Shown: piece by piece, positions 1-64,000 of the stretch
How the letters are laid out: each line of letters starts with the position of its first letter
How positions within the stretch are numbered: the stretch's first letter is position 1
Assembly (NCBI GenBank): GCA_017623675.1
Contig: JAGAOO010000021.1
Span: forward strand, 38,368 to 102,367
DNA length: 64,000 bases
From: Lachnospiraceae bacterium
GTDB lineage: Bacteria > Bacillota > Clostridia > Lachnospirales > Lachnospiraceae
Direction: 5' to 3'
The notes under the pieces: generated by a model
What the model was told of the DNA's origin: nothing
The model's input: the letters and a program-made list of their open reading frames with translations, nothing else
The model's database searches: none
Translations under genes and position numbers: made by a program

Positions 1-45
1 GGAGGTAAAATATGCTTTCAATTCCCGTTTATAAATCGCTATCAT
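1..45 (-). CDS. ABC-2 type transporter permease, N-terminal fragment
   Basis: Only the first 15 codons are inside the window; the gene runs off the left edge. They read MIAIYKRELKAYFTS, the usual cytoplasmic start of ABC-2 permeases of the GldF/NatB kind. The ATG overlaps the TGA stop of the ATP-binding gene to its right in an ATGA arrangement, so the two are translationally coupled and should form one exporter. The permease would supply the membrane domain for the ATPase encoded just upstream. Family assignment rests on the short N-terminus and on the coupling. Confidence 0.7.
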   Translation of the reverse strand, partial: MIAIYKRELKAYFTS

Positions 46-983
46 TCTTCCTCCTCCTTACCGGTTAATTTAATAAATACTTCCTCCAGGGATAACTGTT
101 CTACATTAATGCTGTATACAATCATTTGATTTTGTGCAAACAGCAGGAACAAATCATCTCTGATATCCTCTTTAGCAGAAACCACCTGGAATTCGTATAC
201 TCCCGGCTCAACTTCTGAAACCAGGTTATACCGTTTTACCAGTTCAGATTCCCGCAAAATCTTATGAATCTCCTTTTTATTTCCTTTTACCACCAGTCGC
301 AACTGCTTTGGATTCGAGTGTTCTAATTCCAAACGCTTCGTTTCGTTCTTAGCCACAACTGTTCCCTCATCTAAGATAATAATATGGTCACAAATCGTTT
401 CAATCTCAGATAAAATATGGGAACTAATCATAATGGTATGCTTACCGGCAAGAGAACGAATTAATTCCCTGATTTCTATAATCTGATTTGGGTCTAACCC
501 TACCATCGGTTCATCCAAAATCAATATTGGTGGATTTCCTACCAGTGCCTGAGCCAAACCTACCCGTTGCTTATATCCCTTGGATAAATGTTTAATCAAC
601 ATTTGTTCCCGTTCCAACAGATTGGTTTTCTCCATTACCTCCGTAGCTTCCTGTTTTGCCTCATTTTTCTTTAATCCTTTTAATTCGCCAACAAATTGCA
701 GATATTCCCGCACCGTCATTTTTTCATATAACGGTGGTTGTTCCGGCAGATATCCCAGCAATTTTTTTGCCTTCTTTGGCTGCTCCAGTAAATCAATCCC
801 CTGTATCTTTACAGTTCCGGAAGTAGCTGATAAATAACCTGTAATAATATTCATGGTGGTAGATTTACCGGCTCCATTCTGCCCCAACAATCCTACAATC
901 TGTCCCTCTTCTAAATGGAAACTGATTCCCTTTAAGGCTTCATGGCTGCCATAATTCTTTACTAAATCTTCAACAAGCAGCAT
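42..983 (-). CDS. ABC transporter ATP-binding protein (ABC-2/GldA-like)
   Basis: A 313-residue nucleotide-binding subunit that powers an ABC-2 exporter. Visible motifs are Walker A GQNGAGKST near residues 35-43, the Q-loop LPEQPPLYE near 80, the signature LSKGYKQR near 135, Walker B ILILDEP near 153-159, and the switch histidine in MISSHILSE near 188. The last 90 residues form the extra C-terminal domain seen in NatA/GldA-type ATPases. The gene follows an AGGAGG site and overlaps the start of the permease by four bases. The substrate cannot be told: such pairs export lipids, peptides or drugs, or serve gliding-type systems. Confidence 0.93.
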   Translation of the reverse strand: MLLVEDLVKNYGSHEALKGISFHLEEGQIVGLLGQNGAGKSTTMNIITGYLSATSGTVKIQGIDLLEQPKKAKKLLGYLPEQPPLYEKMTVREYLQFVGELKGLKKNEAKQEATEVMEKTNLLEREQMLIKHLSKGYKQRVGLAQALVGNPPILILDEPMVGLDPNQIIEIRELIRSLAGKHTIMISSHILSEIETICDHIIILDEGTVVAKNETKRLELEHSNPKQLRLVVKGNKKEIHKILRESELVKRYNLVSEVEPGVYEFQVVSAKEDIRDDLFLLFAQNQMIVYSINVEQLSLEEVFIKLTGKEEEE

Positions 984-1071
984 TTTTACTCCTCCTAACA
1001 GTTTCTATATAATACCTTCTATCATTCATGTTCCTTAGTATAATCCAAAAATAAGTCTAAATTGTGTCTAA

Positions 1072-2331
1072 TTAAAATGAATCAAAAATTCTTTCTAAAT
1101 CCCTATTTGCTTCTACATTTCCCATCATAGTAATACTTTGCAGGTCCTCTTTGAAAAACTGTTCCATATAATCCATAATATCTTCTATCGTTACCCGTTC
1201 CAATTCCGCCAAGGTTTCTTCCATAGTTACAATCCGTTCCATATATAGCATATGACGGGCATTATTATTCATACGGTTATGGGTATTCTCCATGGAAAGA
1301 AGTAGTTCTGAACGGATCTGGGACAGAGTCTGCTGTACCTCTTCCCTTGTTGGACCTTCCTTCTTAAACTGTGCCATAGAAGAACAGATTCCCTTATACA
1401 CATCCTCCAGATTCTCTTCGCTCATACCACAGTATATCTGAAACATACCTGTATTCCGATAAGAACTTCCGTAGGAATACAGACTATAACACAGCCCGGA
1501 TTCTTCCCGAATCTGCTGAAACAATCGGGAACTGGAGCTTCCACCAATAATATTATTCAAAACAGATAAGGTATAGCTTCGCCTATCCAGATGGGAAACA
1601 CCCGGATACCCAATACACAAATGCACTTGCTCCGTTTCCTTCTGGAACCATTTTTTTGCAGGATGGTAAATAGGTTCCGGAATTTCTTTTCTTTTTTCTC
1701 CTTTTGGAATCCCACCAAAATGTTGTTCCAATAAATCACAAACATTCTCGGTATTTACATTACCTGCAACTGAAATTATCATCCGTTCTGCAACATAATG
1801 CTTATGCCAGAAATCCAAAAGTTCTGCTCTGGTTATCGCCTTAACATTTTCTTCCGTTCCTGAAATAATATATCCCAAAGGATGATTCCTCCACACCAGT
1901 TTTTGAAGTTGTTCCTGCACCATATCCTCCGGTGAATCTTCATACATATCTATTTCATCCAGAATAATGCCTTTTTCTTTTTCCAAATCACCTTCATCAA
2001 ACAAGGAATGAGTAAACATATCACCTAATATTTCTGCCATTGCCGGCAAATGCTCGTCTAACACCCTGGCATAATAACAGGTTAGTTCCTTTGCAGTATA
2101 TGCATTCATATCATCTCCCAATAATGCAGTTTCCATAGCAATCTCCCTTGCTGTCCGATTGCTGGTACCCTTAAACATCATATGTTCAATCATATGTGCA
2201 ATTCCGTTATTCATTTCATTCTCATAGGCAGAACCGGCTTCAACATAAATGCCCAATGCAACAGAACGTACATTGGGCACTGTTTCGATTACCGTTCTTA
2301 TCCCATTGGATAATTTTCTGGTTTCAATCAT
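1072..2331 (-). CDS. M16 family zinc metallopeptidase (pitrilysin-like)
   Basis: A 419-residue insulinase-type peptidase like YmxG/MlpA of bacilli. The inverted zinc motif HMIEH lies at residues 46-50, followed by the acidic stretch GDDMNAYTAKE that normally supplies the third ligand region. The C-terminal inactive-type M16 domain follows (for example GGSSSSRLFQQIREESGLCYS). The start at 2331 is chosen because an AAAGGAA site lies just upstream and the longer frame would run into the end of xerD. It lies 19 bases after xerD and is probably co-transcribed with spoIIM-xerD. The cellular substrate is unknown. Confidence 0.92.
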   Translation of the reverse strand: MIETRKLSNGIRTVIETVPNVRSVALGIYVEAGSAYENEMNNGIAHMIEHMMFKGTSNRTAREIAMETALLGDDMNAYTAKELTCYYARVLDEHLPAMAEILGDMFTHSLFDEGDLEKEKGIILDEIDMYEDSPEDMVQEQLQKLVWRNHPLGYIISGTEENVKAITRAELLDFWHKHYVAERMIISVAGNVNTENVCDLLEQHFGGIPKGEKRKEIPEPIYHPAKKWFQKETEQVHLCIGYPGVSHLDRRSYTLSVLNNIIGGSSSSRLFQQIREESGLCYSLYSYGSSYRNTGMFQIYCGMSEENLEDVYKGICSSMAQFKKEGPTREEVQQTLSQIRSELLLSMENTHNRMNNNARHMLYMERIVTMEETLAELERVTIEDIMDYMEQFFKEDLQSITMMGNVEANRDLERIFDSF

Positions 2332-2350
2332 AACTATTTCCTTTATCAAA

Positions 2351-3238
2351 TCATGAATACCTGGCCCTTGGATGTGCCTGGTCATATACTTCTTTTAAAC
2401 GTACCGCACTTTTTTTCATATATATCTGAGTGGTTGAAATATCCGAATGCCCTAACATTTCCTGAACAGCTTTCAAATCAGCTCCATTGTTAACCAAATG
2501 GGCAGCAAAAGAATGACGTATCATATGCGGTGTAATATCCTTATGAATCCCTGCCATTGCTGCATAATGCTTAATAATTTTCCAAAAGCCCTGACGAGTC
2601 ATAGGTGTTCCCTGACAATTCGTAAACAGATAGTCCGTATTTCCACACATATTGCCACGTGCGGATTGAATATACCGAACCAATGCTGTCTTTGCTGCAG
2701 TTTCAAACGGTATAATCCGTTCCTTTTCACCAACTTTACAACAGATATAGTTCAAATTCAAATTAACATCTGTCATCTTCAAAGCAATTAATTCGGATAC
2801 CCGAATTCCTGTGGCATATAGCAATTCCAGCATTGCCTTATCTCGCAATTCCTTTGGCGAATCACCGGAAGGCTGTTCCAACAATAGGTTCACTTCCTCA
2901 ATCGTCAATGTTTCCGGTACTTTCTTTTCAACCTTTGGCGGTTTTAACTGTTCAGATGGGTCTTGCGCAATCCGCCCCTGCCGTAACATATACATAAAAA
3001 ATGCCCGAATGGATGCAATGCTTCTGGATATAGTAGCAGTTGATAAGCCTTGGCGCTCCAAATAAAGCACGTAGGTTGTCAGATTGGTTGCTGTAATTTC
3101 CTCCATGCACTTCTTTCCATGTTCATTCATGAAATTTTCCAATTTTACTAAGTCCCTAATATAAGCAGCTACTGTATTCTTGCTGGCGCGTTTGACTGTG
3201 CTTAAATAGTTCTCAAAGCGTTCAATCTCTTCCCTCAT
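2351..3238 (-). CDS. xerD: Site-specific tyrosine recombinase XerD
   Basis: A 295-residue tyrosine recombinase that resolves chromosome dimers at dif with its partner Xer protein at the septum. The N-terminal SAM-like core-binding domain covers residues 1-90. The catalytic set is visible: R146 (GIRVSEL), a Lys in the beta-hairpin GEKERI, H238-x-x-R241, H264 (LGHSD) and nucleophile Y273. Length and the neighbour spoIIM match the XerD locus of Bacillota, so this is the housekeeping recombinase and not a phage integrase. The start has an AAAGGAAA site. Assignment to XerD over XerC rests on context. Confidence 0.92.
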   Translation of the reverse strand: MREEIERFENYLSTVKRASKNTVAAYIRDLVKLENFMNEHGKKCMEEITATNLTTYVLYLERQGLSTATISRSIASIRAFFMYMLRQGRIAQDPSEQLKPPKVEKKVPETLTIEEVNLLLEQPSGDSPKELRDKAMLELLYATGIRVSELIALKMTDVNLNLNYICCKVGEKERIIPFETAAKTALVRYIQSARGNMCGNTDYLFTNCQGTPMTRQGFWKIIKHYAAMAGIHKDITPHMIRHSFAAHLVNNGADLKAVQEMLGHSDISTTQIYMKKSAVRLKEVYDQAHPRARYS

Positions 3239-3336
3239 TCAACATTTCCTTTCAAAATATGTCGATACAAAGCCTATTATAATTAGAAATTAATGTAAAA
3301 TCAAATATAAATTTGCATTTACCCCTGTTTTTCCTA

Positions 3337-3885
3337 CTATTTTTGCAAAATCCAGTATATTAATTCCGGCGAAATCCAAATTTCCGACAAAACACCTATA
3401 ATTACTGCACCAATAGGGAGCAAAAATCCTATTCCCACAGATTGTATGGTAATTCCATTGGGTTGTTTCAACTGTTCTTTTCCGGTCAAAAACAACCAAA
3501 TCGCCAACACATAACATAAGCCTTGTGGGAAAAAGCAGGCAATTGCCAAGAATAATCCCTGAATTCCTAACCGCATCGTTTCCAAGGATAAAAACAATCC
3601 CCATATAAATCCACCAAAACCTGTAAAAACAAACGAAAGAAAAACAGAATTGCAGAAAAATCCAAGCAAAAGAATACCAAGCATCTGCCCCCCTCGTTTT
3701 CGCACTAAAAACCATCCCAACGTGTCTCTTTCTTCCAATATCCAATTTGATATAGAATACTGATCAATAGCAAATACTGCTAAAGATTCCGGAGCTATCC
3801 GTTCCATAATATTGGCAAATAATGTTCCCAAAACAATCCCGATAAAGCCACTTAAAATCAGCCAGGACACTTTCATTCTTTTCAT
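3337..3885 (-). CDS. spoIIM: Stage II sporulation protein M
   Basis: A 182-residue integral membrane protein of the SpoIIM (DUF95) family. In Bacillus, SpoIIM joins SpoIID and SpoIIP in the mother-cell machine that thins septal peptidoglycan and drives engulfment. The sequence shows about five hydrophobic segments and the family-type stretches LGTLFAN near residue 20 and LFLAIACFFPQG in the middle. The start is set at 3885 after a GGGGGA site. Gene order spoIIM-xerD matches other spore formers. The gene lies downstream of a terminator and so should have its own promoter, but I found no convincing sigma-E box. Confidence 0.9.
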   Translation of the reverse strand: MKRMKVSWLILSGFIGIVLGTLFANIMERIAPESLAVFAIDQYSISNWILEERDTLGWFLVRKRGGQMLGILLLGFFCNSVFLSFVFTGFGGFIWGLFLSLETMRLGIQGLFLAIACFFPQGLCYVLAIWLFLTGKEQLKQPNGITIQSVGIGFLLPIGAVIIGVLSEIWISPELIYWILQK

Positions 3886-3958
3886 ATTATCCCCCACTCC
3901 TGCCGACTGTACCAAATCTGTTCACACTCAACCGGTCAGAACCCTATATTCATATAAT

Positions 3959-3985
3959 AGAAAAAGCCGGAGTCATGTCCGACTT
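3959..3985 (-). terminator. Rho-independent terminator after the Nudix gene
   Basis: On the minus strand an 8-bp stem (AAGTCGGA pairing with TCCGGCTT, one G-U pair) closes a six-base loop and is followed by five T residues. It lies about 80 bases past the Nudix stop and ends the aminotransferase-Nudix transcript before spoIIM. Confidence 0.75.
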
Positions 3986-4063
3986 TATACTATATATGCT
4001 GGAAAACAAAGAAATATTCAAGCTTACGTTTCGCTATTCTCCCTTTTGTCTGTCTTTTACTAA

Positions 4064-4606
4064 CTATTCCTCTTCCTGCTGTTTCATATGATAATACAGA
4101 ATAGCTATTATGGTTTTAGCATCAATAATCTCTTTTCTTTGAATCATTTCCAAAGCTTCCTTCAGAGAAAAACGATAGATTTCAATATTCTCATCTGGAT
4201 CCAAATGGCGTTCACAACGTACCAGATGCTCAGCCAGATAAATATCGGTTTTCTCATTACTAAAACCAATAATTCCATATGCCTGTGCGATGAATTCCAG
4301 ATGTTCTGCGTGATACCCCGTCTCTTCCTCCAGTTCTCTCCTGGCACATATTTCACCAGTATGATCTTCTGGTTCCCGTAATCCGGCAGGTATCTCATAC
4401 ACCTCCTGATCTACAGAATTTCGATATTGACGAATCAGTACCAGCCTGCCTTCTTCATCAACAGGCAACACTGCAGCTCCACCGGAATGCTTCAATAAGT
4501 CATAAACCACCTGTCTTCCATCCGGCAATTCCAAATGATCTTCATACAATTCCACCAATTTACTCTTGTAAACCAGCGTTTCTCCCAATTTTTTATACTT
4601 TGCCAT
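4064..4606 (-). CDS. Nudix hydrolase, probable ADP-ribose pyrophosphatase
   Basis: A 180-residue Nudix protein of the NudF class, which splits ADP-ribose to AMP and ribose phosphate. The Nudix helix is clear in RRELEEETGY near residues 92-101, preceded by the usual strand IRQYRNSVDQEVYEIPAGL. By my count the spacing between the glycine of AGL and the REL block is one residue longer than the textbook box. The downstream HLDPDENIEIYRFSL matches the NudF C-terminal part. It sits 16 bases after the aminotransferase gene and ends with its own terminator. Substrate preference is inferred from the family only. Confidence 0.88.
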   Translation of the reverse strand: MAKYKKLGETLVYKSKLVELYEDHLELPDGRQVVYDLLKHSGGAAVLPVDEEGRLVLIRQYRNSVDQEVYEIPAGLREPEDHTGEICARRELEEETGYHAEHLEFIAQAYGIIGFSNEKTDIYLAEHLVRCERHLDPDENIEIYRFSLKEALEMIQRKEIIDAKTIIAILYYHMKQQEEE

Positions 4607-4621
4607 AAATCCTTACTATCC

Positions 4622-5824
4622 CTATACCTCTAACGAATTCAAGAATGCTTCTAAACGGTCCAAGCCCTTTTCAATATTTTCGAGAGATATTGCATAGGAT
4701 AATCGAATATGATTCTCAATGCCAAAATCCTCACATGGGATTAAAGCCACATTGAAATCATTAATCATAATATCTGCTAATTTTGCAGAACTTCCAACCA
4801 CTTCTCCCTTATACTTCATGGCAACAGCTTCAGAAACATCAATAAATACATAAAATGCTCCCTTTGGTTCTACACAGGAAATATATGGCATCTTGGCAAT
4901 TCGCTCTACCATGTACTTTCGGCGTTCATCAAAACGTTCTTTCATATATTGAATGGTTTCCTGTGGCCCATTAATTGCTTCTACCGTTGCTTTCTGTGCA
5001 ATGGAATTTGGATTGGAAGCACTGTGACTTTGAACACTACTCATCAATTTTGCAATTTCCAAAGAAGATCCGGTATAGCCGATTCTCCATCCGGTCATGG
5101 CATAGCTCTTAGACACACCACTTACTGTGATGGTTCGTGCATAAATCTCATCATTCAAACTACCAATACTAATATGTTCTGCATCATCATAGGTTAAATA
5201 TTCATACATTTCATCAGCTACAACATAAATGTCTTTTTCAACAACAAATGCTGCAATTGCTTCCAGTTCACCTTTTGTATATAACATACCTGTTGGATTA
5301 CATGGAGAATTCAACACAAGTGCCTTAGTTTTATCCGTAAAAGCTGCCTCTAACTCCTCCACAGTAACTTTATAACCATTTTCCTTTTTCGTTGTAACTG
5401 CTACCGGAATACCATCCTGTAGTTTCACCATCTCCGGGTAACTTAACCAATATGGTGCAGGAATCATTACTTCATCCCCCGGATTCAAAATAGCAGAAAA
5501 AACATTAATTAAAGAATGTTTACCACCATTGCTGATTACAATCTGTTCCGGTGTATAATTCAAATGATTAAAGGTCTTAAATTTCTGACTAATTGCTTCC
5601 TTTAATTCCATAATACCGGAAGCCGGAGTATATTTTGTAAAGCCATCACGAATCGCTTGAATTGCTGCGTTATTAATATTATCCGGTGTATTAAAATCCG
5701 GTTCACCAGCCCCAAAGCCAACTACGTCAATTCCCTTTGCCTTTAATTCCTTTGCCTTTGCTGTAATCGCCAAAGTAGATGAAGGTTTTACAGCTTTTGC
5801 TTTGTTTGATAATGTTAATGCCAT
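4622..5824 (-). CDS. Pyridoxal-phosphate aminotransferase (aspartate/aromatic class I)
   Basis: A 400-residue fold-type I aminotransferase close to bacillary aspartate aminotransferase. The PLP lysine is in SGVSKSYAMTGWRIGY near residue 238, the N-terminal substrate loop is GFGAGEPDFNTPDNI, and the conserved NSPCNPTG and IRLSYA arginine segments are present. It would transfer the amino group between aspartate and 2-oxoglutarate in the cytoplasm, although members of this branch also use aromatic or branched substrates. It is followed at 16 bases by the Nudix gene and probably shares a transcript with it. The preceding 180 bases hold the rny terminator and presumably its promoter. Confidence 0.92.
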   Translation of the reverse strand: MALTLSNKAKAVKPSSTLAITAKAKELKAKGIDVVGFGAGEPDFNTPDNINNAAIQAIRDGFTKYTPASGIMELKEAISQKFKTFNHLNYTPEQIVISNGGKHSLINVFSAILNPGDEVMIPAPYWLSYPEMVKLQDGIPVAVTTKKENGYKVTVEELEAAFTDKTKALVLNSPCNPTGMLYTKGELEAIAAFVVEKDIYVVADEMYEYLTYDDAEHISIGSLNDEIYARTITVSGVSKSYAMTGWRIGYTGSSLEIAKLMSSVQSHSASNPNSIAQKATVEAINGPQETIQYMKERFDERRKYMVERIAKMPYISCVEPKGAFYVFIDVSEAVAMKYKGEVVGSSAKLADIMINDFNVALIPCEDFGIENHIRLSYAISLENIEKGLDRLEAFLNSLEV

Positions 5825-5926
5825 TATTTCACCATCCTTAGTTATTATATTTACATTTTCTGCTTCTATATTTCAACTTTTCTTATAGTAATATAATCAT
5901 AGCCAATTTGCAAGTATTAATAATAG

Positions 5927-5964
5927 AAAAAAACCGCCATGATACCTTAGCGGTATCATGACGG
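5927..5964 (-). terminator. Strong terminator of rny
   Basis: An almost perfect 13-bp inverted repeat (arms 5934-5946 and 5952-5964, one mismatch that becomes a G-U pair) closes a five-base loop. On the minus strand it is followed by seven T residues. It begins 43 bases past the rny stop, so it ends that transcript and isolates it from the aminotransferase gene. Confidence 0.9.
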
Positions 5965-6006
5965 AATACATTCAGTTTCATGCTTCAATGATCCAATGCA
6001 TGTTTC

Positions 6007-7557
6007 CTACTTCGCAACATCAGTCGCACGAGACTCTCGAATTAAGCTTACCTTAATCTGTCCTGGATATTCTAATTCACTCTCGATCTGTTTAGCAATA
6101 TCACGAGCCAAAATAACCATATCCGCATCGCCGACCTGCTCTGGAACTACGATAACACGAATCTCTCTACCTGCCTGAATAGCAAAAGACTTATCAACAC
6201 CATTAAAACTATTTGCAATTGTTTCTAACTGGGTTAATCTTGTTGTGTATGTTTCTAATGTTTCCCGTCTGGCACCTGGTCTTGCAGCCGAAATTGTATC
6301 CGCTGCCTGTACAATACATGCAATCAGCGATTCCGGTTCTACATCACCATGATGAGACTCAACGGCATTAATAACAATTGGAGATTCTTTATACTTCCGG
6401 CATAAATCCACACCGATTGAAATATGCGAACCTTCCATTTCATGATCCACAGATTTACCAATATCATGTAGAAGTCCAGCTCGTTTAGCCATGCGGACAT
6501 CTACACCGATTTCTCCGGCTAATAATCCACATAATTGAGCAACTTCAATGGAATGCTTTAATGCATTCTGACCATAACTGGTACGGAACTTCATCTTACC
6601 AAGTAAACGAACCAACTCTGGGTGAATACCATGAACACCTACCTCTAAGGTTGCGGCCTCACCTTCTTCACGCATCATGGTTTCGACTTCTTTCTGCGCT
6701 TTTTCAACCATTTCTTCAATTCTAGCTGGATGAATACGTCCATCTACAATTAATTTTTCAAGTGCAATTCTTGCAACTTCACGTCTGATTGGGTCAAAGC
6801 TGGATAAAATCACTGCTTCCGGAGTATCATCAATAATTAAATCAACACCTGTCATTGTTTCAAGTGTACGGATATTACGTCCCTCTCTACCAATGATACG
6901 TCCCTTCATTTCATCATTCGGTAACTGAACTAATGAAATTGTGGTTTCAGCAACATGGTCTGCTGCACATTTCTGTATAGCATTTACCACATACTCTTTT
7001 GCCTTCTTACCAGCCTCTTCCTTCGCTCTGATCTCCATTTCCTTGATCATTACTGCAGTTTCATGTTTTACTTCATCTTCAACAGTCTTTAATAAGTAAT
7101 CTTTTGCTTGTTCAGAGGTTAATCCAGAGATTCTCTCTAGTTCCTGTAGTCTTCTCGCCTGGAGTTCTTCAACTTTGGCCTTCTGCTTATCTAAAGAAGC
7201 TTCTTTAGCTGCCAAAGAGGATTCTTTCTTTTCCATCTGTTCCGCCTTGCGATCCAGATTCTCTTCCTTCGAAAGAACACGCTTCTCCATTCGCTGTACT
7301 TCGTTCCGTCGCTCTTTCATTTCTTTCTCGAATTCATTCTTGGTACGAAGATTCTCTTCTTTCGCATCAAGCAGAGCTTCACGTTTCTTAGCTTCAGCGG
7401 TCTTTAATGCTTCATCAATAATCTCACGAGCTTTATCTTCAGCCTTACCAGTCTTACTTTCTGCAACATTCTTACGAAATGCAATAGCTGCAAACCAAGT
7501 AATAACTGCAACAACCAATACTATAACAGCACAAATTATATAATGAATCGGTTCCAC
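6007..7557 (-). CDS. rny: Ribonuclease Y
   Basis: The 516-residue membrane-anchored endoribonuclease that starts mRNA decay in many Bacillota. Order of parts: an N-terminal membrane helix (residues about 5-27), a long Lys/Glu-rich coiled coil to about 190, a KH domain with [15 protein letters not shown], and an HD domain with HSIEVAQL and [12 protein letters not shown] that holds the metal site. The length fits the family exactly. The gene has its own promoter at 7605-7633 and its own terminator, so it is a single-gene unit. The start follows an AGGAGG site. Confidence 0.97.
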
Positions 7558-7604
7558 AGGAGCACCTCCTTATTTAGTTTTCATTGTACGAATACAACAA
7601 ATCA

Positions 7605-7633
7605 ATTTTATACTCATTTGTGCATTATGTCAA
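7605..7633 (-). promoter_or_regulatory. Sigma-A type promoter of rny
   Basis: Reading the minus strand, TTGACA (7628-7633) and TAAAAT (7605-7610) are separated by exactly 17 bases. The start codon of rny is about 48 bases further on. Confidence 0.75.
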
Positions 7634-7690
7634 GTGCCTTTCGAAAAGCAAAATGTTTTTTGTCTATTTGTCCAATCATATTTGACAAAA

Positions 7691-8458
7691 TCAAAATCCT
7701 GTCAATTCACTCGCACTGGTAAATCCTTGACCAATTGCATATTCCCGACGTTCTGCATACATCTCTGCATAAGTCGCCTGCATATACGGCAATAAGAAAT
7801 AGGTACCAATACCGCAACAAAGTATTCCCAACAAAGTCCATCCTAAAAAGGACAGACCCACTACCCAGATATCAAACTTGTGCCCATCTGTCATAAATTT
7901 ACTGATTTCAAACGCCCGTTTACTGTCAATATTCGGATTCTCAGCCATAATATATGGTACAAAATAGTATTCATACGACTTAATAATACCCGGAATAATA
8001 AACAATAAGCTCCATAAAAAAATCTTAATTCTGTATAAGAACATGGTTTTTACTGCATCCATATATTGATTTTTACGGAATACACTGAATAAATCACCAA
8101 CACTTGAAGTATCATCCATTTTTCGATGCTTCATAAAGTAGCGATTCATTCCGACCAATACAGGGTTCGTCAGAAAACAGGTAACTGCCATACCAATAGC
8201 AAATAAAACAAGAGTAACTATCAGTACAATAGCTATCATAATCAAAATAAAATTCCAATCCATCTCTGAACCAGAAGTGCTTTCTGAATAGCTGTTACCG
8301 GCAGAACCTCCTCCGCCACCTGCACTGCCACCTGCACCGCCGCCAAATACACCAAAGACGGATGCTATCAGGCATACCAGAAACGGTATCCAGTAATTAT
8401 GTCGAAGCACATTTTTTGCCTGTTCTTTGAACATTACACGGTTAAAATTATCACTCAT
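7691..8458 (-). CDS. DUF975 family integral membrane protein
   Basis: A 255-residue multi-pass protein of the DUF975 family; the function of the family is not known. The N-terminus [20 protein letters not shown] and the central SLLFIIPGIIKSYEYYFVPY are typical of it. There are about five membrane segments and a glycine/serine-rich loop at residues 38-55. The first codons overlap the end of recX by eight bases, so it is the third gene of the recA unit. That position may make it DNA-damage inducible; this is inference from layout only. Confidence 0.85.
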   Translation of the reverse strand: MSDNFNRVMFKEQAKNVLRHNYWIPFLVCLIASVFGVFGGGAGGSAGGGGGSAGNSYSESTSGSEMDWNFILIMIAIVLIVTLVLFAIGMAVTCFLTNPVLVGMNRYFMKHRKMDDTSSVGDLFSVFRKNQYMDAVKTMFLYRIKIFLWSLLFIIPGIIKSYEYYFVPYIMAENPNIDSKRAFEISKFMTDGHKFDIWVVGLSFLGWTLLGILCCGIGTYFLLPYMQATYAEMYAERREYAIGQGFTSASELTGF

Positions 8459-8945
8459 TCTCCATTACCTCCTCTTTATATACCACAATCATGTCCTTCA
8501 ATATGGTTTGTATCATAGTATAAGAATATCCTTTTTGCAGAAAATAAGCAATTACTTTTTCCCGTATTCTTCCATCTGACAAATTCTTATTCTTAACGTA
8601 CTTGTTCATTTCCCTTACTAAGAGTGCTTCTTCGTCATATTGGTATTGCTCTAAATAATAATCAATACAATTCTCAGCATGAATTCCTTTTGCACATAAG
8701 TGTTCCAATATTTTACGACGATTCCACCGTTCGCAATGGGAAGCAATATATTGCTCTGTATATCGCAGGTCATTAATATAATTATACTCCTGCAACAGTG
8801 CTATAACAGCATCTGCTGTCTCGCTTTGATATCCCCGCTGTTTCAATTTTCTCCGTATTTCCCATTCGGTTTGGTCATGACAGGTAAGGCTGCGAAACAC
8901 ATATTCTTTTGCTTTTAAGTATTCAGAATCATTTAACTTATTCAT
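8451..8945 (-). CDS. recX: Regulatory protein RecX
   Basis: A 164-residue helical protein of the RecX family, which binds in the groove of RecA filaments and limits or caps them. Repeated three-helix units are visible, for example [20 protein letters not shown] and the following [21 protein letters not shown], the latter a family hallmark. It overlaps the 3' end of recA by eight bases and the start of the DUF975 gene by eight bases, so its synthesis is tied to recA. The arrangement recA-recX is common in bacteria, which supports the call. Confidence 0.92.
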
Positions 8946-9975
8946 CTGATTCCGAATCCTTATTTACAGTTTCTGAATCTTCAGAAATTCCGCATTTATT
9001 TCTTACCAACTGTTCAATTTCAGCTAATACTTCCGGATTCTCCTTTAAATACAGCTTCGCATTCTCTCTTCCCTGTCCAATTTTCTCGCCCAGATATGCA
9101 AACCATGCACCGGACTTTTGAACCACATCATTAGCAACTGCCAAATCCAGAATATCCCCTTCTCTGGAAATTCCCTCACCAAACATAATATCGAATTCTG
9201 CCTCTCTAAATGGAGGTGCCACTTTATTCTTTACTACTTTTACTCTGGTGCGGTTACCAACTACATCTGTACCCTTCTTTAAAGTTTCAATCCGACGAAC
9301 ATCTAAACGAACAGATGAATAGAATTTCAATGCACGACCACCGGTAGTTGTTTCAGGATTACCAAACATCACACCTACTTTTTCACGCAACTGATTGATA
9401 AAGATTACAATACAGTTGGACTTACTGATAACTGCTGTTAATTTACGCAGTGCCTGAGACATCAGTCGTGCCTGTAAACCAACATGAGAATCCCCCATCT
9501 CACCATCTATTTCTGCTTTTGGAACCAATGCTGCTACCGAGTCGATAATTACAATATCAACTGCTCCGGAACGCACCATGGTTTCAGCAATTTCTAATGC
9601 CTGTTCTCCATTATCCGGTTGGGAAATATATAAATTATCAATATCAACTCCAATATTTTTAGCATATGTAGGATCTAACGCATGCTCTGCATCAATAAAA
9701 CCTGCGATTCCACCCTGCTTCTGTACTTCCGCCACTGCATGTAAAGCAACCGTTGTCTTACCACTGGATTCCGGTCCATAAATTTCTATAATTCTTCCCT
9801 TTGGAAAACCACCCAGACCCAAAGCCAAATCCAGACTTAAAGAACCTGTCGGTACAGTTTCAATATTCATATTTGTACCGGAATCCCCCAGTTTCATAAC
9901 AGAACCTTTACCATATTGCCGTTCAATCTGTGCCAATGCGGCATCTAAAGCCTTTAACTTATCTTCACTTGCCAT
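8938..9975 (-). CDS. recA: Recombinase RecA
   Basis: A 345-residue RecA, the strand-exchange ATPase that also triggers LexA self-cleavage. Walker A GPESSGKT is at residues 67-74, Walker B around [12 protein letters not shown], and the L1/L2 DNA-binding region includes [13 protein letters not shown]. The C-terminus is acidic, as usual. The start follows an AGGAGG site. Upstream lie a sigma-A type promoter and a LexA-type box, so the gene should be SOS-induced together with recX and the DUF975 gene, which overlap it in series. Confidence 0.99.
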
Positions 9976-9991
9976 AACGTCCTCCTTATAT

Positions 9992-10005
9992 AAAACATAT
10001 GTTCG
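9992..10005 (-). promoter_or_regulatory. LexA (DinR-type) operator of recA
   Basis: The minus strand reads CGAACATATGTTTT, matching the Bacillota SOS box CGAACNNNNGTTCG in the left half and in GTT of the right half. It lies between the -10 element and the start codon, about 17 bases before the ATG, where a repressor would block early transcription. Confidence 0.75.
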
Positions 10006-10017
10006 ATTTCTAGTTAT

Positions 10018-10046
10018 AATCTAATATATTTTTTTATTCCTGTCAA
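10018..10046 (-). promoter_or_regulatory. Sigma-A type promoter of recA
   Basis: On the minus strand TTGACA (10041-10046) and TAGATT (10018-10023) are spaced by 17 bases. The LexA-type box begins 12 bases downstream. Confidence 0.7.
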
Positions 10047-10230
10047 CTTCTTTTTTGATATTTGGAATAAAAGTTCGTACCTCCTTTCTGTACACACTAA
10101 CATACTCCCTTGTCAATCCAACGCAAATTACCGAAACTTTTTCTATTTTATCATGGCAGTTTTAATATGTAAATAATATTTATATTTTTTTATATTATTT
10201 TTATATATGCTATTTCCAAGAATACAACTC

Positions 10231-10259
10231 TTGTTTTTTGGAGATGATTTCGATATAGT
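10231..10259 (+). promoter_or_regulatory. Probable promoter of tmcAL
   Basis: TTGTTT and TATAGT are 17 bases apart and end 46 bases before the chosen start codon. The -35 element is weak. The 330-base gap between the recA and tmcAL starts holds this promoter, the recA promoter and operator, and otherwise very AT-rich sequence without a gene. Confidence 0.45.
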
Positions 10260-10305
10260 AACAATCAGATATACTTATTTAAAAATGAAGATACAGGAGA
10301 ATTTC

Positions 10306-11577
10306 ATGAAAATCACAGGCGTAATTGCAGAATATAATCCATTTCATAACGGTCATCGACATCATCTGGAAGAAGCACGGAAGCAGACAAGCGCAGACTA
10401 TATTCTGGTAGTCATGAATGGTGATTTTATGCAGCGTGGATGCCCCTCTTACTGGAATAAGTACACCCGTGCCGCCATGGCAGTGGCAAATGGTGCAGAT
10501 GCAGTGATTGAACTGCCGGTACTATATGGTACTGCCAGTGCGGAGTTTTTTGCTTTAGGCGGCGTACGGCTTCTGCATCAGTTAGGAGGAATTCAGCATC
10601 TCAGTTTTGGTTGTGAAACCAACCGTCAAAACATTTTACAGAGCATCGCTTCGTTTTTGAAGGAGGAGCCGGAATCTTACCGCATACACTTAAACCAACT
10701 ACTCTCACAGGGAATATCCTTTCCAAAAGCAAGAGCAATTGCGGTTTCAGAAATTCTTTCTTTACATGACTGCACCCGACAGGAATTAGAGGCAATCTTA
10801 AATCAGCCCAATAATATTCTTGCCTTGGAATATATGAAAGCATTATTGCGGGAACAGAGCCCCATAACACCGGTTTCATGCTTACGGACTGACAATGGAT
10901 ATCACCGGTCGAATTTGGAGCGATACTTCTCATCTGCGACTGCAATACGGAAAGAATACGATAATCATGGTTGTACTGAACAACTACGGTCTGTTCTGCC
11001 AGAAACTGTATACCAAGTGCTTGAAACCGAATATAACCAACGTTCCCCTATCCAAATGAAGGATTTTTATCCGTTACTTCAATACTGTTTATGGAAACCG
11101 GAAATGAATTTAACCGATTATCTGGATGTATCTGAGGATTTAGCAAATCGAATACGCAGTGTTTACCGTCCGGAACAATCTTATCAGGAATTCGTTGAAG
11201 CCATTGCAAATAAGCAATATACCTACACTAGAATATATCGTTGTCTCCTTCATATCCTATTGGATATTCGTGCAACAGAAATGTCCCGGCAATTAGCTTC
11301 CAACAGTATGCATTATGCCCGGTTACTGGCTTTTCGAAAAGAATCTTCTCCAATGCTGCGACATCTTCAAGATACCAGTTCGATTCCAATCATCACGAAA
11401 ATCAGTGATGGCATCCGCAATCTGGATTATGCAGGAGATTCTATGGGGGTGAAACTGTTAGAACAGGATATTGCGGCAGCTCATTTATATGAACAGGTGA
11501 TTGCCAACCGATATCAGGTTTCTGCCATAAATGAATACACCAAAGGAGTTGTCATTGTTAACAATGGTTATTTTTAA
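10306..11577 (+). CDS. tmcAL: tRNA(Met) cytidine acetate ligase
   Basis: A 423-residue protein of the YlbM/TmcAL family, which uses ATP and acetate to make N4-acetylcytidine at the wobble base of elongator tRNA-Met. The N-terminal nucleotidyltransferase-type site is clear: GVIAEYNPFHNGHRHHL with the HxGH-like NGH, then VMNGDFMQRG and the family block NKYTRAAMAVANGAD. The start at 10306 is preferred because AGGAGA precedes it and the extra upstream codons lack family similarity. It is followed by the ylbJ-like gene with an AAAGGAG site, and both genes read toward the rsmD-coaD block. Confidence 0.93.
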   Translation: MKITGVIAEYNPFHNGHRHHLEEARKQTSADYILVVMNGDFMQRGCPSYWNKYTRAAMAVANGADAVIELPVLYGTASAEFFALGGVRLLHQLGGIQHLSFGCETNRQNILQSIASFLKEEPESYRIHLNQLLSQGISFPKARAIAVSEILSLHDCTRQELEAILNQPNNILALEYMKALLREQSPITPVSCLRTDNGYHRSNLERYFSSATAIRKEYDNHGCTEQLRSVLPETVYQVLETEYNQRSPIQMKDFYPLLQYCLWKPEMNLTDYLDVSEDLANRIRSVYRPEQSYQEFVEAIANKQYTYTRIYRCLLHILLDIRATEMSRQLASNSMHYARLLAFRKESSPMLRHLQDTSSIPIITKISDGIRNLDYAGDSMGVKLLEQDIAAAHLYEQVIANRYQVSAINEYTKGVVIVNNGYF

Positions 11578-11624
11578 TTCTTAAGAATCATATATTGAAG
11601 CAAGAAGACAAAAGGAGCTCTTAA

Positions 11625-12473
11625 ATGCGTCGTATATGCATGATTCTGCTATTTGCATGCATTCTGGCAGGTATGCTGTTCCATGTACCACTTGTCATTC
11701 AGGGAGCTCATACCGGTCTGGAATTATGGTATGAATCCGTTTTGCCATCCATTCTACCTTTTATGATTATTACCAGTCTTCTACTGCAACAGGTACAGGG
11801 TAGTGGCATTTGTTTTCTGGGGCTCCTTTGCGGTTTACCGATAGGAGGTAATCTGGTCAATCAGCAGTCATTATCCGGGCGGATGAATTCTGGCATGGCG
11901 AATTCTTTGCTTTGCATCTGTAATATTACCAGTCCAATGTTTATTCTGGGCTATATTATCAATCAGACCTTACAGGGACAGGTTTCTGTTCTCAGATTTC
12001 TTTGCACCATTTACTTTCCCATTGGCTTCTATGCTCTATGGAGTTTTTTCAGGCATAGAAGGAATAAAAGAGAATCCCCTGTAACACCTTTACAGGAACC
12101 CTATTCTACTCTTTCTTTAGATGATATACTTAAGCATTCTTTACAGGTTATTCTAATGGTAGGTCTTTACATTATGCTATTTTGTATTATTATTCAATTT
12201 TTGCTGCATTATCTGCCCGGTAATTCCATTCTGTTAAAGATATTGGCTTCCTCCTTGGAAATTACCAATGGTATTCATGTAATTAACCAGCTTTCTATTC
12301 CATTCCAACAAAAAACAGCCCTAATTGCCGGCCTCACATCCTTTGGAGGAATCTGTAGTATTCTACAAACCAAAAGTGTATTAACCAGCAAGGGGCTGTC
12401 AATATTTCATTATACCTGTATCAAATTGTGCATGGGCGGAATCAGTTACCTTCTTGCACTAATCTGGCTTTAA
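11625..12473 (+). CDS. YlbJ-like sporulation integral membrane protein
   Basis: A 282-residue hydrophobic protein resembling YlbJ, a membrane protein needed for normal spore cortex in Bacillus. The segment TGLELWYESVLPSILPFMII matches the start of that family, and the protein shows about seven membrane spans ending in GGISYLLALIWL. It follows tmcAL by 47 bases. In Bacillus ylbJ and ylbM are near each other and near coaD and ylbH (rsmD), as here, which supports the call. The sequence is shorter than YlbJ (about 400 residues), so a related gate-domain protein is possible. Its stop codon directly abuts the stop of the convergent gene. Confidence 0.72.
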   Translation: MRRICMILLFACILAGMLFHVPLVIQGAHTGLELWYESVLPSILPFMIITSLLLQQVQGSGICFLGLLCGLPIGGNLVNQQSLSGRMNSGMANSLLCICNITSPMFILGYIINQTLQGQVSVLRFLCTIYFPIGFYALWSFFRHRRNKRESPVTPLQEPYSTLSLDDILKHSLQVILMVGLYIMLFCIIIQFLLHYLPGNSILLKILASSLEITNGIHVINQLSIPFQQKTALIAGLTSFGGICSILQTKSVLTSKGLSIFHYTCIKLCMGGISYLLALIWL

Positions 12474-13232
12474 TTATTCACCGAATAAGTCATCTTCCTC
12501 TTCTTCATATTCGAAGCTTTCTTCATCCGACTCCATCGCCGGCTCTTCCTGTTGGACAGGGCTCTGATATTCCGGCTGTGATTCATAATTATAAGTCGGT
12601 TCTGCATAAGTCTCTTCCGGTGTAAATGCACTGTCCACATACTGTGGTTCCGGTGTGATTTCCGGTTGCTGTGCCTGTATCATTGCCAGATGCTGTTCTT
12701 CTATCTCCTTACGATTCGCATCAATGACTGCCGCATTATTCTGTAAGGATTCAATTAAATTCTCATAATTCGTTTTTTCTACTTCCATGGTAGCATGAAT
12801 GTATTTCTCAATATCATTTAACATGCCGGTAGTATAATCCATCATACCAAGACGAATCTCAGCAGCTTCTGCGTTTGCCTGTTCAATAATTGCGTTCCGG
12901 TCCATATTAGCCTGCTTCAAAATCTCTTCTGCCTGAATATTTGCCAATGCAACAATTTCACTTTCATCTACCAATCTTCGTGCTTCATTAGAAGCTTCTG
13001 TTATAATTGACTCTGCACGGGTTCTGGCATCTGTCATAATACCTTCTTTATTCCGCATAATTTTCTTACTACGTTCCAATTCGCTTGGCATCTTTAAACG
13101 CAGTTCATTCAGCATTGCCTCTAGTTCACTTTTGGGTACACTGATACGATCAGAGGAGAACGCTACATACTTGCAACTGTCAATAAACATCTCTATTTCG
13201 TTAATCATATCTTCTACGCCTTTTTTGCCCAT
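12474..13232 (-). CDS. Coiled-coil protein with acidic tail, unknown function
   Basis: A 252-residue protein I cannot name. Residues about 30-170 form a long charged helix rich in Ala/Glu/Arg, with repeated EA-x-x-I patterns like ATP synthase subunit b/E or DivIVA-type proteins. The last 70 residues are low-complexity, rich in Glu, Pro, Gln and Tyr, and end in a run of acidic residues before LFGE. No signal peptide or membrane helix is present. It follows coaD by 62 bases on the same strand. A role in cell division or as a scaffold is conceivable from the shape only. The start follows AGGAGG. Confidence 0.7.
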   Translation of the reverse strand: MGKKGVEDMINEIEMFIDSCKYVAFSSDRISVPKSELEAMLNELRLKMPSELERSKKIMRNKEGIMTDARTRAESIITEASNEARRLVDESEIVALANIQAEEILKQANMDRNAIIEQANAEAAEIRLGMMDYTTGMLNDIEKYIHATMEVEKTNYENLIESLQNNAAVIDANRKEIEEQHLAMIQAQQPEITPEPQYVDSAFTPEETYAEPTYNYESQPEYQSPVQQEEPAMESDEESFEYEEEEDDLFGE

Positions 13233-13294
13233 CTCAATAACCTCCTGATTCCATTCGTAATAATAATCCGTACAGGCGGGCAGCCTGAAACCAT

Positions 13295-13777
13295 CTATTT
13301 TGTATTGAATTTTGCTTTTAATAACGGTATCACATTCTCCGGTACAAAGGAAGTTACATCTGCTCCATATTGGGCATATTCCTTTACGGTACTGGAACTT
13401 AAATACGAATATTCAATATTGGTTGTTAAAAAAATAGTATCAACTTCCGGTGCAACAATACGATTGCTCTGTGCAATCTGTAATTCATACTCAAAATCCG
13501 TCACAGCACGCAAGCCACGAACAATTACATTCGTATCCATCTCTTTGGCAAAATCCACCAACAACCCTGAAAACGAAATCACTCTGCAATTCGGAATCGT
13601 TTTCGTTGCTTCTTCCAACATATTAACACGTTCTTCCACAGAAAACAATGGAGATTTCGCACTGTTTACCAATACACCTACAATAATTTCATCAAAAATG
13701 GCTGCAGAACGTTGAATAATATCCAAATGTCCCAATGTAACAGGATCAAAACTGCCTGCATAGATTGCTCGTTTCAT
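13295..13777 (-). CDS. coaD: Phosphopantetheine adenylyltransferase
   Basis: A 160-residue CoaD, which joins 4'-phosphopantetheine to AMP from ATP in the fourth step of coenzyme A synthesis. The nucleotidyltransferase motif is intact: [16 protein letters not shown] at residues 5-20, including the T/HxGH histidine, and the C-terminal [16 protein letters not shown]. Length fits the family. It follows rsmD by 32 bases, the widespread rsmD-coaD pair. Confidence 0.97.
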
Positions 13778-13809
13778 ATTCGGTTCCTCCTATATCACTT
13801 GTGTTCCAA

Positions 13810-14373
13810 TTACATTTCTGTCTCCCGATAAAGAAACGTATGCTTATTTGTTTTATACTCTTTTACCCTGTCAATGTAAAATGGAAGCTGTTCCAGATAA
13901 TCGAATTCTGTCTCCAGACTGGATTCTACCACGATTAGGGTATCATTTCCAGCCAAAGATGAATCTGCCAGAGCATAAAGCACCTCTTTTTCCAGTTCCC
14001 GATTATAGGGAGGGTCCATGAAAATCACATCAAAAGCTCCATGTTTTCCCTCCAGCATACGTATGGAACTCACAGCATCATAAGGAATTACCTCTGCTCT
14101 CTGCTCCATTTTTGTATGTGCCAGGTTATCTCGAATGACTTTCACTGCATTTCGGCTGTTTTCCACCAAATATGCCCGGTTGGCACCTCTGCTTAGCGCT
14201 TCAATACCAATCCCTCCACTACCACTGAATAAATCCAAAAAATCACTCTCCGGAATATACGGTGCCAGAATATTGAATAATGTTTCCTTGATTCTGTCTG
14301 TTGTAGGACGGGTATCCATGCCCGGTACTGATTTCAATTGTAAACTTCTTGCTGTTCCTGCAATGACTCTCAT
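13810..14373 (-). CDS. rsmD: 16S rRNA (guanine966-N2)-methyltransferase
   Basis: A 187-residue SAM-dependent methyltransferase that modifies G966 of 16S rRNA on the assembled small subunit. The family start MRVIAGTARSLQLKSVPG is followed by TRPTTDRIKETLFNIL, the SAM loop LDLFSGSGGIGIEALSRGA and the catalytic DPPYNRE. It is paired with coaD. Upstream lies the cellulase gene, 42 bases away on the same strand, which is not the usual partner. Confidence 0.96.
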   Translation of the reverse strand: MRVIAGTARSLQLKSVPGMDTRPTTDRIKETLFNILAPYIPESDFLDLFSGSGGIGIEALSRGANRAYLVENSRNAVKVIRDNLAHTKMEQRAEVIPYDAVSSIRMLEGKHGAFDVIFMDPPYNRELEKEVLYALADSSLAGNDTLIVVESSLETEFDYLEQLPFYIDRVKEYKTNKHTFLYRETEM

Positions 14374-14415
14374 ACAAGCTCCTTCTTTTACATTCTTCTT
14401 ATTTCTAATTCAGAA

Positions 14416-15948
14416 TTACTGTCCTCTTATTTGATTTCGAATCCATTTTCCGGTTTCAGACAAATCCGATTCTGACCATCCGGAGGTCTTCGTACATCCG
14501 GAAGAAATCAATGCCGAAGTCTCTGCTTTATTTGATAAGCTCCAGGAGCAATAGCTTAGATTATTACTGTTAATCAAATCAAACCATTTGTCAGACTGAT
14601 TATAATCATTTGCTCCATTACCGGATGCATCACACAAGCTGAACTCCGATACGAAAATAGGCAATCCCTTATCCAGTGCATAAGTAACCTTGTTCCGAAT
14701 ATTATCTGTATGGGTAGCCGCATAGAAATGTACGGCAAACATAACATTTTTAGAATCCTTTAATGGATTAGCAGCCAAATCATCTGCTACCACATCAACA
14801 TCCTGTGACCAGGTTGGAGTACCAACAATAATAACTGCATCCGGATCGTTACCATGAATAATTGGTATAATGGTTTCTGCATATGGCCGAACACTTCCCT
14901 GCCAGGTTGTTCCTCCATTTGGTTCATTACAAATCTCATAAATTACATTATCATAGTCCGCATATTTCGCTGACATTTCTGCAAAGAACTTTTCTGCTTC
15001 TCCCTGATTAATGGTTGGATCAGTATCATGCAGAATATGCCAGTCAATAATCACATACATTCCAAGCTCGGTAGCATAATTTACGCCATTATCAACTAAA
15101 GTCTTTAACTGTTCCTTATCACCGCCACTGCAGTAGCCGCCAGACTCATCTGTGTACATGGCAAGACGGATAACATTGCCACCCCAGTCATCCCGAATGG
15201 TCTGGAATGCTTCCTTATTCACATATTCCGGGAACCATGCCAATCCATGGGTACTGACACCCTTTAACTGATATGGGTCACCATTCTTATCTACTAACTG
15301 AGTACCTTCAACCTGCAAGGCACCATGATTTTCTAATGGTGTACCGGACTCGGTTTCCGGCTTTACTGACGGAGACACCTCCTGTGTTGTCGGTTCTTCT
15401 GTTGTCGCTGCTGCACTTCCATCCTGCTTCTTTCCGTCTACATATAATGCTGCAATTTCCGGCGTTATCTTTGTTGGCGTAGTCATATTAAAGCCAACTT
15501 CCACCTTATTGCCCTTAGTAATTGCAGCCCCCCAGTCTGTAGCAGTTACCGTTAACTTGGTACCACTGATCTCCGCTTTACATCCCCAACTGTCTGCAAC
15601 ACTACTACCCTGTGGTACATCAATTTCTGCATACCATTCTGTTACATCTGCATTACTATTATTGGTAAATGCAATATTATATGTAGCACCATACGCACCT
15701 TCATCCCCCCAAGTAGATGAAGTATACACAGATACATTATAATCCGAAGATTGTACCGGTGCTTCCGTATCTTCTTTTGTTGACGCTTCCGTTGCTGTAT
15801 CCTCTGTTAATTCAGTGGAAGGATTCTCTCCATCTTTTGATTTCGAATTTGCTTTTCCAATGAAAATCCCTGCCACCAGTGCTGCTACAACTACTAAAAC
15901 CGCAATTGCGCCAATGATAATCTGTTTCTTATGCTCTTTCAACCACAT
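14416..15948 (-). CDS. Membrane-anchored CBM2 + GH5 endoglucanase
   Basis: A 510-residue cellulase. Residues 1-9 are cytoplasmic, about 10-31 form a membrane helix without an evident cleavage site, and 32-67 are a Glu/Thr/Ser linker. Residues about 68-158 resemble a CBM2-type cellulose-binding module (conserved Trp at 80, 105 and 121). A second Thr/Glu/Pro linker leads to a GH5 barrel from about 208. The acid/base is E342 in YEICNEPNG and the nucleophile E435 in IFVSEFSLC; HGLAWFP and WHILHD are typical of GH5 subfamily 2. It would cut beta-1,4-glucan while tethered to the cell. It lies between recG and rsmD, an unusual site for a polysaccharidase. Confidence 0.9.
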   Translation of the reverse strand: MWLKEHKKQIIIGAIAVLVVVAALVAGIFIGKANSKSKDGENPSTELTEDTATEASTKEDTEAPVQSSDYNVSVYTSSTWGDEGAYGATYNIAFTNNSNADVTEWYAEIDVPQGSSVADSWGCKAEISGTKLTVTATDWGAAITKGNKVEVGFNMTTPTKITPEIAALYVDGKKQDGSAAATTEEPTTQEVSPSVKPETESGTPLENHGALQVEGTQLVDKNGDPYQLKGVSTHGLAWFPEYVNKEAFQTIRDDWGGNVIRLAMYTDESGGYCSGGDKEQLKTLVDNGVNYATELGMYVIIDWHILHDTDPTINQGEAEKFFAEMSAKYADYDNVIYEICNEPNGGTTWQGSVRPYAETIIPIIHGNDPDAVIIVGTPTWSQDVDVVADDLAANPLKDSKNVMFAVHFYAATHTDNIRNKVTYALDKGLPIFVSEFSLCDASGNGANDYNQSDKWFDLINSNNLSYCSWSLSNKAETSALISSGCTKTSGWSESDLSETGKWIRNQIRGQ

Positions 15949-15986
15949 AGTTCCCTCTCCTTTGATTATTCTTGTACCATAGTATA

Positions 15987-18017
15987 CTACAAATTCAGTG
16001 CCATATCCAGTTTTTCTGATAGTTTATAGTGCTGAATATGTTCAAAATCATAGTTTTCCCGTTCCAAATATTGTAGAGCAGATTGTGCCTGCTTCAAAAT
16101 ATCTGCGTCACTGTAGATATCCGCCAAATGAAAAACCATTTCTCCACTTTGACGAACGCCGAAAAAATCTCCAGGTCCCCGTAACCGCAAGTCTTCATTT
16201 GCAATATGAAAACCATCATTGGACTGATATAATACATCTAAACGTTCTTTGGCTTCTTCCTTATCAGAAGTATTTATCATAATGCAGTAGGACTGTTCCT
16301 TTCCACGTCCTACACGTCCTCGGAGCTGATGAAGCTGTGCCAGACCAAAACGTTCTGCGTTCTCAATCATCATGACAGTAGCATTCGGATTATCAATACC
16401 AACTTCAATAACGGTAGTGGATACTAACACCTGTATCTCATTTGCATAAAACCGTTCCATAATTCCTGATTTTTCTTTCGCAGACATTTTACCATGGAGA
16501 TATTCTACCTGTATATATGGACTCAGGTTGGTTCGAAGATTATCTGCATAATCCACAACATTTTCCATCTCTGTGGATTCACTTCCTTCTACCATCGGAC
16601 AAATAACATAAGCCTGATGCCCTTTCTCAACCTCTTTTTCAATAAAATGATGGGCAGTTGGTCTGGATTCTACACCCACCACACAATTCTTAATAGGCAA
16701 GCGGGAAGCAGGCATTTCATTCATAATGGAAATATCTAAATCTCCATATAAAATGATAGCAAGTGTTCTTGGTATTGGTGTTGCACTCATAACAAGCACA
16801 TGGGGTTCTTTCCCTTTATTGGCTAATTGTTCCCTCTGATGAACACCAAACCGATGCTGTTCATCAGTAATCACCAAAGCCAGCTTCTGATATTCTATTC
16901 GTTCCTGTATAATGGCATGGGTACCAATTACGATATCCACACTGCCATCCTGTAACCCCTGATAAATTCTCCGTTTCTCTTTTACCGGTGTTGAACCAAT
17001 CAATAATTCCACATGAACGGAGTAAGGTTCTAACTGCTTTTGAAAATTCTCATAATGCTGGGTTGCCAGCACTTCCGTTGGTGCCATAAACGCTCCCTGA
17101 TAACCGGATTCCACAGTCATTAACAAAGCAAGCATAGCTACAATAGTCTTACCGGAACCAACATCACCCTGTACCAGTCGGTTCATAACAGAATCACCGG
17201 ACATATCCTGTTGTATTTCATCAATGGTCCGCTTCTGGGCATTGGTAAGTTCATATGGTAAACTTTCTATTAATGACTGACAGGCATCGCCGGCATGAAT
17301 CGGATAATGATTTTCTATCTTTGCTCGATGCAGCTCCAGGCGTCGCATGGAAAGCAGGAACAAAAAGAATTCATCAAAAACCAATCTATGCCTTGCCAAT
17401 TCCAACTGTTGCTCATCCTTCGGAAAATGAATCTGGCGTACCGCTTCCCTATATTCCATCAAGCCATATCGTTTGGGTATATCCAACGGCAGATATTCTT
17501 CCATTTCATGAATTACGCCACCAACCGCTTTCATATCTTTCTGAAGTCTTTGATTGGTCAATCCTTCTGTTAAGGAATACACCGGCTGTAATTCTTTACG
17601 CTTTTCTAAGTATTTTGCTTCTGTATAGTATTCCGGATGTTCCATTACTTTTTGATAGTTACGAATGGTAACTGTACCCACGAAAATAAAGGTCTGTCCC
17701 ACATGGAATACCTTCTTTATAAAAGGCGAATTAAACCATACCATCTTTATGCTTCCTGTATAATCCTTGGCAGTAAAGGTGGATACGGTCAAAGTCCGCA
17801 TCTTCTTCATTTCCACATAAGAATTCACCGTTGCCCGAATGGCTACCCGTTGTCCAATGGGTACCTCTGCAATATCCACCGGTTCTTCATAAGTCAGATA
17901 ATATCTGGGATAATGCTCTAACAGGTTTTCAATCGTGTTAATTTTCAATTTTCGATACAGAGCAGTGGTCTTCTCACCAATCCCCTTAACTTCACTTATA
18001 GAATCTGTCAGTTTCAT
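15987..18017 (-). CDS. recG: ATP-dependent DNA helicase RecG
   Basis: A 676-residue RecG, the fork-reversal and branch-migration helicase. The N-terminal wedge/OB domain covers about 1-230. Helicase motif I is GDVGSGKTIVA, motif II is a DEQH box (ITDEQHRFGV), motif III MSATPIPRT, and motif VI QLRGRVGRG; the C-terminal TRG-type loop follows. Length is standard. The start follows AGGAGA and lies just after the rpsU terminator, so recG needs read-through or a promoter close by. Confidence 0.97.
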   Translation of the reverse strand: MKLTDSISEVKGIGEKTTALYRKLKINTIENLLEHYPRYYLTYEEPVDIAEVPIGQRVAIRATVNSYVEMKKMRTLTVSTFTAKDYTGSIKMVWFNSPFIKKVFHVGQTFIFVGTVTIRNYQKVMEHPEYYTEAKYLEKRKELQPVYSLTEGLTNQRLQKDMKAVGGVIHEMEEYLPLDIPKRYGLMEYREAVRQIHFPKDEQQLELARHRLVFDEFFLFLLSMRRLELHRAKIENHYPIHAGDACQSLIESLPYELTNAQKRTIDEIQQDMSGDSVMNRLVQGDVGSGKTIVAMLALLMTVESGYQGAFMAPTEVLATQHYENFQKQLEPYSVHVELLIGSTPVKEKRRIYQGLQDGSVDIVIGTHAIIQERIEYQKLALVITDEQHRFGVHQREQLANKGKEPHVLVMSATPIPRTLAIILYGDLDISIMNEMPASRLPIKNCVVGVESRPTAHHFIEKEVEKGHQAYVICPMVEGSESTEMENVVDYADNLRTNLSPYIQVEYLHGKMSAKEKSGIMERFYANEIQVLVSTTVIEVGIDNPNATVMMIENAERFGLAQLHQLRGRVGRGKEQSYCIMINTSDKEEAKERLDVLYQSNDGFHIANEDLRLRGPGDFFGVRQSGEMVFHLADIYSDADILKQAQSALQYLERENYDFEHIQHYKLSEKLDMALNL

Positions 18018-18033
18018 ATCTTCTCCTGAAAAG

Positions 18034-18062
18034 AAAAAGCTGTTACAAAGTAACAGCTTTTC
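18034..18062 (-). terminator. Terminator of rpsU
   Basis: A perfect 11-bp stem (18036-18046 with 18050-18060) has a three-base loop and on the minus strand is followed by a T run. It lies between rpsU and recG, 16 bases before the recG start codon. Confidence 0.85.
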
Positions 18063-18071
18063 ATAAATTTC

Positions 18072-18248
18072 TTATTTGAATTTACGCTTTCTAGCAGCCT
18101 CAGACTTCTTCTTACGTCTAACGCTTGGCTTTTCGTAATGCTCTCTCTTACGAATCTCCTGCTGGATACCTGCCTTAGCACAGTTTCTTTTGAATCTGCG
18201 TAAAGCACTATCTAATGTTTCGTTTTCTTTAACTACTACGTTCGACAT
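18072..18248 (-). CDS. rpsU: 30S ribosomal protein S21
   Basis: A 58-residue S21 beginning [21 protein letters not shown] and ending in the usual basic tail [15 protein letters not shown]. The start at 18248 is clear from the family N-terminus and from a purine-rich site upstream; longer reading frames are artefacts. It has its own promoter at 18325-18352 and a terminator, so it is a single-gene unit. A stem-loop at 18271-18298 lies directly before its ribosome site. Confidence 0.98.
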
Positions 18249-18270
18249 GACCTCACACCTTACCTCCCTC

Positions 18271-18298
18271 CAGTTGTATATTGTGCAATACATAACTG
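18271..18298 (-). promoter_or_regulatory. Stem-loop in the rpsU 5' leader
   Basis: Arms of 13 bases (18271-18283 and 18286-18298) pair with one mismatch and one G-U pair, almost without a loop, so the top pairs must open. It ends one base before the GGAGGGAGG stretch that serves rpsU. It may protect the message or take part in ribosomal-protein feedback; neither is shown. Confidence 0.5.
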
Positions 18299-18324
18299 TA
18301 TGGGTATTTTTAGCACTAAGTAAG

Positions 18325-18352
18325 TGTATAACAAATAGCTGTATTTTGTCAA
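18325..18352 (-). promoter_or_regulatory. Promoter of rpsU
   Basis: On the minus strand a perfect TTGACA (18347-18352) is followed after 16 bases by TATACA (18325-18330); TACACT two bases further is an alternative at 18-base spacing. It lies about 77 bases upstream of the start codon. Confidence 0.65.
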
Positions 18353-18368
18353 CACTATTTAGATACTT

Positions 18369-19655
18369 TTATTCAGAAATTTTAAAATTATATTCATAAT
18401 CTACAATTTCATATGGACAGTCCGTTACTTTTGTCAAAGTTTGAATAGTTTTTTGGTAGGAATCCTCAATCCGCACCCAGTCCTTTTCCTCAAGAAAAGC
18501 AAAAGCAGCCGGATTCTCATGTGCCTCTACGACCGGAACCACACCTATCACATCATCCTTCCAATATACATAAGTCGGAGCAAACCGCCAGCCCACCAGG
18601 GTTGTGGTATCTCCTTTCTTTTCAAAATCCATGTCCATGATCAAACCGATATCCTTCATGACACCACTTTCGTACCGTTGACTGGAAATAAAATTACCCA
18701 ACGAATAAATAACATATCCTGTCCTTGTGGTACCATCCGGATTAGTAATTTCCCGAATTTCCATTGGCTCAACCACATGCGGATGACTGCCTACAATGAT
18801 ATCCGCTCCTGCCTCAAATAGTCGGTCTACACACATTTCCTGCCAGGAATCCTGCATTTCCCGATATTCTGTACCAAAATGAATAATCGGCATAACCACA
18901 TCTACTCCGGCCTCATCTAACGCTCGTACATTTTCACACATAGCTTCTATCTTAGCGTCTTCATACATCTCTAATGTATTGACCGAAAATGGTGCGGAAG
19001 AAGGAACAGGAAGACCATTGGTTGCGTAAGTATAGCAGGCAAATCCAAATGTAATTCCATCCACATCAACAATGCATAATTCCTGTTGTTCTTCTTGACT
19101 TCTTGCCGTTCCCACATGCTTCATACCAATGGAATCCAGATAATTCAAGGTGGAATACACACCTTGAAGACCGGAATCCAAAGAATGATTATTGGCAGTA
19201 GCTACCATGTCTACCCCAACATCCTGCAGGTTATTTCCCAGCACCTCCGGTGCATTAAACATCGGATAGCAGGCATAGCCCAGTATATCACTGCTGGAAC
19301 CATTATAACGCCCTGCAAAAGTAGTCTCCAAATTACCAAAGGTAAAGTCTGCCTCACTCAGATATGGTTCTACATAAGTAAAACTCTCTGCATAATCAAA
19401 CGTATCCGTTGCCGAATCATATCCTCTGGTAATCTGCCACTGGTGCATCATAATATCTCCAATAGCAGTTAACGTCACTTGCTTCACTGACACATCCGCC
19501 CGAAAATCTTCTGACATAACTTCCATAGTTTCCGGTGCTGTCCACGCCACCTGATACACTTCCTGGTCAGCCTTGGTCCAAATCATGCAGATACCGGTAC
19601 TTAAAGCCATCAGTATTACGATCTCAACGAAAATGATTATTGCCTTTTTCTTCAT
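18369..19655 (-). CDS. CapA-family protein (PGA synthesis/metallophosphatase-like)
   Basis: A 428-residue CapA-domain protein. Residues 1-25 form a signal anchor (FVEIVILMALSTGICMIW). The CapA/metallophosphatase core starts at TAIGDIMMHQWQI, with FGNLET, ATANNHSLDSG and GSHPHVVEP as the metal-binding segments. CapA proteins are linked to poly-gamma-glutamate capsule export in bacilli, but many clostridial members stand alone, as here, without capB or capC. It follows alaS by 20 bases and is probably co-transcribed with it. Its true substrate is unknown. Confidence 0.87.
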   Translation of the reverse strand: MKKKAIIIFVEIVILMALSTGICMIWTKADQEVYQVAWTAPETMEVMSEDFRADVSVKQVTLTAIGDIMMHQWQITRGYDSATDTFDYAESFTYVEPYLSEADFTFGNLETTFAGRYNGSSSDILGYACYPMFNAPEVLGNNLQDVGVDMVATANNHSLDSGLQGVYSTLNYLDSIGMKHVGTARSQEEQQELCIVDVDGITFGFACYTYATNGLPVPSSAPFSVNTLEMYEDAKIEAMCENVRALDEAGVDVVMPIIHFGTEYREMQDSWQEMCVDRLFEAGADIIVGSHPHVVEPMEIREITNPDGTTRTGYVIYSLGNFISSQRYESGVMKDIGLIMDMDFEKKGDTTTLVGWRFAPTYVYWKDDVIGVVPVVEAHENPAAFAFLEEKDWVRIEDSYQKTIQTLTKVTDCPYEIVDYEYNFKISE

Positions 19656-19674
19656 TTGTTCCCTCTTTTATTCA

Positions 19675-22314
19675 TTATGCTAGTTGCTCTGCTAAAACCT
19701 CAGCGGCTTTCTCTAACGCCTCCTGAATACCGGCAGAATTCTTACCACCTGCCTGTGCCATATTCGGACGTCCACCACCGCCGCCACCGACACAAGGTGC
19801 AATGGCTTTAATTAAATTACCGGCATGTGCTCCCTGCTTCATGGCTCCATCTGTTGCCATTACAATCAGGTTCACTTTGCCTTCATTGGAAGATGCCAAT
19901 ACAACAACACCTTCTCCTAAATTGCTCTTCAACTGATCTCCTAAATCCCGAAGACCATTCATATCTACTCCATCCACAGCAGTTGCAAGGAATTTCATGC
20001 CCTTAATCTCTGTTACCTGGCTGGCAACATCTCCTAATGCATCCTTGGCTAATTTGCTCTTTAAGGATTCATTTTCACTGGATAACTCCTTCATTTCTGC
20101 CATTAAATGGGTTAATTTATCCGTTAAGGTTGCCGGAGTTGCCTTCACAATCTGGGCAGCCTGATTCAGTTCTTCCTCAACCTGCCTATAATACTTAAAT
20201 ACGCCTTCACCGGTTAAAGCTTCAATTCTACGGACGCCTGCAGCCACACCGGATTCTGACAGAATCTTAAATGTCATAATATTGCCGGTATTTGCAACAT
20301 GAGTACCACCACATAATTCAATCGAAAAATCGCCCATGGATACAACACGAACTGTGTCACCGTATTTTTCACCAAACAATGCCATGGCACCTGTTTTCTT
20401 TGCCTCTTCAATTCCCATAATCTGAGTTACAACTGGTAAAGAAGCCTGAATTTCTTCATTTACAATCTGCTCTACCTTAGCAATCTCTTCTGCAGTCATC
20501 GGTGAGAAATGAGCAAAGTCAAACCGTAAGCGTTCCGGTGTTACCAAAGAACCCTTCTGTTCTACATGAGAACCTAAAACCGTCTTTAAAGCCTTCTGTA
20601 ACAAGTGGGTTGCACTATGATTCTTACAGGTATCTGCACGTCCCTTCGTGCATACTTTTAAAGTAACGGTATCTCCAACTTTGAACATACCCTTGGTGAC
20701 TGTACCAATATGTCCAACCTTACCACCTAACAGCTTAATCGTTTCCTCTACCCGGAATTCACCATCGGCAGTAACAATCACACCGGTATCACCTTCCTGT
20801 CCACCCATGGTAGCATAGAATGGTGTCTGTTCTACGAAAATCGTACCATGCTGACCGTCTACAATCGCTTCAGAAATCTCTGTATCGGTTGTTAATACCG
20901 TGATTTTAGAATCTGCTACTAAAGTATCATATCCTACAAATTCAGTTGTGATTGCAGAATTGATTTCATCATATACAGTCGCATCAGCACCCATATAATT
21001 CGTAGTCTTTCTGGCAGTACGGGCAGCTATCCTCTGTTCCTCCATGGCTGCCTTAAATCCATCCTCATCAATATCGTAACCCTTTTCTTCTAAGATTTCC
21101 TTGGTTAAATCCAATGGGAATCCATAGGTATCATATAACTTAAAGGCATCTGCACCCTCCAAGGTCTTCACACCGTTTGCCGCCATTTCTTCCTCCATGG
21201 AAGCCAGAATCGAAAGTCCCTGATCAATTGTCTTATTAAACTTCGTTTCTTCTTGTGTCAGCACATTGAAAATAAAGTCCTTCTTCTCATCTAATTCCGG
21301 ATAGCCATCCTTTGAGCCTTCAATCACAGTCTCAGACAGCTTAGCTAAGAACATGCCGTCAATACCCAACAAACGTCCATGTCTTGCTGCACGACGAATC
21401 AGACGACGAAGCACATAACCTCTGCCTTCATTCGTTGGCATAATACCATCCGAAATCATAAATGTAGCAGAACGGATATGGTCAGTAATCAATCGAATGG
21501 AAACATCCTTATTCTCATCTTCCTTATAGGTCACATTGGCAAATTCACATACCTTATTACGCAACGCCTGAATGGTATCCACATCAAAAATAGAATCCAC
21601 ATCCTGTACAACAACTGCCAATCGTTCCAATCCCATACCGGTATCAATATTCTTCTGTACTAATTCTGTATAATTACCCTTGCCGTCATTTTCAAACTGA
21701 GTAAATACATTATTCCATACCTCAATGTATCGGTCACAATCACAACCAACGGTACAGCCCGGCTTTCCGCAACCATACTTTTCGCCACGGTCATAATAGA
21801 TTTCGGAGCAAGGACCACAAGGACCTGCACCATGTTCCCAAAAATTATCTTCCTTGCCAAAACGGAAAATCCGTTCCGCAGGGATACCAATCTTTTTATT
21901 CCAGATATCAAATGCCTCATCATCATCCTGATACACAGAAGGATACAGACGGTCTGCATCGATACCCACAACCTCTGTTAAGAATTCCCAAGACCAGGCA
22001 ATTGCTTCATTCTTAAAATAATCTCCAAAGGAAAAATTACCCAGCATTTCAAAAAAAGTACCATGTCTTGCAGTTTTTCCAACATTTTCAATATCACCGG
22101 TACGAATGCACTTCTGGCAGGTAGTCACCCGTCTTCTTGGCGGAATCTCCTGTCCGGTAAAATAAGGCTTTAATGGTGCCATACCGGAATTGATTAATAA
22201 CAAACTGTTATCATTATGAGGAATCAAGGAGAAACTCTTCATCTTTAAATGCCCCTTGCTCTCAAAAAACTCCAAAAACATTTTTCTTAATTCATTTACG
22301 CCATAGCTCTTCAC
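19675..22314 (-). CDS. alaS: Alanyl-tRNA synthetase
   Basis: An 879-residue AlaRS. The class II catalytic domain begins MKSYGVNELRKMFLEFF, with motif 2 around TTCQKCIRTGDIENVGKT. The editing domain carries HSATHLLQKAL and the CGGTH zinc cysteine, and the C-terminal C-Ala domain ends with a glycine cluster and RPNMAQAGGK. Length is standard. I looked for a T-box leader upstream and found none; the gene follows a 50-codon membrane-protein gene and the his operon on the same strand. Confidence 0.98.
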   Translation of the reverse strand: MKSYGVNELRKMFLEFFESKGHLKMKSFSLIPHNDNSLLLINSGMAPLKPYFTGQEIPPRRRVTTCQKCIRTGDIENVGKTARHGTFFEMLGNFSFGDYFKNEAIAWSWEFLTEVVGIDADRLYPSVYQDDDEAFDIWNKKIGIPAERIFRFGKEDNFWEHGAGPCGPCSEIYYDRGEKYGCGKPGCTVGCDCDRYIEVWNNVFTQFENDGKGNYTELVQKNIDTGMGLERLAVVVQDVDSIFDVDTIQALRNKVCEFANVTYKEDENKDVSIRLITDHIRSATFMISDGIMPTNEGRGYVLRRLIRRAARHGRLLGIDGMFLAKLSETVIEGSKDGYPELDEKKDFIFNVLTQEETKFNKTIDQGLSILASMEEEMAANGVKTLEGADAFKLYDTYGFPLDLTKEILEEKGYDIDEDGFKAAMEEQRIAARTARKTTNYMGADATVYDEINSAITTEFVGYDTLVADSKITVLTTDTEISEAIVDGQHGTIFVEQTPFYATMGGQEGDTGVIVTADGEFRVEETIKLLGGKVGHIGTVTKGMFKVGDTVTLKVCTKGRADTCKNHSATHLLQKALKTVLGSHVEQKGSLVTPERLRFDFAHFSPMTAEEIAKVEQIVNEEIQASLPVVTQIMGIEEAKKTGAMALFGEKYGDTVRVVSMGDFSIELCGGTHVANTGNIMTFKILSESGVAAGVRRIEALTGEGVFKYYRQVEEELNQAAQIVKATPATLTDKLTHLMAEMKELSSENESLKSKLAKDALGDVASQVTEIKGMKFLATAVDGVDMNGLRDLGDQLKSNLGEGVVVLASSNEGKVNLIVMATDGAMKQGAHAGNLIKAIAPCVGGGGGGRPNMAQAGGKNSAGIQEALEKAAEVLAEQLA

Positions 22315-22349
22315 GTTCTTATCCTCCTGAAATTACAGAATTACCGCAA

Positions 22350-22502
22350 TTACTCTGCAGTTTCCTGCTGTTCTTTCTTTTTATTCACTATTTTACGAAT
22401 TTTAACACCTACAAAAATTCCGGCAACCATAATTGCCAGTAATGAAACTGCCTTGACAGAATACTGCACCAGTTCTGTTAAAAATAAGTCCATTCCTTCC
22501 AT
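22350..22502 (-). CDS. Small single-span membrane protein, 50 residues
   Basis: A short gene with a strong GGAGGT site seven bases before its ATG. The product starts MEGMDLFLTELVQYSVKAVS, continues with a membrane segment to about residue 33, then has a basic end KIRKIVNKKKEQQETAE. The N-out/C-in orientation follows from the positive tail. It lies 24 bases after the hisIE-type gene and 35 before alaS, so it is on the same transcript. I do not recognise the family. The good ribosome site and the clean membrane-plus-basic-tail pattern argue that it is real. Confidence 0.7.
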   Translation of the reverse strand: MEGMDLFLTELVQYSVKAVSLLAIMVAGIFVGVKIRKIVNKKKEQQETAE

Positions 22503-22526
22503 ATCAAAACCTCCTTTTTACCTGAT

Positions 22527-23768
22527 TTAACGACGTTCTACCAATTCTCTGGTAATATCTTCCCAGGTCAGACCTCGTTCCACCATCAAAACCATCATGT
22601 GATACAGAAAATCCGAAATCTCATATTTTAATTCTTCACTATCCGGATTCTTCGCAGCGATTACAATTTCTGTTGCCTCCTCGCCTACTTTTTTCAGAAT
22701 CTTATCAATACCCTTATCAAACAGATAGTTGGTATAGGAACCTTCCTTTGGATTCTTTTTGCGTTCAGCAATCACATCATAATCTTCTTTCAGTATTGTT
22801 AACGGATTCTCATCATTATAATCCTTCTTAACCAAATCCTTAAAAAAGCAGGAATAGCTTCCTGTATGACAGGCAGCACCAATCTGCTCCACCTTTGCCA
22901 GAATGGTATCATTATCGCAGTCCAGACTTAAGGCTTTCACATACTGATAATGACCGGAGGTATCCCCCTTCAACCATAATTCCTGCCGACTTCGGCTGTA
23001 ATAGGTCATCATTCCGGTTTCAATGGTCTTATTATAAGACTCTTCATTCATGTATGCTACCATTAATACCTCACCGGTTTTATAATCCTGAACCACCACC
23101 GGAATCAATCCATCCGAATTCAATTTAAACTCTGAAAAAGGAATCGCTGATGTAAAGGTATTCACCTGTAATCCATCCCCGATAAATGCCTGCTTGATCT
23201 CAGTGGCACGCAATCCATCTTCTTCCGATACCACTATTCCCATAACACCGGTAGCTTTCAAAAAGTTACCGAGGAAATGATAGTCCTCTACGCCATCCGG
23301 TACATGGACAAGAACCGGCACCGGACTAACCGATGCAATTGCCTGAATCGTATCCAGATGTTCGCCTATATCACCCTCTACTGCCGCAAACAACTGTCCA
23401 AATCCATACGGTATCAGCTTATCTGCATAAGCCTGCATATCCTTAACATAATATCCGTTAATCATGCCGGAAATCTTCTCAGCACCAAATCTGCCTACCA
23501 CTTCCTTAATGACTTCTTCCTTTTCTGTCATCAGACAAACGGACGATGCCCCGGCATACAGAACTTTCTTTACGTCTTCAAACCGTTCCGGCGACATACG
23601 CACACACAATGGAACATCCACTGCTCTTGTTATTTCCTTAATAATTTCCAAATCCTTTTCACATTCATAGACAAAATGCAGCTCATCAACACCTGCATGC
23701 CCCAGTGCCACTGCACTGTCCACTGCCTTTGTCTGGTCGATCTGGGATACAATTTTTATGTAATCCAT
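22527..23768 (-). CDS. hisI: HisIE with extra N-terminal TIM-barrel-like (HisA/HisF-like) domain
   Basis: A 413-residue three-part histidine enzyme. The first 200 residues resemble a HisA/HisF-type half-barrel protein (for example [17 protein letters not shown] and [17 protein letters not shown]) but lack the clear catalytic Asp pattern of those enzymes. Residues about 215-310 are phosphoribosyl-AMP cyclohydrolase, with [22 protein letters not shown] and [13 protein letters not shown] as the metal sites. The rest is phosphoribosyl-ATP pyrophosphatase with [15 protein letters not shown]. It carries out steps 2 and 3 of histidine synthesis. The start at 23768 follows GGAGG. A plain HisIE is about 200 residues, so half of this protein is extra. 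Confidence 0.9.
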
Positions 23769-23778
23769 ACCTGCCTCC

Positions 23779-24369
23779 TTAGATTGTACCTTTCGTCGAT
23801 AATACATCGGTAATTCGAATATCATAAGAAGTCGCCTCATCTAATGCCTTTGCAAATGCTTTAAAGGTTGCTTCGATGATATGATGATTATTTACTCCAT
23901 TTAACTGTTTGATATGCAGATTCATGCCTGCTGCATAGGAAATCGCATAAAAGAATTCCCGTACCATTTCGGTATCAAAATAACCGACTTGGTCTACGGT
24001 AAAGGTTTCATCGAACACCAGATAAGGACGTCCACTTAAATCAATGGCACAAAGCACCAAAGTTTCATCCATTGGAAGCATAATGGAACCATATCGTTTG
24101 ATTCCTTTCTTATCACCCAATGCTTTTCGGATTGCCATACCCAATGCAATGCCCGTATCCTCTATGGTATGATGAGAATCTACAAATAAATCACCTTTTA
24201 CGGATACCGTCAAATCAAACAAACCATGCTTTGCAAAGCTGTTCAACATATGGTCTAAAAATCCGATACCGGTATCGATACCGGTTTCACCGGTACCATC
24301 AATATTTAGTTCAATCTTAATATCGGTTTCATTGGTTTTACGGGTTACTGTGGATTTACGATTTGCCAT
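23779..24369 (-). CDS. hisB: Imidazoleglycerol-phosphate dehydratase
   Basis: A 196-residue single-function HisB, which dehydrates imidazoleglycerol phosphate in step 6 of histidine synthesis. The two manganese-binding repeats are visible: [16 protein letters not shown] with [13 protein letters not shown], and later [20 protein letters not shown]. It sits between hisD and the hisIE-type gene with gaps of 10-11 bases, clearly one operon. Confidence 0.98.
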
Positions 24370-24380
24370 AGTGTTCCTCC

Positions 24381-25673
24381 TTATTCTTCAAACCTTACCC
24401 GGATGGAATTGGCATGTGCTGTCAATTGTTCTGATTCTGCAAATGCAATAATATCCTTATGAATCGGTTCTAATGCTTCTTTGGAATAATATATAATGCT
24501 GGACTTCTTTATAAAATCATCCACACTTAATGGTGAGAAAAACTTTGCTGTTCCATTTGTCGGAAGTACATGATTTGGTCCTGCAAAATAATCTCCCAAC
24601 GGCTCTGAACTGTATTCTCCCAGGAAAATGGCACCTGCATTCTGTACCTTAGTCATCACATCAAATGGATTCTTCGTTACAATTTCTAAATGCTCGGAGG
24701 CAATCTGATTCACTGCATCCAAGGCATCCTCCATTGATTCTGCTACCAGCATATAACCAAAGTTTTCCAACGACTTGGTGATAATCTCTTTTCTGGACAA
24801 CTGCTCTACAAACTTATCTACTTCCACTGACACCTGATCCGCCAATGCTTCACTGGTGGTAACCAGGATAGCACTTGCCAGTTCATCATGCTCTGCCTGG
24901 GACAACAAGTCTGCCGCCACATATCTTGGATTGGCAGTTTCATCTGCCAATACTAAAATCTCACTTGGACCTGCAATAGAATCAATTCCTACAAATCCAT
25001 TGACTGCTTTTTTTGCCAATGCAACAAAAATATTTCCCGGTCCTACAATCTTATCGACTGCCGGTATGGTTTTAGTGCCATATGCCAATGCAGCAATTGC
25101 CTGAGCACCACCTACTTTATAAATAGCATCTACTCCTGCCTCGCAGGCAGCTACTAACGTAGTAGAACACACTTTTCCTTCCGCATTACATGGTGTTGTC
25201 ATAATAATGCTGCCAACACCGGCTACTTTTGCCGGCACAATATTCATTAATACAGAGGAAGGGTATACTGCTTTTCCACCCGGCACATATACTCCCACCT
25301 TGCTCAGTGCAGTTACCTTCTGTCCCAGAATTGTACCATCCGGTTTTGAGTCAAACCAACTATACTGTTTCTGCTTTTCATGATATTCCCGAATATTTAC
25401 CAATGCTTTACGAATCACTTCTAACAATCCCGGTTCTATCTCTGCATATGCAGCATCAATTTCCGCCTGAGTTACCTGCATGGAATCCGGTGTCAGCTTT
25501 GCATGGTCGAATTTTTCTGTATAAGCTAATACCGCATCATCCCCATTGTTTGCAACATTTTCCACTATTTCCTGAACAACTTCTACATAAGAACCATAAT
25601 TATTGGGACTACGTTTTAATAAATCATTTAAGATATTCTTTTTTGTTTCTTCTGTTAATTTTACCTTACGCAT
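24381..25673 (-). CDS. hisD: Histidinol dehydrogenase
   Basis: A 430-residue HisD that oxidises histidinol to histidine in two NAD-dependent steps using zinc. Family stretches include VGVYVPGGKAVYPSSVLMN, IVGPGNIFVALAKK, GIDSIAGPSEILV and LLSQAEHDELA, with the zinc residues in the last. LGDYFAGPNHVLPT is the C-terminal hallmark. It lies between hisG and hisB in the operon. Confidence 0.98.
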   Translation of the reverse strand: MRKVKLTEETKKNILNDLLKRSPNNYGSYVEVVQEIVENVANNGDDAVLAYTEKFDHAKLTPDSMQVTQAEIDAAYAEIEPGLLEVIRKALVNIREYHEKQKQYSWFDSKPDGTILGQKVTALSKVGVYVPGGKAVYPSSVLMNIVPAKVAGVGSIIMTTPCNAEGKVCSTTLVAACEAGVDAIYKVGGAQAIAALAYGTKTIPAVDKIVGPGNIFVALAKKAVNGFVGIDSIAGPSEILVLADETANPRYVAADLLSQAEHDELASAILVTTSEALADQVSVEVDKFVEQLSRKEIITKSLENFGYMLVAESMEDALDAVNQIASEHLEIVTKNPFDVMTKVQNAGAIFLGEYSSEPLGDYFAGPNHVLPTNGTAKFFSPLSVDDFIKKSSIIYYSKEALEPIHKDIIAFAESEQLTAHANSIRVRFEE

Positions 25674-25695
25674 CTATATGCCTCCTGCTATGTAA

Positions 25696-26337
25696 TTACT
25701 TAGTAATCAATCCATTCAAATCATTTAATAATTGACGTATCCGCTGATGCTCCATCTTTAAGCTGACCTGATTCACAACAATTCTGGCAGACAACGGACA
25801 GATTTCTTCTAAGACCTCTAATCCATTTTCCCTTAATGTGGTTCCCGTTTCCACAATATCTACAATTACTTCTGACAAGCCTACAATCGGTGCCAATTCC
25901 ACAGAACCATTCAACTTTACAATCTCTACCGTTTGGTTTTTCTGATTCTGGAAATAATCCTTTGCAATATTCGGATACTTGGTGGCTACCCGGATAATCT
26001 CATTCTTTTGCAATAATTCTTTTGCTGATTCCGGTCCACACACACACATCCGACACTTGCCCAGATTCAAATCCATAACTTCATATAGGTTTCTGCCTTC
26101 TTCTAATATGGTGTCCTTACCTACCACTCCGATATCTGCAGCACCGTACTCTACATAAGTCGGTACATCAGAAGCCTTGGCAAGAAAGAATTTCACCTTT
26201 AATTCTTCATTTACAAATAATAGCTTTCTGGTATCCGGGTCCTTCATTTCCTCACAGGTGATACCTACCTGTTCCAGCAACCCTAAGGTCTGCTTTGCTA
26301 AACGCCCCTTTGCCAGGGCAAATGTTAAATATCTCAT
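25696..26337 (-). CDS. hisG: ATP phosphoribosyltransferase, short form
   Basis: A 213-residue HisG of the short type, catalysing the first step of histidine synthesis. It begins MRYLTFALAKGRLAKQTLGLL and contains the PRPP-binding area near IVDIVETGTTLRENGL. The short type lacks the C-terminal regulatory domain and needs HisZ, which is encoded immediately upstream. Feedback by histidine would therefore act on the HisZ-HisG complex. Confidence 0.97.
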   Translation of the reverse strand: MRYLTFALAKGRLAKQTLGLLEQVGITCEEMKDPDTRKLLFVNEELKVKFFLAKASDVPTYVEYGAADIGVVGKDTILEEGRNLYEVMDLNLGKCRMCVCGPESAKELLQKNEIIRVATKYPNIAKDYFQNQKNQTVEIVKLNGSVELAPIVGLSEVIVDIVETGTTLRENGLEVLEEICPLSARIVVNQVSLKMEHQRIRQLLNDLNGLITK

Positions 26338-26374
26338 TCTTTTATCCTCTATGCTTATTCTCTAATCTTCGTTT

Positions 26375-27592
26375 CTAACGCTGGCACTGAAATGTTTTTG
26401 CCTCTGCTCCGTCCAGATAAATCAAGGTTTCAAAATGTTCTTTTCCCGCATAGGCTTGATAATCCTCTAAGGTTTTCTTTGCCGACATACGAATCAATTC
26501 TACCTTTTTGCCTTCTTTTCTCATCTGACAGCCCATTTCAATGGCTTTCTGCTGATATTCCCGTTGATATAGAAGAATAATTTCCTTTTCCTCAATTTCA
26601 ACTGCAATTCCCTGACGACTGATTGCATTCATCAATGCATCAATGACAAATGCAAAACCGATGGCAGGAGCATCTTTTCCAAACTGACTGAGCAACGCAT
26701 TATAACGTCCGCCTCTTACAATGGCATCACCGGTACCATAGGTATATCCCTTGAATAAGATTCCGGTATAATACTTAAAATCACTGAGCATACTCAAATC
26801 AAAGCCCACATGTTCCTCGCAATGATAGTAGGATAAGGCATGATATACTTTTTCCAAACGGTCAATGGCAATCAGGGAACGCTGATTCTGAACCAGACCT
26901 TTTGCCCGTTCCAGCATCTCTAAACCGCCAAATAACTGGTCAAAGGATACTAACACCTGCTTTAAGTGTTCTGAAATATCCAGATGCTTTACATATTCCT
27001 GTAAGCCAAAGAAATTCTTATTTTGTATGTATTCCCGAATGGCAACCTCTTCCTCTTCATGCAGTCCGGCTTCTTCAATCACACCCTTGAAGAAATCTAC
27101 CTCTCCAACCTCAATCTGAAACTCCTCCAAACCAACTGCCTGAATACAATCTACTACTGTTGCAAGAATTTCCGCATCAGCAGCAGAACTGTCATCATTC
27201 ACCAGCTCGCCGCCAATCTGGGTTACTTCACATAGTTTTCCCTGGTGGCTGATTTTGTTAATAAAAGTATTCCCTTCATAGCAAAGACGGATTGGTAATT
27301 CTTCTGTCTCATAATACTTAGCCACACAACGTGCAATACTTGGTGTGATATCCGGACGTAATACCAGGGTATTATTCTCTCTGTCAAAAAACTTGTACAT
27401 CTCATTGGAAGGTGCCGAACCCTTGTCTCGACTGAAAATATCAAAGTATTCAAAGGTTGGTGTCTGAATATCATGATAGCTATATAATTCCAACACATGA
27501 TGAAGCTCACTCATGACCTTTCGTTTTCTCTTATACTCATTGTCATAAATGTCACGTACCCCATCCGGCGTATGTAATAGTTTCTCTTTCAT
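26375..27592 (-). CDS. hisZ: ATP phosphoribosyltransferase regulatory subunit HisZ
   Basis: A 405-residue HisZ, a histidyl-tRNA-synthetase paralogue without aminoacylation activity that activates short HisG. The class II fold is seen in TPDGVRDIYDNEYKRKRKV, the motif 2 area LRPDITPSIARCVAKYY and the late GGRYNALLSQFGKDAPAIGFAF. The anticodon-binding domain of HisRS is reduced to a short C-terminal part. It is the first gene of the operon. Upstream lies the 90-bp repeated element with a TATAAT box; no T-box was found. Confidence 0.94.
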   Translation of the reverse strand: MKEKLLHTPDGVRDIYDNEYKRKRKVMSELHHVLELYSYHDIQTPTFEYFDIFSRDKGSAPSNEMYKFFDRENNTLVLRPDITPSIARCVAKYYETEELPIRLCYEGNTFINKISHQGKLCEVTQIGGELVNDDSSAADAEILATVVDCIQAVGLEEFQIEVGEVDFFKGVIEEAGLHEEEEVAIREYIQNKNFFGLQEYVKHLDISEHLKQVLVSFDQLFGGLEMLERAKGLVQNQRSLIAIDRLEKVYHALSYYHCEEHVGFDLSMLSDFKYYTGILFKGYTYGTGDAIVRGGRYNALLSQFGKDAPAIGFAFVIDALMNAISRQGIAVEIEEKEIILLYQREYQQKAIEMGCQMRKEGKKVELIRMSAKKTLEDYQAYAGKEHFETLIYLDGAEAKTFQCQR

Positions 27593-27649
27593 CTGTGTTC
27601 TCCTTTGCTTTTTGACATAGTTTGCCTAAGCATAACTACCTAACATAGT

Positions 27650-27739
27650 ATTATAACATGTCGCCTGCCGGCTCCATGTGGGGCATTCGCACAATGCCGC
27701 TTTGTGCAAGCACAAACGTCGCTGTGCTCATTATAACAT
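27650..27739. repeat. 90-bp intergenic repeated element, copy 1, with flanking direct repeats
   Basis: Seventy bases of core (27660-27729) lie between two copies of ATTATAACAT (27650-27659 and 27730-27739). The core shares its first 19 bases with the copy at 34902-34991 at 17 positions, and both contain the palindromic TTTGTGCAAGCACAA. Read on the minus strand, each flank gives TGTTATAAT, an extended -10 box facing hisZ. It fills the 267-base gap between hisZ and toxN, which otherwise holds AT-rich sequence. Confidence 0.8.
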
Positions 27740-27859
27740 ATAATTTTTCATATGCAAGCAAGAGAAATTGGGTTTTGCTTTAATATTTTATTGAAACTAT
27801 ATATTTTTGTTTGGGATATTTTACGCTATTGAATAAATATTTGATGAAAATAAAAACAC

Positions 27860-28354
27860 TCACAACGAACTAGTAAACAATTGTACAACGGATTCCAAAA
27901 GTGGTAAATTACAACATCTCTTCTTAATATCTATTTCATAACTTGCCAAATTATCGTCCGAAGTAAAAATCAGTTTTCGAAGTTCTTCATCAGTTTTCAA
28001 GATTTCTACCTTGTCAAGTAAAATAAATTTATATTGGTTTTGTAATAATCTACGATATTGTATGTCTTCAATAGAATTAAAATCTATCAGATTTATTGCA
28101 TCATCTCTAACCGGAATCATATTGTTAAAATTAATTGCACCGTAAATTCCTTTATTAATTCTTCGAAAATCCTTTGAATTTTTCATACTCTTGTGCTTTT
28201 CCTTTGGAGAAGTAAGTGGAGCATAGTATTTAATTCCATTTACTTCAATCAAGACTCCAACATAGGGTCGTCTATGATTTTTATTTTCAGCAACTTTTGT
28301 ATCATATTTTCTCAAAAAGTTTATATAGACATCTTTAACTGTGTATAATCTCAT
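27860..28354 (-). CDS. toxN: Type III toxin-antitoxin toxin, ToxN/AbiQ family endoribonuclease
   Basis: A 164-residue toxin of the ToxN/AbiQ family, sequence-specific RNases held inactive by a repeat RNA and often giving phage resistance by abortive infection. YVGVLIEVNGIKYYAPLTSP leads to the active-site block T48-S49-P50-K51, followed by KHKSMKNSKDF and AINFNNMIPV, all family hallmarks. The start follows AGGAGGAG. Directly upstream on the same strand are a terminator hairpin, two 36-base repeats and a promoter, the exact layout of known ToxIN loci. The predicted cut site and phage range are unknown. Confidence 0.93.
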   Translation of the reverse strand: MRLYTVKDVYINFLRKYDTKVAENKNHRRPYVGVLIEVNGIKYYAPLTSPKEKHKSMKNSKDFRRINKGIYGAINFNNMIPVRDDAINLIDFNSIEDIQYRRLLQNQYKFILLDKVEILKTDEELRKLIFTSDDNLASYEIDIKKRCCNLPLLESVVQLFTSSL

Positions 28355-28382
28355 ATTTCTCCTCCTTTCATTATAATAGATT

Positions 28383-28403
28383 AAAAAGGGCGATTTCTCG
28401 CCC
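28383..28403 (-). terminator. Terminator between antitoxin repeats and toxN
   Basis: On the minus strand GGGCGA and TCGCCC pair around a GAAA loop and are followed by five T residues. It lies after the repeats and before the toxin ribosome site, where partial read-through sets the RNA-to-toxin ratio in type III systems. Confidence 0.88.
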
Positions 28404-28482
28404 CTTTTTTAGGTTCTCGCTTTATGGTGGAGACTCACCGCTTTTTTAGGTTCTCGCTTTATGGTGGAGACTCACCAACTTT
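28404..28482 (-). ncRNA. toxI: Type III antitoxin RNA (ToxI-like), two 36-nt repeats
   Basis: Two identical 36-base units (28404-28439 and 28441-28476) stand in tandem at a period of 37, transcribed on the minus strand. Each unit begins GGUGAGUCUCCACC: GGUG pairs with CACC, and the loop UCUC can pair with GAGA about ten bases downstream, giving an H-type pseudoknot. An A-rich 3' part (CCUAAAAAAG) follows. This is the structure known for ToxI, whose units are cut out by ToxN and then bind it. Two full units is at the low end of known arrays. Confidence 0.88.
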
Positions 28483-28488
28483 GATATT

Positions 28489-28517
28489 ATTATATGCAAG
28501 TATTTGAAATAATGCAA
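28489..28517 (-). promoter_or_regulatory. Promoter of the toxIN-like locus
   Basis: On the minus strand TTGCAT (28512-28517) and a perfect TATAAT (28489-28494) are spaced by 17 bases. The first antitoxin repeat begins 12 bases after the -10 box. Confidence 0.75.
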
Positions 28518-28528
28518 GTATTTTTTTA

Positions 28529-29134
28529 TCATTTTATAATATAATCAAACACGTCAATTGTTTTAAACCCCATATTCTTTAAAATGGAAACACTGTTTAC
28601 AATATCTGATTCATCATTATACTCAGGAATCCGTGGCACCCGAATCTTGCATTTCCACTGCATCTGTTCCTTGACTATGTAATTGAGATTCTGTATCACC
28701 TTTTCATTTGACTGCTTCGTATAGGCTTCATAAATCAAAGGATTCATAGTTTTTATATCAATAATAAACTGATGCACCAAATGCAATAACTCTTCTAATG
28801 ATTTCTGCTCCACCCACAAAGAAGTCTCTACATTAACATTCACATGCTCCGGCAGAATTCCTATAAAATCTCTGATTGCATCTGCATGTAATAAAGATTC
28901 TCCACCACCAAAGGTGATTCCTCCCTGAGTCGCAACAAAATAACAATAATCCTGCATGACGACATTCAACAATTCTTCCTTGGTGTACTCCTTATAAGGT
29001 GCCTCCTTTAAAACCCTTTGGTTAATACAATACTTACACTGCAGCGGGCATCCATATAATCCAATCAAAGTGGTAACACCCTCTCCGTCAACAGTCATCC
29101 GATGTCGGTTGATTGTCTGAATCTTAAAGTTCAT
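28529..29134 (-). CDS. Small radical SAM protein, glycyl-radical-activase-like
   Basis: A 201-residue radical SAM enzyme. The cluster motif is C29-x3-C33-x2-C36 (GCPLQCKYC), followed by the GGE-type ITFGGGESLLHADAIRDF and a PFL-activase-like core with VNVETS and FIIDIKTM. There is no second cluster or SPASM region, so it is a compact activase-type enzyme. No glycyl radical enzyme is encoded nearby. It starts three bases after the stop of the cysteine-motif protein, so the two are co-translated and that protein is the likeliest partner or substrate. Confidence 0.85.
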   Translation of the reverse strand: MNFKIQTINRHRMTVDGEGVTTLIGLYGCPLQCKYCINQRVLKEAPYKEYTKEELLNVVMQDYCYFVATQGGITFGGGESLLHADAIRDFIGILPEHVNVNVETSLWVEQKSLEELLHLVHQFIIDIKTMNPLIYEAYTKQSNEKVIQNLNYIVKEQMQWKCKIRVPRIPEYNDESDIVNSVSILKNMGFKTIDVFDYIIK

Positions 29135-29137
29135 ATT

Positions 29138-29629
29138 CTACCATCCTACATTTTCTGATGTATCCGCATCTTCCTCATTATCCTCAGGAACATATACTAC
29201 ATCCCCTTCTAATTCCTCCGGCTCCTCGTCCTCGGAATCTTTCTGGGTGCCATCATTCTCATCAGTAACATCCGGGTTCCAAGTCTCTTCCCCTTCAAGT
29301 TCCATAGGTTCACCCTGAGTTTCTCCTTCTAAATAGTCCTCTGTTGTACAGGTAGAACTACCCGGGCCTACCATTTGAACATCACCGGCGGTCTGTCCAT
29401 AATTGCATCCTGTCAACCCAACACTCATAGCAACTACCCCTGTTGCCAAGGCGGTTTTTGCCAACAAAGCCTGATTCAGTCTTTGTTCCTCCTGCTGACA
29501 CTTCGGACATGTACCGGAACATTTTCCTTCAAATGTACATTCCGTCTGATGTAAGTCAACACCGATTTTATCTGCAACTTTTTTTCGTATTTCCTTTAAT
29601 TTTTTACAACGCTCTTTATGAAAATCCAT
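29138..29629 (-). CDS. Cysteine-motif protein with acidic tail, partner of the radical SAM gene
   Basis: A 163-residue protein of no function I can name. Residues 1-50 are basic and hold C31-x5-C37-x3-C41-x2-C44 (CSGTCPKC), a likely metal or Fe-S site. Residues 54-74 are hydrophobic and end in LTGC75, which looks like a lipobox but is far from the N-terminus. The last 80 residues are very rich in Glu and Asp and end in ENVGW. The start at 29629 follows GGGAGG; an upstream in-frame ATG overlaps that site. It is the first gene of a two-gene unit with the radical SAM enzyme. It could be a modified precursor or a cluster carrier. Confidence 0.75.
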   Translation of the reverse strand: MDFHKERCKKLKEIRKKVADKIGVDLHQTECTFEGKCSGTCPKCQQEEQRLNQALLAKTALATGVVAMSVGLTGCNYGQTAGDVQMVGPGSSTCTTEDYLEGETQGEPMELEGEETWNPDVTDENDGTQKDSEDEEPEELEGDVVYVPEDNEEDADTSENVGW

Positions 29630-29688
29630 AGACATCCTCCCTTTCCATATCATTCATTTTATAGATTTATCAGCCTCTTCTTTTATAT

Positions 29689-29717
29689 AGTGTAATATAA
29701 CCGATAAACTGTTGCAA
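29689..29717 (-). promoter_or_regulatory. Probable promoter of the cysteine-protein/radical SAM unit
   Basis: On the minus strand TTGCAA (29712-29717) and TACACT (29689-29694) are 17 bases apart. The start codon lies about 60 bases downstream. Confidence 0.45.
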
Positions 29718-29754
29718 ATCTTTTTCATTTTTTCTATTTTCACACTTCTTACGA

Positions 29755-30285
29755 TTATCTGGACATTAAATCACGGCTCAATGGTTCCAAATAGTGCACC
29801 AATATACCCTGTTTACCACGTATAAAGTTCTCTTTTGCCAATTCCTCGTATTTAAAATTCTTGGGATGGCCTGTCTTTATCCGTTCCACATACTGCTTTA
29901 ATTCACGAAATGGCATATAGTATAACTCATTTCTTGTTGTAAAGAAAACAATCAAAAAACTGATACCCTGCTGAGCCTCGAACTCTTCCATGAACCGATA
30001 CTGGTGTTCATGAATATTCTGCATGGAAAAGGTATCGGTTGTACATTCTTTTGCATCAAAGCATACCGGCACTCCCTGCACTACGCCGATATAATCCACC
30101 GTAGAATCTTTCTCAAAATATGCCAATGTAATCTGACTGCTTTCTTTATCAATTTTAATTGGTTTGATTGGGGTTGGTATCTTCTGCACCAACGCAAGAC
30201 CTTTTTCCCTGTAGGTTTCATTGGAAAGATTGATTAAATCCTCCAGGGTAGAGCCTCGAAGCCCACGGCTGTTCCAAGTTGCCAT
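29755..30285 (-). CDS. recU: Holliday junction resolvase RecU
   Basis: A 176-residue RecU, the Bacillota junction resolvase, beginning MATWNSRGLRGSTLEDLIN. Catalytic residues of the PD-(D/E)xK fold are visible as STVDYIGVVQGVPVCFDAKE, followed by the family block LHEHQ-like NIHEHQYRFMEEF. The start at 30285 fits the family and follows AAGGAA; the longer frame overlaps the end of the pseudouridine synthase gene. In bacilli recU is paired with a penicillin-binding protein gene, which is absent here. Confidence 0.93.
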   Translation of the reverse strand: MATWNSRGLRGSTLEDLINLSNETYREKGLALVQKIPTPIKPIKIDKESSQITLAYFEKDSTVDYIGVVQGVPVCFDAKECTTDTFSMQNIHEHQYRFMEEFEAQQGISFLIVFFTTRNELYYMPFRELKQYVERIKTGHPKNFKYEELAKENFIRGKQGILVHYLEPLSRDLMSR

Positions 30286-30316
30286 TCCAAATTCCTTCCC
30301 TGTTCTGTATTTTCCA

Positions 30317-31330
30317 CTATTGTTCCTGTTTTTGCAAATTATTTTCCTGATTATAATCCAGATTCCACAATTCAATTAATGAACTATTATACTTTTTTGG
30401 CAATGGTGCTTTCCATTCCGTGCAGGAAATGTTCTTTAATTCTCCTTCTAATATTGGAAACACCACACGGTATGCATGTAAAAACTGGTTTTGAATCTTA
30501 AATTTCTCCCGGAACTCACGATTCACCTCTCGGTTTCCATACTTGGCATCTCCCACAATAGGATGCTCCAAATATGCCAGATGTGCACGAATCTGGTGAC
30601 TTTTTCCTGTTACCAGCTTCACCTCTAACAGTGTGTATTCTTCATTCCACCGTAAAGGTTGATAGTGAGTTTCAATCAAACTGCCTCCCTGAATCGGCTC
30701 CTCTGAAACTGATACCTGATTCGTCTTCTCATTCTTTTTCAAATATGCAGTCACCTTTCTTGGCTGTGTCATTTTACCTGACACTAAAGCCAGATAATAC
30801 TTTTCAAGGCTTCGTTCCTTTAACATACGAGACAATTCCTGACTGCCCTTTAATGAAATTCCTGCAAATACAATCCCGCTGGTGTTTCGGTCTAGGCGAT
30901 TACAAACGGATGGAGTAAAAGAACTTAACTGCTCCGTTGTTACTTTTCCCTGCTCTAACAGAAATTGTATCATCTGTTCGTTGATAGAATCATCCTCTGG
31001 TTTTGCTTTTTGTGATAACACCCCCGCAGGTTTGTTTAATATCATTATATTATCATCCAGATAAATTATCTGGGATTCTGCCAGAGATGCTTTGTATTTT
31101 TGAGATTTTTCTTCATGAAATTTCTCATAGGTTTCATCTGACAAGTAGATTTGTACACAATCACCAGCTGAAAGTATTTCTTTTCCTTCTGCTTTCTTCT
31201 GATTCAGCTTAATATTCTTTTTACGAAGCATCTTATAAATAAAGCTTTGCGGTGCCAGATTTAGCACTTTCCCTAACAGCTTATCCAGACGTTGCCCTGC
31301 TTCATTACTACCTACAACAATCTCTTTCAT
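30317..31330 (-). CDS. RluA-family pseudouridine synthase
   Basis: A 337-residue synthase that turns uridine into pseudouridine in rRNA or tRNA. An S4-like RNA-binding part is at the N-terminus (AGQRLDKLLGKVL). The catalytic motif is NRLDRNTSGIVFAG, with the Asp nucleophile, and the later HQIRAHLAYLEHPIVGDAKYG is conserved. The exact target (RluC, RluD or other) cannot be set from sequence. It ends 32 bases before recU on the same strand. Confidence 0.93.
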   Translation of the reverse strand: MKEIVVGSNEAGQRLDKLLGKVLNLAPQSFIYKMLRKKNIKLNQKKAEGKEILSAGDCVQIYLSDETYEKFHEEKSQKYKASLAESQIIYLDDNIMILNKPAGVLSQKAKPEDDSINEQMIQFLLEQGKVTTEQLSSFTPSVCNRLDRNTSGIVFAGISLKGSQELSRMLKERSLEKYYLALVSGKMTQPRKVTAYLKKNEKTNQVSVSEEPIQGGSLIETHYQPLRWNEEYTLLEVKLVTGKSHQIRAHLAYLEHPIVGDAKYGNREVNREFREKFKIQNQFLHAYRVVFPILEGELKNISCTEWKAPLPKKYNSSLIELWNLDYNQENNLQKQEQ

Positions 31331-31381
31331 ATTGTTTTCCTACATTCAGCCTTTCGAGTATTCATTCTTGTATACTTATAC

Positions 31382-31981
31382 CTATACACAGACATCCAGC
31401 ACCCTTTGTTTCAAGCGGTCACATTTAATCGATAAATCCTCTTCTATAATTGGTGCGGACACTACTGTATCCACTAATTCCTGTACCGAATTCACGGTAC
31501 TGGCATAATAGTCATATCCTGTTTTTTCTATAATTCCCTGTACATACTCTTTCTGCTTATCAGCATCATACTTTTTGTCATTGGAACCGCCCCATAATAG
31601 ATAAACATTTCCCTGGTCAATCACCATACAAGGTGTAAAAGATATTGCTTCATAGGAGCTTAAAGCCATATCATATAAAATAATACAGTTACTACGTCCC
31701 TCTAACTGCTTTTCAATTTCTTCCTGTTCCTCTTTCTTCATAGAATGGAATTTCACTACAACTATCCACAATATCAGAATCTTAGCAAAGGGCAAAGACA
31801 ATATCACCGGTATCAATATTGCCACATGCTTTACCGTACCAAATATCAGATAAACTGCAATTGCTGCAGCTATAATTACAACAGCCAGTAACAGTGAAAA
31901 CAAACCATACCGTTTCTTATATGCATCTATATAACCAAATGTTCCTTTTTTCATTTTCTCCTGCCTTTCTGCTTTCATCAA
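31382..31981 (-). CDS. Two-span membrane protein of unknown function
   Basis: A 199-residue protein I do not recognise. Two membrane helices lie at about residues 27-47 and 53-75, preceded by a basic N-terminus. The remaining 120 residues are predicted cytoplasmic, with CIILYDMALSSYEAISFTP and VYLLWGGSNDKKYDADKQK as the clearest segments. The start overlaps the stop of the HAD phosphatase by four bases (ATGA), so it is co-translated with it. Confidence 0.72.
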   Translation of the reverse strand: MMKAERQEKMKKGTFGYIDAYKKRYGLFSLLLAVVIIAAAIAVYLIFGTVKHVAILIPVILSLPFAKILILWIVVVKFHSMKKEEQEEIEKQLEGRSNCIILYDMALSSYEAISFTPCMVIDQGNVYLLWGGSNDKKYDADKQKEYVQGIIEKTGYDYYASTVNSVQELVDTVVSAPIIEEDLSIKCDRLKQRVLDVCV

Positions 31982-32640
31982 TTGGATAACAATTCCATAT
32001 AATCACGAACAGCAAAATCTGCTTCCTGCTTCTTCTCTTCCCATATACCTTCTGTCGCCACGTCAGCCACAGCACAGGTTCGCATACCTGCCCGTCTTCC
32101 CGCTTGTATTCCTTCTATAATATCCTCAAATACCAGACAATTCTTTGGGGCAACTCCTAAATCTTTTGCCACTAACAGATAAATATCCGGTTCCGGCTTG
32201 CCATGCTCTACCTCACAGGCAGTATGTACCGAATCCATAAATGCATCAATTTTTCTTGCCCGCAGTGCAATTTCCACCAAATGCTTTGAATTACTGGTTG
32301 CCACACCGGTCTTTATTCCATTTTCTTTTAAAAGCTTTAAAAACTCATATGCTCCCGGTTTCAGTGGCACCTCAGTTCGGTATTTCTCCTCCGCCATCCG
32401 GTTCCAAGTCTCTTTCATTTCTTCTATGGTATCCGAAATCTGATATTGTTCTTTAATAAAATCAGCAGTCTCCGAAAAACTCATGCCTGATATCCTCTGT
32501 TGCAGATTCTCCGGCACTTCTAACCCATGCTGTCTGAAATACTCCCGGTCAATAGAAGCCCATACCCACATGGAATCCACCAGGGTTCCATCTAAATCAA
32601 ATATAACCGCCTGAATATCCTTTAATATATTCTGATTCAT
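31978..32640 (-). CDS. HAD-superfamily phosphatase, beta-phosphoglucomutase-like
   Basis: A 220-residue HAD hydrolase of subfamily I with an alpha-helical cap. Motif I is DLDGTLVDSM at residues 16-25, motif II is VATSNS, motif III uses the Lys in HGKPEPDIYL, and motif IV is VFEDIIEGIQAG. Proteins like this dephosphorylate sugar phosphates or act as mutases; the substrate cannot be told. It is followed by a coupled membrane-protein gene. Confidence 0.9.
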   Translation of the reverse strand: MNQNILKDIQAVIFDLDGTLVDSMWVWASIDREYFRQHGLEVPENLQQRISGMSFSETADFIKEQYQISDTIEEMKETWNRMAEEKYRTEVPLKPGAYEFLKLLKENGIKTGVATSNSKHLVEIALRARKIDAFMDSVHTACEVEHGKPEPDIYLLVAKDLGVAPKNCLVFEDIIEGIQAGRRAGMRTCAVADVATEGIWEEKKQEADFAVRDYMELLSN

Positions 32641-32680
32641 ACTTTCTTCCTTACATTCTTTATTATACTTGCATTACCGG

Positions 32681-34042
32681 CTACTGCCATCTCCAGCCAG
32701 CCAGATACTTATTTTTTAAGGTCCCGTTTGCCAGTTTTCCCCACCCCAGTGGAAATCCATCTACACCAAACAAAACCATTCCATTTCTTCCTTCCAGTTC
32801 AATGGTTTCTCCTTTTAAATAGCGAAGCACCCGTTCATCAGAAACCGGAAGAGATATGGCATTCTCGTATTCTTCCATTCGTAAAGCCATTGCAAGTGAC
32901 TGACTTGGTTCGAATCGGTTCTTCTTCAATTCTCCTAAGAATAGACCATTTCGAAGGAGACGCAGACCTTTTATATTTGGCATCTCCTTTGGCAGATAGT
33001 ATAGCCGCTCCTTTTGAAGTTCCATACGGCTCATATCCCAATCCCAATGAATTCCATTTAAGAATTTCAAGACCTCCTCCGGTAATTTTATCTTTGTCGG
33101 GCGATACCAGTTGACTCCATGCCCATCCATACCTTCTTTTTTATGCAACATTGCCACAAAATGTCCTTCCCCTTGAATATGATGTGGCCACAAGCGGCGA
33201 CATTTTTGAACCTCCGGATTCTTGGTAAGGCTCCATTCCGGATGCCCCTTATCAAATCCTTCATACATTGGAAGCTCCACTAATTCCAAATCGGAATCCA
33301 ATTCCAGTAAATAATCCATTGCCTGCTCATTTTCCTCCGGGGAAAAGGTACAGGTAGAATATACCAGCGTTCCTCCCGGGCGCAGACACTTTACCATTTC
33401 CCGTAAAATGCTTTGCTGCAGATTCACAAACATTTCTACCCCATTACTTTCCCAAGCTTTTACCATTGTATTGGCTTTTCGAAACATTCCTTCACCGGAA
33501 CATGGTGCATCTATCAATATCTTGTCAAAAAAGCCTTGAAAATAATCGGCGATTACATTGGATGGCTCACTAACCACCAGCATATTCGGCACACCAAAAA
33601 GTTCCAGATTCTTAAGCAGTGCTTTTGCTCTGGAATTACTGATATCATTTGAAACCAACAAACCGGTTCCGTTTAATTTTGCTGCTAACTCTGTAGACTT
33701 TCCACCCGGTGCCGCACAGATATCCAACACCCTGTCTCCCTCTTCAACCGGAATCACACTGGCAGGTGTCATGGCACTTGGCTCCTGAATATAGTATAAG
33801 CCTGCAAAATAATATGGATGCTTTGCCGGTTGAACCGTATCCTCGTAATAGAATCCATTGGAACACCAAGGTACCGGCTTTAAAGAAAATGGAGATATCC
33901 GCAGAAATTCTTCTACGGATATCTTACCGGTATTCACTCGTAATCCATGAAAAGAAGGAGTATCTAAAGATTCCTGATATTCCGGAAATTCTTCTCCCAG
34001 CATTTCTTTCATGCGTAATTCAAATCGTTCTGGTAACTTCAT
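32681..34042 (-). CDS. RsmF-type rRNA (cytosine-C5) methyltransferase
   Basis: A 453-residue NOL1/NOP2/Sun-family methyltransferase. The SAM loop is DICAAPGGKSTELAAKL, motif IV is LIDAPCSGEGMFRK with the releasing cysteine, and motif VI is VYSTCTFSPEENE with the nucleophile cysteine. A C-terminal PUA-like part (from about residue 300, ending in LAGWRWQ) is present as in RsmF/YebU. It should methylate a cytosine in 16S rRNA; the exact base is inferred from family only. Confidence 0.93.
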   Translation of the reverse strand: MKLPERFELRMKEMLGEEFPEYQESLDTPSFHGLRVNTGKISVEEFLRISPFSLKPVPWCSNGFYYEDTVQPAKHPYYFAGLYYIQEPSAMTPASVIPVEEGDRVLDICAAPGGKSTELAAKLNGTGLLVSNDISNSRAKALLKNLELFGVPNMLVVSEPSNVIADYFQGFFDKILIDAPCSGEGMFRKANTMVKAWESNGVEMFVNLQQSILREMVKCLRPGGTLVYSTCTFSPEENEQAMDYLLELDSDLELVELPMYEGFDKGHPEWSLTKNPEVQKCRRLWPHHIQGEGHFVAMLHKKEGMDGHGVNWYRPTKIKLPEEVLKFLNGIHWDWDMSRMELQKERLYYLPKEMPNIKGLRLLRNGLFLGELKKNRFEPSQSLAMALRMEEYENAISLPVSDERVLRYLKGETIELEGRNGMVLFGVDGFPLGWGKLANGTLKNKYLAGWRWQ

Positions 34043-34085
34043 TTTATTCTCCTGGGTGATATTTTATCGTCCTGTATTCCTTTCA

Positions 34086-34889
34086 CTAATTTAGGCTTTG
34101 TGCTTTATAACCTTCCGCTATAATATCCAACTCTTTACAGAACCGCTCTAACTGCTCCAAATCCTGAGTGGCAAATATCTGATAGAATTCTTCCTGTATC
34201 TTTAATACTTCCCGTTTATTTGCCAAATGATACAGATTCTGGATATTGACAAGAATATCCGAAACCAAATTAGCTTTAATGGTAAACATGTTCTGTGCGT
34301 CAATGATTTCATCACGTACGGACGACATTTCAGAATCCAATGCAACAATGGCATTGGCAGCAGAATATAATCGTTCCCGTACATGCACAGGCATGTTGCC
34401 ATTATACTTGTATTGCAGAGAATGTTCAATAGTAGCCCAGAAATTCATTGCCATCGTACGAATCTGTATTTCTGCCTGTAAACGCCTAGTTCCCTCTAAG
34501 GTGTATACATCATAATAAACAATTATATGATAGCTTCGATATCCGCTTTCTTTATAGTTTGATATGTAATCTTTCTCGCACTTGATTTCCATATCCTTTC
34601 GATTACGAATTATCTCCACAACCTTGTCGATATCTTCTACAAATTGACACATAATTCGGATTCCTGCAATATCATCAATTTCATCCTCAATTTCTTCAAT
34701 TGCAAGATTCTTCTTATTCATCTTATCCAAAATGCTGGATATCTTCTTTACCCGGCCTACAACCTGTTCAATTGGCGAATATTGCCCTTTACTTCGATAT
34801 TCTTGAATAATGTGATTAAACTTAACCACCAGTTCATCCACTGCAAGCTGATAAGGCGACAAAATCTCCCGCCATAATTGTATCTCCAT
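34086..34889 (-). CDS. Small alarmone synthetase (RelP/RelQ-like GTP pyrophosphokinase)
   Basis: A 267-residue single-domain (p)ppGpp synthetase. The RelA/SpoT synthetase core is visible: DIAGIRIMCQFVEDI with its Asp, KESGYRSYHIIVYY with the GTP-stacking Tyr, and the EIQIRT loop followed by FWATIEHSLQYK. No hydrolase, TGS or ACT domains are present. Such enzymes respond to transcription control rather than to ribosomes. Its 5' flank is the second copy of the 90-bp repeat, which presents extended -10 boxes facing this gene. Confidence 0.94.
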   Translation of the reverse strand: MEIQLWREILSPYQLAVDELVVKFNHIIQEYRSKGQYSPIEQVVGRVKKISSILDKMNKKNLAIEEIEDEIDDIAGIRIMCQFVEDIDKVVEIIRNRKDMEIKCEKDYISNYKESGYRSYHIIVYYDVYTLEGTRRLQAEIQIRTMAMNFWATIEHSLQYKYNGNMPVHVRERLYSAANAIVALDSEMSSVRDEIIDAQNMFTIKANLVSDILVNIQNLYHLANKREVLKIQEEFYQIFATQDLEQLERFCKELDIIAEGYKAQSLN

Positions 34890-34901
34890 ATAACCACCCC
34901 T

Positions 34902-34991
34902 ATTATATCATGTTGCCTGTCGGCTCCATGCAGTTTTTCACATCATGCCAGTTTGTGCAAGCACAATCTGTTGTAATATTCATTATATCAT
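34902..34991. repeat. 90-bp intergenic repeated element, copy 2, with flanking direct repeats
   Basis: The same 70-base core design as at 27650-27739, between two copies of ATTATATCAT (34902-34911 and 34982-34991). The flank starts are exactly 80 bases apart in both copies. Here the seventh base of the flank is T in both, while it is A in both flanks of copy 1. Each flank gives TGATATAAT on the minus strand, an extended -10 box toward the alarmone synthetase gene. Confidence 0.8.
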
Positions 34992-35049
34992 ATTTCTAGT
35001 CAAAATCCAATGAAATGCCACTGGAAAATCTAGCATTTTTCATGGATAA

Positions 35050-35793
35050 TCACTCAAAATCATCCTGTTTTAACCAAGATTGATATTTTCCTTGCATAAT
35101 TTCCAAAAATGGGAATGGATTGACACTGATTTCCTTTCCGTCGTCATCATAAATGTAAATTCCCAAATGAAGGTGTACATCAAACATACCGGTGGTTCCT
35201 TCTTCGCCGTAACCGGAATCTCCCATAAATCCCAGTAATTGTCCGGCATACACCCTGCTTCCTATCTGTAAATTCTCTGCATAGGAATCTAAATGAGCAT
35301 AATAATAGTAAACCCCTGATTCTGATTCAATTCCAATTCTCCAACCACCAAGCTGTAACCATCCCATGTTCTTCACCAGGCCATCCGTCATACTTACGAT
35401 TGGAATTTCTCCTCGAACATTAGAATCAGACATCAAATCTGTCCCTTCATGTCTGCGTTCTCCTCCATAGCTACGCTCTCCATACCAGGAATCAACATAA
35501 TCAATGGACTGTATATAAGACTTTTCAACCGGAAAATACTGTATTTCCTTGTAAATTGCTTGAAATCGATCCTCGAGCCAGATATCGTACACTTCATTTT
35601 TTTTATGATATAATACATATTCAACAGAGTTCTGACGAAATGCTTCTAAATCTGCCTGATAACGTACTTCATATGCCTGATAAGTAAGTCGGTCTATCAC
35701 GCCCCATTCCACAACAAAACACGTTATCATACACAAAATCCCAATACCCAAACGCATAAGATGTTCGTATTGGTTCCATTTTATCTTTTCCAT
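35050..35793 (-). CDS. M23-family peptidase with N-terminal membrane anchor
   Basis: A 247-residue LytM-type protein. One membrane helix lies at about residues 14-33; the rest is outside. The zinc ligands of M23 are kept: RHEGTD (His, Asp) and HLHLG with the paired His. GDSGYGEEGTTGMFDVHLHLG is the active-site end. It could cleave peptide cross-links in the wall, or serve as a SpoIIQ-like partner during engulfment, since a single-span M23 protein of this size is what SpoIIQ looks like; this is inference. Its ribosome site lies inside the hairpin at 35794-35832. Confidence 0.87.
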   Translation of the reverse strand: MEKIKWNQYEHLMRLGIGILCMITCFVVEWGVIDRLTYQAYEVRYQADLEAFRQNSVEYVLYHKKNEVYDIWLEDRFQAIYKEIQYFPVEKSYIQSIDYVDSWYGERSYGGERRHEGTDLMSDSNVRGEIPIVSMTDGLVKNMGWLQLGGWRIGIESESGVYYYYAHLDSYAENLQIGSRVYAGQLLGFMGDSGYGEEGTTGMFDVHLHLGIYIYDDDGKEISVNPFPFLEIMQGKYQSWLKQDDFE

Positions 35794-35832
35794 AAAAAAG
35801 CCTCCCCTGCATAACTTATGCAAGAGAGACTT
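35794..35832 (-). terminator. Terminator hairpin holding the ribosome site of the M23 gene
   Basis: Arms of 17 bases (35798-35814 and 35816-35832) pair almost fully with several G-U pairs, then six T residues run straight into the ATG of the M23 gene. The 3' arm contains GGGGAGG, its ribosome site. It begins 23 bases past the stop of the upstream zinc-ribbon gene. Confidence 0.85.
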
Positions 35833-35854
35833 CCTTCATTCCTATAAGAATCCT

Positions 35855-36769
35855 TTAATAACTAAAGTCAGATAAAGGTATAGTAGTCGCTGTTCTCAAA
35901 TTATAGCTTGTATAATTATCACCCGTTCCATCAACATAATATATTGTATCTCCCGGGACATACGTTTCCGGAACAACAAAGCAATAATAACTCGTTCCGC
36001 CGGAATTAGAAGTAAGCTCAATAGCAGTGAGATTCTTCATTTCATAGCCTTGCATCATAGCAAACATCGTCTGATTTTTAATATAAAATTGTGCGGTTTC
36101 ATCTGCATAACTAACGCACCTATAAGTACCACTGTCTCCAGATGTACTATATCTACCATCTGCATATAGAATCAAATAATCTGCACCTGTACCAATTGGT
36201 ACTTCCAAAACAACATTGGTTAGTTCAATACAACCTTCCTCTAATACATCAAAGCTTTGTTGAAATATACCCTTAACATCTGTTCCAACCGTGGCCATCA
36301 TTATTAAATTGAGACAAAGCATAACAACGCTTATCATACCTGCAATTCCACTAAACACAATGCCTAATACTGCCGGTACTTTAATCTGCTTTTTGACCAA
36401 AGCAATAATTCCGAACACAATAGATGCCACGCAAAAAATCAGCGATACCACCGGAAAGCAAACGGTCAGTACACCTATCACTGCAAAAACAATCGATAAT
36501 ATACTGAACACTACTTTTTTCTTGCCATTTGGCTGTAATGTCATATTCGGATTCTGATAATTGTATGCACCGGTATTGAAGCCCATATTCGGATTCTGAT
36601 ATACTGCCTGTCCTCCATTCATTGCATTGTTTGGTTGACCTGTTGTTCCTCCCATATTCATATCAGCCGGATTAACTTGTGTGCTCCTCCCTAATACGGC
36701 TCCGCAAACCGGACAAATACCCGAAACATCTTCTACAACAGAACCGCAGATAAAACATTGTTCTTTCAT
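35855..36769 (-). CDS. Zinc-ribbon, DUF4190-type membrane protein
   Basis: A 304-residue protein. Residues 5-22 form a zinc ribbon (CFICGSVVEDVSGICPVC), then a Gly/Asn/Gln-rich linker with a repeated YQNPNM follows. Two or three membrane spans around residues 85-170 match the DUF4190 pattern (SIVFGIIALVKKQ). The last 120 residues are outside or a separate domain with YADGRYSTSGDSGTYRC, not recognised. The start at 36769 follows AAAGGAG and avoids overlap with rnhA. Function unknown. Confidence 0.78.
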   Translation of the reverse strand: MKEQCFICGSVVEDVSGICPVCGAVLGRSTQVNPADMNMGGTTGQPNNAMNGGQAVYQNPNMGFNTGAYNYQNPNMTLQPNGKKKVVFSILSIVFAVIGVLTVCFPVVSLIFCVASIVFGIIALVKKQIKVPAVLGIVFSGIAGMISVVMLCLNLIMMATVGTDVKGIFQQSFDVLEEGCIELTNVVLEVPIGTGADYLILYADGRYSTSGDSGTYRCVSYADETAQFYIKNQTMFAMMQGYEMKNLTAIELTSNSGGTSYYCFVVPETYVPGDTIYYVDGTGDNYTSYNLRTATTIPLSDFSY

Positions 36770-36791
36770 TCTTTTTCTCCTTTCGCAATAA

Positions 36792-37268
36792 TTACTCTGC
36801 ATACCCATCATCAACCAGACGGCCCGGTCCATCTGCCGCATCCGTTGCCAACCTGTCACAACGTTCATTCTGTGGATGTCCCGCATGTCCCTTTATCCAG
36901 TGAAACTGAATCTGATGTGGTTCCTTTGCCTTTAACAACCGTTTCCATAAATCAATATTTTTCACCGGCGAACTGGTATTTAGTTTCCAGTTTTTTTTCA
37001 ACCAGCCGTCAATCCAATGTTCTGTAAATGCTTTTATAACATATTGGGAATCTGAATACAAATCAATCTTACAAGGCTTTGTCAATGCTTCCAAGCCAAC
37101 TATAACCCCCATCAATTCCATACGATTATTCGTTGTCACCTCATAACCTGCAGAATACTCTCTGGTGTGCAAATTCCCTTTGGTATCAATATATTCAATA
37201 ACGGTTCCGTACCCTCCCGGTCCCGGGTTTCCTCTGGAGGAACCATCGGTATATATAGTTACATGCAT
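36792..37268 (-). CDS. rnhA: Ribonuclease HI
   Basis: A 158-residue RNase HI that removes the RNA strand of RNA-DNA hybrids. The four acidic residues are seen in YTDGSSRGNPGPGGYG, MELMGVIVGLEAL, DSQYV and ERCDRLA, with the GHAGHPQNERCD loop. It belongs to a minus-strand run after the nucleoside phosphorylase gene, 19 bases apart. A second RNase H, type HII, is at 57723-58481. Confidence 0.96.
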   Translation of the reverse strand: MHVTIYTDGSSRGNPGPGGYGTVIEYIDTKGNLHTREYSAGYEVTTNNRMELMGVIVGLEALTKPCKIDLYSDSQYVIKAFTEHWIDGWLKKNWKLNTSSPVKNIDLWKRLLKAKEPHQIQFHWIKGHAGHPQNERCDRLATDAADGPGRLVDDGYAE

Positions 37269-37287
37269 AGGTTTTCTCCTCGTTTAA

Positions 37288-38118
37288 TTATATAGCATCA
37301 AATGCTTCAATTCCAGCACGGACTAACTGTTTAAACTGTGTTGCTACCCGGTCAGCCGTTTCCTGTACTTCCTGATGGGATAACGGCTTGCCCGTAATAC
37401 CACATGCCATATTGGTAATGCAGGAAATACCACATACCTTCATGCCCATGTGATTCGCTGCAACTGCTTCACATGCTGTACTCATGCCACAGGCATCTGC
37501 ACCTAACAGACTTGCCATTCTTACTTCAGCCGGAGTTTCATAGGCAGGACCCGTAAACTGAATATACACTCCCTTTTTCAGTGGAATTCCTATTTTTTCT
37601 GCTTCCTGTTCCAGAAGTTCCTGTAATTCCACATTGTAAATCTCTGACATATCCGGAAAGCGGGTGCCTAATTCCTCTATATTCTCTCCTATTAATGGAG
37701 ACGGCACAAAGGAAGAAATCTGATCTTCTATCATCATCAACGTACCGGGAGAAAAATCTGAACAAATTCCCCCTGCCGCATTTGTCAGGAATAAGATTTC
37801 TGCCCCCAGCATTCTCATTAAACGGGTTGGTAATACAACATCCGTCATAGAATAACCTTCGTAATAATGGACTCTTCCCTGCATAATTACTACCGGAACT
37901 TGTCCCACATAACCAAACACAAATCTTCCTTTATGTCCTGCCACTGTGGATTGGGGAAACCCTTGAATCTCCGAATAGTCAATAGTCTTAACAATATCGA
38001 TTTCGTCGGCAAATGCCCCTAAGCCTGAGCCTAGAATTAATGCAACCTTAGGTTGAAAGTCCGTTATCTTCCTACAACTTTCATAACATGCCAGTAATTT
38101 TTCATAAACTAAATTCAT
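37288..38118 (-). CDS. punA: Purine nucleoside phosphorylase
   Basis: A 276-residue trimeric-type PNP (inosine/guanosine class) that splits purine nucleosides with phosphate for salvage. Phosphate-binding residues are in LGSGLGAF and AGHKGRFVFG, with VHYYEGYSM and the base-binding FTGPAYETPAEVRM and GMSTACEAVAANHMG. The start at 38118 follows AAGGGG. In bacilli punA is near xerD and spoIIM; here it is 35 kb away. Confidence 0.95.
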   Translation of the reverse strand: MNLVYEKLLACYESCRKITDFQPKVALILGSGLGAFADEIDIVKTIDYSEIQGFPQSTVAGHKGRFVFGYVGQVPVVIMQGRVHYYEGYSMTDVVLPTRLMRMLGAEILFLTNAAGGICSDFSPGTLMMIEDQISSFVPSPLIGENIEELGTRFPDMSEIYNVELQELLEQEAEKIGIPLKKGVYIQFTGPAYETPAEVRMASLLGADACGMSTACEAVAANHMGMKVCGISCITNMACGITGKPLSHQEVQETADRVATQFKQLVRAGIEAFDAI

Positions 38119-38187
38119 ATCGTTCCCCTTCCTGTATTGCTTATCCCATATCAATTCGATATAACACAGTGAACACAACTCTTTCAC

Positions 38188-38250
38188 CAAAAACCAACAT
38201 TGTCCTTGCCCTTCTTTCCCAGTATATCAAAATTGAAGGACAAGGACAAT
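38188..38250 (-). terminator. Probable terminator of spoIVA
   Basis: Sixteen-base arms (38199-38214 and 38235-38250) pair with one mismatch-type G-U position around a 20-base loop; the T run after it on the minus strand is short and interrupted. It lies 49 bases past the spoIVA stop and 80 bases before the punA start. Confidence 0.6.
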
Positions 38251-38298
38251 AATAATACAGGATTTTATTTACGGTTCATCTTAACAAACGTCATGGTA

Positions 38299-39774
38299 TT
38301 AAATAATAATGCAAACCATTCCGCCATTTCCGTCGTTCACTATTTTTTCCATGGTATCCTGTAACTTTACCTGACTTTCATCTGTAATCTTTCCGGTTTT
38401 CGTCCGAATTCCATCTTCAACTAATTGTTCAATGGTTTTTCCAAAAATATTGACGCTCCAGATATCTTCCTGCCCTTCTGCCCCAATATATTCCACCAAG
38501 TCCTTTGCCTGTTCCTCTGCTCCAACAATTGGTGCTATTTCCGTCGTAATATTTGCCTTTATCATGTGAATAGACGGAGCTTCTGCTTTTATCTTTACTC
38601 CATATTTATTGCCATGCTTAATTACCTCCGGCCTTTCAATATGAATATCACTTTGTGCCGGTGTTACACAGCCATAGCCCTTGAATTTCACAGATTCCAG
38701 TGCATCCGCTACCTGTTCATATTCCTTTCTCTTTTCTGCCAGTTCTTTCAAAACCTTCATAAATTGATATTCATTTTCCAGCGTCACACCCAGCATATCA
38801 CTCAGCATTTGATAATAATATGCATCATCCACATGTATCATTAAATTAATCTTACCGCTATCCAAAGCAATACTGTCTAATTTCACCTTTTCTATGTATT
38901 GTCTTTCCGGGAATTCCAAATGATATACATCCCGAACCACCTGTATCTGATTCAAAATTTCCTTCGCCATGGAAATTAATGCTGTCTTTACTTCTGATTC
39001 CAGATTCAATGCTTCTGCCCATTTCGGAATATGAAAATCCACTTCAGCCACAGGAAATTCCAATAATAATGCCTGAAGAATTTCTGTAATATCCTCTTTT
39101 CTCAGTTGGTCTGCATTCATTGGGAGCACTCTCACACCATAGCTTTCTTCCAACTGCTTTGCCAGTTCCATTGTTTCATTGGCATATGGCCTTGCACTAT
39201 TTAATAACAGAACAAATGGTTTTCCCAACCCTCTTATTTCCTGAATCGTCCGCTGTTCTGCTTCTATGTACGCATCTCTTGGAAGTTCCCCAAAGCTTCC
39301 GTCTGTGGTTACTACCATGCCAATGGTGGAATGGTCATGAATGACTTTTCTCGTTCCGATTTCTGCCGCTTTCGTGAATGGTATCTCATAATCAAACCAT
39401 GGTGTCTTTACCATGCGTTCTTCTCCATTTTCTTCATGCCCCACTGCTCCCGGTATCATAAAACCTACACAATCTATCATTCGCACCTTCATATCTACAG
39501 CATCATTGATTTTTACATTCACTGCTTCCTGTGGTATGAATTTCGGTTCTGTCGTTGTAACAGTCTTCCCGGCAGAACTCATTGGTAATTCATCCCTTGC
39601 CCTTACCTTCACCGGTTCCTCTTCAATATTCGGCAATACCATTAAGTTCATAAACCGTTTGATAAAGGTAGATTTTCCGGTTCGAACCGGTCCCACTACC
39701 CCAATGTACACCTCACCGTTCGTTCTTGCTTTCATATCTGCGTATAAATCATAGGTGCCCATATTATTGTCCAT
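38299..39774 (-). CDS. spoIVA: Stage IV sporulation protein A (coat morphogenetic ATPase)
   Basis: A 491-residue SpoIVA. In Bacillus it polymerises with ATP on the outer forespore membrane to make the basement layer of the coat and is anchored by SpoVM. Walker A is GPVRTGKSTFIKRF near residues 28-41, and the protein ends in the family-type GGMVCIII. Length matches the family. It is a single-gene unit with a sigma-E-type promoter upstream and a hairpin downstream. Its GGAGG site overlaps the right end of a long palindrome. Confidence 0.97.
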   Translation of the reverse strand: MDNNMGTYDLYADMKARTNGEVYIGVVGPVRTGKSTFIKRFMNLMVLPNIEEEPVKVRARDELPMSSAGKTVTTTEPKFIPQEAVNVKINDAVDMKVRMIDCVGFMIPGAVGHEENGEERMVKTPWFDYEIPFTKAAEIGTRKVIHDHSTIGMVVTTDGSFGELPRDAYIEAEQRTIQEIRGLGKPFVLLLNSARPYANETMELAKQLEESYGVRVLPMNADQLRKEDITEILQALLLEFPVAEVDFHIPKWAEALNLESEVKTALISMAKEILNQIQVVRDVYHLEFPERQYIEKVKLDSIALDSGKINLMIHVDDAYYYQMLSDMLGVTLENEYQFMKVLKELAEKRKEYEQVADALESVKFKGYGCVTPAQSDIHIERPEVIKHGNKYGVKIKAEAPSIHMIKANITTEIAPIVGAEEQAKDLVEYIGAEGQEDIWSVNIFGKTIEQLVEDGIRTKTGKITDESQVKLQDTMEKIVNDGNGGMVCIII

Positions 39775-39780
39775 AAATAA

Positions 39781-39850
39781 CCTCCTGCATTGTATATCAA
39801 CTTTATCATGGTTATATTACATGATAGATTGATATAATATATGCAGGAGG
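39781..39850. repeat. 70-bp imperfect palindrome before spoIVA
   Basis: CCTCCTGCAT at 39781-39790 is mirrored by ATGCAGGAGG at 39841-39850, and the inner parts also pair (TATATCAA with TTGATATA-like, TATCATG with CATGATA) around a ten-base centre. On the spoIVA strand the 3' arm is its ribosome site. The outer 5' arm overlaps the -10 element of the sigma-E-type promoter. Confidence 0.75.
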
Positions 39851-39864
39851 CTCTGGGAATATTC
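39836..39864 (-). promoter_or_regulatory. Sigma-E-type promoter of spoIVA
   Basis: The minus strand has GAATATT (39858-39864), a 14-base spacer and CATATATT (39836-39843). The Bacillus sigma-E pattern is kmATATT, 14-15 bases, then CATACAnT, so only one -10 base differs. spoIVA of Bacillus is known to be sigma-E dependent. Confidence 0.7.
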
Positions 39865-39872
39865 TCTGTTCA

Positions 39873-40757
39873 TTATTGTATAAAATTAGAAAACTTATCA
39901 TAATACATTCTTGCTTGTATCTCGTCCAAAGTAAATAATCGTTCTAATTTATCAAGTACTATTTCCATTGGACGGTTTTCCTCTATACTATCAAGTACGA
40001 ACGCCCTAATTCCGATTTCTTTTCCGATTTCTTTTCCAATTTCTTTTCCAATCTCAGTTCCTTTTTCCATAGCATATTCCATAATTGTCATCCTAATCTC
40101 CTCCCATTCCTCTGATTCCTTCACTTCCGCTACAATTTTATTCAACCTTATAAGTCTATCATCCAAAACAATTAATTCTGGATTGTCTAACCGACTATCC
40201 TTCATATATTGCAGCAAACTAACCAATTCTGCCCTTCCATTCTTGCTCACCATATTCAGAAAAGTCTTTTTTGTTCCATCTCCCAAATGTAAGCCTTGAA
40301 CGCTCTCACATTGTTCTGTAAATTCATACATGGCACAATCCCGTCCAAATATATCTTCCTGTGTAATAAATATAATTATGGTAGACGGCAATTGCTTGTA
40401 TTTTGTGTTTTTTCCAGATTTCAAAATTGGAACATCCATTAATCCTTGATAAAATCTGGAACGTTTAGGAACCTCATCCTTCTTCGTATCATTCTGCATT
40501 TCCATATTGAATTGCCGTTCATCAATGCTTTCTGCCCAGGCATCCAAACGAATTGCACGTTTTCCCGGCTGATTCAGAATCACTTCTTCTACTTTCACCT
40601 GTTTTAGTTCAAGATTTGGTTCATCCAAAATAATGCTAAGGATGCATTCATATGCCTCCCTATTCTTCATGACTGATAAAAACAGGGCAAAGTCACTTAA
40701 ATTCTCCACAATCTTCTCAGACGAAAAATTATTATTATTATTATTCTCTTTTGTCAT
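39873..40757 (-). CDS. Rpn-family PD-(D/E)XK nuclease / transposase-like protein
   Basis: A 294-residue protein of the Rpn (recombination-promoting nuclease) family. The nuclease core shows RLDAWAESIDERQFNMEMQ, with the Asp and the E-x-Q of PD-(D/E)XK, then RSRFYQGLMDV. Two sequence oddities stand out: six Asn in a row at the start (an ATT triplet run) and four EIGK units near residue 230, encoded by a 12-base tandem repeat. An 8-bp perfect hairpin (40776-40783 with 40790-40797) precedes its ribosome site. Rpn proteins are variable, often multi-copy, and have been linked to phage defence. Confidence 0.85.
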   Translation of the reverse strand: MTKENNNNNNFSSEKIVENLSDFALFLSVMKNREAYECILSIILDEPNLELKQVKVEEVILNQPGKRAIRLDAWAESIDERQFNMEMQNDTKKDEVPKRSRFYQGLMDVPILKSGKNTKYKQLPSTIIIFITQEDIFGRDCAMYEFTEQCESVQGLHLGDGTKKTFLNMVSKNGRAELVSLLQYMKDSRLDNPELIVLDDRLIRLNKIVAEVKESEEWEEIRMTIMEYAMEKGTEIGKEIGKEIGKEIGIRAFVLDSIEENRPMEIVLDKLERLFTLDEIQARMYYDKFSNFIQ

Positions 40758-40934
40758 TGCATGTCCTTTCTGAAACAAGAAATGCCCCTATTTCTTGTCA
40801 ATATCGCTACATACAACTGACTCCATCTATAATTATATTACTGAATACCATTAAATAAGTCAACAATTTTGTTATATATTTTATTATCTTTTTATACTAT
40901 TTTTTTACTTAAAGTATATTTATATTAAAAATCA

Positions 40935-40996
40935 AATAACCTCTTACATATTTGTTTCTTTCCTAATTAGATAAAAACAATCTATAAGAGGTTATT
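40935..40996 (-). terminator. Probable terminator of the adhesin gene
   Basis: A perfect 12-bp stem (40935-40946 with 40985-40996) closes a 38-base loop and is followed on the minus strand by a T-rich stretch. It begins 41 bases past the adhesin stop. The region 40798-41036 otherwise has only very AT-rich sequence without a gene. Confidence 0.5.
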
Positions 40997-41036
40997 CTCA
41001 TAATCTTATTTCTTTATGCGCATGATTAATTTACTA

Positions 41037-44000
41037 TCAACTTTTCTTTGAAATACTTCGTTCCAGCAATACACAGCCACAGAATAAACTTACTAATCCA
41101 AGGAAGATAACTAATTGTAGTTGCATAGCATCCCCTGTCTTAGGCCCTTTTGCTACCGTTGTATCACTGGTAGCACTCGGCTGGTCAAACATAACGATGG
41201 CATCTTCTGTTAATTTCTCGTAGTTACCTTCCGAATTCTTAACATATATCTTACCTTCACTGTCGATAGCAAAGAAAATCGTTTCAGCCACTTCATAGCC
41301 TTCCGGTGCAGTCAGCTCTGTCAAAGAGTAATATTGCAAATCACCAGGCTTCGGTGCTGTAAAGATATCTGCCGGAATCAGAGTCGGTGTATTTTCGGAA
41401 ATGAAGCTGTAAATCACTTCCCCTGTCTCATTCTTGATAATAAGCTTTGCACCTGCTAATTCCTTGGAATTCGTTATATCCCGTTTACTGATTGTTATGG
41501 CAATGGCATCATCTACCATGACTGCCTGTCTGTCTGCTTTCTTTTTACCATTGACATATAAGGTTCCGGAAGCATCAAACTTAAATGTAATACTTTCTGC
41601 ATATGCATATCCGTTTGGTGCATTTGTCTCTGTTAATGTATAGGTAATTCCCGACTTAAAGGTTCCTTCCTCAAAATACTTCGGTACTGTACCACTGACA
41701 AAGGTAATAGTCTGGAAACTATCATCCTCTGTAGTAGTAATGGTTAGGGTTGCCCCCGGTACTTCCTCTCCTGCAATATCCTGCTTGCTAACAGAGAATT
41801 TCGACATGTCTTCCATTGTAATTGTATTACGGTTTGTAGGCGTATAATTCTTTGTGCCATTCACATCCTTCACAAGATAAACAGTGCCATCTCGATCGAT
41901 TGCAAAATGAATGTCAGCTGCCGTATTGTAACCAATTGGTGCTTGCGTCTCACGAAGGATATACTCCTTCAATGCATCCGGATTTGTTCCCAAATCACGA
42001 ACATATCCATTTCCGGCAACCACTTTACTCATATCAACCGAAGCGACGTCTGTTCCACTCGTCCACGTAGCAAGTTGCGTTCCGTTTCTGTCAAGAATCG
42101 CAAGCTTTGCTCCTGAAACAGCATCCTTGCTGAAAGAATCAATCTTTCCAACGGATAATTGCAGTGCACCATCCGTCATATTAATAGTTCGATTTGGCAT
42201 AGCCACGCCATTCACATATACCTGATGACTCATTGCATCAATGGTAAACTCAATCGGTTCTGCATATGCATATCCACTTGGTGCTTGCAACTCTGTCAAC
42301 GTATAGGTACAACCCGGCGTAAAATCAAGGTAATCCCATGTCTGATTCTGCCCTGTACTCACCCATGTCTGTGTAGTAAAGAACGGATCATCAACAGAAG
42401 TCACTTCTAACGTCGCACCAATCACCGGTGTCTGACCATCCGTTGCAACTTTTCCTATGCTTAGTCCGGCTTCCTCATCCTCCATCACGATGGTGTTATT
42501 GTATACCGTAACGCCATCCCCTCTGGTAATACTTCCATCCGAATGAATCGTGAATATAATAGGATTTGCCAATTGATATCCATCCGGTGCAGTTATTTCC
42601 TGCAAAATATAGGTCTGATCTGCCTTAAGCAACGAACCATTGATTTCAACCGGTGCTGTATAATTCGTAGTGAAATCCGTTCCAACAGTCGCCCCAATCC
42701 GCTGCGTAGCGGCATCATACTCCGAAAGTCGCAAGGTAGCACCTGGTAATAAGGTACCAAAGCCGGTCTGTTTTCGGACCTTTAAGGAGATGGAATTATC
42801 TCGCATCGAAATGGTATCCTTACTGGTGTTCAGACAATCCGCATTGCCATTTGTTATTTGAATTTCACCGGAACTGTTTATTTTAAATTTAATATCACTT
42901 GCTACTACATATCCATCCGGTGCTGATAATTCGCGAAGAATATAAGTCGTATTCGGCCTTATGGTACTGTCGCTTTCAGCAACCGCTCCATTCACGGTAA
43001 ATGCATGTGGTCTTCCGTTCGATGTCCAAGTAACCAAAGGATCCAGATGTCCGTTACTGTCAAAAATGCCAAAGGTTGCCCCGGCAAGATCCATACCGGT
43101 CTGTGCATCTACCTTACGGATATATACGGTATTAGCCGGTTTTACTTTGTCCTCTACAACTATGGTATGATTCGTAATTGATTGGTATGTCTTTGTAGCT
43201 CCGGTTCCTGTCACCGTATATACGGTTCCGTTGGCGGCAACTGCCAATTGTACATCCTCAGCCACCAGATATCCATTCGGAGCTGATAATTCCCGTAAGG
43301 TGTATTCTGCATAACCGGTCTTTGGAGCAACAAGAGCACTTACCTGATGCGCTGATGTGCCGGAAATCCAACGTTCGACTTCAACCTGATTTGCATCATA
43401 GAGGGCAAATGTCGCACCCAGCAATTCATTGGTACCACCCATTGCAATCTTACTGATAAATAACTCAATCGGTTGATCTCGCATCACAATTGTTTGTCCA
43501 CGACATTCACCGCTGGTTGTAATACTGCCGTCTGCTTGAATGGTAAATGCAATACTTGATGCATATCCATAGCCATTTGGTGCTTTTGTCTCAACCAGAT
43601 AATAGGTTGTATTCACTTCTAAAACCGAAGCAGGTACCTTATGAATCTGGTCCGTTGTGGTCCATGAGTCAACCACGGTTCCGGTTAATGAACCTTTATG
43701 CAATTCCAAATTGGCACCGGAAAGTTCCGTTGTTCCGCCAACCATTTGCTTACTAATGCTAACCTGAATTGGATTATCCTTTATAGTGATTTGCTGTACC
43801 GTTTCCGAAGCAATCACCACCTTAACCGGAGTCGCATTTACTGTATATCCCGTAGGAGCTTTCGTCTCTTTGACATAATAGGTGCCAACCGGAAGATTAC
43901 TAAACACGGCAATACCATTCGCATTCGTTGTGACCGGATTGGTAATTCCTGTACCACTTACCGGCGTGGTGCCATCGGATTCATACAATGTAATTTCGGC

Positions 44001-47000
44001 ACCTGGTAACAGAAGAGTTGATAACGGACCTGTCTTGGTGACCCAGATACTGCCGAATATCTGTTCATTCTCAATTAAAGCTTCTGTAGGACTACCTGCC
44101 CATCGAATCTGTTCATCTGCTAACGGAGTTGCATCCGGGTCAGAATATGGCGAATTCTCTCTTGTTCCCAATGCAATCTCAACACCATTCGTAAGCTTAT
44201 ATCCATTTGGTGCTGCGACTTCTTTTACTGAGAACTGCGTCGTTGCCGGATAACTACTTACCGAAATCCGTCTAAAGTACACCATACCCTGTGAATCACT
44301 GGCTATCGTAATACCGGTGCCTACACCATCCGCATACAATTCAAATACGGCATCCTGTAGGTTCGCATTGGTAGCACTATCTGTTTTCTTAATCTTGAAA
44401 CTGATAAATGGTGCAAGTGTATTCAATTTCTTATTCTCAATCCTCAATGGCTGTGTTCCATGTTCTGTCACATATTTGGTCACTGTCGTATCGGAATCCA
44501 CAATAACCTTATATTGATTGGTATCACGAATATATCCTTCCGGTGCCTGCGTTTCCTCGATGTAATAGGTACCATACGGAAGCTGTTCGAATTTTGCAAT
44601 ACCACTTGCATTCGTTGTTACACGATAATCAGAGCCATCTGCCTTCTTCACAATCAAATGATTGGCATCATATAACAGGAATTCCGCATCTTGGAGTAGC
44701 GTTTCAGTACCTTCTTCAACTTTTGTCACCTTAATCGAACCATTTTCCTTGTCATTAGTAATATCAAACGAGAAGGTATGTCCGGTTCCATTCGTATCTA
44801 TCTCTGCAGTCGTAATGGTATACTTGACATCCGAGGTCTTATATCCGTCCGGTGCTGCTATTTCCTGAATATAATAGTTTCCGTACGCTATGTCCGTAAA
44901 GTTCAACTGTCCATTAGCATCTGTTGTACCCTGTTTTACACGGATACCATTCGGTGTATATAGACCAAAGACTGCTCCACTTAAGGTTTCAGAAGAAACA
45001 CTATCCTTCTTTGTAATTGCAACGTTGAATATAATTGCATCGTTGACTACTGTAATTTCTGTATCTCCCAGAGAATCTATTGTAACAGGCACATCTGCTG
45101 CCACACGATATCCTGCTAAACCATTGGTTTCCTTTACCACATATTCGCCAAATGGAAGATTTTCAAATACTGCCGTTCCGGTATTATCCGTCGTGACAAC
45201 ATATGGAGTTGCAGTTCCCGGCTCATTAACAGCTGTATTTCCTGTCGAATCAAATAGTGAAAATTCTACATTTGCCAATGGTTTTGCCGGAACACTGTCA
45301 TCCGTTTTGTGAATCACAATACGTCCGATTGCCTTTTGATTGGTTACAGTAATTGATTTTGTAACATCATCGTTCTCTGTACCATCTCCAATCGTAATGG
45401 AATGTACTGTATTATCCAGAACATATCCGTCCGGTGCGACATCTTCCCGGTAATAATAGGTTCTTCCCAGTTCTAAGTTCGTAAAGGTTGCAACTCCGTT
45501 ACCATCCGTTCTCTCCGATGTCAGTCTGTCCGTACACAAAGCATCCTTGTACAACCCAAATTCAGCATTCGCCAACACAATACTTGCCTCATCGGCATCC
45601 TTCTTCGTAATGTTCAATGTACCAACCGCTTTATCGTCTTCCAAAGTACAGCTTGTGGGATCCACATTACCTCCGTAGCTGTATGTGACATCGACTGCTC
45701 CGTTTCCACTATTATCTGCAATATTCACTGTTACAACCGTTGGATTCACCTTATATCCGGCCGGAGGCGTCATCTCCTTCAGATAGTATGTTCCAAGGTT
45801 CATGTTTGAAAATGTAATCAAACCGTTTGCATCCGAGGTTCTGGTTGCAATCAAATTGGAACTTAAACATGAGACATCTGAATATAAACCAAACTTAGCC
45901 CCGGCCAAATTATATCCGGTTGTTGTCTGCTTTCTCAATTGAATATCGCCCGTATGCATGTTATTCGCACTAACATTAGGAATAACAATCTCAAAATACT
46001 TGGTACGTCCATCCGCTTCCGTCTTCAGACTCGCTTCCGTACAATCGTCAATTACAATTGTACCGTCTGCTTCCATAGCATAAGAATCACCATTCGCTTT
46101 CGTTGGAGGCACGGTTGAACGTTCATAACCATCCGGTGTCTGCGTCTCCTTTAATTTGAATATATATCCTTGCGTCAAGTCTAAGGAAGCACCCGTCATT
46201 TCGAACACAGCATAACCACTCGCATCTGATGTGGCAGTACCAATACAACTATCTCCCAGCCAAAGCTCGAACTCTGCGTTCTTCAATGCTGCATTCGTTA
46301 CAGAATCCACCTTCTTGATTCGAATTTCCCGTTTGATTGAGGAACCTGCAGAAGAAGAACTAAAGGAAATATTCTCAACTGTAGCAGAGGTTTTGGAATA
46401 ATCCACACCACTTCCCACAAAGGATACAGTATTCGCAACGTTCTTTCCCTCTAATTCCGCCGCCAAGCAGTTGAATTTCGTACGGAACTTGAATACATAA
46501 CAATCAGAACCAATATTTGGCAGTTGTACAATCAGCTGATTATTAAGTGCCGATACCATATAATCCCTACTTGACACCTCAGTCAAAGAACCATTGTCGT
46601 CCTTATACAGAGTTCCGGAAACGTAATCAAAATAATCCGGTAATTGATCCATAATCTTAGGATTGGAAATGGAACGCATATCATTGCATGCTTCATTAAC
46701 CGTAACGACCCAATCCACATAATTATTACCTGCTCTATAACTATATTCTTTATCCAATGTTCCACCGGCAACACCGGTAACCGTCGATGTAACATCATCA
46801 CTAACTGTCACTCCACCCTCGTAATCCACAGACAGGGATGCCTGATTGGTATATGACAAGTCCTGCATGCCTTTCTCGTAATCGGTCACCTTTGTCAGAT
46901 ATACAATCTGGAACTGCTTTGTCAGAAAATCAGCAACCTGATCATCACTTGCATAAAAAGTAAAGGAAATCGTCTGCTTTCCCGTACCGCCATCTGTACC

Positions 47001-49052
47001 GGTTGTTGGAGTCAGATATACTCTTTTGCTGTCATCCCACTCATACATATTCTGAATGCAGAAACTACCGTCCACATATTTCATATCTTCCGGTATAAGA
47101 TCCGAGAATTCCATACCTTCCACTGTTAATTGCGGTGCGTTGACGGTAACGGTCCAGCGAATCGTACCATCATTTAATGCCTGATGATTATTGTCCTTTG
47201 AAAACTCACCGGCTTTCGTCAACAAATCCGGTTCCTTCACCTGCACCCACTTATTAGCCGTACTCGTAATTGGCGTCGTTAGATTCAGGTTGCTGATAAG
47301 AGCTGCCTGATTATTATATTCATACCAGTTGTCCGCATTATACAAAGGATCATTCATCAAGGTATTCATATAATTGCTACTCAATTTCGTTTCAACTGTG
47401 ATTACCTTTGTCGTCGATATATCACCTAATTGAAATACTATATTGCCACCCGATAAGGAAGAAGGTGTCAAAGGCGTGCCATCCATAGATGCACTGACAA
47501 AGTCCATTTGAGCAGCATCAAAGCTATCGGTTACCTGAACCCCTGTTAAGGAACGACCTTCGTTATTTACTGTAATCGTCCAAGCAAAGGTATGTGTTAC
47601 CGGATTCCAATTGGCACAACTCTTTGATATTAGATTAAGACCCGGAACCGTTGCTTCTTTGGTCACATTATATGCATGAGACCCATTCGTTCCTGTAAGA
47701 TTTGCAGTATTTTTAAAGGTACTCTGTGAATAATCCGTCACCTTTGTCTTGTATGTAATCGTTACAGTATCTGTAAACGATGTACCGGATTCAAACGAGA
47801 CAGTAAATCCTGTCCCTGTCTGATTTGGAGTAACACCATTCGTTGCCTGCATGCTTCCGTCAACATATTCCAATCCTGTCCCATATGTATCCGTAAATGT
47901 AGTTCCTTGAATATCCATATTCTCAGCATTAATCACAACGGTCCAAAGAATATTACCGTCCGCATCCACGGAACCACCGCTCTTGCTGACAATATCCGGT
48001 TTAATCGTTACTGTAGCATCATCTGAAACACCGGATGTTCCATCATCAGGATTAAAAATAACCGTATTATTTACCATTGCCTGTGAATTCGCATTAACGC
48101 TAGGTGGTAATACCGAATCATCATAGTATGTACAAAACTTTACCGTGGTCCGATAATCCGGATGGCAATTGGTCACTTGAATATTCACCTGATTTCCCGT
48201 CGAATGATCTACAATTCCCGGTGTTCCCCATCCGTAGGAATTATTGTTAACCTTTGGGTAACCGGATACATTGGCATAGGTCAAACCGGCAGGCAAATTA
48301 TCAATAATCGTTCCATCCAAAGTTTCTCTTCCGTTCAATCCGAGAGAAACCGTCCATTCAATATAATTTCTGCCATCCACATTGACAATCTGGGTTCCTT
48401 CTTTGGTTACATCCACCGCACCAATCACCGGTGTATCCTCTGTGTTTCCTTTTCCCAATGTATCCACGTGAATGGTAAAGTCGCCGTTTGCCGTTGGAAA
48501 GCTTAAATCTGCCGACTTTCCTTCTTCTTGCATGTCTTCGCTCAAGCCACCATCAAACTGAACATAGAAAGGCACATTCGTTTGATTTTTCACCTTCTCG
48601 TTGAACACAAAGGTCAAAGTTCCATCCTTGGTGATATGAACAGTACCAATCGATTCGCCTGATACATTATCTGCCAGTTGATGATCCGCTTCCACATCTA
48701 CACGGATGCTGCTTGGCAATTGATAGATATACTCTTTTCCAACTTCCAACACATTTCCATTACCAATAGAAAAGTCCAGACGCATATTAATATCCGCATC
48801 ATATGGGAATTCATAGCTTTGATTCTGATCCATTTCTACAACATGTGAACCCTCACTATCCTTGTATACTGCTTTTAATATCAAATCACTCAATGTAATT
48901 GACGTGTCATTAAAAATGGTTGTCTGTGCATTTGCCTTTGTGATCTTTATATCCATAGGAATTAAGGTCGCTGTAACCGCCAATATCATAAGCAATGCCA
49001 GTGTCCTTCTCCACAACTTACTTCCCCTAATATTTCGTAAAAACCGTTTCAT
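41037..49052 (-). CDS. Giant cell-wall adhesin with 16 Cna-B-like repeats
   Basis: A 2671-residue surface protein. Residues 1-42 are a signal peptide cut after about ANA. Residues about 50-230 are an N-terminal adhesive-type region. About 230-890 hold five DUF11-like units, each starting with a W-x-V-x-V/I-N type strand. About 904-1760 hold eight SpaA/Cna-B units (I-x-K-K-D near the start, E-x-x-A-P-x-G-Y near the end), and 1760-2606 eight more, longer and more diverged. The end is GPKTGD, a membrane helix and SKKS. Cna-B units form Lys-Asn isopeptide bonds. No sortase is encoded in the window. The start follows GGGGAGG. Confidence 0.92.
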   Translation of the reverse strand: MKRFLRNIRGSKLWRRTLALLMILAVTATLIPMDIKITKANAQTTIFNDTSITLSDLILKAVYKDSEGSHVVEMDQNQSYEFPYDADINMRLDFSIGNGNVLEVGKEYIYQLPSSIRVDVEADHQLADNVSGESIGTVHITKDGTLTFVFNEKVKNQTNVPFYVQFDGGLSEDMQEEGKSADLSFPTANGDFTIHVDTLGKGNTEDTPVIGAVDVTKEGTQIVNVDGRNYIEWTVSLGLNGRETLDGTIIDNLPAGLTYANVSGYPKVNNNSYGWGTPGIVDHSTGNQVNIQVTNCHPDYRTTVKFCTYYDDSVLPPSVNANSQAMVNNTVIFNPDDGTSGVSDDATVTIKPDIVSKSGGSVDADGNILWTVVINAENMDIQGTTFTDTYGTGLEYVDGSMQATNGVTPNQTGTGFTVSFESGTSFTDTVTITYKTKVTDYSQSTFKNTANLTGTNGSHAYNVTKEATVPGLNLISKSCANWNPVTHTFAWTITVNNEGRSLTGVQVTDSFDAAQMDFVSASMDGTPLTPSSLSGGNIVFQLGDISTTKVITVETKLSSNYMNTLMNDPLYNADNWYEYNNQAALISNLNLTTPITSTANKWVQVKEPDLLTKAGEFSKDNNHQALNDGTIRWTVTVNAPQLTVEGMEFSDLIPEDMKYVDGSFCIQNMYEWDDSKRVYLTPTTGTDGGTGKQTISFTFYASDDQVADFLTKQFQIVYLTKVTDYEKGMQDLSYTNQASLSVDYEGGVTVSDDVTSTVTGVAGGTLDKEYSYRAGNNYVDWVVTVNEACNDMRSISNPKIMDQLPDYFDYVSGTLYKDDNGSLTEVSSRDYMVSALNNQLIVQLPNIGSDCYVFKFRTKFNCLAAELEGKNVANTVSFVGSGVDYSKTSATVENISFSSSSAGSSIKREIRIKKVDSVTNAALKNAEFELWLGDSCIGTATSDASGYAVFEMTGASLDLTQGYIFKLKETQTPDGYERSTVPPTKANGDSYAMEADGTIVIDDCTEASLKTEADGRTKYFEIVIPNVSANNMHTGDIQLRKQTTTGYNLAGAKFGLYSDVSCLSSNLIATRTSDANGLITFSNMNLGTYYLKEMTPPAGYKVNPTVVTVNIADNSGNGAVDVTYSYGGNVDPTSCTLEDDKAVGTLNITKKDADEASIVLANAEFGLYKDALCTDRLTSERTDGNGVATFTNLELGRTYYYREDVAPDGYVLDNTVHSITIGDGTENDDVTKSITVTNQKAIGRIVIHKTDDSVPAKPLANVEFSLFDSTGNTAVNEPGTATPYVVTTDNTGTAVFENLPFGEYVVKETNGLAGYRVAADVPVTIDSLGDTEITVVNDAIIFNVAITKKDSVSSETLSGAVFGLYTPNGIRVKQGTTDANGQLNFTDIAYGNYYIQEIAAPDGYKTSDVKYTITTAEIDTNGTGHTFSFDITNDKENGSIKVTKVEEGTETLLQDAEFLLYDANHLIVKKADGSDYRVTTNASGIAKFEQLPYGTYYIEETQAPEGYIRDTNQYKVIVDSDTTVTKYVTEHGTQPLRIENKKLNTLAPFISFKIKKTDSATNANLQDAVFELYADGVGTGITIASDSQGMVYFRRISVSSYPATTQFSVKEVAAPNGYKLTNGVEIALGTRENSPYSDPDATPLADEQIRWAGSPTEALIENEQIFGSIWVTKTGPLSTLLLPGAEITLYESDGTTPVSGTGITNPVTTNANGIAVFSNLPVGTYYVKETKAPTGYTVNATPVKVVIASETVQQITIKDNPIQVSISKQMVGGTTELSGANLELHKGSLTGTVVDSWTTTDQIHKVPASVLEVNTTYYLVETKAPNGYGYASSIAFTIQADGSITTSGECRGQTIVMRDQPIELFISKIAMGGTNELLGATFALYDANQVEVERWISGTSAHQVSALVAPKTGYAEYTLRELSAPNGYLVAEDVQLAVAANGTVYTVTGTGATKTYQSITNHTIVVEDKVKPANTVYIRKVDAQTGMDLAGATFGIFDSNGHLDPLVTWTSNGRPHAFTVNGAVAESDSTIRPNTTYILRELSAPDGYVVASDIKFKINSSGEIQITNGNADCLNTSKDTISMRDNSISLKVRKQTGFGTLLPGATLRLSEYDAATQRIGATVGTDFTTNYTAPVEINGSLLKADQTYILQEITAPDGYQLANPIIFTIHSDGSITRGDGVTVYNNTIVMEDEEAGLSIGKVATDGQTPVIGATLEVTSVDDPFFTTQTWVSTGQNQTWDYLDFTPGCTYTLTELQAPSGYAYAEPIEFTIDAMSHQVYVNGVAMPNRTINMTDGALQLSVGKIDSFSKDAVSGAKLAILDRNGTQLATWTSGTDVASVDMSKVVAGNGYVRDLGTNPDALKEYILRETQAPIGYNTAADIHFAIDRDGTVYLVKDVNGTKNYTPTNRNTITMEDMSKFSVSKQDIAGEEVPGATLTITTTEDDSFQTITFVSGTVPKYFEEGTFKSGITYTLTETNAPNGYAYAESITFKFDASGTLYVNGKKKADRQAVMVDDAIAITISKRDITNSKELAGAKLIIKNETGEVIYSFISENTPTLIPADIFTAPKPGDLQYYSLTELTAPEGYEVAETIFFAIDSEGKIYVKNSEGNYEKLTEDAIVMFDQPSATSDTTVAKGPKTGDAMQLQLVIFLGLVSLFCGCVLLERSISKKS

Positions 49053-49121
49053 AGTATGTACCTCCCCTTGCAAATTCTATGTAATAAAAGTTATATAATC
49101 ATTAAAATAATAATTATAATA

Positions 49122-49151
49122 ATTATACCATAACGTCTCTTTTTTTTTCAA
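49122..49151 (-). promoter_or_regulatory. Promoter of the adhesin gene
   Basis: On the minus strand TTGAAA (49146-49151) and TATAAT (49122-49127) are 18 bases apart. The -35 overlaps the last codons of the upstream membrane-protein gene. A leader of about 65 AT-rich bases follows. Confidence 0.6.
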
Positions 49152-49963
49152 TGTTTTCCATCATTTCCCCTACATTTTCCAGTATGTTTTCTATCATTCC
49201 CCCTGCGGTACTGCATACAGCCTAACTCTCCACCGCAATTCCGGCACTGAAGATTAGCATTACTGATGGGAAAGAACCGTTCCGGATACATGAGATGAGT
49301 AATCTCCCAGATGCCAACCACAATGCATGCACCCAGCAACAAGCTATATGAAAAGAAGCCGGGTATAAATACTATCGGCAAAATCAGCAGGACTGTATCC
49401 CAGTTATAAATCCGGCATTGGGTACAGCATCGATTTTTCATCAGAACATCCCGAAATGGGCACCAGATTAAGATACACACCAAGTCCCCAACATAAAACA
49501 ATGCCGAGCCAATCAATAGTTCTCTGCTTCCTAAGATATTCCATTTCTTTAGAATAGCAGTCACAACAGCCACCAGCAGCCATGCTGCCAGCACGATCCA
49601 TGCTCCTTTTTCGTACCTTCTCTTCTCTTTTTGAAAGCCATCCTTGAATTCCGGATTCTGACCTTGCTTATACCTTGCAAACTCTTCCGTTGGCAGAAAT
49701 TCTGACTGCATATATTTCATACATCCTCTGGGCTTTGTATTCTTTAACGGTAAAAGTTTTTCAATCATATACCATACCCATAGTACCCACAGGAGATGTA
49801 AAACAGAAAAATGCCGAAAGAAATTCATTCCTTCCAGCATTTCCAATTCATTCGGGCACAAATAAGCTACCAGCACCACTGCAATCAATACCAGTATACG
49901 GAACCCAAATGCAATCCAAGAACTTTTATATAATTTTCTCGTTTTTTCTGACATATATGCCAT
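49148..49963 (-). CDS. Multi-span membrane protein, unknown function
   Basis: A 271-residue protein I cannot assign. About six membrane segments are visible, with conserved-looking cytoplasmic stretches PFRDVLMKNRCCTQCRIYNWD and LQCRNCGGELGC, two cysteine pairs that may bind metal. The C-terminus is hydrophilic and basic (NDRKHTGKCRGNDGKH). The start follows AAAGGAA. It lies between gpsA and the adhesin gene on the same strand; no functional link to either is evident. Confidence 0.72.
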   Translation of the reverse strand: MAYMSEKTRKLYKSSWIAFGFRILVLIAVVLVAYLCPNELEMLEGMNFFRHFSVLHLLWVLWVWYMIEKLLPLKNTKPRGCMKYMQSEFLPTEEFARYKQGQNPEFKDGFQKEKRRYEKGAWIVLAAWLLVAVVTAILKKWNILGSRELLIGSALFYVGDLVCILIWCPFRDVLMKNRCCTQCRIYNWDTVLLILPIVFIPGFFSYSLLLGACIVVGIWEITHLMYPERFFPISNANLQCRNCGGELGCMQYRRGNDRKHTGKCRGNDGKH

Positions 49964-49993
49964 GTTCTTTTCCTTTAATACCAGATTGCTATC

Positions 49994-50989
49994 TTACCAT
50001 TCACTCTCTGATGTACGATTTCGAAGTAATAACGACGGTACTGCTTCCTTTACGGGAACACCATCAAAAAGCACCCTATTTACCTGTTCCGTAATCGGCA
50101 CTTCCACATCATATTTCTTTGCCAATGCAAGAGCCGCTTTGGCAGAATAAACACCTTCCACTACCATTTTTACTTCATCCATGGCTTCCTGATAGGTCTT
50201 TCCCTGTCCAATCAGATATCCTGCATTGTGATTTCGGCTGTGAGTACTGGTACAGGTCACAATCAAATCTCCGATTCCTGACAATCCGGCAAATGTTTCC
50301 GGACGACCTCCCATAGCCATACCCAGACGGGTAATTTCTGCAATTCCCCGAGTAATTAAAGCTGCCTTTGTATTATCACCAAAGCCTAAACCATCCACAA
50401 TACCGGCTGCCAGTGCAATTACATTCTTTAATGCAGCTCCTAACTCAATTCCTATCATATCCGGACTGGTATATACACGGAATACCGGATTCATAAAGGC
50501 ATCCTGAATAGCTTCTGCCGTTGCTTTGTCATGAGCTCCGGCTACAACTGTAGTTGGTATCTTCCGTCCGACCTCTTCTGCATGACTTGGTCCCGATAAT
50601 ACACCAACTCTTGCGTTATGTATTTCATCCTCTATCACATCTGTCATGTTCATCAGAGTGCTTTCTTCAATTCCCTTCGACACATTCACGATAATCTGAT
50701 GATCCTCAATGAATGGTGCCATACTTTTTGACGTAGAACGGATAAAAATAGATGGAACCGCTAAAACCAGCATATCTCGACCTGTAATGCTACTTTCCAA
50801 ATCGTTGGTTACTGCAATACGGTCAGGTATTAAAACGCCTGGAAGCTTTTCTACCTGCTCCCGCTTTTCATCAATCATTTCCACTTCCCGTTTATCAATG
50901 GACCACAAGGTCACATCATGCCCATTCTCACACAGTAATACCGCAAGTGCTGTCCCCCAGCTTCCTGCACCCAATACACTAATTTTCAT
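49994..50989 (-). CDS. gpsA: Glycerol-3-phosphate dehydrogenase [NAD(P)+]
   Basis: A 331-residue GpsA that reduces dihydroxyacetone phosphate to sn-glycerol 3-phosphate for lipid synthesis. It begins MKISVLGAGSWGTALAVLL, the dinucleotide fold, with NVSKGIE, VLSGPSHAEEVG and the catalytic Lys in GAALKNVIALAAGI. The start at 50989 overlaps the end of plsY by 11 bases. Pairing with plsY, which uses its product, makes functional sense. Confidence 0.97.
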   Translation of the reverse strand: MKISVLGAGSWGTALAVLLCENGHDVTLWSIDKREVEMIDEKREQVEKLPGVLIPDRIAVTNDLESSITGRDMLVLAVPSIFIRSTSKSMAPFIEDHQIIVNVSKGIEESTLMNMTDVIEDEIHNARVGVLSGPSHAEEVGRKIPTTVVAGAHDKATAEAIQDAFMNPVFRVYTSPDMIGIELGAALKNVIALAAGIVDGLGFGDNTKAALITRGIAEITRLGMAMGGRPETFAGLSGIGDLIVTCTSTHSRNHNAGYLIGQGKTYQEAMDEVKMVVEGVYSAKAALALAKKYDVEVPITEQVNRVLFDGVPVKEAVPSLLLRNRTSESEW

Positions 50990-51671
50990 GTATATCCACC
51001 ACTTTCTCTTCCTTTTTCTGTCCCAGTTTACTTTCCTCTCCATGAATCAGTCGGACAATATTTGCCTTATGCTTATAAATTGCCAAAGCTGCCAGACATC
51101 CAAGAACAATAATGCTTTCCACTACATATGCCTGTCCCAGATGATAAATCGTTTCTGGATCATTCAACACAAAAATCATGTACATGGTCCACATTTGAAT
51201 CATCAAAATAATTGAGCCAAGAGACACATATCTTGAAATTGCAACAACTATCACAAATACAACCAAACCGGCAATAATAATTCGTAAATCCAACAAACTA
51301 ATGACAGCTCCGGCGATAGCAGAAATTCCTTTTCCACCTTTGAAGCCCATATAAAATGGGAACACATGTCCCAATACAACTCCTAAAGCTGTATATATCA
51401 CCAATAATAAAGTCATATCCGGTGCAACATGGTTAAAAATCAGCCTCACAATCAGACAAGCAATCACACATTTCATACAATCACCAACAAATACCATTGC
51501 CCCGGCCTTCTTTCCCAGAACTCTTAGTGCATTGGTTGCACCGGAATTGCCACTTCCGTATTCTCTTATATCAATGTGATGAATCTTTCCAATAATATAG
51601 GCTGTCTGGAATAATCCAAAGGCATAACCCAATACCAGACAAAGTATCCGGTAAATAATCTCCATTCCCAT
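50979..51671 (-). CDS. plsY: Acyl-phosphate:glycerol-3-phosphate acyltransferase PlsY
   Basis: A 230-residue integral membrane enzyme that acylates glycerol 3-phosphate from acyl phosphate, the first step of phospholipid synthesis in Bacillota. Conserved loops are REYGSGNSGATNALRVLG, HVFPFYMGFKGGKGIS and the last motif near SRYVSLGSI. The C-terminus is 20-30 residues longer than usual and hydrophilic (EESKLGQKKEEKVVDIHEN). It lies one base after der and overlaps gpsA. Confidence 0.95.
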   Translation of the reverse strand: MGMEIIYRILCLVLGYAFGLFQTAYIIGKIHHIDIREYGSGNSGATNALRVLGKKAGAMVFVGDCMKCVIACLIVRLIFNHVAPDMTLLLVIYTALGVVLGHVFPFYMGFKGGKGISAIAGAVISLLDLRIIIAGLVVFVIVVAISRYVSLGSIILMIQMWTMYMIFVLNDPETIYHLGQAYVVESIIVLGCLAALAIYKHKANIVRLIHGEESKLGQKKEEKVVDIHEN

Positions 51672-51672
51672 A

Positions 51673-52995
51673 TTATGATTCCTTTCTTTCTCTTATGATA
51701 AATTTCAGTGGAGTCCCCCGGAATCCAAAGGTATCACGAATCCGGTTCTCCAAATATCTGGTGTAGGAAAAATGCATTAATTCCTTATCATTTACAAAAA
51801 TAACAAAAGTAGGCGGTTTTACGGATACCTGGGTCACATAATAAATCTTTAATCGTTTTCCCTTATCACTTGGTGGCTGCTGCATGGCAACTGCTTCACT
51901 GACTATTTCATTCAATACACCGGTTGCAATCCGCAGAGAGTGATTTTCAATAACTGCATCAATGGTTTCAAATAACTTTGGCAGTCTCTGTCCGGTCTTT
52001 GCTGAGATAAAAATCAATTCTGCATATGGTGCAAATGATAACACATCCCGTATATCCTCTGTAAAGCGATATATCGTCTTATCATTCTTTTCCACAGCAT
52101 CCCATTTATTTACTGCAATAATCATTCCTTTTCCACGTTCATGGGCAATTCCTGCGATTTTAGCATCCTGTTCCGTAACACCTTCCGTTGCATCAATTAC
52201 CAAAACTGCCACATTACACCGTTCTACAGCAGATACCGTCCGAATAATACTATACCGTTCTAAGTCTTCTTTTACCTTGCTTTTCCGACGCAAACCTGCA
52301 GTGTCAATAAACACATATTCATTGCCATTCCGTACCACCTCAGTATCGATGGCATCTCTGGTGGTGCCTGCAATATCGGATACAATCACCCGTTCTTCAC
52401 CCAACAGTTTATTAATAATCGAGGACTTTCCGGCATTTGGTTTTCCGATGATTGCGATTCTTGGACGCTCATCTTCTACATCATCCTTACTGCTTTCATC
52501 GAAATGTTTTACAACCTCATCCAGCATATCTCCCAATCCCAAGCGGGAACTGGATGAAATCGGTTGCGGATCACCAAGTCCCAGATTATAGAATTCATAT
52601 ACATCCGGCATAAACTTTTCAAAGCTGTCCACTTTGTTGACTACTAAAACGATTGGCTTGTGAGAACGCCGGAGCATATCTGCCACCTTAAAATCTGCGT
52701 CTACCAATCCCTGTCGTACATCCACCAAAAACATAATAACATCAGCGGTTTCAATTGCAATCTCTGCCTGTTCCCGCATGAACTTCAACAATACATCGTT
52801 GGTTTCCGGTTCTATACCACCAGTATCAATCAAAGTAAAATAATGATCCAGCCAGTTCACATCTGCATAGATACGGTCACGGGTTACTCCCGGCGTATCC
52901 TTTACAATGGAAATCTGTTCACCTGCCAATACATTAAATAACGTGGATTTTCCAACATTCGGGCGTCCCACGATAGCCACGATTGGTTTACTCAT
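51673..52995 (-). CDS. der: Ribosome biogenesis GTPase Der (EngA)
   Basis: A 440-residue protein with two tandem GTPase domains and a C-terminal KH-like domain, needed for 50S subunit assembly. G1 motifs are GRPNVGKST (residues 10-18) and GKPNAGKSS near 183; DTGG/DTAG, NKVD and NKWD complete both sets. Its start overlaps the stop of the DUF512 gene by four bases. Confidence 0.98.
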
Positions 52996-54422
52996 TGTTT
53001 TCTCTCCTTATATCTGTAACGAACCACTTGTGTTGGTTCCTCTTCATAAGCTTCTGACTCTTCTATGATTGCCTGAATAAAGCCCATACCATTTGATTTT
53101 ACAATATGAATTGGAACTTGTAAAGTCTTACGGACATCTTCTAAGGTAATATCATCTAAGAAGACCGGCTCGTCTGCTTTTAATACCACAGAAGGCAATA
53201 CCACCCTGTCTCCTAAATCCAAGCCCTTTAACTGTTCTATGATATCCGTTGCAGTTAAAAGTCCTGCTACGGTTATTTGCTCTCCAAAATAATGATTTAT
53301 AATGGACACAACCTGAAATTCTATATTCGGGAAATAAGCTTTTAGTTCCTGTACTGCCCAACAAATCGTTGGATAGATTAGCTTTGCAGTTACCAAGGTC
53401 ACCCTACCCTTTCGCGTATCTACGCTTAGATTCTTGAGTGCCTCTGATAATTCGTCCCGAAACATGCGAACCATTCCCACGCCATTTTCATATTGAATGT
53501 AATCGTCATACCGTTCTGCTTCCGGCAGCTCCTGTTCTGCCAAAATATACCATTCATCACTAGCGTGAATAAAATGCATTCCGAATTTTTTATATGCAAT
53601 TTTCTGATAGTGGTGAATCATTTCCAACACATCTATTGCATCTTCTCTGTTGAATGGTTCTAAGGGATACAGACCCTCTCGAAACTTCGTCAAGCCTACC
53701 GGCACTACAGATACACTCTGCATATATGGGGCATACTGCAACAAATCTTCAATGGAGTGCCGTAGTTCTTCCCCATCATTCACGCCCTTACAAAGTACTA
53801 TCTGTCCATTCATCGGTATCTCTGCTTCGTAAAAACGGTCTATTTTCTTTAATGCCTCTCCGGCAAACCGATTGGTAAGCATCTTACAACGCAGTTCCGG
53901 ATTGGTAGTATGCACAGAAATATTGATTGGTGCCAGATGATAACGGATAATCCGGTCAACATCCTTGTCAGACATATTGGTCAATGTAACATAATTGCCC
54001 TGTAAGAATGAAAGACGGGAATCATCATCCTTAAAATATAGTGTTTCCCGCATTCCTTCCGGCATCTGATCAATAAAACAAAACATACATTTATTCCGAC
54101 AGGAATGGTATTCATCCATCAGGCTGTTTTCAAATACCAGACCAATATCTTCGTCAAAATCCTTATCGATTTCCAGTTCCCATTCTTCCCCATTTGCTTT
54201 CCGAATCAACAGTACCACATATTCATCTTCAATTAAGAACTGGTAATCAAAAATGTCTTGAATTTCCTCTCCATTAACAGCCAGCAGAATATCACCTGCC
54301 TCGATTTCCATTTCTTCTCCAATGCTTTTCGGCAAAACCTCTTTAATAAGATGCCAATGCCTGTACGAAAAATGATTATTATTCGATTGTATATCATTTG
54401 GTTCATATGGATTATGATTCAT
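52992..54422 (-). CDS. DUF512 radical SAM protein with PDZ-like N-terminus
   Basis: A 476-residue protein of the DUF512 family. Residues about 25-90 look like a PDZ domain ([19 protein letters not shown]). The cluster motif is C-x3-C-x2-C in [14 protein letters not shown], followed by a radical-SAM-like half and the DUF512 domain from about 260. It is almost always next to der in Clostridia, as here, with ATGA coupling. The function is not known; a link to ribosome assembly through der is only suggested by position. The start follows AGGAG. Confidence 0.92.
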
Positions 54423-54450
54423 GATAACTCCTTTGATTTCTTCTTTTCTG

Positions 54451-55326
54451 TCAAATATAATCTTCCGACTTCTCAGAATCTTCCTTCAACATAATAACTG
54501 CTCCCAGATTTCCTCTCATTCCATGGCTGGCCCGGTGGGAAAACAAAAATTCCGGGTTACAGCAGGTACAAATATCTGTTGTATCCAGATGTTCCTTCGT
54601 AATTCCTGCTTCCCATAGTATAAACTGATTTGCCTTCCATAAATCAAGATGGTATTTATCTGCTCCTGTTTTCTGCATTATTGTCTCATATTGCTCCGAT
54701 GTAAATTTCTTCTTGAATTCTTCTGCCACATCTCCACTGATTTCATAACATTTCTGACAAATAGACGGTCCTATGGTGCACCATATATCCGATGGTTTCG
54801 AGCCATATTCCTGTGTCATGTACTCTATCATCACCTTGCCTATTCGTGCTACGGTTCCCCGCCATCCGGAATGTGCCAATGCTACCACCTGTTTCACCGA
54901 ATCATAAAAAAACAATGGAACACAGTCTGCATAAAAGGTCATTAACGGAATTCCCGGAACATTCGTAACCAGACCATCAATTCCAATGATATCTGATTCC
55001 CGCATGATTCCCTTTCCACAATCCGCCTCTGTTACTTTATGAATCTTTGTTGTATGCACCTGGTCGGAAAATACCAATTTTTTCTCTTCATATCCGACTG
55101 CCCCGGCAAACCGGCGGTGATTTTCCATAACAGCTTCCGGTTCATCTCCACGATGGAAACTTAAATTCATGGAAGATAAGTGCCCTTTACTGACCCCACC
55201 CAAACGGGTACTGAAGCCATGAACCACACCTGCCTGCTCCAAATTCCGAAACGTCAGGTAATAGACTCCCTCATTTTCCTGTAAATGGGTAGAATGATTT
55301 TGATTTGCATATTTTATACTGAACAT
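54451..55326 (-). CDS. pgeF: Peptidoglycan editing factor PgeF
   Basis: A 291-residue protein of the YfiH/PgeF family (multicopper polyphenol oxidase fold). E. coli PgeF removes wrongly placed L-Ser from UDP-MurNAc. Family blocks are VHGFSTRLGGVS, SDQVHTTKIHKV, TFYADCVPLFFYD with the Cys, and ALAHSGWRGTVARIGK with the metal His; CCNPEFLFSHRASHGMRG closes the site. The start at 55326 follows AAGGAG. Confidence 0.93.
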   Translation of the reverse strand: MFSIKYANQNHSTHLQENEGVYYLTFRNLEQAGVVHGFSTRLGGVSKGHLSSMNLSFHRGDEPEAVMENHRRFAGAVGYEEKKLVFSDQVHTTKIHKVTEADCGKGIMRESDIIGIDGLVTNVPGIPLMTFYADCVPLFFYDSVKQVVALAHSGWRGTVARIGKVMIEYMTQEYGSKPSDIWCTIGPSICQKCYEISGDVAEEFKKKFTSEQYETIMQKTGADKYHLDLWKANQFILWEAGITKEHLDTTDICTCCNPEFLFSHRASHGMRGNLGAVIMLKEDSEKSEDYI

Positions 55327-55336
55327 TATTGTCTCC

Positions 55337-55678
55337 TTAAAATGCATTACGAATGTATTGAATTTCTTCCCCTAATATTGCCACTACATCAAATCGAATC
55401 GGTGTATCTTCCGACAAGTGATTCTCATACAAATAATAACGGGCAGTCTGATAGATTCTCTTCTGCTTAGTCAAAGTAACTGCTTCTGCCGGATATCCTG
55501 CCCGTAAATCCTTACGATACTTTACTTCTACGAATAGTAAATATTGGTTTTCTTTTCCAATGATATCAATTTCTCCCTGCCTGCACCGGTAATTACGGGC
55601 AAGAATTTGTATCCCCTGCTTTTGCAGATAAGTAACTGCCAATGCTTCATATTCACTTCCAACCACCCGTTTATTCAT
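55337..55678 (-). CDS. YraN/UPF0102 family endonuclease-like protein
   Basis: A 113-residue protein of the UPF0102 family, which has a PD-(D/E)XK-like fold. The pattern GSEYEALAVTYLQKQG, then RCRQGEIDIIGKE and LLFVEVKYRKD, shows the conserved Glu, Asp and Lys. The start at 55678 follows GAGGAA. It is next to rnhB and ylqG/H genes in many Bacillota. Its physiological substrate is not known. Confidence 0.92.
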   Translation of the reverse strand: MNKRVVGSEYEALAVTYLQKQGIQILARNYRCRQGEIDIIGKENQYLLFVEVKYRKDLRAGYPAEAVTLTKQKRIYQTARYYLYENHLSEDTPIRFDVVAILGEEIQYIRNAF

Positions 55679-55696
55679 ACAATTCCTCTTCATTTA

Positions 55697-56062
55697 TCAG
55701 GTTTTATCCAATTTACTGCGAAGCTTATCCATACGATCTACATAAACCAGTATTTCTGCAACTACACCATATAGCTCAGGTGGAATATAATCGCCAATAT
55801 CCAAATGAGACAAGGTATCTGCCAGTCCTTTATCTACATAGGTTGGTACATCATGCTCTTTGGCACGTTGAATAATTCGTTCTGCCAATTCTCCTTTACC
55901 GGCAGCAACCACCTGTGGTGCCTGATCCTTGGGGTCATATGCCAATGCTACTGCCTTTTTGGTTTCCTGTTTCGTAGCTTCTTCCGGATTCGATTGTCCT
56001 TTCGGTGAACGATCACCATAATATTCATATGGCTGTTCATATTCATGTAATTTATTTGCCAT
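55697..56062 (-). CDS. FlhB C-terminal-domain homologue (YlqH-like)
   Basis: A 121-residue protein equal to the cytoplasmic tail of FlhB/YscU, with VALAYDPKDQAPQVVAAGKGELAERI and the later VPTYVDKGLADTLSHLDIGDYIPPELY. The membrane domain is missing and the NPTH self-cleavage motif is not seen; the equivalent place reads YDPKDQ. Such proteins, YlqH in Bacillus, stand beside YlqG and rnhB, as here. The role is unclear. Confidence 0.88.
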   Translation of the reverse strand: MANKLHEYEQPYEYYGDRSPKGQSNPEEATKQETKKAVALAYDPKDQAPQVVAAGKGELAERIIQRAKEHDVPTYVDKGLADTLSHLDIGDYIPPELYGVVAEILVYVDRMDKLRSKLDKT

Positions 56063-56103
56063 ACCGGTTTCTCCTTTTACAGACTCTGCATTCCTTGTTA
56101 CTA

Positions 56104-57708
56104 TTATGTCCGCATATCGAACGTAAATCTTTTTTGACCCGTTATCAAATCCTGATTCAACATCTCTTCAATCACAGCATCTGATTTTCCACTCTCTTCT
56201 GCCAGAGAAACAGTATCTGACAGTTTCGGTTCTGTCTTTACTACCTCATTGGTAAACAGGAACCCTTTCTCTTCCAGCTTTTTTGACAAGTCGCTCATAT
56301 TCTCCGCAATTACATCCACAGAAGTCTGATCTTCTAAGGTAAATCTGGCATAGAGTTTTTTCTCGACTAACCGCACCAAAACATCTGTATTTCCCAGATT
56401 TGGCATATCTAAATGCAGCAATACCTTTACCCCTTCCGGGCCCTTCTGAACCTTCTTTTTATTTGCATAAACAAACAGTTCCGAATTTGCCTCCTGTCCA
56501 TTCATCTTCATCGGAAGCTGTGCGAAAATAAACTGCTCATTTAACTGCTGGATGAATTGTATATTTTCCCGCATATTTTGTGACTGCTTCGCAAATTCCT
56601 GACCGGAATTTCCCGATTGATTCAAGCTTTCAGAAAGCTTTGCAGACTGTTCATAAATCCGTTCATATAGCTGGTCTATTTCCTTAGGCTGTTTCATTTC
56701 CTCCGGTTTTAGCAGCCATTTTTCCTGTATTCCTTTTTTTAATAGTTTTCTATAATTGTCACTTTGGAAGAATCCTTTTACTACCTCTGCCGGCAATTGG
56801 TTTTCCTGTTCCAGATAATCACTGATATTGGATAATAAACTTCCAAAATCCTTGGAATTCTCTGCCAGTTGGTCAAAAGTATCCGGTTTCATTCCAAGCT
56901 CTGACATCTGACTTTTCAAGGATGTGAAAAGGGAAAGGTCTGACTGAAATGCAGTTGGAACATTGTCATGTGGTACTTCCTCTTTCCAACCAAAAATATC
57001 TATCATCTGATGATTCCATTCCTGTATCTGTGACACATCGCCGGATTGAAAAGCAGAAGAAACCGTCTGTTCCAGACTGTCTAGCACCTGATTGATATTC
57101 TGTGTTAATTGATGCTCATGAACTGTATACTTTGCAAACTGTTGAATATTGCTTTCATTAACCGGGATTTGAAGTCGATTCATAGCAACCAACTGCTTGA
57201 TGTCCGCCTCCGGAAACCGAACCGATTGCTGCATAACTCCTCGCATCGTATCTTTATCCAAGGGCATACCGGATTCCATAAGAGCATTGGCTATGGATAC
57301 ATTCCGTTCTGTCATGGCAAATCCATTGGCATCTAACGCCTTTTCTACCGCCGGATTTCCACCGCTGATTCCCTGACTTTCCAGTGGCCGGATAAAAATC
57401 TGTTCTCCTTGATTTTCTTTTACCTGAAAGGACATTTTCTGCCCAATATTCAATTCAACAGATTCTCCTAATTTTGCATGAACCGTTTGCAGATTATCTA
57501 ATAGAATCGTAACATCCTGAGTTGTAATATTTAAAACCTGCCCTTGAAACACCTGACCCGGACGTAAAAAAGACAGAGTAGAACTACCCTCTGCCTGTTC
57601 AGCAGTGGCTTGGCTGATTCCGTTCAAAGCACGTAATGCTTCTGCACTACTATTTCTTTGATTGTCCCAGCTCCCCAATGTGTTCCAACCCTGTCCAAAA
57701 ATATTCAT
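56104..57708 (-). CDS. FliK-like / YlqG-like protein
   Basis: A 534-residue protein similar in layout to Bacillus YlqG and to hook-length control proteins. The N-terminal third has a small beta domain (GQVFQGQVLNITTQDVTILLDN). The middle is Gln-rich and helical. The last 100 residues resemble the FliK C-terminal domain, with VLLHLDMPNLGNTDVLVRLVEKKLYARFTLE cut here into its parts HLDMPNLG and LYARFTLED. Its neighbours, an FlhB-tail protein and rnhB, match the ylqG-ylqH order. No flagellar genes are near, so the role is open. Confidence 0.82.
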   Translation of the reverse strand: MNIFGQGWNTLGSWDNQRNSSAEALRALNGISQATAEQAEGSSTLSFLRPGQVFQGQVLNITTQDVTILLDNLQTVHAKLGESVELNIGQKMSFQVKENQGEQIFIRPLESQGISGGNPAVEKALDANGFAMTERNVSIANALMESGMPLDKDTMRGVMQQSVRFPEADIKQLVAMNRLQIPVNESNIQQFAKYTVHEHQLTQNINQVLDSLEQTVSSAFQSGDVSQIQEWNHQMIDIFGWKEEVPHDNVPTAFQSDLSLFTSLKSQMSELGMKPDTFDQLAENSKDFGSLLSNISDYLEQENQLPAEVVKGFFQSDNYRKLLKKGIQEKWLLKPEEMKQPKEIDQLYERIYEQSAKLSESLNQSGNSGQEFAKQSQNMRENIQFIQQLNEQFIFAQLPMKMNGQEANSELFVYANKKKVQKGPEGVKVLLHLDMPNLGNTDVLVRLVEKKLYARFTLEDQTSVDVIAENMSDLSKKLEEKGFLFTNEVVKTEPKLSDTVSLAEESGKSDAVIEEMLNQDLITGQKRFTFDMRT

Positions 57709-57722
57709 AAATACTCCTTAAG

Positions 57723-58481
57723 TCAAATGAAATTTTTAATAAAACTACGTCGATGTATATCACATGGACCATACTTGCGAATTGCTTCAATATGCTCTGC
57801 AGAACCATATCCTTTATTTCTGGCGAAGCCATACTCAGGATATATTTCATCGTATACACACATCAAATGATCCCGTTCTACCTTTGCCACTATACTGGCG
57901 GCAGCAATTGAAATACTTTTTGTATCTCCTTTTATTATCGGCACTTGAGGCTGATTTACTGAAGGAATTGTTACTGCATCATTTAAAAGAATCTGAGGAG
58001 TAACCGAAAGCCTACTAATTGCCTGCCGCATAGCAACATAATCTGCCTGCAAAATATTGATTTCATCAATGGTTGCAACATCTGCAATTCCCACGGCATA
58101 AGCAATTGCCTTTTCTTTAATTTCCTCATACAATTCTTCTCGTTTCTTTTCACTCAATTGTTTAGAATCATTCAAATACAAAAGATTCACATCTTTAGGG
58201 AAAATCACCGCAGCCGCCATAACCGGTCCTGCCAAGGGTCCCCGTCCGACTTCATCAATTCCGCAGACATAGTCATACTCGTTCCAGTATTGATATTCGA
58301 ATTGCTTCATATTCTCAATCCGCTCAATTTCTGCTTTCCACTGACTCAAACGTTTTTGTGCCCTGGCAACTTCTTTCATAACACCAGTTCTATCATCGTT
58401 TTCAAATTGCTTAATACATGCCGGTAATTCCTCATAGGATGCATGTTGTAATACTGTTTTTATCTCTTGTATACTACTCAT
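57723..58481 (-). CDS. rnhB: Ribonuclease HII
   Basis: A 252-residue RNase HII that nicks at single ribonucleotides in DNA. The catalytic acids appear in CGIDEVGRGPLAGPVMAA and in LNDSKQLSEKKRE, plus the later IVAKVERDHLM. About 60 extra N-terminal residues form a helical extension, common in Bacillota. It ends 14 bases before the ylqG-like gene. Confidence 0.96.
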   Translation of the reverse strand: MSSIQEIKTVLQHASYEELPACIKQFENDDRTGVMKEVARAQKRLSQWKAEIERIENMKQFEYQYWNEYDYVCGIDEVGRGPLAGPVMAAAVIFPKDVNLLYLNDSKQLSEKKREELYEEIKEKAIAYAVGIADVATIDEINILQADYVAMRQAISRLSVTPQILLNDAVTIPSVNQPQVPIIKGDTKSISIAAASIVAKVERDHLMCVYDEIYPEYGFARNKGYGSAEHIEAIRKYGPCDIHRRSFIKNFI

Positions 58482-58530
58482 AATTCTTCTCCGTTTTCTC
58501 TAACCCACCCAAGTACTTTGTTTCTATTTC

Positions 58531-59157
58531 TCATTTATCGATTTTCCCGATTCTGTTCAATGGCCACATACGGAATACTGCTCTTCCTTGAATAATATCA
58601 ATGGAAATCGGACCAACCTCTTCAAAACGACTGTCCTGACTGTTATTGCGATTATCACCCAAAACAAAATATTCATTTTCTCCCAGGGTTATCGGTTCCG
58701 CCGCAATCCCACGCAGTTCTTCCCGTATAACATCATTCCCATAGCTTTCCTGCAATGCTTCTGCTTCATTAAAAATACTTCCATCCGCTTCTTTATGCAA
58801 GGTCTCTTCGGTACCTATGTAAATGGTGCCTTCCGGACTAATGTAAACAGTTTCTCCCGGCAATCCAATAATACGCTTGATAAAATAAGTATCACTATCC
58901 TGATATGGAAACACTACAATATCAAATCGTTTCGGATCCTGAAACCGATATGTCAGCTTATCCAGCCAGACACTTTCTCCATCATGAAGAGTCCCTTCCA
59001 TGGAATGTCCAATTACTTCCGAGCGGTTTCCAACGAATGTCAGCACTAAGAATACCAATACTACAATTGTAGCTATATATAGAATAGTTGTAATAATTTC
59101 ATGTCTGATGTTCAGTTCATCATCATATTCTATTTGATTTTTTTGAAAAATCCCCAC
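58531..59157 (-). CDS. lepB: Signal peptidase I (first copy)
   Basis: A 208-residue type I signal peptidase. A single membrane helix lies at residues 25-45. The serine nucleophile is in VIGHSMEGTL and the lysine base in YFIKRIIGLPGE; LGDNRNNSQDSR is the closing motif. It contains an insertion of about 20 residues (after the HKEADG part) relative to the second copy. It lies four bases after rbgA and is one of two signal peptidase genes flanking rbgA. Confidence 0.95.
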   Translation of the reverse strand: MGIFQKNQIEYDDELNIRHEIITTILYIATIVVLVFLVLTFVGNRSEVIGHSMEGTLHDGESVWLDKLTYRFQDPKRFDIVVFPYQDSDTYFIKRIIGLPGETVYISPEGTIYIGTEETLHKEADGSIFNEAEALQESYGNDVIREELRGIAAEPITLGENEYFVLGDNRNNSQDSRFEEVGPISIDIIQGRAVFRMWPLNRIGKIDK

Positions 59158-59161
59158 TGTC

Positions 59162-60010
59162 TCACCTGCTTTCAGGACGCTCCAAGGTAATTGCTCCTAA
59201 TTTACCATTTCTGTAGTTTTCCAAAAGAATCGCTGCTGCTTTATCATAGTCCGGCTGGTCACCCTTTAACTTGCATTGTCGATTCGCTGCTATCTGCTCC
59301 AGAATTGCAAAAGACTCTCCGGATTCATCCACCTGATATTTTTGCTTCAAAATCCCCGGATACGTTTCCACCATGAAACTAATAAATGCAAGAGCTAATT
59401 CCCGCAGATTCAGAATATCGTCCTTAATCGAACCAATCATTGCCAGTCGGATTCCCACCTGCTGGTCTTCGAATTTTGGCCACAAGATTCCAGGAGTATC
59501 TAAAAGTTCTACATTCTTATTAATACGAATCCATTGTTTTCCTTTTGTTACTCCCGGCTTATTCCCTGTCTTCGTACATGCCTTTCCTGCAAAAGAATTG
59601 ATGAATGTTGATTTCCCTACATTCGGAATTCCCACTATCATCGCCCGAATCGGTCGATTCAAGATTCCCCGTTTCCGATCCCGTTCAATCTTTTCCTTAC
59701 AGGTTTCCTGAATTACGCTTGTAATGGATTTCATACCGGCACCGGAACGGGCATTGATTTTCACTACTGCATATCCTTGTGCCTTATAGTATTGCTCCCA
59801 TAGATTTGTCACCTGTTCATCCGCCAAATCCACTTTATTCAGCAGAATCAACCGGAATTTATTCTTTGCTAATTCATCAATATCCGGATTCTTACTGCTG
59901 TATGGAACGCGGGCATCGACCAGTTCAATCACAATATCAATTAATTTTATATCCTCCTGCATCATACGAACTGCCTTTGTCATATGACCAGGATACCACT
60001 GAATATTCAT
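59162..60010 (-). CDS. rbgA: Ribosome biogenesis GTPase RbgA
   Basis: A 282-residue circularly permuted GTPase (YlqF) that acts late in 50S assembly. The G motifs appear in permuted order: NKVD near residue 58, then GIPNVGKST near 128 and DTPG near 173. The helical C-terminus follows. It overlaps the stop of the second lepB by four bases (ATGA). The order lepB-rbgA-lepB-rnhB is a variation of the Bacillota rplS locus. Confidence 0.97.
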   Translation of the reverse strand: MNIQWYPGHMTKAVRMMQEDIKLIDIVIELVDARVPYSSKNPDIDELAKNKFRLILLNKVDLADEQVTNLWEQYYKAQGYAVVKINARSGAGMKSITSVIQETCKEKIERDRKRGILNRPIRAMIVGIPNVGKSTFINSFAGKACTKTGNKPGVTKGKQWIRINKNVELLDTPGILWPKFEDQQVGIRLAMIGSIKDDILNLRELALAFISFMVETYPGILKQKYQVDESGESFAILEQIAANRQCKLKGDQPDYDKAAAILLENYRNGKLGAITLERPESR

Positions 60011-60621
60011 AGTTTACCTCTCGTTGTTTTTGGCAGCCATCGATAAACGACCTTGCCAAGTATTTCATTTTCCAGTATATTTCCCATATTGGCAAACCTG
60101 GAATCCTCACTGTTATTTACATTGTCACCCAGGACAAAGTATTCTCCCTTTTCCAAAGTAATCCCTTCCATTGCCAATCCTTCTGTCGCAATCTTTTCTT
60201 CAAATGGCAGCTCTGTTAATACTACACCATCAATAAATATATATCCATCTTGTATCGTAACGGTTTCTCCGGGAAGACCAATCACACGCTTCACGTTATA
60301 ATAGCTGTTATCGCCCTCCCTCTGCTTAAATGCAATGATATCAAAACGCTGTGGTTCTCCAAAGACATATCCTATCTTATTTACCAATACCACATCGCCA
60401 TTCTGCAGGGTAGGCTCCATAGATTGTCCTACAATCCGAAGGGTCTGGACACCAAATTCCACAATACTATATCCGATAATCATCACAATCAGAATAGAAA
60501 TCGCAAATCTTCCAAGGGAACGGATTAATTCCCGCTTATTAATTTCCTTTTTCTCCCGGGTATGGCGCAAACGATTTCGATTTGCGCGCAAATATGCCCG
60601 TCTTCCGCTTTTTCGTCTCAT
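60007..60621 (-). CDS. lepB: Signal peptidase I (second copy)
   Basis: A 204-residue signal peptidase I with a basic N-terminus (RRKSGRRAYLRANRNRLRH), one membrane helix at about 32-52, the serine in VGQSMEPTL and the lysine in YNVKRVIGLPGE. The closing motif is LGDNVNNSEDSR. It is coupled to rbgA by a four-base overlap and starts the operon after the rplS terminator. The active-site residues are intact, so both copies should work. Confidence 0.95.
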   Translation of the reverse strand: MRRKSGRRAYLRANRNRLRHTREKKEINKRELIRSLGRFAISILIVMIIGYSIVEFGVQTLRIVGQSMEPTLQNGDVVLVNKIGYVFGEPQRFDIIAFKQREGDNSYYNVKRVIGLPGETVTIQDGYIFIDGVVLTELPFEEKIATEGLAMEGITLEKGEYFVLGDNVNNSEDSRFANMGNILENEILGKVVYRWLPKTTRGKL

Positions 60622-60738
60622 TCTTTACCTATCATTTTAATTCTTGTAAAAACACAGCCTGTAAGCTGGTTTTCTCCATTGTTTGCTGCTTCTTGTTTAT
60701 TATAATCCAAAATGCAGGGAAAATATATAAAAAGATGC

Positions 60739-60770
60739 GTAAAAAAGCAGGGAACTTACGCACCCTGCTT
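60739..60770 (-). terminator. Terminator of rplS
   Basis: An 8-bp perfect stem (60745-60752 with 60763-60770) with a ten-base loop is followed on the minus strand by a run of T. It lies 20 bases after the rplS stop. Confidence 0.85.
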
Positions 60771-60790
60771 CTTTTGCTAATTAAGAACCA

Positions 60791-61138
60791 CTATTTTACT
60801 AATTCCTTAACCTTAGCTTTCTTACCAACTCTATCACGTAAGTAGTTCAATTTTGCTCTACGAACCTTACCATGTCTGATAACTTCAACCTTTGCTACAT
60901 TTGGGGAATGTAATGGCCAAGTTCTTTCTACACCGGTACCATTCGAAGTCTTTCTTACGGTAAAAGTTTCTCTGTTGCTGCCACCCTGTCTCTTTAATAC
61001 AGTACCTTCGAAAATCTGAATTCTTTCACGATTTCCTTCCTTAACTTTTGCGTGAACACGTACAGTATCACCTACACGGAATTCCGGTACTTCTGCCTTG
61101 CACTGAGTAGCTTCAATGTTCTTAATAATGTCGTTCAT
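60791..61138 (-). CDS. rplS: 50S ribosomal protein L19
   Basis: A 115-residue L19 with [32 protein letters not shown] and the C-terminal [19 protein letters not shown]. The start at 61138 follows AAGGAGG; longer frames read into the leader. It is a single-gene unit with its own promoter, leader and terminator. In most Bacillota rplS follows trmD directly, but here a plus-strand oxidoreductase gene lies between. Confidence 0.98.
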
Positions 61139-61154
61139 TTGTGTGACCTCCTTA

Positions 61155-61203
61155 TTATTCAGATGTTCTTGCCGAATCTCTGTCAGCAGAGGACCATCCA
61201 CTT
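61155..61203 (-). ncRNA. Putative L19 leader structure
   Basis: The rplS 5' leader on the minus strand reads GUGGAUGGUCCUCUGCUG and onward, with CUCUG pairing to CAGAG and an outer GAUG pairing to CAUC. This resembles the ribosomal L19 leader of Bacillota, thought to bind L19 for feedback. I could not run a covariance search. Confidence 0.5.
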
Positions 61204-61217
61204 TTCACAACTTCACT

Positions 61218-61246
61218 AATGTATCATAATTTTTTCCGAAATGCAA
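61218..61246 (-). promoter_or_regulatory. Promoter of rplS
   Basis: On the minus strand TTGCAT (61241-61246) and TACATT (61218-61223) are 17 bases apart, directly upstream of the leader structure. Confidence 0.55.
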
Positions 61247-61273
61247 GCATTTATTATATTTTCGGCTTAAAAT

Positions 61274-61302
61274 TTGACAACTGTTCCGGAATCCGATACA
61301 GT
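61274..61302 (+). promoter_or_regulatory. Promoter of the FAD oxidoreductase gene
   Basis: TTGACA (61274-61279) and TACAGT (61297-61302) are 17 bases apart on the plus strand, 44 bases before the start codon. It diverges from the rplS promoter. Confidence 0.6.
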
Positions 61303-61346
61303 AGGTATCATCATATCACAGATAACCGGAAGAGGGAATACATATT

Positions 61347-62897
61347 ATGAGCAAAATCATTATTATCGGAGGCGGAATTGCCGGATTAAGTGCCGGAATT
61401 TATGCCAGAAAAGCAGGATTTGAGACAACTATTTATGAAAAGAACGGCGTTCCCGGCGGAAACTGCTCCGGCTGGAACCGGAACGGATATCATATTGATA
61501 ACTGCATTCACTGGATGACGGGGACCAAAGAGGGTTCCACCCAGAATCAGATCTGGCATGAGGTCGGTGCATTAAACGACTCCTTGAAGCTGATCAAACG
61601 GGACTCTTTCTATGTATCCGAATGGGACGGTCAGCAGATTGCACTATGGCGGGATGTTGAGCGTACCCGGCAGGAAATGTTAGCTCTCTCTCCGGAGGAT
61701 GAGAAGGAGATCAACTGCTTTATTGATTATGTACGTCTGGCAGATACCGTCCTTACCTCCAGACAGGAGCCGAAGGAACTGCTGCATACGATCGATGAGA
61801 TGACATTCTCCCTGACCCACGCTGAGATGGCGAAGGCATTTATCCAGTATATCGGTCTGAATCTGGAAGAGCTGGCGATGAAATTCAAACATCCGCTTTT
61901 GCAGCACATCTTTCTTGATTTTATGGCAAAGGAATACGAAGCCTACTGGCTGGTACTTGCCTACTCCTTTTTTATTTCCGGTAACGGAGATCTTCCGGAA
62001 GGCGGATCCATGGGAGTCGTCCATCATATGACTGAGACCTACCGCTCTCTCGGCGGAAAGCTGGAACTGAATACTCCGGTGGAACAGATCCTGATCAACA
62101 AGGAGAAATTAAGCATTGAACCTCCGATCGACAAGACTACTTTAAAAACAAAAAAGGTGAAAAAGCTGATCGCCAGGAATGCAGACGGTGTCCGTCTCTA
62201 CAACGGAAAGGTAGTCTCTGCCGACTATATCATCTGTGCCTGTGATATCAACTATACCTTCCGGCAGCTGCTGAAGAAGTCCTATATTCCAAAGTCTATC
62301 AAGAAGGTATACTCCAACAAGAAGGATTATCCGATCTACAGCTCCTTCCAGGTTGCCTTTTCTGTAGACGGACTTATTGATGAGATCAACGATACTCTCA
62401 GCTTCAACTGCTCGCCTCTGGATGTCGGCTATCGACGGATTGACCGAATCTGCGTGAAGAATTACCGCATCTACGGTGATTACATCGCACCGGAGGGAAA
62501 GACCGTTATCCAGTGCAGCATCGTTCAATATGAAAAGGATTTTAAATACTGGAAGAAATTATATAATAAAAAAGAGCAGTATCTGCGTGCCAAACAGAAC
62601 ACTGCCGAAGCCGTAAAGACCCGTATCGAGGAGCGCTTCCCTGAATACGAAGGAAAACTTCATCTGCTGGATGTATGGACTCCGGTCTCTTATGCCAGAC
62701 GATTAAATGATTATAAGGGTGCCTATATGCGATTCATCACAACAGCAACCAGCACCAACGCCTTTCTGTCTTCAGAAGTGAAGGGTCTGCGCAATGTCTA
62801 TCTGGCCAATCATTGGCTGCGGTATCCGGGCGGTATTCCGACAGCCGCTTATATGGGCCGACAGGTGATTGAAGAAATAAAAGAAACGGAGTCGTAA
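61347..62897 (+). CDS. FAD-dependent oxidoreductase, CrtI/phytoene-desaturase-like
   Basis: A 516-residue flavoprotein. The FAD-binding fold is at the start (IIIGGGIAGLSAGIYARKAG, then YEKNGVPGGNCSGWNRNGY), and the second FAD motif is near the end (LRNVYLANHWLRYPGGIPTA). It belongs to the amine-oxidase/phytoene-desaturase-like superfamily, many of which in gut clostridia act on unknown substrates; a carotenoid role is unlikely without other crt genes. It stands alone on the plus strand between rplS and trmD and reads as more GC-rich, with many ATC and CTG codons. Function not assigned. Confidence 0.86.
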   Translation: MSKIIIIGGGIAGLSAGIYARKAGFETTIYEKNGVPGGNCSGWNRNGYHIDNCIHWMTGTKEGSTQNQIWHEVGALNDSLKLIKRDSFYVSEWDGQQIALWRDVERTRQEMLALSPEDEKEINCFIDYVRLADTVLTSRQEPKELLHTIDEMTFSLTHAEMAKAFIQYIGLNLEELAMKFKHPLLQHIFLDFMAKEYEAYWLVLAYSFFISGNGDLPEGGSMGVVHHMTETYRSLGGKLELNTPVEQILINKEKLSIEPPIDKTTLKTKKVKKLIARNADGVRLYNGKVVSADYIICACDINYTFRQLLKKSYIPKSIKKVYSNKKDYPIYSSFQVAFSVDGLIDEINDTLSFNCSPLDVGYRRIDRICVKNYRIYGDYIAPEGKTVIQCSIVQYEKDFKYWKKLYNKKEQYLRAKQNTAEAVKTRIEERFPEYEGKLHLLDVWTPVSYARRLNDYKGAYMRFITTATSTNAFLSSEVKGLRNVYLANHWLRYPGGIPTAAYMGRQVIEEIKETES

Positions 62898-62920
62898 TGA
62901 CCCCGGTTCTTTTATTTCTT
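62872..62920. terminator. Bidirectional terminator at convergent gene ends
   Basis: Eighteen-base arms (62872-62889 and 62903-62920) match at 17 positions, with an A-rich left and T-rich right arm. The hairpin includes the last codons of the oxidoreductase gene and of trmD, so it can end transcripts from both sides. Confidence 0.75.
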
Positions 62921-63607
62921 ATCCGTCTGTCTTGCCAACAAATCCGGTCTGCGCTCCTGCGTCCTTTTCACAGACAGCTCATGACGCCATTTTTCTATAT
63001 TTGCATGATGTCCGGAAAGCAGAATATCCGGCACCCGCATCCCCATAAATTCTTCCGGTCTGGTATACTGCGGATACTCCAGAAGATTCACATGAAATGA
63101 CTCGAACTCTGCAGACACCTCATTATTCAGAACACCCGGCACCAGCCTGGAAATGCAGTCGATCATCACCATTGCAGGTAATTCTCCACCGGTCAGCACA
63201 TAGTCTCCGATTGAAACATGATCTGTCACGATCATCTCCAGAATACGCTCATCCACACCCTCATAATGTCCGCACAGAATGATCAGGTCTTCTTCCTTCG
63301 CCAGCTCCTCCGCCAATCCCTGATTAAATACCTGTCCCTGCGGTGTCATATAAACTACCCGTGGCTTCTTCTCAAGTCCATCGGTAATATGCTTCCAGGT
63401 CCGGTAGATCGGTTCTGCCTGCATAACCATGCCGGCCCCACCGCCATATGGATAATCATCTACATGACCATGCTTTTCGGTGGTGAAATCCCGGATATTC
63501 ACTGCTTCGATCTGAATCAGATTATTTTTCATTGCCCTTCCGGTAATACTGGTCGAAAGTCCCTGCATTATCATCTCCGGAAATAATGTCATTACATGAA
63601 ACTTCAT
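62912..63607 (-). CDS. trmD: tRNA (guanine37-N1)-methyltransferase
   Basis: A 231-residue TrmD that methylates G37 of tRNAs using SAM. It begins [17 protein letters not shown], and the deep-knot SAM site is visible in [15 protein letters not shown] and [19 protein letters not shown]. The start at 63607 overlaps the stop of rimM by four bases (ATGA). Like its neighbours on both sides, it reads as more GC-rich than genes left of 61 kb. Confidence 0.97.
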
Positions 63608-64000
63608 TCCAACATTCCTTTCATCAAACGCACAACTACCTTTGGCTCTTCCACATCCACATCGAGAATACACTGCTCAATTGCCGGAATCAGAAGCTCC
63701 TTTCCGGATTCCATTCTGACTACATATACATCATTGGCTCCGGTTTCCATGACATCGGTCAATACGCCAAGACAATTTCCGTCCTCTTCATAAACCTTTG
63801 CATCTATAATATCTGCGATATAAAACTCGCCCTCTTCTAACGGAACCGCATTCTCTCTGGTAACCCAAAGACCCGCTCCCTTATATTTTTCAACATCATT
63901 AATAGTATCTATTCCTTTAAACTTTAAGATTGCCTGATTCTTAAAGAATTTACATCCCTCTACTTCAACCGGAATCTTCTGTCTGCCTGTATCGATCACA
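63604..64000 (-). CDS. rimM: Ribosome maturation factor RimM, N-terminus cut by window edge
   Basis: About 131 residues of RimM, a factor for 30S head maturation that binds S19. The PRC-barrel half is clear ([20 protein letters not shown], then [17 protein letters not shown] and the end MKGMLE). The typical length is about 170, so some 35-40 N-terminal residues lie beyond the right edge; the GTG near 63999 is an internal Val codon. It is coupled to trmD, the usual rimM-trmD pair. Confidence 0.95.

Follow-up and report, generated by a model that had tools for sequence, protein, structure and literature searches.

The locus lies on the minus strand, from 28517 to 27860 of the window, by which is meant the whole 64,000-nt stretch of the Lachnospiraceae bacterium contig that was analyzed. 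It comprises, in order, a promoter-like pair (TTGCAT-17-TATAAT), two 37-nt repeat units, a terminator-like hairpin, the motif AAAGGAGG and a gene of 164 codons. Its neighbors, named from their proteins, are a radical-SAM activase-like gene (28529-29134) and hisZ (26375-27592). The promoter-like pair (28489..28517, minus strand), read in the sequence, consists of TTGCAT (28517-28512) and TATAAT (28494-28489) with a 17-nt spacer. An earlier note on this DNA had proposed a promoter here, and the proposal stands in part: the pair is readable, and it recurs with its spacing in a sister genome (G006), but a promoter consensus scan did not list it, because its −35 box matches TTGACA at only 3 of 6 positions while the scan threshold is 4. 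TTGCAT would be a weak −35 box. The intrinsic-terminator-like hairpin between antitoxin and toxin (28383..28408, minus strand; 11 pairs), which the same note had also seen, is listed by the scan as a putative terminator and overlaps the final bases of antitoxin unit 2. The ribosome-binding-site-like AAAGGAGG (28361..28368, minus strand), likewise read in the sequence, is located 6 nt ahead of the toxin start codon.

The gene, toxN (27860..28354, minus strand), encodes a 164-aa member of the ToxN/AbiQ endoribonuclease-toxin family. This assignment, made earlier without database searches, is borne out by Pfam PF13958 (3.5e-49), the PADLOC AbiQ profile (2.7e-39) and PDB matches to 2xd0, 7d8o, 4ato and 4glk (the best ToxN match at 2.2e-19); an NCBIfam search returned no family. 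The fold had been named beforehand as a point on which the reading could fail, and the AlphaFold2 model of the toxin matches the ToxN fold. Residue mapping shows a complete frame with the catalytic residues kept: the T-S-P-K block announced by the earlier note corresponds to T48, S49, P50 and K51, and is accompanied by Y100 and Q107. The preference for cleavage sites may differ from that of Pectobacterium ToxN (ToxN-Pa), because W57 and F88 of the latter are K53 and N78 here.

The antitoxin units were delimited by Tandem Repeats Finder and by reading of the sequence, together with covariation in relatives. In unit 1 (28440..28476, minus strand), stem S1 pairs GGTG (28476-28473) with CACC (28466-28463), stem S2 pairs TCTC (28470-28467) with GAGA (28455-28452), and an A6 linker occupies 28447-28442. 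Unit 2 (28403..28439, minus strand) has the same anatomy, its own A6 linker being followed by the terminator. Tandem Repeats Finder reports a period of 37, within the roughly 34-40 nt of ToxIN arrays, with 2.2 copies and a score of 146 at 28397-28476, and the exact run common to both units measures 36 nt, the runner-up among periods 30-45 in the 64-kb window being 18 nt, so that the description of two identical 36-base units at a 37-base period was accurate. The earlier note had not recognized the repeat sequence; close relatives of it exist in [Ruminococcus] torques and on Lactococcus plasmid pCV56A. The 28-nt unit core, searched with up to 3 mismatches in 8 genomes of the genus, occurs in 2, twice in the own genome and three times in G006; no copy was found outside this locus and the orthologous G006 array. 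No Rfam family reached its gathering cut-off in the 64-kb window. MicX, the best of four Rfam matches obtained at loose thresholds on 211 bases, reached 21 bits where 75 are required and was rejected as a chance match because it aligns through the terminator hairpin. Neither the 28-nt core nor a 27-nt variant in which two positions are free has an exact match in viral contigs; a phage mimic of the exact unit was thus not found in the viral contig collection searched.

Arrays of the same kind are widespread upstream of related toxins. Regions of up to 400 bases were taken for the window and for the best 80 of 116 toxin relatives minus one (L029, where the match begins only at residue 55, at the edge of a contig). 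A tandem array of 32-42 nt period was present in 72 of these 80 regions; two of the eight without one (L006, L019, L027, L041, L045, L049, L073 and L080) have less than 100 bases. Read as circles, 68 of the 72 array consensuses contain an A-run of at least five (six in 53, five in 14, seven in one), the others having three (three cases) or four (one case), against 16% of shuffled consensuses with a run of at least five. By analogy with the sites A/AAAA of ToxN-Bt and A/AAA of AbiQ, given in part of a review (PMC5086642), the A-runs are likely to be cutting sites. Three Bacillota assemblies (L052, L054 and L067) hold arrays in which two kinds of unit alternate as A-B-A-B, so that a higher-order repeat recurs every 77-80 nt, and in the unannotated record Clostridioides phage pCD1602_4 (L114, 1320-1440) a ToxN relative (42.8% identity) follows an A-B-A array.

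Each unit offers the pairings GGUG/CACC and UCUC/GAGA and is predicted to form an H-type pseudoknot, as had been proposed, both stems of which covary among relatives. The check by RNA structure prediction that accompanied this proposal succeeded for the first stem and failed for the second: nested-only folding of single units returns the first stem alone and is not significant (z of about −1.1 to −1.2 per unit), while the 141-nt stretch including the terminator gives a z of −2.54. The case for the second stem thus comes from the comparison of relatives. In the closest group of 24 units (17, one per locus, plus 7 hand-picked further units of those loci), 99.5% of 192 cells pair versus 92.7% in shuffles, two-sided changes occur in 20 cells (7.0 on average in shuffles), and the best slid register reaches at most 66.1% pairing; the shuffles, here and for the wider set below, preserve column composition, not relatedness. 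The compensatory changes are U-A to C-G in S1, and C-G to U-A and U-A to C-G in S2. In this group two of the five covariation measures stay at shuffle level, namely the number of pairs altered on both sides (3 versus 2.6) and that of further pair types (7 versus 7.6). A wider set of 68 distinct units, one per locus and drawn from all 72 arrays, shows 89.3% of 476 cells paired and 47 two-sided changes versus 10.3 in shuffles, with 9 further pair types versus 10.1. Failures concern the third pair of S1 (6/68), the fourth pair of S1 (29/68) and the third pair of S2 (15/68), and come in part from misalignment; a strict parser, set to tolerate zero linker bases between stems, passed 50 of the 68 units and rejected 18.

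Two units is a minority array size, yet a recurrent one. Alignment to each array's own consensus gives three units in 51 of 72 arrays, two in 18, four in 2 and five in 1. Eight of the 18 two-unit arrays were judged clean (the window, L022, L051, L058, L061, L064, L068 and L083); four others show extra divergent units (L004, L012, L018, L054), one starts at a contig end (L030) and five have no clear class (L007, L009, L011, L013, L014). A profile count over 106 upstream regions, which takes in more distant toxins and fragments, gives three units in 58, two in 21, none in 15, one in 8, four in 3 and five in 1. According to parts of a review (PMC5086642), two units falls in the range reported to neutralize AbiQ, and the number of repeats tends to vary a little. 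The earlier remark that two units is few is thus right as to the minority state, but the size recurs and lies within that neutralizing range. A narrow literature search on ToxN/ToxI repeats turned up no paper that uses ‘orphan antitoxin’ or ‘repeat number variation’.

Of the seven other genomes of the genus, five (G001, G003, G004, G006 and G007) have the radical-SAM gene and hisZ together. G001 has an empty site, with 197 bases and no toxIN separating the two genes. In G006 (L139, contig C68, about 1480-2060), three copies of the window unit, the same terminator and a toxin gene that lacks its middle stand between the two neighbors, and the loss includes the T-S-P-K block. This array, deprived of an intact toxin, would constitute a solitary type III antitoxin, and the toxIN module is dispensable in G006, because most of the toxin gene has been lost there. 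The G006 array is longer by one 37-nt unit; a third unit may have been lost from the window in assembly. Over array and terminator, 96 of 96 aligned positions are identical between the window and G006 (74/74 and, at 28382-28403, 22/22), and BLAST gives 95/95. DNA identity to G006 is 83.7% for the radical-SAM gene, 83.1% for the remaining toxin positions and 92.5% for hisZ. With independent sites, 96 positions would all stay unchanged with a probability of about 5e-8 if identity is 84% and of about 6e-4 if it is 92.5%. The array is therefore strongly conserved and appears either to have been held constant or to have been exchanged recently.

Identity to G006 is uneven across 26375-29134, in a manner that resembles local exchange or mixed assembly. 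The start of hisZ and its upstream region are 98.6% identical over 218 bases, the segment 27593-27659 is 98.5% identical and the HisZ protein 99% identical. At 27650-27739, in the likely hisZ promoter, an element of 70 bp (27660-27729) carries short inverted repeats, noted by eye, and sits between copies of a 10-bp direct repeat, ATTATAACAT, which includes the −10-like box. This element is missing from G006 and G001 and has three more copies in the own genome, at 74-82% identity.

A ToxN-family match was found in 21 of 61 genomes searched, the own genome counted, and in six of the eight genomes of the genus. Within the genus, near-full-length toxins occur only in the own genome, G001 and G002, the latter two being located elsewhere and about 30-34% identical, while G003, G004 and G006 hold toxin fragments only. 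The own genome carries a second, broken ToxN-family copy (L084, contig C53, 341-603), of which only the two ends match, as separate pieces, with perhaps one repeat-like unit upstream, seen by eye. Among phage records, two toxin relatives were found, each at less than 60% identity. Ten peptide-pattern stretches in viral contigs were considered as toxin relatives and none was confirmed, in a search that reaches close relatives only.

Sequence family, predicted fold, gene order, array and covarying pseudoknot together support a two-unit type III toxin-antitoxin system of the ToxIN/AbiQ kind, and we hold this reading with high confidence. By analogy, the locus is likely to act as an anti-virus suicide switch; toxicity of the protein, processing of the units and phage defense are what we infer for it. 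The steps of the mechanism are drawn from portions of published work on ToxIN, AbiQ and CptIN (PMC5086642, PMC8860590, PMC5772629, PMC4627078). Transcription would start from the TTGCAT/TATAAT pair, and partial read-through of the terminator would provide antitoxin in excess of toxin. ToxN would cut within the A6 linkers, in line with reports on the A-rich sites of ToxN-Bt and AbiQ, and toxin and units would assemble as a 3:3 ring, as in solved ToxIN complexes. No A6 tail precedes unit 1, whose 5′ end would therefore be fixed by the promoter and not by a cut. Each transcript would yield two antitoxin units, one fewer than in G006. Phage infection would halt the antitoxin supply, freeing the ribonuclease and leading to abortive infection.

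The most serious competitor differs from this reading in strength, not in kind, and overlaps it: shrinkage from three to two units would have cut the antitoxin dose, leaving a toxin that is still neutralized and a system whose useful phage defense is gone. The three units beside a toxin gene without its middle at the same site in G006, and the fragments in that genome and two other congeners, are consistent with such decay, as is the reduced phage resistance of AbiQ upon removal of one antiQ repeat, described in parts of two sources (PMC5086642, PMC5772629). The complete toxin frame with its catalytic residues and the strong conservation of the array argue the other way, and the change in the array could have run from three to two or from two to three; we hold the weakened-system reading as the less likely one. 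It is rather doubtful that repeat number would be a dial set by evolution within one orthologous locus, the toxin-free G006 array being kept as it would disarm an incoming related ToxN. It is improbable that the toxin behaves as the CptIN branch, whose 2:2 complex would fit two units. That the repeats have nothing to do with the toxin and arose by chance or as a mobile direct repeat, as the presence of only two units and the non-significant nested folding might suggest, is hardly credible in view of the arrays of the same kind in 72 of 80 upstream regions, the compensatory changes in the stems and the confinement of the 28-nt core, among the 8 genus genomes, to this locus and its G006 ortholog.

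The two-unit ToxIN/AbiQ reading thus concerns a kind of system already known; what the analysis adds is the orthologous pair with two and three units and the toxin-free array in G006. If real, a pair differing by exactly one unit at one site offers natural material on how array length relates to neutralization and phage defense, a question on which the published answers for AbiQ and ToxIN-Pa differ, according to part of one source (PMC5772629).

Compared with known systems, the locus shares fold, T-S-P-K block, gene order and H-type pseudoknot with ToxIN of Pectobacterium atrosepticum and E. coli (PDB 2XD0, 7D8O); it differs in the replacement of W57 and F88 of the Pectobacterium toxin and in having two units, against 5.5 in Pectobacterium and about 3 to 5.6 in the E. 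coli clusters, as given in parts of the sources. The toxin of ToxIN from Bacillus thuringiensis pAW63 (PDB 4ATO) is 29-32% identical to that of the window, which has a 37-nt unit and two units where the Bacillus locus has about three. AbiQ/antiQ of Lactococcus lactis (PDB 4GLK) shows weak pairwise similarity in the toxin (3.1e-8) and has 2.8 antiQ units versus two. Closer is Lactococcus lactis plasmid pCV56A (L113), whose toxin is 40.7% identical over residues 1-150 and whose three units, with A-rich linkers, are very close to the window unit, the third having 5 mismatches (ungapped); it differs in a unit of 36 nt as read, in the number of units and in being a conjugative plasmid. Closest of these in the toxin is [Ruminococcus] torques ATCC 27756 (L008), at 58% identity, which differs in having three units, the first divergent; its third unit departs from the window unit at only 2 of 37 positions.
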